Assembly (NCBI GenBank): GCA_021820445.1
Contig: JAKADN010000010.1
Location: 1 to 39,666 of the forward strand
Length of the DNA stretch: 39,666 bases
Origin: Nitrospirota bacterium
Lineage (GTDB): Bacteria; Nitrospirota; Leptospirillia; Leptospirillales; Leptospirillaceae
Reading direction: 5' to 3'
The notes beneath the pieces were generated by a model. That model saw nothing but the letters and a program-made list of their open reading frames with translations, ran no database searches and was not told the DNA's origin. Each line of letters begins with the position of its first letter. The first letter of the stretch is position 1. Shown here in pieces: positions 1 to 39,666 of the stretch. Both the position numbers and the translations under genes were made by a program.

Positions 1-368
1 AGAAGAGGCGGATCGGTGCCCAAGCCGGCGATCAGATAGTAGCAGTCGGGGTAAAAGGCCAGACGAATGTCGGTGGGAGAAGGAGACGGCTCGGAATGAG
101 GGTGGGAATGAAAGATGGCCCAGAGCGACCAGCCCTCCCGGCGCAGACGCTTCATCGCATCGAACTGCTCTCGGGTCTCCATCTGGTATCGGACCGGAGA
201 GTGAAGGGCGTTGGTGATGGGAAGAACGGCGACCGGCTTCCCTGAGGGATCCGCGGCCACGAGGCCGCAGGCTTCCTCCGGCCTAACGGACAGGCAGTGA
301 TCCAGAATTCTTCCCGCAAGGACCGCAGGAATGGCGACGCCCGGAATCAGTGGGCGGGAATCTGGCAT
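1..368 (-). CDS. JAMM/MPN+ metallopeptidase, 3' end outside window
   Basis: The 122 visible codons read as a JAMM (Mov34/MPN/PAD-1) zinc peptidase. There is an early catalytic-type glutamate in PEEACGLV. The full zinc motif HSHPHSEPSPSPTD follows, fitting H-x-H-x7-S-x2-D. Family members hydrolyse bonds after a carrier's C-terminal Gly-Gly: Mec+ releases cysteine from CysO, while QbsD and HcyD trim carrier tails. The ATG at 366-368 overlaps the end of the upstream MoeB-like gene by 22 bases, which suggests translational coupling in the sulfur operon. Its likely substrates are the two sulfur carriers encoded here, which both have residues after Gly-Gly. Family is well supported; the substrate is inferred. 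Confidence 0.85.
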   Translation of the reverse strand, partial: MPDSRPLIPGVAIPAVLAGRILDHCLSVRPEEACGLVAADPSGKPVAVLPITNALHSPVRYQMETREQFDAMKRLRREGWSLWAIFHSHPHSEPSPSPTDIRLAFYPDCYYLIAGLGTDPPL

Positions 369-1159
369 ACCCACTCGGAAGAGCCGGACACGGAGGTGAT
401 GGTCGGCGAGGGACCGCACAGGGGACATTTCGGATCCTTGGGGACCCGGAGTTTGCGGAAGCTCATGGAAAGAGCGTCATAAAGAAGAAGCTGTCCCTTC
501 AGGAGCTCTCCGATCCCGAGAATCTTCTTCACCACCTCCGCCGCCTGGAGCGTCCCGATCGTTCCGGCCAGGACCCCGAGAACTCCCGCCTCCGAGCAGG
601 AAGGGACCAAGCCCGGAGGAGGGGCTTCCGGGTAGAGGCATCGATAGCAGGGGGCATCGGTATGGCCCTCGAGGACGGTCACCTGCCCCTCGAAGCGAAG
701 GATGGAGCCGGAGACGAGGGTCTTGCGGAGGAAGAAGGCCGCATCGTTCACGATGTACCGCGTCCCGAAGTTGTCGGAGCCGTCGACGATCACATCGTAA
801 TCGGCAAACATCTCCATCGCGTTCTCGGCGGTCAGTCGGTCCTGGATGGGGTTCACCGTCACATCGGGATTCATCCGCTCGAGGGTCCGGGCCCCGGAGA
901 GAACCTTCGGGATGCCGACCGTTTTCTGGGAGTGCATGATCTGGCGCTGGAGGTTGGAAACGTCCACCACGTCCATATCCACAAGGCCGATGGTCCCGAC
1001 CCCGGCGGCGGCCAGGTACATGGCGACCGGACTTCCCAGTCCTCCGGCCCCGATAATCAGGACCCGGGCTGACAGGAGCTTCTCCTGACCCCGGCCTCCC
1101 ACCTCCTTGAGGATGATGTGTCGGCTATATCGAGAAATCTGATCTTCGCGAAATATCAT
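347..1159 (-). CDS. MoeB/ThiF-like sulfur-carrier adenylyltransferase (copy 1)
   Basis: E1-like enzyme of about 270 residues. These adenylate the C-terminal glycine of a ThiS/MoaD-type carrier before it is thiocarboxylated. The nucleotide-binding loop GAGGLGSP, the NLQRQ segment, a CYRC...CPLC zinc-type cysteine pair and the conserved cysteine in PSCSEAGVLG are all visible. The ATG at 1157-1159 (MIFREDQ) follows a strong AGGAGGG ribosome site, so the longer in-frame extension to 1207 is unlikely. It sits after the NIL gene and overlaps the JAMM peptidase gene. It is closely similar to the second copy at 2989-3798. Which carrier it charges is not known; the ThiS-like gene at 1409 is the nearer one. 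Confidence 0.9.
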   Translation of the reverse strand: MIFREDQISRYSRHIILKEVGGRGQEKLLSARVLIIGAGGLGSPVAMYLAAAGVGTIGLVDMDVVDVSNLQRQIMHSQKTVGIPKVLSGARTLERMNPDVTVNPIQDRLTAENAMEMFADYDVIVDGSDNFGTRYIVNDAAFFLRKTLVSGSILRFEGQVTVLEGHTDAPCYRCLYPEAPPPGLVPSCSEAGVLGVLAGTIGTLQAAEVVKKILGIGELLKGQLLLYDALSMSFRKLRVPKDPKCPLCGPSPTITSVSGSSEWVCQIPAH

Positions 1160-1169
1160 CAAAGCCCTC

Positions 1170-1412
1170 CTACCCCTCGAGAATGCTCTTTTCGAGGGGG
1201 TCCACATGAACGCCCCGCTCCCTCAGATACAGCACGGTCCGTTCGATGTCCGCGAGTTCGCCGTCCATCTCGAGTTCGACCCATCCGCTGTCGAGAGAGA
1301 TGTCCGCCCTCCGGATGTTGACGACCACGGGAAACTTGCGGCAGATCTCATAGATGATCGGCTCCCTGACGCGCTCCTCGGGAAAGGTCAGGTGAAGTCT
1401 CATCTGGGTCAT
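1170..1412 (-). CDS. NIL-domain protein
   Basis: An 80-residue protein made almost entirely of one NIL domain, a small ferredoxin-like fold. The family is named after the motif found at the C-terminus of the MetN methionine transporter. NIL domains also occur in a NIL-ferredoxin protein tied to homocysteine synthesis in methanogens. The start ATG overlaps the stop of the upstream sulfur-carrier gene (ATGA), so the two are translationally coupled. It lies between the carrier and MoeB copy 1, suggesting a part in the same pathway, perhaps binding methionine or holding an intermediate. No catalytic residues are evident, and the precise role is unknown. Confidence 0.75.
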   Translation of the reverse strand: MTQMRLHLTFPEERVREPIIYEICRKFPVVVNIRRADISLDSGWVELEMDGELADIERTVLYLRERGVHVDPLEKSILEG

Positions 1413-1690
1413 GCCGAGCCTCCCGCGATGGCCGGAATGATCGAAACCTCGTCTCCCGGCTTGATGGAGGTATCGAGTCCCTCACGGAACCGGATATCTT
1501 CCTCGTTGACGTAGATATTGATGAAACGGCGCAGCTCTCCGCTCTCATCCGCCAGACGCTCTCCGATCCCCGGATAGTGGAGCTCGAGATTCTTCAGGAT
1601 CTCCCTGATCGTCCCTCCCTCCTCCCGAACCTCGTTCTGGTTGCCGGTGAGCTTGCGGAGGGGCGTGGGAATGCGAACGACAACGGACAT
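1409..1690 (-). CDS. ThiS/MoaD-like sulfur carrier with -GGSA tail (carrier 1)
   Basis: A 93-residue beta-grasp protein of the MoaD/ThiS/CysO class, ending IIPAIAGGSA. Active carriers end in Gly-Gly, which becomes the thiocarboxylate. Here Ser-Ala follows, so the tail must be trimmed. The downstream JAMM peptidase is the obvious candidate. It begins 22 bases after the threonine-synthase-like gene and its stop overlaps the NIL start. At 93 residues it is the MoaD/CysO size rather than short ThiS. The neighbours argue against a role in molybdopterin or thiamine synthesis: there is no moaE or thiG, but there are cysteine synthase, threonine synthase, metK and ahcY. Confidence 0.88.
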   Translation of the reverse strand: MSVVVRIPTPLRKLTGNQNEVREEGGTIREILKNLELHYPGIGERLADESGELRRFINIYVNEEDIRFREGLDTSIKPGDEVSIIPAIAGGSA

Positions 1691-1712
1691 GATCTTCCTT
1701 TCTCTGCGAAAT

Positions 1713-3023
1713 TCAGTTCGTGGGATTGACGGTTTTTCTGAAGGAGGCCAGGGTCGGATCGATGCCGACCGGTTCCGGCAGCGCCCCCGACAGGGCTTCC
1801 ATGGTCTTGAGACCGTTCCCGGTGATATAGGCGACGGTCAGGTCCTTCCGGCCGATCCGTCCTTCCGCGCATAGCTTCCTGAGGGAGGCAATGGTCACCC
1901 CGCCCGCCGTCTCGGCGAAGATTCCTTCTGTTTCGGCCAGGAGCTTCATCCCCTCGACGATTTCCGGATCGCTCGCCGCGGCAATCGCTCCGCCCGACTT
2001 GAAAACCACATCGAGGGAGTAGAAGCCGTCGGCAGGATTTCCGATGGCAAGAGACTTGGCGATCGTGTTCGGTTTGACCGGGATGAGGTGATTTTTGCCC
2101 GAGACAAAGGCCCGGTAGACCGGAGAACACCCTTCGGCCTGGGCGCCGTTGACCTTGAGGCGATCGTTCGACGAGACGAGGCCCAGCTTCTCGAACTCCT
2201 GAAATCCCTTCCGGATCTTCGTCAGAAGAGAGCCCGAGGCGATCGGAACCACCACCTGGTCGGGAATCCGCCAGCCGAGCTGCTCGGCGGTTTCAAAGGC
2301 CAGCGATTTTGATCCTTCGGCATAGTAGGGCCGGATGTTGATGTTGACGAAGGCCCAGGGGTATTCCCCTCCGATTTCGCTGCAGAGACGGTTCACATCG
2401 TCGTAATTTCCCCGCACGGCCACCACTGTCGGATTGTAGATCAGATTTCCCAGAATCTTCCCCGCCTCGAGGTCGTGGGGGATGAAGACGAAGCACTTCA
2501 TTCCGACGCTCGCGGCATGGGCCGAGACGGAGTTCGCGAGATTCCCGGTCGAGGCGCAGGCGACCGTATCGAATCCCAACTCCCGGGCACGGGTCATGGC
2601 GACAGCCACGACCCGATCCTTGAAGGAGAGGGTGGGATGGTTCACGGTGTCGTTTTTCAGGTAAAGGTTGTCGAGCCCCAGAAGCTTCCCCAGCCGTTTG
2701 GCGTGGATCAGCGGGGTCATGCCCGCATGGAGTCCCACCGTCGGAGCTCCGGTGACCGGAAGAAGTTCATGGTAGCGCCAGAGGGATTTCGGCCCCTCCT
2801 CGATCGAGCGCCGGGAGATTCTCCGCCCGATCGCCGCGTAATCGTAATCAACTTCGAGGGGACCAAAGCAGAATTCGCAGATATGAATCGCCACGGCCGG
2901 GTAAAGACGGCCGCATTCACGACACTTCAGTCCCTTTATCTTCGACTCCTTCGGAGAGGAGGCATTGGCCCCCTCCCCCCGGGTCTGTTCAGATTCCTGG
3001 TGTGGTGCAGACTGGCTGTTCAT
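1713..3023 (-). CDS. thrC: threonine synthase-like PLP enzyme
   Basis: 436 residues of the fold-type II PLP family. An N-terminal zinc-ribbon-like segment (CRECG ... CEFC, about residues 34-54) precedes the catalytic domain. The PLP lysine lies in LSFKDRVVA and a phosphate-binding ASTGNLANS motif follows. Known ThrC enzymes convert O-phosphohomoserine to threonine. The start ATG (3021-3023) overlaps the end of MoeB copy 2 by 35 bases and has a GGAG about 10 bases upstream. Its place between two carrier/activator modules is unusual for a plain threonine synthase. It could accept a protein-bound sulfide in place of water to make homocysteine; that is my inference. By sequence alone threonine synthase remains the safer call. 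Confidence 0.85.
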   Translation of the reverse strand: MNSQSAPHQESEQTRGEGANASSPKESKIKGLKCRECGRLYPAVAIHICEFCFGPLEVDYDYAAIGRRISRRSIEEGPKSLWRYHELLPVTGAPTVGLHAGMTPLIHAKRLGKLLGLDNLYLKNDTVNHPTLSFKDRVVAVAMTRARELGFDTVACASTGNLANSVSAHAASVGMKCFVFIPHDLEAGKILGNLIYNPTVVAVRGNYDDVNRLCSEIGGEYPWAFVNINIRPYYAEGSKSLAFETAEQLGWRIPDQVVVPIASGSLLTKIRKGFQEFEKLGLVSSNDRLKVNGAQAEGCSPVYRAFVSGKNHLIPVKPNTIAKSLAIGNPADGFYSLDVVFKSGGAIAAASDPEIVEGMKLLAETEGIFAETAGGVTIASLRKLCAEGRIGRKDLTVAYITGNGLKTMEALSGALPEPVGIDPTLASFRKTVNPTN

Positions 3024-3798
3024 AATCGATTAACTCCGTGATCGAAGGATGATCCCCGCATACGGGGCACTTGGGGCTTCGACGAACCGAAACCGGCCTG
3101 AAGGTCGTCGTCAGGGCATCGTAGGTGAGAAGCCGGTTTGCCAGAAGGTCGCCCTTCCCGAGAAGAATTTTCAGGACTTCGGTGGCCTGGATTGTTCCGA
3201 TCACTCCTGCGATGACTCCCAGGACTCCCGCCTCGGAACAGGTTGGAACGGCCCCTGTCGGCGGCGGCTCCCGGAAAAGACAGCGGTAGCAGGCGGATTC
3301 GCCGGGAAGGATGGTCAGAACCTGCCCAACGAAGCGCAGGATGCCCCCGTGGACAAGGGGTTTTTTCGAAATGACGGCCAGGTCGTTGATCAGAAACTTG
3401 GCCGGAAAGTTGTCCGTTCCGTCCAGAATAACGTCGTAGTCGGCGACGATCTCGCGCGCATTGGCGGCGGTGAGGGCATACGGGTATGTCCGGACGGTGA
3501 CATCAGGGTTCAGATCCCGGATTTTTTCCTCGGCCGACAGGACCTTGGGATGTCCCAAGTCCGCGGTGGTGTGGATAATCTGCCGCTGGAGATTGGAGAG
3601 ATCGACCACATCCATGTCCACGATGCCCACGGTCCCGACCCCGGCGGCCGCGAGGTACAAGGCGGCCGGACTTCCCAGCCCGCCGGCTCCGATGATCAGA
3701 ACGCGGGAGGAAAGAAGACGCTGCTGTCCCTTGCCGCCGACCTCCGGCAGAAGAATATGGCGGGAATAGCGTTCGATCCGCTCCTCGGTCAATTCCAT
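2989..3798 (-). CDS. MoeB/ThiF-like sulfur-carrier adenylyltransferase (copy 2)
   Basis: 269 residues, the same family and layout as the copy at 347-1159: the GAGGLGSP nucleotide loop, NLQRQIIHT, CYRC...CPVC cysteine pairs and the conserved cysteine in PTCSEAGVLG. It would adenylate a Gly-Gly carrier tail. It starts 10 bases after the CysM-like gene and overlaps the threonine-synthase-like gene. Carrier 2, CysM and this enzyme together form a module like mycobacterial cysO-cysM-moeZ, although it lacks the rhodanese domain of MoeZ. The sulfur donor is therefore not evident in the window. Confidence 0.9.
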   Translation of the reverse strand: MELTEERIERYSRHILLPEVGGKGQQRLLSSRVLIIGAGGLGSPAALYLAAAGVGTVGIVDMDVVDLSNLQRQIIHTTADLGHPKVLSAEEKIRDLNPDVTVRTYPYALTAANAREIVADYDVILDGTDNFPAKFLINDLAVISKKPLVHGGILRFVGQVLTILPGESACYRCLFREPPPTGAVPTCSEAGVLGVIAGVIGTIQATEVLKILLGKGDLLANRLLTYDALTTTFRPVSVRRSPKCPVCGDHPSITELIDYEQPVCTTPGI

Positions 3799-3808
3799 AA
3801 AGCGCCCC

Positions 3809-4753
3809 CTAAAGAGAGAGATATTTTTCGATCGAAAAGTAACGTTCGTATCCGTCGCACACGACCGTCACAACCCGGGATCCCTCGGGAAGCGTCCGGG
3901 CGAGGGCCATGGCACCGACGACATTGGCTCCCGAAGAGATGCCGGCCATGATTCCTTCTTCCCGGGCGAGACGGTGCGCCATGTCGATGGCCTGACGGTC
4001 GCTCACGGTCAGGACTTTCGTGATCACCGACCGGTCGAGAATCTTCGGGACGAAGCCTGCGCCGATCCCCTGGATCCTGTGTGGGCCGGGTCCTTTCCCG
4101 GAAAGGACTGCCGAGCCCTCCGGCTCCAGCGCCCAAATCGGTATTGCTGGACTCTTTTCCCGGAGGAACCGCCCGATCCCGGTAATTGTCCCTCCCGTTC
4201 CCACACCCGCAACGAAACCGTCCGGAAGAGATCCCAGGGCCTCGAGTATTTCCGGAGCGGTCGTCCGGTAGTGCGATTCGGGATTGGCAGGGTTCTCAAA
4301 CTGGCGGGGCATGAAGGCCCCAGACTCGCTTTGCATGATCTCCTGGGCCCGATCAATGGCCGCCTGCATGCCCCCTCCCGAAGGAGTGAGCTCGACCGTC
4401 GCCCCGAGAGCCTTCAGGTGGGAGACTCGTTCCTGGCTCATTCCCTCAGGCATCACGATGGTGACGGGATGGCGAAAGAGAACCGCGATCTGGGCAAGGC
4501 CTATTCCCATATTACCACTTGTCGCTTCGACTATGCGGGCGCCGGGCCGGAGAAGCCCCCTCTTCCGGGCATCGTCGATCATAAAGAGAGCGGGCCGGTC
4601 CTTGATGCTTCCACCGAGACTCCGCGATTCGAGCTTGACCAGAATCGTCCGGCCGAGATCGACGCTGATTTTCGAGAGAGGCACAAGGGGTGTCCGCCCG
4701 ATCAGTTCCAGGAGGGGAGAGACCGGAGTCCCTCCCGATTGTGGAGATGTCAC
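3809..4753 (-). CDS. cysM: cysteine synthase, CysM/CysK family
   Basis: About 314 residues of a fold-type II PLP enzyme: the PLP lysine in GGSIKDRPA, the substrate loop TSGNMGIG, the phosphate-binding GVGTGGTITG and the C-terminal ISSGAN. These enzymes replace the side group of O-acetyl- or O-phosphoserine with sulfide to make cysteine. A GTG start at 4751-4753, with AAGGAA seven bases upstream, places the protein start just before the family's LLELIGRTPLV segment. A longer frame reaching 4957 runs through the upstream carrier gene and is not believable. It sits 37 bases after carrier 2 and 10 bases before MoeB copy 2. By analogy with mycobacterial CysM, it may take sulfur from carrier 2 thiocarboxylate; the acceptor (phosphoserine or acetylserine) cannot be told from this reading. 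Confidence 0.9.
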   Translation of the reverse strand: MTSPQSGGTPVSPLLELIGRTPLVPLSKISVDLGRTILVKLESRSLGGSIKDRPALFMIDDARKRGLLRPGARIVEATSGNMGIGLAQIAVLFRHPVTIVMPEGMSQERVSHLKALGATVELTPSGGGMQAAIDRAQEIMQSESGAFMPRQFENPANPESHYRTTAPEILEALGSLPDGFVAGVGTGGTITGIGRFLREKSPAIPIWALEPEGSAVLSGKGPGPHRIQGIGAGFVPKILDRSVITKVLTVSDRQAIDMAHRLAREEGIMAGISSGANVVGAMALARTLPEGSRVVTVVCDGYERYFSIEKYLSL

Positions 4754-4790
4754 GATGGCTTTCCTTACTGGGGAAGTGACGCCGCCGTAA

Positions 4791-4997
4791 TCAGGCCGCG
4801 CCACCTCCCATGAAAAAGAGAATCTCCAGTTCGTCCCCCTCAGACAGGACAGTCCCGTCGAGATCAGACTTTTCCAGAATTTTGCCATTATGTTCAACCG
4901 ACACGAGGGCGGGATCAAGTTCCTTTGCCTTGAGCACCGAGGTGACCGTACTCCCAAGACCCACCGTTTCGGTTTTTCCGTTGACTCTGATATCCAT
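4791..4997 (-). CDS. ThiS-like sulfur carrier with -GGGAA tail (carrier 2)
   Basis: A 68-residue ThiS-like beta-grasp protein starting MDIRVNGK and ending LFFMGGGAA. Two alanines follow the glycines, so the Gly-Gly terminus needed for adenylation is hidden until trimmed. It follows ahcY by 8 bases and precedes the CysM-like gene. The neighbours point to cysteine synthesis rather than thiamine; no thiG, thiF-thiH or thiE gene is nearby. The protein differs strongly from carrier 1 in length and sequence, so the two carriers probably have separate partners. Confidence 0.88.
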   Translation of the reverse strand: MDIRVNGKTETVGLGSTVTSVLKAKELDPALVSVEHNGKILEKSDLDGTVLSEGDELEILFFMGGGAA

Positions 4998-5005
4998 GAA
5001 TGCTC

Positions 5006-6262
5006 CTAGGTTCCCTGCTCCCAGGACGCAAGATAGCGCTCCTGTTCCGGCGTCAGGGTGTCGATTCCGATCCCGAGGGCCGAAAGCTTCCTGCTGGCGA
5101 TCTCACGATCGACCTCCTTCGGGATCGTCAGAACATCCTTCGGAAGGGTCTTGGCGTGCTTGACGATGAACTCGGCTCCGAGAGCCTGATTCGCGAAGCT
5201 CATGTCCATCACCTGGGCGGGATGACCTTCGGCGGAGGCGAGATTGATGAGACGTCCTTCCCCCAGGAGCATGATCCGGCGCCCATCCTTCATGACATAC
5301 TCCTCGACGAAGTTCCGAAGGGGATTCTTCCGGACGGCCAGCTTCTCGAGGGCCGGGATATCGATTTCTGCGTTGAAATGGCCGGAGTTGCAGACGATGG
5401 CCCCGTCCTTCATCACCTTGAAGGAGTCCTTGGCGATCACATTGATATCCCCGGTGACGGTGATGAAGAAGTCTCCCGCCTTGGCCGCCTCCCGGATCGG
5501 CATCACACCGTACCCATCCATGGCCGCCTCGAGGCCCTTGATCGGATCGACCTCGGTCACGATGACCTTGGCCCCCATTCCGGACGCACGCCGGGCAATT
5601 CCACGACCGCACCATCCATATCCGCAGACAACGACGGTCGAGCCTGCAAAAAGACGGTTCGTGGCGCGCATGATGCCGTCAAGTGTGGACTGGCCTGTCC
5701 CATAGCGGTTGTCGAAAAGATGCTTCGTTTCCGAATCGTTGACCGCGACAATGGGGTATCCGAGAACCTTGTTTTTGGCCATGGCCTTGAGTCGGATGAC
5801 GCCGGTGGTGGTCTCCTCGGTGCCCCCGATGACGTGGGGAAGCAGAGACTTAAGATCGGAGTGGAGCATGGAGACGAGATCCGCCCCGTCGTCCATCGTG
5901 ATCTGGGGCTTCGCTTCGAGAACCGCCCGGATATGGCTGTAATAGGTCTCGTGGTCTTCGCCCTTGATGGCGAAAACGGGGATTTCGTCATTGACGACGA
6001 GAGAAGCGGCGACATCGTCCTGGGTCGACAAGGGATTGGAGGCACAGAGCATGACATCGGCCCCGCCCGCCTTGAGGGTTTTCATCAGATTGGCCGTCTC
6101 GCTGGTCACATGGAGACAGGCGGCGATCTTCACTCCCTTGAGGGGCTTCGACTTTGCGAAATCCTTGGCGATATCCGCCAGCACAGGCATGTCCCGCCCG
6201 GCCCATTCGATCCGGGCAGCACCCATGGCTGCCAGCTTCTTGTCCTTGATGTCATACTTCAT
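5006..6262 (-). CDS. ahcY: adenosylhomocysteinase (SAH hydrolase)
   Basis: 418 residues, full length for bacterial SahH. It reversibly splits S-adenosylhomocysteine into homocysteine and adenosine, using bound NAD. Visible features are HVTSETANL near residue 52, the substrate segment around [21 protein letters not shown], and the NAD-binding [17 protein letters not shown] lies six bases before the ATG. It sits 40 bases after metK in the same operon. The pair completes the SAM to SAH to homocysteine cycle, and the downstream genes would supply new homocysteine and cysteine. Confidence 0.97.
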
Positions 6263-6302
6263 TCAACGCTCCCGTCTGTTCATGAATGTTGGTTTTTGTC
6301 GT

Positions 6303-7460
6303 TCAGGCCAGGCGTTCCGTTTCCCGTCTGAGGCTTTCGGCCATGTCGAGCTTTTCCCATGTAAAATCCTCTTCCGTTCGACCGAAGTGGCCGTAGGAGG
6401 CGGTCTTGCGATAAATCGGGCGCCGAAGCTTCAAGTGTTCGATGATCCCCTTGGGCGTCAAAGGAAAGAGCTCCCGGACCACCGTCTCGATCAGCCGGTC
6501 GGAGACTGGCGAGGTCTGGTAGGTATTGACATGCACCGAAACGGGATCCGCAACGCCGATCGCATAGGCGATCTGAACTTCACAGCGTTTCGCAAGCCCG
6601 GCACCGACAATGTTTTTCGCGACGTAACGCGCCATATAGCAGGCCGACCGGTCGACCTTTGTGGGATCCTTACCGGAAAAAGCTCCCCCTCCGTGGCGCC
6701 CGGCACCTCCGTAAGTATCGACGATAATCTTCCTCCCGGTCAGTCCGGCATCACCATGCGGTCCACCGGTCACAAATCGCCCTGTGGGGTTGATGTGGAA
6801 TGTGACCGGACGGCTTCCCAGGAGATTTTCCGGAAGAACCGGCCGAACCACCTTTTCGATGACATCGCTGTAAATCTGTTCCTGGGTGATTTCGGGGGCA
6901 TGCTGGGTCGACACCACGATCGTGTCGATCGCCACCGGAACATCTCCGTCATACTCAAGCGTCACCTGGGCCTTTCCGTCCGGACGCAGATAGGGAAGGA
7001 CCCCCGACTTCCTGAGATAGGAGAGTTGCCGCGTCAGGCGGTGCGCCAGAAGGATCGGCATCGGCATGAGCTCCTCCGACTCGTCGACGGCCATGCCGAA
7101 CATCAGGCCCTGGTCCCCGGCACCTCCGGTATCGACCCCCATCGAAATATCCGGAGACTGGGAATGAATCGTCGTCATGACAGCACAGGTCTTGTAGTCG
7201 AACCCCGTTTCGGAGTCCGTATATCCGATATCCTTGACGACCTCCCGAGCCACTTCGTCGAACTGGACATTGTGGCGGGCCGTGATTTCTCCAGCCAGCA
7301 GGACGAGCCCGGTGGTGGTCAGGGTTTCGCAGGCCACCCGGCCCATGGGATCCTGGGAGAGAATCGCGTCGAGAACGCCGTCGGAGATCTGGTCGCACAT
7401 CTTGTCCGGATGCCCTTCGGTGACTGACTCGGACGTAAACAGGTAGTGGCTCTTGGCCAT
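6303..7460 (-). CDS. metK: S-adenosylmethionine synthetase
   Basis: 385 residues from the ATG at 7458-7460 ([13 protein letters not shown]), which follows AGGAGG at good spacing; the in-frame extension to 7502 is rejected. It makes SAM from methionine and ATP. Family signatures are [13 protein letters not shown], the [10 protein letters not shown] hexapeptide region and the glycine-rich [16 protein letters not shown]. It is the first gene after the SAM-II-type riboswitch and terminator. Its expression should therefore fall when SAM is plentiful, together with the genes behind it. Confidence 0.98.
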
Positions 7461-7482
7461 CAAATCCTCCTGGATTGAAGAC

Positions 7483-7515
7483 AAAAAAAAACCCAGTGCC
7501 ATTCAGCACAGGGTT
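7483..7515 (-). terminator. Intrinsic terminator (attenuator) in the metK leader
   Basis: On the minus strand, AACCC-T-GTGC, a six-base loop and GCAC-T-GGGTT form a stem with a single T-T mismatch, followed by a run of at least seven T. It lies between the SAM-II element and the metK ribosome site. That position fits SAM-controlled transcription termination of the whole operon. An antiterminator partner was not worked out. A short direct repeat, ACTCGAT(GT)ACTCGAT, lies just upstream of the stem. Confidence 0.8.
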
Positions 7516-7538
7516 AATCGAGTACATCGAGTATTCCT

Positions 7539-7594
7539 GGACTTTTAGCACTTTTTTTTAAGGTGGTTGCAATAGTCTCAAATCACTCCACCAG
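7539..7594 (-). promoter_or_regulatory. SAM-II (SAM-alpha / metA-type) riboswitch
   Basis: The RNA strand shows the SAM-II arrangement. P1 pairs GGTGG (7588-7592) with CCACC (7562-7566). The loop contains GTGATTTGA...ATTGCAA, and the 3' part contains TTAAA...AAGTGCTAAAAG. The loop bases GACT are complementary to the terminal AGTC, as needed for the P2 pseudoknot. The GATTT, TTGCAA and GCTAAA blocks match the known SAM-II core as I recall it. It starts about seven bases after the predicted transcription start and precedes metK, the expected target. A covariance search with the SAM-II family model would settle it. Confidence 0.85.
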
Positions 7595-7608
7595 AGAGAT
7601 TGACTCCA

Positions 7609-7637
7609 ATACTAGCGCGGGCTCGAATCGGTGTCAA
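7609..7637 (-). promoter_or_regulatory. sigma70-type promoter of the metK sulfur operon
   Basis: TTGACA (7632-7637), a 17-base spacer, then TAGTAT (7609-7614) on the minus strand. This is close to the consensus. Transcription would begin near 7602, just before the riboswitch. It faces away from the tRNA-Ala promoter, with 32 bases between the two -35 boxes. Confidence 0.8.
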
Positions 7638-7669
7638 TGTTTTTTTTCGAAACGCTTCCTGCGAATCCC

Positions 7670-7698
7670 TTGAATCGAACGGGGGTATCTGCTAGGAT
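7670..7698 (+). promoter_or_regulatory. sigma70-type promoter of tRNA-Ala
   Basis: TTGAAT (7670-7675), a 17-base spacer and TAGGAT (7693-7698), 36 bases before the tRNA. The short leader holds a perfect inverted repeat, GCCGGTG-TT-CACCGGC (7706-7721), which may be a processing or stability hairpin. Confidence 0.7.
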
Positions 7699-7734
7699 GA
7701 GTTCTGCCGGTGTTCACCGGCAACCTAACCAGAT

Positions 7735-7810
7735 GGGGCTGTGGCGCAGTTGGGAGCGCGCAAGACTGGCAGTCTTGAGGTCACGGGTTCGACCCCCGTC
7801 AGCTCCACCA
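7735..7810 (+). tRNA. tRNA-Ala (anticodon GGC)
   Basis: A full cloverleaf can be drawn. The acceptor stem is GGGGCTG with CAGCTCC. The D stem is GCGC with GCGC. The anticodon stem is CAAGA with TCTTG, around the loop CTGGCAG. The T stem is ACGGG with CCCGT, around TTCGACC. The anticodon GGC reads the GCC alanine codon. The G3:U70 wobble pair, the alanine identity element, is present. The 3' CCA is encoded (7808-7810). No integrase or repeat of the tRNA end is seen next to it, so there is no sign of use as an attachment site. Confidence 0.97.
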
Positions 7811-8020
7811 TTTTCTCTTATCACTTCGCGAATATCTCCGCTCATCAGAAAATGATCCCGTTATCCTGGAAGCGATATTCAGTCATTTTTGACAGGATGC
7901 TGCTAATACCAAAGCTGCTATCGGTCTGACGACCTGATTAAACTCTCCGTGTCGAGCTAACAACTGGAGGCAAGACCGAGTTATCCATAACAGTCAATGT
8001 CCACACGAAGGGAATGCCCC

Positions 8021-8623
8021 CTACCCACCTTTCTCTTTTCTTTCAAGGGTCTTCAGAACATTTTCTATCCGACGATCGGGGATCAGCCAAATGATGGCGA
8101 CAAACACATAGAGCGCCAGGGCCGCCCAGCGTGTTTCCTCAATGGCCAACAGGATCGCCAGAAGATAGAAAATGGGAGAGATCTTGCCCTTCCAGTCTTT
8201 CCCGATCGCCAATTTCAGAATCGACCCGGCCCCCTGAGAGGCGATGATGCGACCTTGAAGAATGCTGTAGGCCACCGCCGACATGAAGAGAACAAATCCA
8301 TAGAAGGCGGTCGGCACCCGGGAAAAATGATTCACGTTCATCCAGTGGGTGACGAATGGTATCAGCGAGAGCCAAAACAGGAGATGCAGGTTCGCCCACA
8401 GCATTCCTCCCGTCACTTTCTCCACGGTATGAAGCATGTGATGATGATTGTTCCAGTAGATCCCGAGATAAAGAAAGCTCAGGACATAGCTAAGAAAGAC
8501 AGGAATGACCGGAATCAGATCCCTGACGGAGACGCCTTCTGGCACCTTCATTTCGAGAACCATGATGGTGATCAGGATCGCGATGACTCCATCACTGAAC
8601 GCCTCGATCCGCCCTTTCCCCAT
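8021..8623 (-). CDS. TMEM175/DUF1211-family membrane protein
   Basis: 200 residues with about six hydrophobic helices. The family signature RxxxFSD is at the start (GRIEAFSDGVIAILIT) and is the selectivity motif of TMEM175-type potassium channels. Bacterial members form potassium-permeable tetramers. A histidine cluster (WNNHHHMLH) follows the second helix and is common in the family. It stands alone; its upstream region contains an 8-bp inverted repeat that may be an operator. A role in potassium or membrane-potential balance is inferred. Confidence 0.85.
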   Translation of the reverse strand: MGKGRIEAFSDGVIAILITIMVLEMKVPEGVSVRDLIPVIPVFLSYVLSFLYLGIYWNNHHHMLHTVEKVTGGMLWANLHLLFWLSLIPFVTHWMNVNHFSRVPTAFYGFVLFMSAVAYSILQGRIIASQGAGSILKLAIGKDWKGKISPIFYLLAILLAIEETRWAALALYVFVAIIWLIPDRRIENVLKTLERKEKGG

Positions 8624-8993
8624 ACTTCCTCCCTTGAATCCTCCAAGCGCACTCTCTCAAGAACCTCATTCTGAGACCGAGCGATCGGTCTCTCACGTCA
8701 CCATCCTCAAAACACCATTAAAAAACGATAATCCCATTCTTTGATTTGTCTCGCCATTCTCCCCAGGAAGTCCAGAGGTTCAGAAACAGATACAGGATCG
8801 CACAATTCCCCCTGATCCTGGAAAAATGCAGGACGATAAAGGATTGGCCCCAAATCATGGAGTCTTGTGTTTCAAGCGATTCATGAGGATATCTTCCATC
8901 AATCGAAGGAGCGAACAGGAAGAAAATGGGACAGACGGGACAAGGCTTTGAAAATTCCTTAAAGCAGAGCGTGACAAAAGAGCTCGAGAGGAA
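8624..8993. other. Intergenic region with an inverted repeat
   Basis: 370 bases between the DUF1211 gene and the end of the EAL sensor gene. I see no credible coding region. The only clear structure is the 8-bp inverted repeat at 8673-8692. The rest is ordinary mixed-composition DNA. Confidence 0.6.
8673..8692. repeat. Inverted repeat, possible operator
   Basis: GAGACCGA-GCGA-TCGGTCTC is a perfect 8-bp palindrome, 50 bases upstream of the DUF1211 start codon. Its ACCGA/TCGGT core resembles sites bound by TetR-type repressors. No regulator gene is adjacent, so this is a suggestion only. With no T-run beside it, a terminator is unlikely. Confidence 0.5.
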
Positions 8994-11300
8994 CTACGGC
9001 AATGCCCCCGGGGGAGTCTCAGCCTCCGGAAAAAGACTGACGATCATGGACTGATATCGTGCAAGAATTTCCCGAAATGCCTCCTGAAAACCCGTGGTGG
9101 ACATGTGCGACTCCTCCATCAATCGCCTGATTTGCCCGTGGAACTCCCGATGGAGGACATCCACCTTGTCGCGCAGCCTTTCGGAAATCCTGAGACGCGT
9201 CAGGGTCTCGTTCAGGGGACAGCGATCAGGGTCCGCAAGGCTTTCGGTCAAAAGGACCTCCCACGCTCCGCGTGAGAGGAAAAGAGAAATGTAACGATAG
9301 CGGATTTCGTGTTGGGCAAACCAACCCTGCAGGGACCATGGATGAATGATGTCTGATGGAGCATTCCAGGATTCGCACCAGGAAGAAAGGGCCGAATGAG
9401 GCATGGGCCGCCCTATCGCGTACCCCTGAAGCATCCCCCGGGGACCGACAATGGAGAGCATGTCGAAAATCCGGGCATTTTCCACTCCTTCGAGGACATA
9501 GTCGAGACCGAGACCGGTGGCCAGGTCGACGAGGGAGAGGATGATCCCGAGGTTCTCCGGCTTTTTTTCCAGTGAGCGCACGAATGACTGGTCGATCTTG
9601 ATTTCGTCGATCGGAAGGGACATCAGGCGCCTGAGGGAGGAATCTCCCGTTCCGACGTCGTCGATCGCGATCAGGAATCCCGCTTCTTTGAGGAGCTGGA
9701 TCTTTTTTTGCGCCGTCACCTCGTCGAGATAGCCCGTTTCAAGGATCTCGAGGGTGATCTCCAGGGAGGAGTCGCCGGAAGATCGGCCCTGGCTCGCCTT
9801 GATGAGCCGGTCCATGAACCGCTTGTTCGAAAATCCTTCGACGGGAAAATTGAGCGATACCCGGGGAGAAGGAACGACTCCCCCGAAACAGGGATTGTCC
9901 GCGAAGTCCCTGCGAATCTGGTCGAGCCCCAGGTCGAACAGATGAAGAAGGAGGCTCGAACCCAATGCCGGAAGAAAGCGTCCCGGAACCAGGATCTCCT
10001 CCCCGTCCCGGAGTCTCGCAAGAGCCTCGAACTTGACGATCTTTCGGGTCAGGGGATGGACGACAGGCTGGTACCACATTTCGAGAGCCCCGTCATTCAA
10101 AAGGGCTCGAAACCGCTGGTTTTCGGTCAGGGAAATGGAGCGAAAGGTCCTGGACGGAGAAATTTTCTGAAGGGAGGAGAGGGCTGTCCCGAGAGAGCGG
10201 GTCAAAAAGTCCCAGAAGAGATGCTGGCTGTCGGAGCGAAAGAATCCCGGCCACTTGCTGTACAGATTGAGGATCGCGACAGGGACTCCGTCCTGGGAGA
10301 GAATGGGCCAGGCGGCCATGGATCGAATGGCCAGAAGTCGTGACTCCGCCTGGTCCTCCGGAGAAAGCTCCTCCGAGTGTGTGGAGTTGAGAAGGACGGG
10401 GCGCTCTTCCAGAAAGGCTTTCCGGGCGAGACTTTTCTTGTCTACCGGCTGCAGGAAATGGTTCCGGAGGCATTCCAGGCCGTTCAGGACCGTTCCCGCC
10501 ACCATTTCACACTGGATCTGGTCTCTGTTCGGGAAGCTTGCGATCGACGCGCCAGAAATCCCGGGAATCCTGACGATCCGGTCGAGCATTTCCTGAAGAA
10601 GATCCTCCCTGTTCGACCTGGCGGCAAAGATCTCAAGAAATTCCCGGGTCAGATGGGCCCTGTCCTGCTCGAGGGTCGAAAAAGCCACCAGTTGCCAGGA
10701 AAGGTCGTTTGAGAGACGTTCGATCACCACATCTCCAAGCAATCTCGTCCCGGAATCTCCAATGTCGCCGGAATCGAATGTCCTGTCGATCGCGTGACGG
10801 TAGAGGGAAACGGCCTCCGCCAGCGCGGAGGGGGAAACGCCCATCATCGCATGACGGAGACCGGTCTCCTTGGCCATGGATTCGTGCTCCGTCTTCGAAA
10901 GGCCCGGGGCGAGAATGGAAGAGAGATAGCGGATCTGCATTTCCTTGAGATGTTCCATCTCGGGAAGGGAGAGAAGATCCAGCACCACTTTGGCGTCCGG
11001 ATGGGTCATCAGCGTCGAGTAAAAAAGGTCGACGACATTATGGCTCAGGATCTGGATGGAAAGACGCGCCGAGAGAAGGACCTGGGAAGCGGCCGTTCCA
11101 TAGGGATCGCCCACCCGCCCATCCAGGCCCAGTTTCTCTGGCTGTTGAGGGCGGGTCTGGACAGCCGCCGAGCCGGGAGATCGGGCCGGCCCCTCGACAC
11201 CCGCCGCAATCTGGGCCGACTCTCTGAGAATCCGAAGCTCTTGCTCGATCAGTCCGATCTTGTCCGCGGTCTCACGGAGAAGACTCTTTGGATCAGTCAT
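8994..11300 (-). CDS. Globin-like/GAF/EAL/CZB sensor, c-di-GMP phosphodiesterase candidate
   Basis: About 768 residues from the ATG at 11298-11300, which has GGAG four bases upstream; the frame extends to 11615 without a better start. Residues 75-215 look like a sensor-globin domain, with a candidate proximal histidine at 150 (GLRHAMMGVSP). Residues 215-380 resemble GAF. Residues 395-640 are an EAL domain with FEALAR, SLNFP, AIDDVGTGDSSL, EIKIDQSF, LEGVE and LQGY, so the metal and catalytic residues appear kept. The tail (655-735) resembles a CZB zinc domain, with ligand candidates H664, C694, H717 and H721. There is no GGDEF domain and no membrane segment, so it should be soluble. It probably degrades c-di-GMP in response to a gas or redox signal and zinc or oxidant. 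Confidence 0.85.
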   Translation of the reverse strand: MTDPKSLLRETADKIGLIEQELRILRESAQIAAGVEGPARSPGSAAVQTRPQQPEKLGLDGRVGDPYGTAASQVLLSARLSIQILSHNVVDLFYSTLMTHPDAKVVLDLLSLPEMEHLKEMQIRYLSSILAPGLSKTEHESMAKETGLRHAMMGVSPSALAEAVSLYRHAIDRTFDSGDIGDSGTRLLGDVVIERLSNDLSWQLVAFSTLEQDRAHLTREFLEIFAARSNREDLLQEMLDRIVRIPGISGASIASFPNRDQIQCEMVAGTVLNGLECLRNHFLQPVDKKSLARKAFLEERPVLLNSTHSEELSPEDQAESRLLAIRSMAAWPILSQDGVPVAILNLYSKWPGFFRSDSQHLFWDFLTRSLGTALSSLQKISPSRTFRSISLTENQRFRALLNDGALEMWYQPVVHPLTRKIVKFEALARLRDGEEILVPGRFLPALGSSLLLHLFDLGLDQIRRDFADNPCFGGVVPSPRVSLNFPVEGFSNKRFMDRLIKASQGRSSGDSSLEITLEILETGYLDEVTAQKKIQLLKEAGFLIAIDDVGTGDSSLRRLMSLPIDEIKIDQSFVRSLEKKPENLGIILSLVDLATGLGLDYVLEGVENARIFDMLSIVGPRGMLQGYAIGRPMPHSALSSWCESWNAPSDIIHPWSLQGWFAQHEIRYRYISLFLSRGAWEVLLTESLADPDRCPLNETLTRLRISERLRDKVDVLHREFHGQIRRLMEESHMSTTGFQEAFREILARYQSMIVSLFPEAETPPGALP

Positions 11301-11749
11301 GCGGCTCCATTCGAGAGAGTGTCTCAAGGACTCGGCCTCCATCCAGACAATAAGGATGAAGGAGAATGCGGAGCCTGAGGGGGGTGGAGCAGTCCGGCAA
11401 TTCGTTAGAGAATAACGAAAAAACTGTTCTGACACAAGCTTGCCGCAAGGAGCTCCAAAAAATGGGCGACCCGACCACAATCGGTCGACCCAGAAACAGC
11501 TAAAACGGGACGGAGCCCTTGAAGCCTGACATCCGGATCGGAGATCCTCCCTTCCTCCAGCGGGACCGTCTCCGCCCGGAGTGTCCCTCATAAAGGTCTC
11601 CCGGGAAGGCCTCATTGTCAGGACAGGGATTCCTTTTCCTCCAATTGGTCCTGTCCATACCCGAAATCCTTTCCTCTCCCCAAAAAGAGGAGGTCTATGT
11701 TAGGATGGCGGGGAACTGTTCCCAACCACCTTTCTAAAAAGAGGGGCTT
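11301..11749. other. Intergenic region with short inverted repeats
   Basis: 449 bases between two divergent genes. The EAL reading frame stays open to 11615 but without family-like sequence. Seen here: GGACAGG/CCTGTCC arms (11621-11627 and 11650-11656) and the perfect palindrome GGGAAC-T-GTTCCC (11711-11723), 26 bases before the secreted-protein start. The latter could be an operator for that gene. No promoter could be assigned with confidence. Confidence 0.5.
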
Positions 11750-12295
11750 ATGACAATCAGATCCTTCATCTCCACGAATTTTGCCTCGAAGACTCTGTTT
11801 GCGGTGGCCCTTGCCGGCCTCATTGTCATTTCCGCACCGCACTCCAGGACCTTTGCCGCCGACATGACCGATACCTCCCGCGTCACCCGGGCTGTGGGCC
11901 ATTACGATGCGGTCGTCTCCCGCGCCTCGGCCCTTTATCACAAATCGATCTCCAATGCCCGGAAAACCTTCGACCTCGCCAAGAGAAAGGCTGACGCCGC
12001 CTACGACAAGGCGACCGAACGGGCCAACCGGGAGGTGACACTCAAAATCAATACCGTGAAGGAAGAAGTGGCCCAGAGCTCAGGGTTTGATGCCCAGCTG
12101 AAAGAAAAGATCAAGGACGCCGCCAGAGACTTTGCTGTGGCGATCGCCCGTGCCCGGGCCGTCCGGCAGGGAGCGGTGGCGGAATCCCTAAAAAACTACA
12201 CGGAAGCCCTTAGAAATGCGACCGCCGACTATGCCGACGCCGTCAAGAAAGCGGAAGCGACCTACCGGAGCGAAGCCAAGCGCTGGATCCAGTAG
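11750..12295 (+). CDS. Secreted helical (coiled-coil) protein of unknown function
   Basis: 181 residues. An N-terminal signal peptide (hydrophobic LFAVALAGLIVISA, likely cleavage after TFAA) is followed by about 140 residues rich in Ala, Lys, Arg and Glu, with heptad-like spacing and almost no Pro or Gly. This predicts a long helix or coiled coil in the periplasm. GAGGGG lies four bases before the ATG. I do not recognise a named family. It stands as a single gene with its own terminator. The composition resembles small periplasmic chaperone-like or stress proteins, but that is only a resemblance. Confidence 0.7.
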   Translation: MTIRSFISTNFASKTLFAVALAGLIVISAPHSRTFAADMTDTSRVTRAVGHYDAVVSRASALYHKSISNARKTFDLAKRKADAAYDKATERANREVTLKINTVKEEVAQSSGFDAQLKEKIKDAARDFAVAIARARAVRQGAVAESLKNYTEALRNATADYADAVKKAEATYRSEAKRWIQ

Positions 12296-12327
12296 AAAAC
12301 GGCGATTCCCGGATCACACTGAGACAA

Positions 12328-12360
12328 AACGGGCCTGGACATCCGGGCCCGTTCTCTTTT
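12328..12360 (+). terminator. Intrinsic terminator after the secreted protein gene
   Basis: AACGGGCC (12328-12335) pairs perfectly with GGCCCGTT (12346-12353), and CTCTTTT follows. It closes the upstream single-gene unit, 12 bases before aroE begins. Confidence 0.85.
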
Positions 12361-12372
12361 ACGGAGCCTTCC

Positions 12373-13287
12373 GTGAGACAGTTTTTCGCGATCATCGGCC
12401 ATCCCGTAGCCCATTCCCTCTCCCCCCGCTTCCAGCAGGCCGCCTTCGACGCGGCGGGACTCGACGCTGCCTATCTTCCTTTCGACATCCCCCCGGAGCA
12501 GCTTTCTCAGGCGCTGTCGGCTCTCCGGATTCTCGGAGTCGCAGGATTCAACATCACCCTTCCCCACAAGGAAAGCCTTCTGGGAATGGTTGACGATCTT
12601 TCGGAAACGGCCCGGGAAATCGGAGCCGTCAACACCGTCGTCTCCCGCCAGGGAGAATGGTTGGGAGAGAATACCGACGGCCCGGGGTTTCTCCTGGCTC
12701 TCGAACGGTTCCTGGAAGCGAACCGCCTCCCCTTTCCGTCCCACGTACTGATTTTCGGAGCCGGGGGATCGGCCCGGGCGGTCCTCTGGGCCCTCGCTCA
12801 TCGCCCCGTCGGGGCCATTTGCCTCGTCAACAGGACCCGATCCCGGGGGGAGGATCTTTTGAATCTTCCCATTCTTTCAGGGATACCGGAAAAGACCGCA
12901 AGCGCCCTTGATCAATCCTCCTGGAGGAGCTGGATCTCGAAGGCGAAGGCCCCGCTGGTGATCAACACCCTCTCCCTCCGGGCCTTCGCTGGAAACGCGA
13001 TCCCCTTTCCTCCCCTGGAAGACCTTTCCCTTTCCGAGGCCACCCTTTTCGATCTCTCCTACGTTCCTTCCAGACCATCAGAAGGAGGGGCGGAAGCAGT
13101 CGGACGGACCCCCTTCCTTGAAATGGGATCGCGCTTTGGCGCCCCTTCCCAGAACGGTCTGGGGATGCTCCTCTGCCAAGGGGCTCTGGCTTTTCGGCTC
13201 TGGACCGGAAGGGAGGCCCCCATGGAGAGGATGGAGGAGGTTCTGATGCTGGCCACCGGCCAGAAGAGTCTCTGGAAGTCGCTCTAG
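12373..13287 (+). CDS. aroE: shikimate dehydrogenase
   Basis: 304 residues, slightly long for AroE. It reduces 3-dehydroshikimate to shikimate with NADPH in aromatic amino-acid synthesis. Seen: the substrate serines in HSLSP, the catalytic-lysine motif NITLPHK, ENTDGPGF, and the nucleotide loop GAGGSARA followed by NRT, an NADP-type pattern. It starts with GTG, with GGAG six bases before. It is transcribed alone, converging on hemN across a strong hairpin. Confidence 0.95.
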   Translation: MRQFFAIIGHPVAHSLSPRFQQAAFDAAGLDAAYLPFDIPPEQLSQALSALRILGVAGFNITLPHKESLLGMVDDLSETAREIGAVNTVVSRQGEWLGENTDGPGFLLALERFLEANRLPFPSHVLIFGAGGSARAVLWALAHRPVGAICLVNRTRSRGEDLLNLPILSGIPEKTASALDQSSWRSWISKAKAPLVINTLSLRAFAGNAIPFPPLEDLSLSEATLFDLSYVPSRPSEGGAEAVGRTPFLEMGSRFGAPSQNGLGMLLCQGALAFRLWTGREAPMERMEEVLMLATGQKSLWKSL

Positions 13288-13292
13288 GACGG

Positions 13293-13323
13293 GATCGCCC
13301 CGGGAGACATCCCTGGGGCGATC
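13293..13323. terminator. Hairpin between convergent aroE and hemN
   Basis: GATCGCCCC...GGGGCGATC with an inner GGGA/TCCC gives a stem of about 13 bp between two convergent genes. Neither strand has a clear T-run, so it may end transcription poorly by itself, or act as an RNA 3'-end stabiliser in both directions. Confidence 0.55.
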
Positions 13324-13335
13324 GGCGAACAAAGG

Positions 13336-14718
13336 TCAGAGTGTTCGGGAAAAGAGAGGCCCCTTGGGAGCTTCTTTGAGGTAGGCGTCGAAGACCATGG
13401 CAATGTTTCGGAGAAAAATCCTTCCCAACGCCGTGATCCGGATTCTGTCCGGGTGGATTTCGATGAGACCGTCCGGAACAAATCCTTCCAGAACCCCAAT
13501 CTCTTTCGAAAAGTAGGCATCAAAGGACTCTCCGAAGGGCGCGAGAACCTTTTTGCGGTCGATTTCGAGGTCGCACATGATCCGGGAAATGATCTCCCGG
13601 CGCATCCGGTCGTCCTTCGAAAGACGAAATCCCCGAAAGACCCCGAGTCGGCCGGAAAGGGTTCGGGCCGAATAGTCCGGAAGGGCCTTCACATTCTGCC
13701 AGTAGGCTTCGTCGAACATGCTGATGGCGGTCACGCCAAGCCCGAGAAGATCTGCGTTCTTCTTGGTGGTATATCCCTGGAAGTTCCGGTAGAGGGTCTT
13801 GTCGACCTGGGCCAGAAAGAGTTCGTCATCGGGCTTCGCGAAGTGATCCATTCCGATGAAACGGTATCCCGCCTTCTCGAGCTTTTCTCCAATAAGGCTG
13901 ATGAGGGCGAACTTCACGTCGGGGGGGGGGAGCGTCGACTCCCGGATCAGGACCATGTGCTTCTTCAGCCAGGGAACATGGGCATAGTTGAAGACGGCGA
14001 TCCGGTCCGGGGAGAGGGCGATGATCTGGTCCAGCGTGCGGGAAAAGCTCTCCACCGTCTGAAAGGGAAGCCCGTAGATCAGGTCGATGTTGATGCTGTG
14101 AAAGGCCAGCTCCCTGCACTTCCGGAAGACCCGTTCCGTCAGCTCGAGAGGCTGGATCCGGTGGACCGCCGTCTGGACTGCGGGATCGAAGTCCTGGACG
14201 CCCATGCTGATCCGGTTGACGCCGACCGTCTTCAATGTCTCCAGATAGTGGTTGGAGGCTTCCCGGGGATCGATCTCGACTGAAATTTCCCCGTCCTTGT
14301 AGTCCACCGTGAAATGGTCATTGATGTTCCGGAAGAGCGTTCGAGTCTGGGCGGGGGTGAGACTCGAGGGAGTCCCACCTCCCAGATGAAGCTGGACCAC
14401 CCTTCTGTTCCGGTCGAGCAGGGGGGCAACCACTCCCATTTCCCGGGCCAGAAAATCGTTGTATTCCTCTGCCTTGGCCTTGTCACGGGTAATGATCGTG
14501 CTACAGCCGCAAAAGTAGCAGAGGGACTCGCAAAAGGGAATGTGGAAATAAAGGGAAAGGTCCCGGGGCGTCTTTGAGGCGTTGGATCGGGCCATCTCCT
14601 CCCGGGCCTCCTTCTCGCCGAACTCCTCCGTCCAGACGGGGGCGGTGGGGTAGCTGGTGTAGCGGGGGCCGGGTCGGTCGTATTTCTTGAGAAGGGCAAC
14701 ATCCACTGTGTTCATCAT
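13336..14718 (-). CDS. hemN: oxygen-independent coproporphyrinogen III oxidase
   Basis: 460 residues, the full HemN length. This radical-SAM enzyme decarboxylates coproporphyrinogen III to protoporphyrinogen IX without oxygen. The cluster motif is C63ESLC67YFC70, followed by the additional Cys found in HemN (GC). The LHLGGGTPS and VNRISMGVQDFDP segments are family-typical. The N-terminal region with RPGPRYTSYPTAP separates true HemN from HemW. It follows hemE by 28 bases in the operon chelatase-hemE-hemN. The ribosome site before the tandem ATG codons is weak. Confidence 0.95.
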   Translation of the reverse strand: MMNTVDVALLKKYDRPGPRYTSYPTAPVWTEEFGEKEAREEMARSNASKTPRDLSLYFHIPFCESLCYFCGCSTIITRDKAKAEEYNDFLAREMGVVAPLLDRNRRVVQLHLGGGTPSSLTPAQTRTLFRNINDHFTVDYKDGEISVEIDPREASNHYLETLKTVGVNRISMGVQDFDPAVQTAVHRIQPLELTERVFRKCRELAFHSINIDLIYGLPFQTVESFSRTLDQIIALSPDRIAVFNYAHVPWLKKHMVLIRESTLPPPDVKFALISLIGEKLEKAGYRFIGMDHFAKPDDELFLAQVDKTLYRNFQGYTTKKNADLLGLGVTAISMFDEAYWQNVKALPDYSARTLSGRLGVFRGFRLSKDDRMRREIISRIMCDLEIDRKKVLAPFGESFDAYFSKEIGVLEGFVPDGLIEIHPDRIRITALGRIFLRNIAMVFDAYLKEAPKGPLFSRTL

Positions 14719-14746
14719 GGGTAAGACTGACTCCTTCTATGTGGGT

Positions 14747-15790
14747 CTAGGCGGAACCGTTCTGGACGATTTTCACGAGATGGCGGGCCATCTCGACCGG
14801 TGTTTCAGGAAGGATCCCGTGACCCAGATTGAAAATGAAGCCGGGACGGCCTCCGACACCGGCCAGAATTCTTTTCACTTCGGACTCGAGCGCATCCCGG
14901 GTCGTCAGGAGGACCACCGGATCGAGGTTTCCCTGGAGTGCCTTGTCATTCGACACCCGAGGAATCGCACGCTCAAGGGGAAGACGCCAGTCGATGGATA
15001 AAACATCGGTCCCGGCCTTGTTCATCTCGTCGAGGAGGGCACAGGTCCCGTTCACATAGAGAATCGACGGGATTCCATGGCGGGAGAGGGCCCGAACCAC
15101 CTCCTGGGTATAAGGAAGGGCAAACTCACGGTAGTGCTCCGCGCAAAGGGAGCCGGCCCAGGTATCGAAGAGCTGGTAGGCGTGGATCCCGGCCTCGATC
15201 TGCATCTCGAGGTAATCGATCACGGTCCGGGTCACCTTCTCCATCAGGGCCCGATATCCGCGGGGATTCCCGAAGATCAGCCGCTTGACGCGCGTGAACT
15301 CCTTGGAGGTCTCTCCCTCGACCATGTAGGTGGCCAGCGTAAAAGGAGATCCCGAAAAGCCCAGGAGCGGGACGCGGCCTGCCAGCCTCTGGTTTATGAG
15401 ACGGACCGCATCGGCCACGAATCCGGTTGCCTTCCGGGCCTCCGGCACCACCAGTCGCTCGATGTCGGAATCGGTCCGGACAGGATTGGAGAAGCGCGGT
15501 CCCTTGTGTTCGGTGAACTCGAGATCGAGGCCCATCGCCTCGACCGGAATCAGAATGTCCGAGAACAGGATGGCCGCATCGAGCCCCAACAGGTCGATGG
15601 GAAGAAGCGTGGCCTGCGCGGCAAGCTCCGGGGTTTTGCACAGCCCCAGGAATGTTGTCTTCTTCCGGATCTCCTGGTATTCGGGCATGTAGCGCCCGGC
15701 TTGGCGCATGATCCAGATGGGAGGACGGTCCAGCCTTTCCCGGCGACAGGCCCGAAGAAAGAGATCGTTGGTGAGGGGTGCAGAACCCAT
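14747..15790 (-). CDS. hemE: uroporphyrinogen decarboxylase
   Basis: 347 residues from the ATG at 15788-15790 (MGSAPLTNDLFL), with GGAAGG six bases upstream. A longer frame to 15844 enters the preceding gene. HemE removes the four acetate carboxyls of uroporphyrinogen III. The signature PIWIMRQAGRYMPEY and the catalytic aspartate in AAILFSDIL are present, as is GFSGSPFTLATYMVEG. It lies between the CbiX-type chelatase (14-base gap) and hemN. Confidence 0.97.
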   Translation of the reverse strand: MGSAPLTNDLFLRACRRERLDRPPIWIMRQAGRYMPEYQEIRKKTTFLGLCKTPELAAQATLLPIDLLGLDAAILFSDILIPVEAMGLDLEFTEHKGPRFSNPVRTDSDIERLVVPEARKATGFVADAVRLINQRLAGRVPLLGFSGSPFTLATYMVEGETSKEFTRVKRLIFGNPRGYRALMEKVTRTVIDYLEMQIEAGIHAYQLFDTWAGSLCAEHYREFALPYTQEVVRALSRHGIPSILYVNGTCALLDEMNKAGTDVLSIDWRLPLERAIPRVSNDKALQGNLDPVVLLTTRDALESEVKRILAGVGGRPGFIFNLGHGILPETPVEMARHLVKIVQNGSA

Positions 15791-15804
15791 GAACGGCCTT
15801 CCGG

Positions 15805-16638
15805 TTAGAGAGTGGGTGAAGGTGACGGATCGAGCGCGAGCCACCGGGGCATGACCGTCTGGCGGTTCTTCGCCAGTCGGACCAGCCGCCCGGCAATGGC
15901 GTCGAGAAGATGGGGGTGATCGCCGAACGGAGGGGTGACCACTCCTCCGTGAGGGAGAGGATGCCGGCCCAGAAAGTCCTTCACGCCTCCCCGGATCCGC
16001 TCCATGAGAACCCCTTCGAAGAGGAAATAGGGCACGACGAGCAGCCTGTCAATCCCGGCAGGATCGAGGGACTCCATCAGTCCCCGGTACCGGGGTTCGG
16101 TCACCCCGATGAAGGAGTAAAGGAATTCTCTTCCCCGGCGGCGCTCCCAGAGACGTCGCCCCTGATAGTAGAGGGAGGCGTTCGCTCCGGGATCGAGGCT
16201 TCCCCGCCCCACGATCACGACCTGGTCCCGGATCGCCGGATCGGCCGGTGGCAGGAGTTCCAGCAGAACGGAAACGGGGGCCTGATCGATCCCGATCGCC
16301 CACTCCCGGACCACCGTCACATCGGGAAATTCCCGGGCCAGCTCCCCCATGAACCCCCAGACATCTCCTTTCGAGTGGCCTGCGTCGAAGAGAAGAAAAG
16401 GAAAAAGATGGATGGTGGCCTTTTTCTCCGCAAGCTCCCGCAACACCGAACGGACATCCGGTTCGGCGTGTTCGAGGAAGGCTTCCCGGACCGTCCATTC
16501 GGGGGGAAGTCTCGGCAAGAGCTTCCTCACCGTCTCCCGAAAATGGCGATTCCCTTCTTCCATGGGACTACCGTGGCCGATCAGGACCACGGCGGTCTCC
16601 CCGCCCTTGCGTCCTGAGGATCCTGTCATTTTTTCCAT
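15805..16638 (-). CDS. CbiX-type sirohydrochlorin chelatase-like protein
   Basis: Up to 277 residues. Class II chelatase fold with two related halves: LIGHGSPMEEGN and LFPFLLFDAGHSKGD in the first, VIVGRGSLDPGAN and LLVVPYFLFEGVLMERI in the second. Members insert cobalt, iron or nickel into tetrapyrroles. The second half keeps R instead of H in its GHGS-like motif, so probably only the first half has the metal-binding histidines. The start is uncertain. The promoter at 16645-16673 predicts a transcript beginning at or near the ATG at 16638, while an internal GTG at 16590 has a good GGGGAG ribosome site. It leads hemE and hemN, suggesting siroheme, heme or cobalamin work. Confidence 0.8.
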   Translation of the reverse strand: MEKMTGSSGRKGGETAVVLIGHGSPMEEGNRHFRETVRKLLPRLPPEWTVREAFLEHAEPDVRSVLRELAEKKATIHLFPFLLFDAGHSKGDVWGFMGELAREFPDVTVVREWAIGIDQAPVSVLLELLPPADPAIRDQVVIVGRGSLDPGANASLYYQGRRLWERRRGREFLYSFIGVTEPRYRGLMESLDPAGIDRLLVVPYFLFEGVLMERIRGGVKDFLGRHPLPHGGVVTPPFGDHPHLLDAIAGRLVRLAKNRQTVMPRWLALDPSPSPTL

Positions 16639-16644
16639 AGGAAA

Positions 16645-16673
16645 ATTATACGGCGTGTCGGGACAAGGGTCAA
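16645..16673 (-). promoter_or_regulatory. sigma70-type promoter of the chelatase-hemE-hemN unit
   Basis: TTGACC (16668-16673), 17 bases, then a perfect TATAAT (16645-16650) on the minus strand. The -10 box ends only six bases before the first ATG of the chelatase gene. The message is therefore either leaderless or translated from an internal start. Confidence 0.8.
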
Positions 16674-16743
16674 CGAAAGACGCGGCTTGCAGGGGAGTCC
16701 GGTCCGGGACTTTCCCCTTCCGGCCCGCGGCATCGAAGGACGA

Positions 16744-17508
16744 TCAGTCATCGGAAGAAGGGGGATGCCCTATCTTCCGGGCCAGGAAGAGGGCAGACAC
16801 CAGTCCTCCAAGAAAGAGGTCGGCTCCGGCTATTCCCCATTCCTTGAGAAAAAGCGCCACGGAGACATTGAACAGATAGACCGCCCCATAGAGGAAGACC
16901 GGAAGGATGAGGTCAAGAACCGGACTTGGCTGTTTTATTCGCGGTTTGAAAGGAAGCATTTTCCAGAGGGTCATAATGAAAAATCCGGTCACCGCCCACC
17001 CTGCGAAGTTCGAGAGCGTGACGCCAAAATAGCTCCCCCCGTCCGGGTAGTCGTAGATCTGTCCCAGAAACCACCGGCTTCCCCGGAGAGCGACGGGATC
17101 GATCACCATGTCGATCATGACGAAGAGCGCCACCGCCCCTGAGAGCACCTTCCAGAAATCTCGCCAGGGCAGGGAGAGAGCCTCCCCCAGGGTTCTGTGC
17201 CCATACATGGCGGCCAGACCCAGAGCCCCCACCGCAAGGAAGGCAAAGGAAAGAGAGTCCATCAGGGGGAGGATTCCGATCCAGACCTCTTTCGAGAGAG
17301 TGGTTGGAAGATAACGGTAATGGCCGAAGGGGAACCATCCTCCGGGACGGGCGGAGGACCATTCGCAGGAATACGCGATTCCGTAGGCGAGGAGAAAGCG
17401 GAAAAGGGCCCCCGAAAAACCCACGATACGAGCCAGGGTCCAGAACCCAACCCCCCAGAAGAAAAAGACATACCATCGAAACAGGAGGGTCGAGAGAAGA
17501 AGCGTCAT
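16744..17508 (-). CDS. CruF-like (DUF422) carotenoid hydratase-family membrane protein
   Basis: About 254 residues with roughly seven membrane helices. The pattern EWSS...FPFGHYRY, then MIDMVIDPVA and GSYFGVTLSNFAGW, matches the CruF/bisanhydrobacterioruberin-hydratase family, which adds water to the psi end of carotenoids. The start may be the ATG at 17508 or an in-frame TTG at 17535; neither has a strong ribosome site. It overlaps or abuts the small EamA-like gene and sits at the 3' end of a hopanoid gene run. No phytoene synthase or desaturase is in the window. The substrate here could be a carotenoid or another polyprenoid lipid. Confidence 0.72.
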   Translation of the reverse strand: MTLLLSTLLFRWYVFFFWGVGFWTLARIVGFSGALFRFLLAYGIAYSCEWSSARPGGWFPFGHYRYLPTTLSKEVWIGILPLMDSLSFAFLAVGALGLAAMYGHRTLGEALSLPWRDFWKVLSGAVALFVMIDMVIDPVALRGSRWFLGQIYDYPDGGSYFGVTLSNFAGWAVTGFFIMTLWKMLPFKPRIKQPSPVLDLILPVFLYGAVYLFNVSVALFLKEWGIAGADLFLGGLVSALFLARKIGHPPSSDD

Positions 17509-17512
17509 GGAG

Positions 17513-17884
17513 TCAGCTGGTTCCGGAACGCGCAATCAGAGCGACCCCGATCGTGATCAGGGAGATCCCCCCCCACCGGAGGAGAGGGACACGTTCCCGA
17601 AGAAAAAGGCGGGCAAGAAGGGCTGTGAGCACATACCCGAATCCGGTCATGGGAACGACAAGGCTCACCGGCAATTCCCGGAGAAGGCCCAGGAGAAGAA
17701 TATAGTAGAGGGCCTGGAGAAAGACCCCGAACAGGACCTGAGGATGGCGAAAGATCGCCCGGATCCTGCCCACACCTTCCTCGGCCCGCGTGGCCTTCAT
17801 TCCACGCGAGAGAAGGATGAATCCAAGGTCTTCGAGGAGCAGAGCCAGAAAAAAGAGAAGGAGCAACGAGCCATAGGAAAACAT
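17513..17884 (-). CDS. Small EamA/DMT-like transporter
   Basis: 123 residues and four hydrophobic helices with the C-terminal GFGYVLTALLARLFLRERV...GISLITIGVALI pattern of half-size drug/metabolite transporters, the size of SMR and ArnE/ArnF proteins. The ATG (17882-17884) overlaps the stop of the upstream hpnI in TGATG, so translation should be coupled; a longer frame runs into hpnI and is rejected. Half-size members act as dimers. In this setting it may flip or export a lipid-linked or glycosylated product, but no substrate can be read from the sequence. Confidence 0.75.
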   Translation of the reverse strand: MFSYGSLLLLFFLALLLEDLGFILLSRGMKATRAEEGVGRIRAIFRHPQVLFGVFLQALYYILLLGLLRELPVSLVVPMTGFGYVLTALLARLFLRERVPLLRWGGISLITIGVALIARSGTS

Positions 17885-19098
17885 CAATGCCGGGGAAGAC
17901 CCGAAAGGGATTCGCCGGGGGAAGCGGGAAGATCGAGGGGTTTCAGGGCCCCGCCGGGGAGAATCCGGTATCGGTGCCCACGCCACATGATACGCCGCCC
18001 GAAACTCCCGAAATAGGCGACTGTCGAGACGATTTCCCGCATGAGCCAGACACCGGCATCTCTGTGGGTCATCGGCCGGTCGAGAAACTGTCGGTTCAGA
18101 TAAGAGATCAGTGCGACATGGAGAACATAGAGACCGAGAGCCCCCATGGCGACAGCCGGATGAGCCGAGAGAATGCCCAGCACGATGGACAGGAGGACGA
18201 ATAGAAAGGGACGAAGAAAAAAGGAGAGCCCGTATCCGAGTGGCTTAAGGCTGGAATAGGTTCGCCCCCACCGGATTTCGTGGGAAAAAATCTCCGACAG
18301 GGGCTCGTCCCGAACCTGTGCATCGATCAGGGTCGGCGACAGCACGATTCGGTAACCCTTTTCGTGGATCAGCCGTCCGAGGTGATAGTCGTCCGCCAGA
18401 TAGTCCTTCATGACATCAAATCCCCCGATGGCGCGAATCGCCTCGCCACGAAAGAGCATTGTCGGACCGTAGAGATAGGTGAGCGGCATCAGGACATAGG
18501 CGACAAGCGCCTGGGGAATCATTTCGGTGTTCAGGAGCATGGCCGCCAGCCTTGAGGAGAATCCCCCCTCGGGAGTTCCCCGCTGAAGACAGGTGACAGC
18601 GCCGACATCGGGTTCGGAAAGGATGGGAAGGACAATCTCCCGCAGGTAATCCGGCCCGACCCGGATGTCGCTGTCGTTCAGAAGGATGAAGGGATCGGTC
18701 ACATCCCGGGCAACGGCCGCGACTTTGTTCATCTTTTTGTTCGCGCCCGAGCGCTCGGCCACGATGGCAAGGGAGACCTTTTCGGGATGGAGGGCTTCAA
18801 GCTCGCGGATCAAGGCAACGGCGGGATCATCGGGAGAATCTACGGTGAAGATGACCCGGAACTTCGGGTAGCGCTGGTTGATGAAGGAGATATAGTTTTC
18901 CCGGGCCCCATGATCGAGACCCCGGACGGGCTTGATCATCAGGACCGGAGGGAGGACCCCGTCGGGAATCCAGGCCTCTTTCCGGCTTCGAAGAAGCCGA
19001 TCCGCTCCATAGAGGGCAAGCCCATCAAAAAAAACGCCGGTGGCAGCGATAAAAAGGGATACACCACCGGCAATGGAGAGAATGCCGACGGAATTCAT
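17884..19098 (-). CDS. hpnI: hopanoid glycosyltransferase HpnI
   Basis: 404 residues, a family-21-like (ceramide glucosyltransferase-type) GT2 fold between an N-terminal membrane helix and C-terminal helices. Motifs seen: KPVRGLD, TVDSPDDPA, LLNDSDIRVG (metal-binding DxD), LADDYHLG and HEIRWGRT (ExxRW). HpnI attaches N-acetylglucosamine to bacteriohopanetetrol on the way to the cyclitol-ether hopanoid head group. It lies 16 bases after hpnJ, which makes the later ring change in that pathway. A deacetylase (hpnK) is not in the window. Confidence 0.88.
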   Translation of the reverse strand: MNSVGILSIAGGVSLFIAATGVFFDGLALYGADRLLRSRKEAWIPDGVLPPVLMIKPVRGLDHGARENYISFINQRYPKFRVIFTVDSPDDPAVALIRELEALHPEKVSLAIVAERSGANKKMNKVAAVARDVTDPFILLNDSDIRVGPDYLREIVLPILSEPDVGAVTCLQRGTPEGGFSSRLAAMLLNTEMIPQALVAYVLMPLTYLYGPTMLFRGEAIRAIGGFDVMKDYLADDYHLGRLIHEKGYRIVLSPTLIDAQVRDEPLSEIFSHEIRWGRTYSSLKPLGYGLSFFLRPFLFVLLSIVLGILSAHPAVAMGALGLYVLHVALISYLNRQFLDRPMTHRDAGVWLMREIVSTVAYFGSFGRRIMWRGHRYRILPGGALKPLDLPASPGESLSGLPRH

Positions 19099-19114
19099 CA
19101 GATGACGAACGAGC

Positions 19115-20557
19115 TCATATAGTCTGTTGGGCCTTTTCCGAGGCTCGCCGCTTGGCCATGAACCGGAAGAACTCCCGGGCCTCTCGGGCGGTCTTCTTGA
19201 GTTCGGTATAACTGAAAAGGGCCCGCCGCAAAACCTTCAGGACATAGCGCGGGCGGAAATAATATTGCCGATAAAATTTTGGAACAGCCATGAAGATTTC
19301 CCGGGACGTGATCTCGGGATAGGCGATGTTGACCGCCTGCAGGCCATCGTCCGACACCATCTCGGAGTCGACGAGGTAGCCGTTTTCCTTGGCATACTCG
19401 TAAAAATGGGTTCCGGGATAGGGGGACGCCAGAGAAACCTGGAGGGTTTCAATATTGAGGCGGCTGGCGAAGGCGATGGTTTCATCGATCGTCTTCGTGC
19501 TTTCACCGGGAAGGCCGACCATGAATGTCCCGTGGATGGTCATTCCCAACTGGTGCGCGTCCTGCGTGAACTTTTCCGCCTGCTCCACGCGGATGCCCTT
19601 CTTGACATTGTTCAGGATCTGCTGATTGCCTGACTCGTACCCGACAACCATGACCCGGCATCCAGAATCCTTCATGATGCGAAGGGTTTCAAAGTCCACA
19701 TTGGCTTTCGAATTGCACCCCCAGGACAGGTTGAAGGCCTTGAGGCCCCGGGCCAGCTCCCGCGTTCTGTCACGATATTCGGTCAGGGTGTCGTCATCGA
19801 AGAAGAGCTCCTTGATCCCCGGGAATGTCTTCTTGATATAGGCCACTTCCTCGAGGACGTTCTCGACGGAGCGGACGCGATAGACGTTTCCCGAAAAGGT
19901 CTGGGGCCAGAGACAGAAGGTGCATTTGCTCCCGCATCCCCTCCCCGTGTAGATCGAGATGTAGGGAAACTTCATCCAGGGAATTTCATAGTCGCTGATC
20001 TTGAGGTCCCTCGCATAGATCTTGGAGGCGAAGGGCAGGACGTCGAGATCCTCGATGACCGGACGGTCCGGATTCCCGATGATGGCTCCGTCCTTGCGAA
20101 AATGGATTCCGGCCACGTCCTCGAGTCGCGCACCGTTCGCGATCTCCGGAATGACGTAGTCGAACTCTTCCCTTACGACGAAGTCGATGACGGGATCGGC
20201 TTTGAGCGTCAGTTCAGGCAGGACGGAAGGATGGGGGCCGACAAATCCCACGAGCATGGAGGGATTGCGCTCCTTGAGACCGCGGGCGGTGGCGATATCG
20301 TTCTTGAGCGAGGGGGTGCTGGTATACAGAACGACCATATCGAAAGACTTCGCGAGGCCGAGCGTCTCCTCCCTCCCCATGTTCTGGGCGGGGGCATCCA
20401 CAACAAGCGAGTTTTCTAGCATTCCGGCCGGATAGGTCAGCCACGTGGGATACCAGAAAGAGCGCACCTCGCGGGTCGCCTGGTATCGCGCACCAGCCCC
20501 TCCATCGAAGTCGTCGAAAGAAGGGGGATTCAGGAAGAGTGTCCGTTTCGTCGCCAT
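19115..20557 (-). CDS. hpnJ: hopanoid radical SAM protein HpnJ
   Basis: 480 residues. An N-terminal B12-binding-like domain (to about 170) precedes a radical-SAM core with C208GSKC212TFC215, and a C-terminal helical tail follows. HpnJ is linked to contracting the hopanoid glucosamine head group to a cyclitol ether. AAGGA lies five bases before the ATG. It follows ispH by 82 bases and is followed directly by hpnI. The start MATKRTLFLNPPSFDDFDGGAG matches the family's usual beginning. Confidence 0.9.
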   Translation of the reverse strand: MATKRTLFLNPPSFDDFDGGAGARYQATREVRSFWYPTWLTYPAGMLENSLVVDAPAQNMGREETLGLAKSFDMVVLYTSTPSLKNDIATARGLKERNPSMLVGFVGPHPSVLPELTLKADPVIDFVVREEFDYVIPEIANGARLEDVAGIHFRKDGAIIGNPDRPVIEDLDVLPFASKIYARDLKISDYEIPWMKFPYISIYTGRGCGSKCTFCLWPQTFSGNVYRVRSVENVLEEVAYIKKTFPGIKELFFDDDTLTEYRDRTRELARGLKAFNLSWGCNSKANVDFETLRIMKDSGCRVMVVGYESGNQQILNNVKKGIRVEQAEKFTQDAHQLGMTIHGTFMVGLPGESTKTIDETIAFASRLNIETLQVSLASPYPGTHFYEYAKENGYLVDSEMVSDDGLQAVNIAYPEITSREIFMAVPKFYRQYYFRPRYVLKVLRRALFSYTELKKTAREAREFFRFMAKRRASEKAQQTI

Positions 20558-20639
20558 GGCGTCCTTTCAAGGCAAGAGCCGTCCGAACCGCTGTCGTCCG
20601 GCGTTATCCGATCAAACCAGGAGTTCCTTCTGTCAAACC

Positions 20640-21548
20640 TCAGTGAACCTCGATGAACTCTTCCTCGGCCGACTCGTTCCGAATGACCGAAGGAGAATAT
20701 CCTTTGCTGGAAGAAATTTCCTTGAGCTTCTGAATCACATCCTCGATCAGGTAGTCGGGAGTGGAGGCTCCGGCGGTCACGCCGACCCGCTCGCCACCCG
20801 AGAACCACCCGTCCTGGACCTCAGAGGCCTGATCAACAAGATAGGAAGCTTTGCAGAGGCCTCCGGCCACTTCCTGCAGACGACGGGAGTTGGCGGAACT
20901 CATTGAGCCGACCGTAATCATGACATCCATGTTGCCCGCGATGGCCAGTGCCGAAGTCTGACGCTTCTCAGTGGCGTCGCAGATCGTGTTGTGGACTTCG
21001 AGCTGGGGATATCGCTTGAGAAGAAGCTCGAGGATCTCGTCGAAATACTTGATCGACTGGGTCGTCTGGGAAACGAGCGCCACAGGACCGTCGGTCATGG
21101 GCAGTCCCGGGATCTCCTCCTTGCGGTGAAAAATATGGATATGGTCTTCCGCATGGCCCTGGACCCCCATCACCTCGTCGTGGCTCTTCTCGCCAAGGAG
21201 AAGGATGGTGTAGTTCTTGTCCGCCAGCGCCTTGACGATCCGGTGGATCTTGGAGACAAGGGGACAGGTGGTGTCCACCACGTCGAGGTTCCGGGACTTC
21301 GCCTCATGGATGACGCTCGGGGAGACCCCATGGGCGCTGATGATCAGCGTCCCCCCCTTCACCTCGGAAACATCGTCCACGGAATGAACGCCCCGGTTGG
21401 CCAGGTCGTTGACAACATGAGTATTGTGAACGATTTCGTGCAGAACGAAGATGGGGCCGGAGGATTCCTCCGCGGTCCGATGCGCCATCTTGATCGCCCT
21501 CTTCACACCCACGCACACTCCTGCGTATTCCGTCAGAAATATTTCCAT
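20640..21548 (-). CDS. ispH: 4-hydroxy-3-methylbut-2-enyl diphosphate reductase
   Basis: 302 residues from the ATG at 21546-21548; GGAGG lies six bases upstream, and an earlier ATG overlaps that site. IspH makes IPP and DMAPP in the last step of the MEP pathway using an iron-sulfur cluster. The three cluster cysteines are C12 (GVCVGVKRA), C95 (DTTCPLVSK) and C190 (NTICDATEKRQ). It sits between hpnA and hpnJ, placing C5 precursor supply inside a hopanoid operon. Confidence 0.96.
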   Translation of the reverse strand: MEIFLTEYAGVCVGVKRAIKMAHRTAEESSGPIFVLHEIVHNTHVVNDLANRGVHSVDDVSEVKGGTLIISAHGVSPSVIHEAKSRNLDVVDTTCPLVSKIHRIVKALADKNYTILLLGEKSHDEVMGVQGHAEDHIHIFHRKEEIPGLPMTDGPVALVSQTTQSIKYFDEILELLLKRYPQLEVHNTICDATEKRQTSALAIAGNMDVMITVGSMSSANSRRLQEVAGGLCKASYLVDQASEVQDGWFSGGERVGVTAGASTPDYLIEDVIQKLKEISSSKGYSPSVIRNESAEEEFIEVH

Positions 21549-21632
21549 TCGATCCTCCATATCATATTTTAATAAAGAGACAATGCATTAAGAAAAAAAG
21601 AGCACCGGAAGAACACTGCCGGCCCCAGAGAG

Positions 21633-22679
21633 TCAGGCAATGCGGCCAAGGAGCCTTTCGGACAGCACTCTGTCCAGATATCCGGAGGAGGCATAATAGC
21701 GAACGGCATCCCGGAAGGCCTCCTCCACCGGGGTCGTGACGAGTCCCAACTCGCGCACGGCCCTGCTTCCATCATAATACATGAGTTTTTTCGCCATGCG
21801 AACCCCCTCGAGGGGGATCATGGGTTCCCGTCCGGTCAGGCGGGAAAACCCCTCGGAGAGAAAGGCCAGCGGTAGAACGACTCCCCGGGGAACGACAACA
21901 CTGGGGGCCGGAATGCCGGTCACCGCCTCCAGCGTCCGGAAGACTTCGAGGAGCGTCATGTTCCGTCCGGCCAGGATGTATTTTTCGCCCCGTGCCCCAT
22001 GGCGCGCCGCCAGAAGATGGCCCATCGCCACATCCCTGACATGGACCACATTGAGTCCGGTATGGATGGAGGCCTTCATGCGCCCCTTGAGGTAGTCGAG
22101 AACAATGCGTCCTGTCGGGGTGGGTTTGATGTCCCGGCCACCGATCGGCGCCGACGGATTCACGACCACGAGGGAAAGTCGGTCCGCATAGCCAAGGGCG
22201 ACTTGTTCGGCCTCATACTTGGAAATTTTATACTCACCCACGAGGGACTGCCTATCGACAGCCATGGTTTCATCGATCGGAGTTCCGTCCATGCGTGCCC
22301 CGAGAGCGGCGACACTGCTGCAATAGACGACGCGCGACACACCGGCCCGGATCGCGGCCTCGAGAATGTTCCGGGTTCCCGTGACGTTGGAATGAAGAAT
22401 CTCCCCTCGCTTCGGGGACCAGAGGCGGTAATCCGCGGCCACATGGTAAAGGGTGGAGACACCCTCCAGGGCCCGATCGAGCGAGGGAGGATCGAGCAGG
22501 TCACCTTCGACCCAGGAGACCTCCCGGCTCTCCGGAGGCAGGTTCGAGGTCGCGGATCCCTTGCGTCGCAGACAACGGATGCTTTCCCCCTTTTCGACAA
22601 GAAGGGACGCCACCCAGGAGCCGACGAAACCCGTGGCACCCGTCACAAGCGAAATGGATCGGGAAGATGAAAGACTCAT
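21633..22679 (-). CDS. hpnA: hopanoid-associated sugar epimerase HpnA
   Basis: About 348 residues of an extended short-chain dehydrogenase: the NAD loop VTGATGFVGSWVA, YHVAADYRLW, the catalytic YKISK (YxxxK) and YCSSVAALG. HpnA is found in hopanoid loci and is thought to act on the sugar-derived side chain. The ATG at 22677-22679 is chosen because the frame upstream lacks family-like sequence; its ribosome site is weak. Downstream are a poor hairpin with a T-run, then ispH. Confidence 0.9.
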   Translation of the reverse strand: MSLSSSRSISLVTGATGFVGSWVASLLVEKGESIRCLRRKGSATSNLPPESREVSWVEGDLLDPPSLDRALEGVSTLYHVAADYRLWSPKRGEILHSNVTGTRNILEAAIRAGVSRVVYCSSVAALGARMDGTPIDETMAVDRQSLVGEYKISKYEAEQVALGYADRLSLVVVNPSAPIGGRDIKPTPTGRIVLDYLKGRMKASIHTGLNVVHVRDVAMGHLLAARHGARGEKYILAGRNMTLLEVFRTLEAVTGIPAPSVVVPRGVVLPLAFLSEGFSRLTGREPMIPLEGVRMAKKLMYYDGSRAVRELGLVTTPVEEAFRDAVRYYASSGYLDRVLSERLLGRIA

Positions 22680-23072
22680 GATCCAATCATGCCATGAACC
22701 TGACAGAATTGTCCATCGACCGTTCGACAAATCCCCGGGAAATCGGAGGCGCAATCCTGACGAAGAGAGCCCCCGGGGAATTGACAGGACGGAACGAAGC
22801 AAGGTCCAGGAACCACAGGAAGGCACCATGTCCGGCGGAATCCGGGAGGGGTACCAGACAAAACTCTTTGTCCTTTCTGAGACGCAACGTCTTGTTGACA
22901 GCTCCTGCCTCCGATGGCAGGATGTCAGTCATCGCAACCACGGAAGTGGCTCTGACACACCTCCGGAAAAGTTTAAACGAACTTCGGAGGATCGCCTCCC
23001 ATCGAACCGATTTCCGACAAGATCCTTCCCCCGGCTCCGGCCCATCGCTCTCGGGACGCTGGTTCCGGGAGG
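22680..23072. other. Intergenic region between divergent hpnA and lipoprotein genes
   Basis: 393 bases. A TTGACA (22895-22900), 17 bases, then CAGGAT (22918-22923) could be a weak promoter for the plus-strand lipoprotein gene. The spacer and -10 box hold a small inverted repeat, CCTGCC/GGCAGG (22904-22922). Open frames across it show no family-like sequence. Confidence 0.4.
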
Positions 23073-23714
23073 ATGCGCCTGCTCGTGTTTGCATGGCTGG
23101 CAACCCTTCTGCTCTCCTCCTGCCAGAGCGCGCCGGTCCCGATTTCCGACCAGACTGTTCTGGACAGGGCCCGAATCCGTCTTCCGGAAACGCTTCCCCC
23201 TGGGAGTCCGGAACATCCCCGGATGGTCCGGATCCTCCGGACGATGGGCTTCAAGTGGAACGATCCCCGGTTCACGCTCGGCCACTATCTTTACAGAAAA
23301 AATGAAGTCGCCTGGTTCGACAAAGACGGAGAGCTGCACGTCACCCGCTACACCGGACTTTTCAGGGAAACCGGATATCGTATCAGACGTTACGTGCCCT
23401 CCCCCTCCGGCGATCTCGAGCACCGCGGAGATGCTGTCCGGGGCGGGCTTCTGCGATGTCTTTTCAACCGCCCGGCCAGCGCCCTTCACTGGCACCGCCA
23501 AGTCAGCTCGGTGGATCTTCTCGCCGAAATGGGGGTGGGAGCCCCCATCGATCTCCTCATCCTTCCCGTATCCCTTCCCGTATGCCTTTTTTCGGACCGT
23601 CAGCCATCGACCTTTCTTCGTGCCGAGGGGAAACCCGACCGGTCGACGGTCCTCGAAGCCCGAAATCGATACCTCCGGGCGACTAAAAAGGGAATCCAAT
23701 TCCAACATAGGTGA
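23073..23714 (+). CDS. Putative lipoprotein of unknown function
   Basis: 213 residues. A lipoprotein signal MRLLVFAWLATLLLSSC with lipobox L-S-S-C17 is clear. The rest has no family I recognise; it includes an early Pro-rich part and a hydrophobic stretch near 155-170 (DLLILPVSLPVCLF). GGAGG directly abuts the ATG, so translation may instead use the GTG four codons later. Its end overlaps the end of the convergent barrel gene by 32 bases. Alone on the plus strand, it separates the two minus-strand hopanoid blocks. Confidence 0.6.
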   Translation: MRLLVFAWLATLLLSSCQSAPVPISDQTVLDRARIRLPETLPPGSPEHPRMVRILRTMGFKWNDPRFTLGHYLYRKNEVAWFDKDGELHVTRYTGLFRETGYRIRRYVPSPSGDLEHRGDAVRGGLLRCLFNRPASALHWHRQVSSVDLLAEMGVGAPIDLLILPVSLPVCLFSDRQPSTFLRAEGKPDRSTVLEARNRYLRATKKGIQFQHR

Positions 23715-25050
23715 CAGCTCCCGCCTCGGTCGAATAGCCGATGTCGAGTCGCCCCACGACGTTGGGTTTGACCAGAGCCCGGAAGCCGACTCCCGGATTG
23801 ACGGCGTAATTTCCCCATTGGGTGACCTGGTAGGCGTCCCTGAACACCTCCCCGATCCCCAGAAAGGGCGCCACCTGCCACTCGGACTCTACGTTGAAGA
23901 TGTTCATGTCGAAAGCGGCGATCCGTTCCTCGATATTGAAGAGGGAGGCATCGTAATCGTAGAAGCGGCCGGTCCCGAACCCTTCGAGGGTATAGGCCCC
24001 TCCCAGCATGCTCATGGCGTAAAAGGGAATATTCGGACCATTCATCAGGTTGACCATGGCCCGGATCGCAAGGATATCCTGATCGTTGGTTCCGTGGGCC
24101 AGCCAATATTTGTACTCGGCATCAAACCGGTCGAAGACACTCCCTTGACCCGGGGTCATGTTGTTGTCGAGCTCCGCGAAGACTCTGGCATAGGTCCCGG
24201 ATGACGGAATCAGATGATTGTCACGGGTATCGTAAGTGGCATTGACCCGATGGGTCAGGATCTGGGCTCCTGTTGCGAATCCCGGCGCATCCGGAAAGAG
24301 AAGCCCCGTGTAGGGCATGTTCGGCACCTGGCCCGGAGAGGCCCCATAGCTTCGATAGCGCTCCATGAACCAGACCCGGATCTTCTGGTCGTCAAGGTTT
24401 CCTCCAAATGTGCCGTGGACCGACGTGGTCGCAAGGGTAAAGTTCGACTGGTCGGAGAAGGACGAGGTCGGTCCGATCCCGTAGAATCGGGCCGTCGGAT
24501 TCTTGAAGTCCTTCACCCGTATGTCGAGGATGTACCGTCCATTGTCCATCGAGAGATCCCGATAGTGGAACTCGTAGAAGTTCATGATGGAGTTGGACTG
24601 AATGGCGATCACATGCCACCGTTTGAGATTTCCCTTGTAATACCGGTAATAACGGAAACCCGATTCAAGGCCCATGTAGGAGTTGTACATGACGGACGGC
24701 GCAAAGATCGAGGTGATCCGTCCGGAAGGCTTCGCATAGAGGATCGGAACGATCGTGCCGTAGGTCACCCCCGAATTGTAGGAGTCTCCGATCGCCGGAA
24801 GGGGGACGACGACGGTATTGTCGAACGGGGTGCTGTAGCTGAAAGGGGGAGGAGATCCGATGGGAAGGGTCGGAAAGGTCAGTCCCTGGGGGCCGAGAGA
24901 GGTGGCGACCGGAGCTGTCGGGATCCCGGGGGTCCCGGGGGGCATTGGCCCCCCCCAGGCCGGCAAGGCCTCGGGGAGGGCGAGGAAGGCGAGTGCCAGC
25001 ATCAACCCGACTCGCACCCCTCCCCTCAGGGCTCTTCGCATCCTTCGCAT
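23683..25050 (-). CDS. Outer-membrane beta-barrel protein, Omp85/surface-antigen-like
   Basis: About 455 residues with a signal peptide (RRMRRALRGGVRVGLMLALAFLALPEALPAWG) and a final Phe, typical of barrels. Alternating Tyr/Phe-rich strands fill the chain. The DTRDNHLIPSSGTYARVF and LGGAYTLEGFGTGRFYD segments resemble the conserved end of Omp85/bacterial surface-antigen barrels. No POTRA repeats are present; about 60 Pro/Gly-rich residues come first. A GAGG lies nine bases before the ATG at 25050. It begins 11 bases after hpnG, so it is probably co-transcribed with shc and hpnG. Function unknown; a role in outer-membrane lipid handling is only suggested by location. Confidence 0.75.
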   Translation of the reverse strand: MRRMRRALRGGVRVGLMLALAFLALPEALPAWGGPMPPGTPGIPTAPVATSLGPQGLTFPTLPIGSPPPFSYSTPFDNTVVVPLPAIGDSYNSGVTYGTIVPILYAKPSGRITSIFAPSVMYNSYMGLESGFRYYRYYKGNLKRWHVIAIQSNSIMNFYEFHYRDLSMDNGRYILDIRVKDFKNPTARFYGIGPTSSFSDQSNFTLATTSVHGTFGGNLDDQKIRVWFMERYRSYGASPGQVPNMPYTGLLFPDAPGFATGAQILTHRVNATYDTRDNHLIPSSGTYARVFAELDNNMTPGQGSVFDRFDAEYKYWLAHGTNDQDILAIRAMVNLMNGPNIPFYAMSMLGGAYTLEGFGTGRFYDYDASLFNIEERIAAFDMNIFNVESEWQVAPFLGIGEVFRDAYQVTQWGNYAVNPGVGFRALVKPNVVGRLDIGYSTEAGAVTYVGIGFPF

Positions 25051-25061
25051 CAAAGCGGGCC

Positions 25062-25889
25062 TCACCGAAGCCCCCTGTCCGGAAAGATCCCGGGACCGCA
25101 TTCGCAGGAGACCCTTGCTCCGAGCTCCCGGAGCCCTGCCTGGGCCCTGAGGATTCCCGGAAAAAGGCGGGCCATGGAAAAAAGAATGGCCGGTCTAAGG
25201 AGGATGGAACGCACGATTCCAACAGGCGATGTCTCCCCCCGGGCATCGACAAAGGACATCGCTTCGGGAGGGAGTGTCTCCTCCCATGCATCCGAAACGA
25301 CCCGCACCGCCCAGGCCGGAATGCCGCGGCTTGCGGCGAGGGACAGCCATCCCGCACTTTCCATGTCCACGACATCCCCGCCCGTTTTCGCCCGAAGCCG
25401 GGCCTTTTCATGGGGGGTCGAGACGGGACGGTCGACGGTCACGACCATCCCTTCGCGATAGCGGGATGACAAAAATTCCGGGACCTGAACGGGAGTGGGG
25501 CTCTCTCCTGTTTTGAGGACCCGGCCGGCGACAAGGATTTCCCCGGCCTTGACCTCCGGAGAAAGCCCCCCGGCGAATCCGCAAAAAAGAATCGGGCCCA
25601 TCTTCACCCCGGAGAGAAGTCGTTCCAGGTTCTCGACGCCATGTCTGCCCGGTCCAAGGTAGACGACAGGGATGACAGGCCAATTGCCCGGATCCTGATC
25701 GCGAAGCCCCTTCTCTGCCTGGCGAAGGGACATCGGACGACAGCGGCCCCCTGCTCCCCGACTGAATGCCAACGCCTCATCCCTGAGCGCCGTGACGACA
25801 AGAAGGCGGCGAGAGGAGAGGGCGGGAGTCTCAGGCACTGTTTCGAATGGGCGCGTAAGGGGAGAGCTTCCAGGAAGCCACGCGCTCAT
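25062..25889 (-). CDS. hpnG: hopanoid-associated phosphorylase HpnG
   Basis: Up to 275 residues of the purine-nucleoside phosphorylase/nucleosidase fold: LLVVTALRDEALAF, GFAGGLSPEVKAGEILVA and the DVVDMESAGWLSLAA segment with the catalytic-type glutamate. HpnG removes adenine from adenosylhopane to give ribosylhopane. The ATG at 25887-25889 overlaps shc by 59 bases. A GTG at 25836-25838, which overlaps the shc stop, is an alternative start giving 258 residues. No adenosylhopane synthase (hpnH) is in the window. Confidence 0.9.
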   Translation of the reverse strand: MSAWLPGSSPLTRPFETVPETPALSSRRLLVVTALRDEALAFSRGAGGRCRPMSLRQAEKGLRDQDPGNWPVIPVVYLGPGRHGVENLERLLSGVKMGPILFCGFAGGLSPEVKAGEILVAGRVLKTGESPTPVQVPEFLSSRYREGMVVTVDRPVSTPHEKARLRAKTGGDVVDMESAGWLSLAASRGIPAWAVRVVSDAWEETLPPEAMSFVDARGETSPVGIVRSILLRPAILFSMARLFPGILRAQAGLRELGARVSCECGPGIFPDRGLR

Positions 25890-27918
25890 GGCCCAGCGCT
25901 TTTCCGTTTTTCTTCATGTTGCGGTAGAGGGAAAGGGCCCAAAGCGGGAAATAATGGCGATACATATGATAGCGAAGATAGAAGACCCGGGGGAATCCTG
26001 TTCCCGTGAACAGTTCCTCCTCCCATGTCCCATCCTTACCCATCCGTGAGAGCAGGTAGAGAATCCCTTTTTCGACGGAAGGGTGGTCACAATACCCCCC
26101 ATGAAGGAGGGAGATGAGGGCCCAGGCAGTCTGGGAGGGAGTCGATCCCCCCCGACCCGAGAATTCTGCGGTCGCATAGGAAAGGCAATCCTCTCCCCAG
26201 CCTCCGTCCGGATTCTGACGGCCGAGAAGATAGGTCATGGCTCTGACGACCCAGGGCTCATCCATGCCGACCCCGATGCTCTTGAGCCCGGCGATGACCG
26301 ACCATGTCCCGTAGATATAGTTGACTCCCCATCGTCCGAACCAGGAGCCGTCCTTTTCCTGCTCGCGCCTGAGATAGCGGAGGGCCCGGGCGGCGGGCGG
26401 AAAATCGGGACCGTATCCCAGAGAGCCCAGAAGTTCCAGGACCCGTCCCGTCAAATCGGCCGTGCTCGGGTCAAGGAGAGCCCCATGGTCGGCAAAGGGG
26501 ATGTTGTTCAGGAACAACATGTCGTTGTCCTTGTCGAAGGCCGCCCATCCCCCGTCGGTTCCCTGCATGGCCACCACCCAACGGCAGGCCCGGCTGAAGA
26601 CTCCCTCCATACGGGAGGCCAGGTCCGGACGATAGGGAAATATCTTGGCCATTCCCATAAGCACCATGGCCGTATCGTCGACATCCGGATAATATTCGTT
26701 TTCAAACTGAAAGGCCCACCCTCCCGGCTCACAGGCCGGGACGCGCACCGTCCAGTCCCCCGCCACATGGACCTCCCGCGAGCGAAACCATTCCATGGCC
26801 CTGTCGACAGTCGGAGATTCGGGAGAGAGACCGGCCTCGACGAGCGCACCCAATGCCAGGGCCGTATCCCATATCGGAGACACACATGGCTGGACAAGGA
26901 GCTTGTCGCCGTCAGACAAAACGAGGTCATCGATCGAGGAAAGGACCCTCTTCATCAGGGGGTGGGAGAGGCTGTACCCCGAAAGATGCAGGGCGACAGC
27001 GCTGTTCGCCATGGCCGGATAAATGGCCCCGAGACCCCCTTCCCCCGCCAGTCGCGGCATCATCCATTCCATGGCCGCCCTCAGGGCCTTTTTCCTGAGA
27101 AAGGGAATCGGATGTCGGTTCCAGAAGCGAAGAAGGCCGTCGAGCCTCAGGAAAAAGTTCCGGGCGGAAAAAAATTTTTTCGATGGGAGAAATCTCTCCC
27201 CGTCCGGACGGGCCGGATCGAAGAGCTCCCGGATCCCCCTTTCGGGGGACAGCGCAACGAGCGGACGGAAATGATAAATGAAAAGGAGAGGAACGATGAC
27301 CGCTCTCGACCAATAGGAGACCGAATAGATCGAGACGGGAAACCAGGAAGGAAGGAGAATCATTTCGGAAGGGAGCGCCGGCACCTTTTCCCAGTCGTAC
27401 TGTCCGAACATGGCCAGGGCGATGCGGGTGAAGACATTGACCCGCCCCGCTCCTCCCTGCGAAAGGATCCATTCGCGGGCCCGGACGAGGACCGGGTCGT
27501 CGGGGGAGAGCCCCGAGAGCTTGAGAGCCAGATAAGCCTTGACGGTGGCGCTGATGTCCGGGTCGCCGTCCTTGAAAAGCGGCCATCCCCCCGACTTTCC
27601 CTGGAGAGACTGGATTGCCTCGACGATTTTGCGACGCCGGTCAGGCTCCATCGGACGGCCGATGAACTCATGAAGGAAAAGATATTCGGACGGTATGGTC
27701 GCATCGGCTTCAAGCGGAGCCACCCAGTATCCGTTCTCGTGCTGGGCGGAGACCAGCCAGGAAATCGCTTGCGAAATCGCCTGACCAAGCTCGTCCCTGC
27801 GAGAATCCGACACTTCGCTCAAAGCCGCTCCGGTACGCTCGGCTTCCCGGACCCGCGTTCGTGTGGCGGCCCGGCCCGCTCCTTCCGGCCCTGTCTCTCC
27901 CGATTCCGTCATATCCAT
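25831..27918 (-). CDS. shc: squalene-hopene cyclase
   Basis: About 695 residues, normal for SHC. It cyclises squalene to hopene and hopanol at the membrane. The catalytic DVDD of the DxDDTA motif is residues 412-415 (codons 26674-26685). Several QW repeats are visible, such as QGKSGGW, QGTDGGW, QEKDGSW and QNPDGGW. The start is taken as the ATG at 27918 (MDMTESG); MTESG at 27912 is equally possible. The first 55 residues are a polar leader unlike the core. It leads a probable unit with hpnG and the barrel gene, behind a promoter-like site at 27968-27996. Confidence 0.96.
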   Translation of the reverse strand: MDMTESGETGPEGAGRAATRTRVREAERTGAALSEVSDSRRDELGQAISQAISWLVSAQHENGYWVAPLEADATIPSEYLFLHEFIGRPMEPDRRRKIVEAIQSLQGKSGGWPLFKDGDPDISATVKAYLALKLSGLSPDDPVLVRAREWILSQGGAGRVNVFTRIALAMFGQYDWEKVPALPSEMILLPSWFPVSIYSVSYWSRAVIVPLLFIYHFRPLVALSPERGIRELFDPARPDGERFLPSKKFFSARNFFLRLDGLLRFWNRHPIPFLRKKALRAAMEWMMPRLAGEGGLGAIYPAMANSAVALHLSGYSLSHPLMKRVLSSIDDLVLSDGDKLLVQPCVSPIWDTALALGALVEAGLSPESPTVDRAMEWFRSREVHVAGDWTVRVPACEPGGWAFQFENEYYPDVDDTAMVLMGMAKIFPYRPDLASRMEGVFSRACRWVVAMQGTDGGWAAFDKDNDMLFLNNIPFADHGALLDPSTADLTGRVLELLGSLGYGPDFPPAARALRYLRREQEKDGSWFGRWGVNYIYGTWSVIAGLKSIGVGMDEPWVVRAMTYLLGRQNPDGGWGEDCLSYATAEFSGRGGSTPSQTAWALISLLHGGYCDHPSVEKGILYLLSRMGKDGTWEEELFTGTGFPRVFYLRYHMYRHYFPLWALSLYRNMKKNGKALGHERVASWKLSPYAPIRNSA

Positions 27919-27967
27919 AAAGATGCTCGTCACCCTGAAAGATTTTGATTCGAACCACAATCTTCTT

Positions 27968-27996
27968 CTATTAACAAATGCCTTGAAAAAGGTCAA
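27968..27996 (-). promoter_or_regulatory. Candidate promoter of shc
   Basis: TTGACC (27991-27996), 17 bases, TAATAG (27968-27973) on the minus strand, 50 bases before the shc start and within an AT-rich stretch. The -35 box is good and the -10 box only fair. Confidence 0.5.
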
Positions 27997-28201
27997 GCGA
28001 TACATTCACAACTTGCTGTCAAATATGAACCTTTATAAAACATTAAAAATAAACTGACTTGATTTCCGGAAGAAAATAAGCAATAGTACCGATTATAGGA
28101 ATCCCGAATGGCTCAAACCGCCCAGTGTCGCTCCAAGTTGCCTCACCCTTAACTTGCCGGGTGCCGCCACATGATCCATCAGACCTTCTAGGAGAATTTC
28201 C

Positions 28202-30256
<2,055 letters not shown>

Positions 30257-30301
30257 TCCGACGCCGACAGGAATGGAACCCGCATTAAAAAGGAGTCTTC
30301 G

Positions 30302-31480
30302 ATGACGACCGGACAAATTCCTCCCATTGCCCCGAAAGGCCCGGTGGCTGACCTTCTGAAAGAAGGTCAGAGCCTCTGGCTGGATACCATCAGCCGCCAC
30401 CTCATGGATTCAGGGGAACTGACAGAACTCATTTGTTCAGTCGGGATACGTGGCATCACCTCGAATCCGACCATCTTCGAAAAGGCCATCAACGGATCGA
30501 CGGACTACGATGTCGAGATCGCGCGCCTTGCCCGGGAAAACCACAGCGCGACCGACATCATCCGTTTTCTGATGGTCGAGGATGTCCGGCGCGCATGCGA
30601 CTTTTTCAGACCCGTCTACGACGACTCCCGTTTTGGGGATGGATATGTCTCGATCGAGGTCAACCCTCTTTTAGCCCACGACACGAAGGAGTCGGTCGAA
30701 GAGGCCAGAAAACTCCACCAGATGGTGGATCGCCCCAATCTCCTCGTGAAGATCCCCGGAACCCCGGAAGGCATTCCCGCCATTCGTCAGCTGATCTCGG
30801 AGGGGATCTCCATCAACGTGACCCTTCTTTTTTCTCCGGATGCCTACAGGCAGGCCGCCAATGCCTACATCGAAGGTCTTCGGGACTATGTCGCGAAGGG
30901 CCACAACCCCTCCCGGATCCACAGCGTGGCGAGCCTGTTCATCAGCCGTCTCGACACTCTCATCGATCGGCTCCTTGCAGAGATCGCCTCCAAATCTTCC
31001 GACCCGGCCGTTTCCCGAAAAGCCGGTGAACTCGCAGGAAAAGCGGGCATCGCCAACACCCAGATCATCTACGAAAGCTTCAGGGAGATCTTCGGGAGCC
31101 CTCTTTTCAAGGGGCTCGCCGAAAAAGGGGCTCGCGTCCAGCGTCCGCTCTGGGCATCGACCGGGACAAAAAATCCGAAATACTCCGACATCCTCTATGT
31201 CCAGGAGCTGATCGCCCCCGACACGGTCAACACCGTTCCCGCCGAAACGCTCCGGGCCTTCGCCGACCACGGAAAAGCGAAGCGGACCATCGACCGATAC
31301 ATGGAAGACAAATCCCTGCCCAATCCCTACAAGGTTCTTGATGAGCTCAAGGCTCTCGGCATCTCCCTCGAGGCGGCCTACAACCAGCTGATCCGGGAAG
31401 GGGTCGAGGCCTTCAACAAATCCTTCGAAAGCCTCAGGGAGAGCACCGAGAAGAAAATCGCCGCGATACGGAAGAACTGA
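30302..31480 (+). CDS. tal: transaldolase
   Basis: 392 residues, matching the longer bacterial/cyanobacterial transaldolase group. It transfers a dihydroxyacetone unit via a Schiff base; the lysine lies in LLVKIPGTPEG near residue 150. GITSNPTIFEKAI and INVTLLFS are family marks, as is the RPLWASTGTKNPKYSD segment. AAGGAG lies before the ATG. It follows tkt by 45 bases. No fused glucose-6-phosphate isomerase domain is present, unlike the Tal-Pgi fusions. Confidence 0.96.
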   Translation: MTTGQIPPIAPKGPVADLLKEGQSLWLDTISRHLMDSGELTELICSVGIRGITSNPTIFEKAINGSTDYDVEIARLARENHSATDIIRFLMVEDVRRACDFFRPVYDDSRFGDGYVSIEVNPLLAHDTKESVEEARKLHQMVDRPNLLVKIPGTPEGIPAIRQLISEGISINVTLLFSPDAYRQAANAYIEGLRDYVAKGHNPSRIHSVASLFISRLDTLIDRLLAEIASKSSDPAVSRKAGELAGKAGIANTQIIYESFREIFGSPLFKGLAEKGARVQRPLWASTGTKNPKYSDILYVQELIAPDTVNTVPAETLRAFADHGKAKRTIDRYMEDKSLPNPYKVLDELKALGISLEAAYNQLIREGVEAFNKSFESLRESTEKKIAAIRKN

Positions 31481-31492
31481 TCCTGCGGGTCT

Positions 31493-31520
31493 CGGCTCCT
31501 TCCTGCCTCGGGAGGAGCCG
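31493..31520 (+). terminator. Terminator-like hairpin between tal and zwf
   Basis: CGGCTCCT pairs with AGGAGCCG around a 12-base loop, followed by CGGCTTCTTA. The T-run is poor, so it may only weaken read-through into zwf or stabilise the upstream message. Confidence 0.45.
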
Positions 31521-31601
31521 CGGCTTCTTATCCACGGACCGTCGAAAAGGAAAGGATGACCCTTGACCAGCATCCTCCAGTCTCCCTTTCAGGGAGCGGG
31601 C

Positions 31602-33116
31602 ATGGGAGAAGTTCAGCCCCCTCCGCCAACCTTGGAGACCCCTCCACTGACGATTGTCATCTTCGGAGCCTCGGGAGACCTGACCCATCGCAAGCTCGTT
31701 CCGGCCCTTTTCGACCTGATGGTGGACGGGCTTCTCCATCCGGAAACGCGGATCCTTGGTGTCGCCAGAAGTCCGAAGACCCACGAGGAGTTCCGGGGAG
31801 AGCTACGGGCATCGGTCCAGACATTCTCCCGAAGTTCCAACCATCTCGAGCTCTATACCGAATTCGAGAAAAAGATCTTTTACCACCCCATGACCTTCGA
31901 CGACCCCAACGGATATACCGCCATCCGGACAACACTTCTTTCCGATGAATTCCGTAAACCGACCGGCGGAAATGTTCTGTATTACCTGGCCACCCAGCCC
32001 AGCTACTTCGTCCCGATCATCCGGAATCTGGGGAGCTTCGGACTGTCGAAGATCAACGACGGCGTGACGGAAAAGCCGGAACCATTCACCCGCATCATCG
32101 TCGAAAAGCCCTTCGGACGGGACTTGGCCTCGGCCCGGGACCTGAACAGGGAAGTTCTCCAGGTCTTCTCGGAGACCCAGGTCTTTCGCATCGACCATTA
32201 TCTCGGCAAGGAGACGGTCCAGAACATCGTCGTCTTCCGCCTTTCGAATCCGGTCTTCGGGAACATCTGGAACAACATCTTTGTCCGGAGCGTCCACATA
32301 TCCGTCCACGAGTCAGTGGGTGTCGAGGGACGCGGGGGCTATTTCGAAGAGGCCGGCATTCTCCGGGACATGGTCCAGAACCACCTCTTCCAGCTGATGA
32401 CCCTCACGGCCATGGACCCCCCCGTCGCGTTCGAGGCCGAATCCATCCGGGACGAAAAGGTCAAGGTTCTCCGCTCACTCAAACCGATCCGGACAGAAGA
32501 TATTCCCCGGACGATCGTCCGGGGCCAGTACACCGTGGGGGAGGTCGACGGCGTTCCCGTCCCGGGCTACCGGAACGAACCCAAGATCCCTCCCCTCTCC
32601 GAAACCCCCACCTTCGTCCGGATGAGGGTCGAGATCCAGAACTGGCGGTGGGCCGGAGTCCCCTTCTTCCTGACGGCCGGGAAACGCATGTCCCGGAGGG
32701 AGACTCTGGTGCGGATCATCTTCAAGGACTTTCCATTCGCCCTCTTCCGTCTGGCTGGATCGCCCGGGACCGTTCCCAACGAACTGATCATCCGGATCCA
32801 GCCAAACGAGGGGATCTCCCTCCGGTTCGGGATCAAGCGGCCCGGGAGTTCCTTCGTGATCGATCCCGTCGAGATGGACTTTTCCTACCAACAGGCCTAC
32901 CGCGCAAAATCCCCTGAAGCGTACGAACGTCTCCTCCATGACGCCATCGTCGGAGATTCCACACTCTTCGCCCGAAACGACGAAGTGGAGAACTCATGGA
33001 ACTTCATGGCCCCCTTCCTCGGGGATCTGTCGAAGACATCTCCGCTCCGATTCTATACAGCAGGAACCGACGGTCCCGAAGAGCAGGGCCGGATCGGCGA
33101 ACCCTCATCCGTCTGA
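31602..33116 (+). CDS. zwf: glucose-6-phosphate 1-dehydrogenase
   Basis: 504 residues. It oxidises glucose-6-phosphate to 6-phosphogluconolactone and makes NADPH. Seen: the nucleotide loop IFGASGDLTHRKL, VEKPFGRDL, and the active-site RIDHYLGKETVQN near residue 195. The ATG at 31602 has GGGAG five bases upstream, better than an upstream in-frame TTG at 31563. It closes the tkt-tal-zwf run. A lactonase and 6-phosphogluconate dehydrogenase are not in the window. Confidence 0.95.
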   Translation: MGEVQPPPPTLETPPLTIVIFGASGDLTHRKLVPALFDLMVDGLLHPETRILGVARSPKTHEEFRGELRASVQTFSRSSNHLELYTEFEKKIFYHPMTFDDPNGYTAIRTTLLSDEFRKPTGGNVLYYLATQPSYFVPIIRNLGSFGLSKINDGVTEKPEPFTRIIVEKPFGRDLASARDLNREVLQVFSETQVFRIDHYLGKETVQNIVVFRLSNPVFGNIWNNIFVRSVHISVHESVGVEGRGGYFEEAGILRDMVQNHLFQLMTLTAMDPPVAFEAESIRDEKVKVLRSLKPIRTEDIPRTIVRGQYTVGEVDGVPVPGYRNEPKIPPLSETPTFVRMRVEIQNWRWAGVPFFLTAGKRMSRRETLVRIIFKDFPFALFRLAGSPGTVPNELIIRIQPNEGISLRFGIKRPGSSFVIDPVEMDFSYQQAYRAKSPEAYERLLHDAIVGDSTLFARNDEVENSWNFMAPFLGDLSKTSPLRFYTAGTDGPEEQGRIGEPSSV

Positions 33117-33169
33117 GAAGTCCCTCATTGGTGACTGACTCCTCAAGGGATTCTGCAAGGCGGAATCCC

Positions 33170-34780
33170 ATGCTGCTTGTGCCTTTTTTGTTTTTTTCCC
33201 TCTGCTCCTGCACTTTTTTTCCGTCTTTCTCCTCATCCCCCCCCGACCTCCTCATCGCCCAGGATCCGCCGAACAGACCTCTCTTCGTGACCCATCTCCC
33301 TCCCGCATCCCCGGAGTCGCTCTGGTTTTCGGGCCATGCCCGAAAGGCACACACATCGTCCGCTGCCCTGGCGAAGGCCCTTTCGGAGGCTTTCGATCAG
33401 TTTTCCCAAGCCCTGGCAAAGGACGGCTATCGCCTGACTCCTTCCGAAAAGGAGACATGGTTTCGTCTGGGATCAGACAATGAGGCCCCCTCCATTGCCG
33501 ACCGATGGATCCGCACTTATAAGGAAAGCCAGGACCGACCCTACCTCCACCGCACCTCCCTTTATATTCTTTTGAAAGTGCCCAGAAGCTACGAACAGTC
33601 GCTTCTCGGAGAACTTTCCCGAGCGGACCGGAGGGCCGCCTTCAGGATGGAGTCCGAGCGGGAAAAAGCCCGGATGTTTCTCCTTCAAAAAGATGGCTCC
33701 CGTTTTCTGGACGCCCTGCGAAAAGCCCTCAAGGCCGACCGATCGATCCACTCACTCCATTCGTTTTCTCCTTCGACCCGACGAAAGATCCTCCATGAAC
33801 GGACCTCCGTCGAATCGCTCTGGCGGAAGAGCCTCCGGGCTCTCCGCCTCTCCCTGGATCCCTCCGCTACGGAGCTTTCCCTGGGCGAAACCACGCTCCC
33901 TCCGACCCGACTGACGGAAAGAGCCTCCATTCGGATCGGCCCTCATCCTCCGGGTCTCTCCGGGCTTGTCTTCATCGCCTCCCTTCGTCCCTCCCCGAAG
34001 CCGGAGCATCTTGTTTTTCCTGAGCCGTCCTGGCTGTTCGGCAACAGGCGGCCCATTCTCTCCCCGACCACGCTCCGCTGGGAGGCGGCCCTTTTCAGGC
34101 AACCCACTTACCGGCTCCGCCCTCCGCTTGAGCTTTCCTGTCAGCCGACCGGCACTGGGGGGACCGGGGAGTGCACCCTCTCCCGAGTTTATGTCCCGGG
34201 CCATCACGGCTTCCTCGAAGGATTCTATCGGCCGGTCCCCGGGACCCCCCTCGATCGTCCCCATTTCCGGAAAATCCTCAAGAACACATTGCTGGATGTT
34301 CATTTCCGTTTTTATCACAGACGCGCTCTCCATCCGCTCCTCCTGACCATTGATGGCCCCGGACCTCTCCAGCAAGAACAGGCAATCCGAACCTTCTTCA
34401 TGACGGAAGGACGGAAACAGGACCTCACTCTCTGCACCCTCGTCAAAGGGGCTTTGAGCTGTCCCGGCGCCCCTCCCGCCTTCCTTCTCTCCGGGAATCG
34501 GGCATTCCTGCGGATCGATCTTCTCTCCCTGAAGGAGTCCTTCCGGACCGGACGCGATTTTTCGATCGCCACAACCCGGATGACCCTGATGGAAACACTG
34601 GTCGACCGGGGGGATATCCTCTGGAGAAAAAAGGTGTCCATCTCAAGCCGGGGATTTTCCAGAAAAAGAGCGACACTGTCGGCATGGCATAAATGCGCGC
34701 GCGACATCGCCCGGAATTTGGCCAAAGCCTATTATCCATCCAGACGTCCTCATCCCGGAGAAACCTTCTATGACCGTTGA
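33170..34780 (+). CDS. Large lipoprotein of unknown function
   Basis: 536 residues from the ATG at 33170, just after GGCGGAA. A short lipoprotein signal (MLLVPFLFFSLCSC) has lipobox L-C-S-C14; the longer frame to 32996 lies over zwf and lacks a signal. The mature protein is basic and Arg/Ser/Pro-rich, with no family I can name. It has an all-helical-looking part near 40-230 and a beta-rich part after that. The stop overlaps the start of the FAD monooxygenase gene by 11 bases, so the two are co-expressed. Confidence 0.72.
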   Translation: MLLVPFLFFSLCSCTFFPSFSSSPPDLLIAQDPPNRPLFVTHLPPASPESLWFSGHARKAHTSSAALAKALSEAFDQFSQALAKDGYRLTPSEKETWFRLGSDNEAPSIADRWIRTYKESQDRPYLHRTSLYILLKVPRSYEQSLLGELSRADRRAAFRMESEREKARMFLLQKDGSRFLDALRKALKADRSIHSLHSFSPSTRRKILHERTSVESLWRKSLRALRLSLDPSATELSLGETTLPPTRLTERASIRIGPHPPGLSGLVFIASLRPSPKPEHLVFPEPSWLFGNRRPILSPTTLRWEAALFRQPTYRLRPPLELSCQPTGTGGTGECTLSRVYVPGHHGFLEGFYRPVPGTPLDRPHFRKILKNTLLDVHFRFYHRRALHPLLLTIDGPGPLQQEQAIRTFFMTEGRKQDLTLCTLVKGALSCPGAPPAFLLSGNRAFLRIDLLSLKESFRTGRDFSIATTRMTLMETLVDRGDILWRKKVSISSRGFSRKRATLSAWHKCARDIARNLAKAYYPSRRPHPGETFYDR

Positions 34781-36056
34781 CAATCGCACGGAAGCCTTTG
34801 ACATCGTGATCTCGGGAGCGGGAATCGGAGCCTTGACCCTGGCCAACTATCTCGCCCCCCTGGGATTCAGGATCCTCATTCTCGATCGCCGTCCCGCATT
34901 CGATCCGGTCCACCGGGGGGAACTCGTCCAGCCGCTGGGGCTTTCGATCCTGGAGGAACTCTCACTCCTCGACGAACTTAAAAAACTCCCCCATACCGTC
35001 TACCGGAGCTTCGATTTCCTCGATGAGGGGGGGCGACTCCTCATGAAGTCCTCCTACGAAGCGGGCCCAAGCCCCTTTCACTACGCCCTGGCCATCGAGC
35101 CTCACCTGATGGATCATCTTCTCGCAAAAAATCTTTCCTCCCACGCCCATGTCGTCATCCGCCACGAGTCGGACTTCAGGGGCTTCTCCGTCGACTCGTC
35201 CGGGGTAACGGCCACCTACGAACGGGGCGGGGAAACCTGGACTGTCCTCGCCCGGATCCTCGTCGGAGACGACGGTCGCCACTCCCGGGTCCGCGAAATC
35301 GCGAAGATTCCCGGAACCGCCGCTCCCTACCGGGACTCCTACCTCGGAGGCTCCCTGCTCCTTCCGGAAGATCTCGCGAGCCTCCCTCCCGCCATTGCCG
35401 ATACTTCCGGGCGATATTTCCTGGGTCCCCGCTCGATCTTCTTTTTCTTTTCGGTCTCGGACCGCCGACGATTCTTTCTCGTTCTTCTTCCCAACAGGGA
35501 CCGGGAAAAATTCTTCGCGGGGGGCACCGCGCACGTTCTCGGCCGTCTCGACCGCCAGATTCCGGGCTTTGCCGAAATGGCCACCAGGAACGGCCTCGAC
35601 GACCCCGGCCGATTCATGGAGCTGCCGGTGTGGAAGGTCGATCTCGAGCGCTGGTGCGACGACGGCATTGTGCTGATGGGAGACGCCGCACACGCCATGA
35701 ACCCCCATGTGGCCCAGGGACGCAACCAGGCGATGGAGGATGCCCGGGTCCTCGCCCCGGTCCTTTCAAAGGCCCTTCTTTCGGCTCCCCTCGTCCGCCG
35801 GGAATCCCTTCTCCCGTACGAAAAGGCGAGAATTCCCGTGACTCGGGCCCTCCACCGGCTGGCCGACGAGATGACCCATGTCTGGAACTCGGGGAATCCG
35901 TTCGTCGTCCGCCTCCGGGAAGCCGCCTTTCGGGGAATCGGCCGGATGCCCGCCCTGGAGAATAAGATCGTGACGACCATCGGCGGAACACGGATCGTCC
36001 CCCTCACTCCCTGGGACAAGCTCCGGGCCCTTTTCGCCGGCCTTCTCCCGGGATAG
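34770..36056 (+). CDS. FAD-dependent monooxygenase (UbiH/PHBH-like)
   Basis: 428 residues. An N-terminal FAD fold GAGIGALTLANYL (near 16-28) is followed by LDRRP, the internal VGDDGRHSRVRE (DG motif near 165-175), and GDAAHAMNPHVAQGRNQAMEDA near 305-326, the FAD-ribityl motif. Together these mark the group A flavin monooxygenases that hydroxylate aromatic or polyprenyl substrates. No membrane helix is seen. The substrate cannot be told; a quinone ring or polyprenoid is plausible. It overlaps the lipoprotein gene by 11 bases. Confidence 0.85.
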   Translation: MTVDNRTEAFDIVISGAGIGALTLANYLAPLGFRILILDRRPAFDPVHRGELVQPLGLSILEELSLLDELKKLPHTVYRSFDFLDEGGRLLMKSSYEAGPSPFHYALAIEPHLMDHLLAKNLSSHAHVVIRHESDFRGFSVDSSGVTATYERGGETWTVLARILVGDDGRHSRVREIAKIPGTAAPYRDSYLGGSLLLPEDLASLPPAIADTSGRYFLGPRSIFFFFSVSDRRRFFLVLLPNRDREKFFAGGTAHVLGRLDRQIPGFAEMATRNGLDDPGRFMELPVWKVDLERWCDDGIVLMGDAAHAMNPHVAQGRNQAMEDARVLAPVLSKALLSAPLVRRESLLPYEKARIPVTRALHRLADEMTHVWNSGNPFVVRLREAAFRGIGRMPALENKIVTTIGGTRIVPLTPWDKLRALFAGLLPG

Positions 36057-36075
36057 ACCGCACCAACGGTCCATT

Positions 36076-36105
36076 TTGCTATTTTCACGCGTTTGAAGGT
36101 ATCCT
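36076..36105 (+). promoter_or_regulatory. Candidate promoter of the ClC/DUF4010 unit
   Basis: TTGCTA (36076-36081), 18 bases, TATCCT (36100-36105). This is a moderate match. Transcription from about 36112 would favour the GTG at 36182 as the ClC start rather than the GTG at 36107. Confidence 0.35.
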
Positions 36106-36181
36106 TGTGTCATGGACGCCTGCGCCGATCCGGGGGGAGCTTGCCGGAACAGATCGACATCACAGCGGACGGACTTCACAC

Positions 36182-37897
36182 GTGCAGATTAGACGCCGCA
36201 TCAAGCTTCAGACACGGCTTATCCTCGGCACAATCGGCCGTCTGAACACCTTCTGGCGGACCATCTTTCTCTCGGTCCTGATCGGTTCCGTCACCGGTTT
36301 TTTCGTCTATCTGATCGAACGGGTCGTCTATCGTCTCCTCTTCCTGACCCTGTACAACACCGCCTTCAAGAACCACCTTGTCGTCATCCTCATCCCCATG
36401 ATCGGGGTCCTCGTGGCCCGTTTCGTCCTCTCGACCGGGCGGGTCGACAATGCGGGGGGGACCGAGGAGATCATCAAGAGCTACCATGAGTTCCGTGGAA
36501 AGGTCCCCCTTCGGAACGCCCTCTACAAGATTCCGGCCTACATCGCGACCCTGGGCTTCGGAGGATCGGCCGGCCTCGAAGGGGCCTCGACCTATATCGG
36601 CGGGGTGGTGAGCTCCCTTGTCGACCGGACCTTCGGCTGGCTTCGCCTCCCTTACGAAGAGCAACGGGTGATGCTTCTCGCCGGGGCGGCGGCTGGGCTT
36701 TCGGCCATGTTCAAGGCCCCCTTCACCGGGGCCATCTTCGTCCTTCAGGTTCCCTACCGTTCCGACATTGCCCCCAACGCCCTCGTTCCGACCCTGATAT
36801 CGAGCGTCAGCTCCTACATCGTCATGGTGAGCCTCGCCGGCACAGCCCCCCTCTTTTCCCTGGCCGCGAAGGCGCAGTTCCACTTCAAGGACTTCCTCTC
36901 CGTCCTGGTCATCGGACTGGTCTGCGGACTCTTGACGACTCTGTTCATCCGAATCTATCGGGCCACAAAAAAATGGTTCTCCCAGGGGAAGGGACGGCTG
37001 GGACCTCGGCCAATCCTGGCGGCGCTCGTTCTGGGGCTGACCGGATTCATCGCGACCAAGGCCTATGGGGAAGCCCTTCCCCTGGGGCCCGGCTACATTT
37101 TCATCCAGCACCTTCTCACGGGGAACACCCCCGTCGAAATGGCCGTCGTTCTTTTTTTCCTGAAGGCAGTGGCGGTGATTTTCACCTTCTCCGCCGGAGG
37201 GATCGGGGGCTCCTTCTTTCCCCTCCTTTGCCTGGGGGCCGCGACCGGAAGCGTCGTGGCCCAGGTGGCCGGACTCGAACCCTACGACTTCGGCGTGGTC
37301 ATGGGGATGTCGGCCTTCCTCGCCGCCGGATACAAGACTCCGCTCGCCGCCGTGGTCTTCATCGCCGAAGCGACACACAGCTCGGGCTACCTGATTCCGG
37401 GGCTGATCGGCACGGTGGTGAGCTATGTCGTCAGCGGCTCCACCTCCATCTCCACCCACCAGCGGGACAGGGAGGACATCCACCTCTCCAACCGATTCCA
37501 CCTTCCCGTCCGGAACGCCATGATCCGCAATGTGGTCAGCGTCTCGCCTGATATCTCCCTTCAGGAGTTCCGGGAACATTTCATCTTCCGTCATTTGCAC
37601 CGGATCTATCCGGTCACGGAAGAGGTCCCGGGCGGCCCCCATCTCGTCGGAATCTTTTCCCTCTATGACCTGGACCGTTTTCCGCCGGAGACATGGGAGA
37701 AAACGACCGTCGGAAAGGCCATGGTCACCAATGTCGTGACGGTCACGGCCGAAGAGCCGATCCTGAACGCCATCGCAAAGATGAACGAAAAGGACTTCGA
37801 GTTTCTGCCGGTCATCGACAATGAAAGGAACCGGCGCCTGGTGGGCGGAATCACCCGGACCGACGTCTTTCAGGGCGAATGGGCGAGTCTCCTGTGA
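36182..37897 (+). CDS. ClC-family chloride channel/antiporter with CBS domains
   Basis: 571 residues from the GTG at 36182. About the first 430 residues form the ClC membrane core: the gating-glutamate region GGSAGLEGAS and the FSAGGIGGSFFPLLCLG motif (GxFxP) are present. The usual GSGIP is replaced by DNAGGTEE, so ion selectivity may be changed. Two CBS domains (about 440-565: VRNAMIRNVVSVSPD and VGKAMVTNVVTVTAEE) form the cytoplasmic tail and probably sense nucleotides. A GTG at 36107 would add 25 polar residues. The next gene overlaps its end. Bacterial ClC proteins commonly help in extreme acid tolerance. Confidence 0.92.
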   Translation: MQIRRRIKLQTRLILGTIGRLNTFWRTIFLSVLIGSVTGFFVYLIERVVYRLLFLTLYNTAFKNHLVVILIPMIGVLVARFVLSTGRVDNAGGTEEIIKSYHEFRGKVPLRNALYKIPAYIATLGFGGSAGLEGASTYIGGVVSSLVDRTFGWLRLPYEEQRVMLLAGAAAGLSAMFKAPFTGAIFVLQVPYRSDIAPNALVPTLISSVSSYIVMVSLAGTAPLFSLAAKAQFHFKDFLSVLVIGLVCGLLTTLFIRIYRATKKWFSQGKGRLGPRPILAALVLGLTGFIATKAYGEALPLGPGYIFIQHLLTGNTPVEMAVVLFFLKAVAVIFTFSAGGIGGSFFPLLCLGAATGSVVAQVAGLEPYDFGVVMGMSAFLAAGYKTPLAAVVFIAEATHSSGYLIPGLIGTVVSYVVSGSTSISTHQRDREDIHLSNRFHLPVRNAMIRNVVSVSPDISLQEFREHFIFRHLHRIYPVTEEVPGGPHLVGIFSLYDLDRFPPETWEKTTVGKAMVTNVVTVTAEEPILNAIAKMNEKDFEFLPVIDNERNRRLVGGITRTDVFQGEWASLL

Positions 37898-39159
37898 CAA
37901 TCACCTCTATTCTTCCTCCCCTCTTTCTGACCTTCATCCTGACCGTTCTCTTCAGTTTCGTCATCGGCCTCGAGCTCCACAGCTACCGCCGAACCAACGA
38001 AGAGGATCTGGGTTTCGGCACGACCCGGACGCTCACCCTCTCCGGCATCGCCGGCTTCGTCTTCTCGATCCTCGATCCGTCGGGGATGCTCTATATCGCC
38101 GGTTTTCTGGCCCTTTCCGCCTTTCTCCTGGTCCACTACCGCTCCCGCCAGGAAAAGAATCCGTCCCTCATTCCTCCGATGATGGCCATCCTCACCTACG
38201 CCATGGGTCCCATCGCCCTTCGGGAACCCCTCTGGTTCATCATGGTCTATGTGGTGGTCATCCTTCTCATCCTGGGAGAAAGCCACGGCATCCGGAAATT
38301 TTCCGACGCCGTGACCGCAACCGAGGTCGTCACCCTGGCCAAGTTCCTCATCATGGCCGGCATCATTCTGCCCTTCCTGCCGGAGCGTCCGATCGGAGAG
38401 GCCATCCCCGTCACCTACACCCAGCTGTGGCTGGCGGTCGTCATGGTGTCGGGCGTCTCCTACCTCTCCTACCTGGCCCGCACCTATTTTTTCCCTCACC
38501 GGGGGATTCTTCTGACCGGGACTCTCGGCGGCCTCTACTCGAGCACCGTGGCGACCATCGTCCTGGCGAGGAAGGACCGGGACCAGTCCGACCCGCTCAC
38601 CTCCACCGCAATCATTCTTGCCTCGACCATGATGTATATCCGTATGGCCATTCTCGTCCTGGCCCTGGGACCAGGCACCGTCTCCCTTCCCCTCCTTCTG
38701 CCATACGGGGGCCTTTTCCTTCTCTCCCTGGGAGCGGCATGGGGAACCCACACCTTCAGCCGGTTCCTGAAGCCTCCCGCAGAGGCCATCCCTCCCGCCG
38801 TGAAGGCCACCCATCCTCTCGAAGTCCGGACAGCGGTCCTCTTTGCAGGAGCCTTCGTCTTCTTCGCGGCCATCACCCATCTGATTCTCGGGCGTTTCGG
38901 GGCGAATGGGCTCCCCCTCCTTTCCATCGCCGTCGGCTTCACCGACATCACCCCCTTCATCCTCTCCCTCCTCGCCGGGAACTTCCATGTCGCCAAGGGG
39001 GCTCTCGAAGGGGCGATCATCCTCGCCTCCGGAAGCAACAACCTGGTGAACGGGCTGTATGCCCTCTCCCTTGCCAGAAACCGCAACGTCCTGCCCGCCT
39101 TCCTCTGGCTCGCAACGGCCTTCCTTCTCTCTCTCCTTTACGCCCTTCTTCTTCGCTGA
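37879..39159 (+). CDS. MgtC/SapB-DUF4010 membrane protein
   Basis: 426 residues with about 12 hydrophobic helices. The first part has the MgtC-type GLELHSYRR...LGFGTTRTLTLSGIAGF pattern; the second part is DUF4010, with GGLYSSTVATIVLARK and LASGSNNLVNGLYAL. Function is not established; MgtC domains are linked to magnesium starvation and acid stress. The ATG at 37879 overlaps the ClC gene by 19 bases. A GTG at 37894, joined to the ClC stop (GTGA), is an alternative start. Confidence 0.85.
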   Translation: MGESPVTITSILPPLFLTFILTVLFSFVIGLELHSYRRTNEEDLGFGTTRTLTLSGIAGFVFSILDPSGMLYIAGFLALSAFLLVHYRSRQEKNPSLIPPMMAILTYAMGPIALREPLWFIMVYVVVILLILGESHGIRKFSDAVTATEVVTLAKFLIMAGIILPFLPERPIGEAIPVTYTQLWLAVVMVSGVSYLSYLARTYFFPHRGILLTGTLGGLYSSTVATIVLARKDRDQSDPLTSTAIILASTMMYIRMAILVLALGPGTVSLPLLLPYGGLFLLSLGAAWGTHTFSRFLKPPAEAIPPAVKATHPLEVRTAVLFAGAFVFFAAITHLILGRFGANGLPLLSIAVGFTDITPFILSLLAGNFHVAKGALEGAIILASGSNNLVNGLYALSLARNRNVLPAFLWLATAFLLSLLYALLLR

Positions 39160-39197
39160 GATCTCAGAAAGGGATTCAGAACCTTGAGTCCTCTCCA

Positions 39198-39226
39198 ACA
39201 AAAAAGGGCGCCGAAGCGCCCCCTTT
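39198..39226 (-). terminator. Terminator of the minus-strand edge gene, likely shared
   Basis: GGGCGC-CGAA-GCGCCC (39206-39221) with flanking A and T runs lies between two convergent genes. On the minus strand the stem is followed by TTTTTT, a strong intrinsic terminator. On the plus strand CCTTT follows, so it probably also ends the ClC/DUF4010 message. Confidence 0.8.
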
Positions 39227-39287
39227 GAAAAAATGAGTGGGAAGAATGTCGGATCCGTCGATTCTTGTCCACCTCCCTCGACTGGAC

Positions 39288-39666
39288 TTATGCCACGAAG
39301 GAGGCGGGCAGGGCCGGATCGAAGCCGACCTTGGAAAGAATGCCGCGCGTCCGCTCCCGGACCGTCTCCCAAAGGTCCTCCTTCGTGAGCCCCAGACTGT
39401 TCCAGCATTCTTCGAAGGGTACGGGCAGGGACTTTTCAGCCAGAAGATAGACCTCTTCAAAAATCCCGAGAACCCGGCGACGCAAATCCTCGCGCTCGAC
39501 GGGTGTGGCGCGTCCGATCAGAGCCTGCCATTCCCGGACACCAAAGGACGATTGCCGATGTTCGTCGGCGATCGGCACCCGGAGAGACTCCTTGACGAGA
39601 GGACCCGCCTGATCGGAAACTCGCTCCACGACCGCGATTCCGATCCCCTCGATCCCCAGCTGAAGG
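39288..39666 (-). CDS. Ferritin-like (diiron-type) protein, 5' end outside window
   Basis: 126 codons of the C-terminal part are visible; the frame is open to the window edge, and a GTG at 39627-39629 is probably internal. The segment GIEGIGIAVVERV, then PIADEHRQSSFGVREW, resembles helices of diiron ferritin-like oxygenase/hydroxylase proteins, which often read DEARHVAFG. Here the ligand histidine position seems to hold Gln (EHRQ instead of ExxH), so metal binding may be altered, or the register may be off. Helical, soluble, function unknown. Confidence 0.6.
   Translation of the reverse strand, partial: LQLGIEGIGIAVVERVSDQAGPLVKESLRVPIADEHRQSSFGVREWQALIGRATPVEREDLRRRVLGIFEEVYLLAEKSLPVPFEECWNSLGLTKEDLWETVRERTRGILSKVGFDPALPASFVA

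Follow-up and report, generated by a model that had tools for sequence, protein, structure and literature searches.

An operon led by a predicted SAM-II type riboswitch in Leptospirillaceae probably combines a MetM-type homocysteine module with a carrier-linked cysteine module

The window considered here, that is, the whole analyzed stretch of 39,666 nucleotides from a Nitrospirota bacterium of the family Leptospirillaceae, starts with the first base of its contig (C85). The open reading frames at this end show all ten genes proposed in the initial annotation, on the minus strand and in the proposed order. Because the window opens at the contig's first base, the JAMM gene is truncated; the family searches with it were run on 371-3, one residue longer than the gene counted from 368. 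From the leader to the contig end, the features are as follows:

7609..7637, minus: candidate sigma-70 type promoter, TTGACA-17-TAGTAT (10 of 12 positions match)
7535..7597, minus: predicted SAM-II type riboswitch aptamer (RF01726, 41.7 bits, cut-off 44, E 1.2e-6)
7483..7515, minus: intrinsic terminator hairpin and run of nine T, between aptamer and metK (-14.4 kcal/mol, z -4.2)
6303..7460, minus: metK, methionine adenosyltransferase, 385 aa (TIGR01034, 577.1 bits, cut-off 309.4)
5006..6262, minus: ahcY, adenosylhomocysteinase, 418 aa (TIGR00936, 626.2 bits, cut-off 497.6)
4791..4997, minus: carrier A, ThiS-like sulfur carrier, 68 aa, C-terminus FFMGGGAA (TIGR01683, 54.7 bits, cut-off 37.45; PF02597)
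3809..4753, minus: cysteine synthase, CysK/CysM type, 314 aa, GTG start (TIGR01139, 365.6 bits, cut-off 350.95; PF00291)
2989..3798, minus: E1a, MoeB/ThiF-like activating enzyme lacking a rhodanese domain, 269 aa (PF00899, 288.8 bits, no other Pfam family reported)
1713..3023, minus: ThrC2, ThrC-like, predicted MetM-type homocysteine synthase, 436 aa (profile matches, tree, identity, core positions)
1409..1690, minus: carrier B, MetO/CysO/SAMP-like sulfur carrier, 93 aa, C-terminus IIPAIAGGSA (NF041918, 61.8 bits; PF02597, 71.7 bits)
1170..1412, minus: stand-alone NIL-domain protein, possible methionine sensor, 80 aa (PF09383, 54.4 bits, cut-off 24)
347..1159, minus: E1b, second MoeB/ThiF-like activating enzyme lacking a rhodanese domain, 270 aa (PF00899, 279.1 bits, no other Pfam family reported)
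3..368, minus: JAMM/JAB peptidase, truncated at the contig end (PF14464, 65.3 bits; motif HSHPHSEPSPSPTD seen)

From metK to the JAMM gene, the spacings are 40, 8, 37, 10, -35, 22, -4, 10 and -22 nt, which confirms the proposed one-strand run with short gaps or overlaps. The N-terminus of ThrC2 carries a four-cysteine segment, CRECG..CFG. In a sample of 61 genomes (the own genome and 60 relatives), the ten-gene order was found again in 17 of the 20 other loci of the same family, with metK cut at a contig end in two of them and ahcY in two pieces in one; in the remaining three loci, the contigs stop before metK. Of the 49 relative loci, those in which metK and ahcY stand next to the module all belong to the window's own family. 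Genes for homoserine dehydrogenase, homoserine kinase or threonine synthase are found beside the module in some families, and genome G033 has the order hom - TusA/YedF-like - E1 - JAMM - MetM - MetO - NIL - thrC - proposed homoserine kinase (TIGR02535, 566.9 bits) - lysC.

The SAM sensor that had been claimed ahead of the operon was recovered as the SAM-II aptamer listed above, in a search restricted to 501 bases; a search of the whole window against Rfam gave no riboswitch family at the gathering score. The aptamer is taken as real because the orthologous leaders of ten relatives match RF01726 with 44.6-48.2 bits, above the cut-off. A SAM-II element lies immediately ahead of metK in 18 of the 21 same-family genomes, the operon contigs of the other three stopping short of the leader, and precedes an operon lacking metK-ahcY in all three genomes sampled from another family (f7). 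The RNA switch probably senses SAM. The promoter scan alone proves nothing, since the stretch contains two promoter-like sites against 1.8 expected by chance; the leaders listed have TTGACA or TTGACT in front. The P1 helix and the following terminator are supported by covariation: in the leader alignment, 94.8% of their cells are paired, as compared to 36-57% when the alignment is slid; three pairs are changed on both sides, a number reached by 11 of 500 shuffles, and, whereas 101 of 500 shuffles reach the observed number of further pair types, none reaches the other three measures. A hairpin as good as the terminator arose in 2 of 200 shuffles, and of its ten aligned pairs, nine are conserved in all 22 leaders and the remaining one in five. 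The antiterminator (7 bp) is full in the window, with a 4-bp core alone kept across all 22 leaders; in the unliganded minimum-energy folds, by our reading, the antiterminator appears in nine leaders, the window included, and the terminator in 13, which weighs against the proposed switch. As to the P2 pseudoknot pairing of SAM-II, a fit by eye was obtained in the own genus and in f7, whereas the remaining f1 genera gave no simple fit, and it is not claimed here. The predicted succession of aptamer and intrinsic terminator is shared with SAM-II riboswitches such as that of Sinorhizobium metZ (PMC9373788), except that here it stands ahead of metK and a carrier operon.

Although the best NCBIfam match of ThrC2 is the threonine synthase model TIGR00260 (288.6 bits, cut-off 167.1), contig C12 of the own genome carries a separate gene for the housekeeping enzyme, ThrC1, and 45 of the 61 genomes have a second ThrC (34-41% identity, >150 bits). 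ThrC2 is 52.6% identical over 407 aa to a Nonomuraea protein, to which the own ThrC1 shows 33.5% identity and whose locus has the order SAM riboswitch (RF00162), ThrC2-like gene, carrier. The best 80 of 585 relatives are all actinobacterial and 49-56% identical to ThrC2; a carrier lies within 300 nt of the MetM-type gene in 77 of these 80 loci, and RF00162 was found upstream in all eight actinobacterial loci scanned (nine of nine with Nonomuraea). In the tree, the MetM group, including the Nonomuraea protein, is joined at 100/100 with six ThrC1 rows outside, and at 35 core positions, the residue shared by at least 125 of the 128 MetM-group sequences is found in none of the six ThrC1. By these sequence criteria, ThrC2 is a member of the MetM clade, apart from housekeeping ThrC, the clade being anchored by actinobacterial loci that fit the published description and not by the Streptomyces albulus sequence. 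A sulfur carrier gene adjoins MetM in the window (1690-1409) and in 48 of the 49 relative loci; in the remaining one, the contig ends soon after MetM. A scan of viral contigs with the Nonomuraea protein gave 16 pattern matches and no relative.

The homocysteine half had been likened to the HcyS-HcyF-HcyD system, which in Wolinella, together with MetY, comprises a carrier, an E1 and a JAMM protein for homocysteine, the carrier having residues after GG. The window shares these three components and the residues beyond GG; however, no MetX was found and, among the matches listed, no MetY-type family over cut-off, and an HcyS-type module was accordingly set aside. Unlike MetY, the PLP enzyme here is ThrC-like and, to judge by its relatives, would use O-phosphohomoserine. 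Because ThrC2 and carrier B match MetM and MetO, the homocysteine half is of the MetM type instead. MetM-MetO is the O-phosphohomoserine route to homocysteine described in Streptomyces (Hasebe et al. 2024, AEM, cited in PMC12172450), and the S. albulus locus has in common with the present one the ThrC-like enzyme, the adjacent carrier, the upstream SAM riboswitch (predicted here) and, presumably, this pathway (PMC12172450). The loci differ in riboswitch class, SAM-II here as compared to RF00162 in the actinobacterial loci scanned, and in that E1, NIL, JAMM, the cysteine module, metK and ahcY here share a run with MetM. In the 80 actinobacterial loci (the best 80 of 585 relatives), the flanking sequence, which extended to 7 kb at most and was less in some cases, gave no match to any of these partners at E 1e-5, except that cysteine synthase weakly matched the MetM gene itself in 17.

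Are there other routes to homocysteine in these organisms? MetM is present in 50 of the 61 genomes (incomplete in two; in G028, as a 145-residue piece beside its carrier), and in 27 of these 50, searches for PF01053 (>100 bits), HcyBio, MetX and MetA recognized no other route, which suggests that MetM-MetO is the sole recognized route in 27 of the genomes sampled. The 11 genomes without MetM comprise five with HcyBio, five with PF01053 and one, G037 (99% complete), with neither; relatives of carrier B without MetM occur in four of five f6 genomes. The last two observations and the fragment in G028 count against the pathway assignment. Across the 61 genomes, the best MetX match reached 29 bits (judged by best score, as no control genome passes the cut-off either), the best MetA match reached 20.5 bits, and HcyBio (PF01837, the DUF39 route) was matched in five genomes of a single family, f4, and not in the own genome; for the latter, the DUF39/HcyBio, MetX and MetA routes were thus rejected on profile searches. 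Presence and absence follow whole families, so that few independent events are involved. As for methionine synthase, MetE (PF01717) had no match in 60 of the 61 genomes, the own included, and PF02965 reached 23.5 bits in the own genome.

The cysteine half is also marked by conserved order: the cysteine synthase gene comes immediately after carrier A in 39 of the 49 relative loci, four of which, belonging to four genera, have both fused in one open frame. From this synteny and the four gene fusions, which make up the evidence for this half, a thiocarboxylate route to cysteine appears likely, with a weaker case than that for the homocysteine half. The own genome has a further ThiS-family gene, on contig C80. 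In family f2, carrier A forms the front part of a fusion with the synthase and no JAMM match was found within the locus, which counts against the proposed reading. A separate observation is that the synthase passes the cysK cut-off in a genome that encodes CysE (238 bits, cut-off 210.65), which points away from the use of O-phosphoserine and a carrier thiocarboxylate. In Mycobacterium, the Mec+ peptidase is part of the CysO-CysM-Mec+ system. As in that system, a carrier, a cysteine synthase and a JAMM peptidase stand together in one operon (for CysO-CysM, see PMC11361707); the present locus differs by its ThiS-like carrier A, its CysK-scoring synthase, the CysE in the genome and E1s without rhodanese domain. 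Operon classes 4c-4e of Iyer et al. 2006 share the combination of ThiS/MoaD, E1 and JAB with cysteine synthase or sulfur genes, and the main text of that survey contains neither threonine synthase nor the NIL domain nor methionine (PMC1779556).

Taken together, these data support the proposed sulfur amino-acid role and the two carrier modules side by side, carrier A with the cysteine synthase and carrier B with the MetM-type enzyme; to the reading of the locus as an operon for sulfur amino acids that holds two protein-thiocarboxylate modules and whose transcription is attenuated by a SAM-II element, we assign a probability of about 0.65. The mechanism that we infer, including all catalytic steps, the pairing of E1s with carriers, the cysteine synthase substrate, the functions assigned to NIL and JAMM, the binding of SAM and the sense in which the switch acts, would be the following. 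E1b (or E1a) would adenylate carrier B, of the MetO type, leading to a C-terminal thiocarboxylate, and ThrC2 would convert O-phosphohomoserine and the carrier-bound sulfur into homocysteine; the JAMM peptidase could trim the residues after GG and/or release the amino acid from the carrier, and NIL may sense methionine and restrain MetM. Carrier A and E1a would supply the cysteine synthase, with MetK and AhcY producing and recycling SAM. In the absence of SAM, the aptamer strand AGUGCUA would pair with the 3' arm of the terminator and the operon would be read; with SAM, the aptamer would be locked, the terminator would form and the operon would be off.

The most serious rival, which we consider unlikely but deserving of about a quarter of the weight, is that the MetM half alone depends on a carrier, whereas the synthase uses free sulfide and O-acetylserine, with carrier A serving thiamine synthesis or another thiolation and being merely co-expressed. 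Since carrier A is ThiS by score and CysE is present, such an ordinary route is a reasonable thought, and the synthase exceeding the cysK cut-off fits it too; the placement of carrier A before the synthase in most relative loci, the fusions and the additional ThiS-family gene on C80 speak for the two-module reading. Clearly less probable is that, in the own family, homocysteine is made by a PF01053 enzyme and the MetM module is minor or conditional. The own genome does encode such an enzyme (contig C79, 404 bits), which could make or break homocysteine, and PF01053 exceeds 100 bits in 16 of the 21 same-family genomes (two as fragments), the five without it being 69-81% complete. However, this protein is nearest to methionine gamma-lyase and falls below the cut-off of all NCBIfam families among the matches listed (25 of 45), and with the low MetX and MetA scores, no acylhomoserine supply was found.

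Less credible still is a second threonine synthase, with carrier B and E1b serving molybdopterin synthesis or tRNA thiolation. The thrC profile match would agree with this, as would the MetM-like ThrC of Microcystis, which was a threonine synthase in vitro and whose rise gave no rise in methionine (PMC12172450); but the separate ThrC1, the 35 distinguishing core positions and the SAM riboswitches that precede MetM-type operons both in the relatives of the window and in actinobacteria do not, and 27 genomes would be left with no recognized homocysteine route. We give marginally less credence yet, which is to say very little, to a ubiquitin-like (SAMP-like) protein modification, in which the carriers and E1/JAMM would regulate MoaD- or MetM-type enzymes: carrier B scores 61.8 with the SAMP1 model, above its cut-off of 60, the only NCBIfam match of the JAMM protein is the desampylase model, below cut-off (53.1 against 130), and an archaeal SAMP1-JAMM system of this kind has been reported (PMC4443979), whereas the identified neighbor genes all belong to amino-acid or SAM metabolism.

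Returning to the two-module reading, a further-reaching version can be put forward as a conjecture, at rather less than even odds: the two relays would share one JAMM and two E1s, SAM would be sensed at the RNA level, by a SAM-II attenuator acting on the entire operon, and methionine at the level of protein, by NIL gating MetM, and MetM-MetO would be the standard homocysteine route of most of the phylum, ancestrally part of an aspartate-family operon and, in the window's family, relocated to a place behind metK-ahcY.

The initial view of an integrated, undescribed system thus stands in part: the packaging, the NIL, E1 and JAMM partners and the SAM-II control are new, but the chemistry is less new than first thought, as the homocysteine module is the MetM-MetO published in 2024. 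According to Price et al. 2018 (PMC5764234), who named three autotrophs, one or more routes to homocysteine still awaited discovery. MetM-MetO is a route of this kind. The present locus adds activating, processing and regulatory partners that were not seen beside MetM in the 80 actinobacterial loci (the best 80 of 585 relatives), and hence a concrete, testable parts list. By inference, annotating ThrC2 as a threonine synthase would leave an apparent gap in the methionine pathway of these organisms.

Ten genes that the initial annotation had read as one SAM-controlled operon for protein-thiocarboxylate synthesis of cysteine and homocysteine are all present on the minus strand of the window, between positions 7460 and 3, as judged from the open frames and from the NCBIfam and Pfam families assigned to their products. 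They follow each other in the order metK, ahcY, ThiS-like carrier A, cysteine synthase, E1a, ThrC-like enzyme, MetO-type carrier B, NIL-domain protein, E1b and JAMM peptidase, with intergenic gaps of -35 to 40 nt; the JAMM gene is incomplete because the first base of the window is also the first base of the contig. The predicted elements upstream of metK are:

7637-7609, minus strand, predicted promoter, TTGACA-17-TAGTAT
7597-7535, minus strand, predicted SAM-II aptamer
7515-7483, minus strand, predicted terminator hairpin with nine T

A tRNA-Ala (GGC) gene lies at 7735-7810 on the plus strand, divergent to the operon promoter, and a tRNA is also found near the operon start in several relatives.

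Conservation was assessed across 61 genomes (this genome and 60 relatives), sorted into families f1-f15, with f1 including our own. An ortholog of the ThrC-like enzyme (ThrC2) is found in 50 of the 61; in G039 it is interrupted by a contig end, and in G028 (locus L082) the gene is incomplete in the assembly, its match being limited to 145 residues and followed by a carrier gene at a distance of 188 nt. When the ten operon proteins were mapped onto 49 relative loci (tblastn, E 1e-4), 17 of 20 f1 loci proved to carry all ten genes in the same order (metK is cut at the contig end in two and ahcY is in two pieces in one), and in the remaining three the contig stops before metK. Within the fetched loci outside f1, neither metK nor ahcY gave a match. 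Carrier B and the NIL protein are present in 48 of the 49 loci and JAMM in 41. Carrier A was found in 39, each time as the gene immediately ahead of the cysteine synthase. The E1 counts are not separable, as each E1 protein also gives a match to the other. Carrier A was not found in the remaining ten loci: in four a contig end cuts the locus, and in six (f5, f8, f11, f12, f13, f15) tblastn gave no match. In one relative locus, L042, the cysteine synthase and E1a genes stand about 1.7 kb apart, and a HEARO RNA (RF02033, 90.8 bits; 6415-6661, plus strand) lies between them.

A SAM-II match stands directly before metK in 18 of the 21 f1 genomes; in the other three (G006, G007, G019) the operon contig is short of the leader. 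In 22 aligned leaders, 94.8% of the cells of P1 and the terminator are paired, versus 36-57% when the pairing is slid, and three pairs are changed on both sides (seven such cells), versus none when slid. Shuffles reached the number of pairs changed on both sides in 11 of 500 cases, the number of further pair types in 101 of 500, and the other three measures in none of 500. In the unliganded minimum-energy fold of the window leader, AGUGCUA pairs with the 3' arm of the terminator. This supports a leader that would act as a SAM-off attenuator; against it, only four of these seven pairs are conserved across the 22 leaders, and by our reading of the predicted folds, 13 of the 22 fold into the terminator without ligand. 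SAM-II aptamers followed by terminators are a known arrangement (PMC9373788). In all three f7 genomes, a SAM-II element (41.5 bits with RF01726, below the cut-off; in L071, 39.4 bits with RF00521, above the cut-off of 36) precedes a JAMM-carrier A-synthase-MetM run without metK or ahcY, and the other seven non-f1 loci scanned contain no riboswitch at gathering score. Two same-genus genomes possess a second SAM-II aptamer with terminator (L107:4350-4459, minus strand; L108:756-865, plus strand) before a short frame that, according to which start is taken, spans 55-89 aa; an overlapping 113-aa frame in L108 has no NCBIfam match.

The identity of the ThrC-like enzyme can be judged against a second ThrC (34-41% identity, >150 bits), which is found in 45 of the 61 genomes. 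In our own genome this ThrC1 (C12:28444-29424) is flanked by frames that resemble, by eye, homoserine dehydrogenase and aspartate kinase, and it is accompanied by a homoserine kinase-like match that is weak (57.5 bits). In a tree with long branches flagged, the MetM group including Nonomuraea is united at 100/100 and separated from six ThrC1 rows; the attachment of Nonomuraea inside the group is unsure (88/77). Moreover, at 35 aligned core positions at least 125 of 128 MetM-group sequences share a residue that none of the six ThrC1 has, including positions in the segments NxNxRP[YF]YAEGSK versus NSxNPxRxEGQ and ASGS versus GNAG, which would bind the phosphate of the substrate and that of PLP.

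Within the plasmid collection, the closest relative is a Nonomuraea gerenzanensis protein (51.8%), in a locus where an RF00162 SAM riboswitch (68.7 bits) is followed by a ThrC2-like gene (52.6% identity over 407 aa) and then a carrier (60.4%). Of 585 relatives in a scan of named genomes, the best 80, at 49-56% identity, are all from actinobacteria, many of them Streptomyces. Among these 80, a carrier lies within 300 nt in 77 cases; in the other three, two contigs end less than 100 nt from the gene and one carrier is 303 nt off. RF00162 was found upstream in 8 of 8 loci scanned from this set. By sequence, the ThrC-like enzyme of the operon belongs to the MetM type; MetM is a Streptomyces homocysteine synthase with O-phosphohomoserine as substrate (Hasebe et al. 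2024, as related in PMC12172450, according to which S. albulus metM is preceded by a SAM riboswitch and metO is annotated as a sulfur carrier).

By their gene neighbourhoods, carrier B, NIL, E1 and JAMM appear to belong with homoserine metabolism. The G033 locus begins with homoserine dehydrogenase and continues with a TusA/YedF-like gene (50.8 bits, below the cut-off of 79), E1, JAMM, MetM, MetO, NIL, thrC and a kinase proposed to act on homoserine (566.9 bits with TIGR02535, cut-off 446.3), with aspartate kinase about 1.1 kb beyond. In five loci, thrC directly follows NIL (f5, f11, f12, f13, f15), in four of them followed by a TIGR02535 kinase. Family f6 is without MetM. In L199, its one fully read locus, the E1, JAMM, carrier and NIL genes are bordered by homoserine dehydrogenase and a TusA-like gene on one side and by the kinase and aspartate kinase on the other; L198 and L200 keep the E1-JAMM-carrier-NIL order with the kinase adjoining. 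Perhaps, these f6 proteins serve the PF01053 enzyme of that family. The NIL domain of a methanogen sulfurtransferase is said to bind methionine (PMC12068725), and by analogy the operon NIL protein may bind it as well.

PF01053 members (MetB/C/Y/Z) that score more than 100 bits are present in 16 of the 21 f1 genomes (fragmentary in two), in every one of the five f6 genomes, and in G027 and G035; weaker matches below 40 bits, in nearly all genomes, are taken as other aminotransferases. The f1 enzyme is closest to methionine gamma-lyase among the matches listed, which cover 25 of 45 families, and is below the cut-off of all 25. HcyBio is confined to five f4 genomes of the 61. Across all 61, MetA reached at most 20.5 bits and MetX at most 29, the latter judged on best scores, its 500-bit cut-off being passed by no control genome either; this lack of acylhomoserine enzymes is in keeping with a route through O-phosphohomoserine. 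Thus, 27 MetM-bearing genomes (G028 and G039 counted in) show no other recognised homocysteine route, and 10 of the 11 genomes without MetM show another one. The exception, G037 (99% complete), lacks MetM, HcyBio and any PF01053 member above 40 bits, with MetX and MetA at noise level, and could reflect auxotrophy, an assembly gap or another route. As the pattern tracks whole families, it reflects few independent events. As for methionine synthase, our own genome gave no match to MetE, and its match to the MetH activation domain (23.5 bits) is not a clear one.

A carrier-dependent cysteine half of the operon is likely, though not secure. Four f2 genomes, each from a different genus (loci L057, L063, L064, L065), have carrier A fused to the synthase in a single open frame of 376-385 aa that retains the FMGGG motif, and tblastn (E 1e-4) found no JAMM within the f2 loci. 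At least two residues (the third G counted) follow the first GG in all 35 separate carrier A proteins, and zero to three follow AGG in carrier B, tails that make a peptidase such as JAMM plausible. CysE is present in our own genome. A third ThiS-family carrier, ending in GFVGGGCAPCVGD, is encoded elsewhere in it (contig C80, locus L084, 6488-6679, plus strand), with no thiamine gene beside it, by eye.

A full-text literature search, with most subscription papers outside it, turned up no paper that evidently describes MetM-MetO combined with a cysteine module and the NIL, E1 and JAMM genes. The operon is grouped here with the MetM-MetO and carrier-cysteine systems, as a variant of these.
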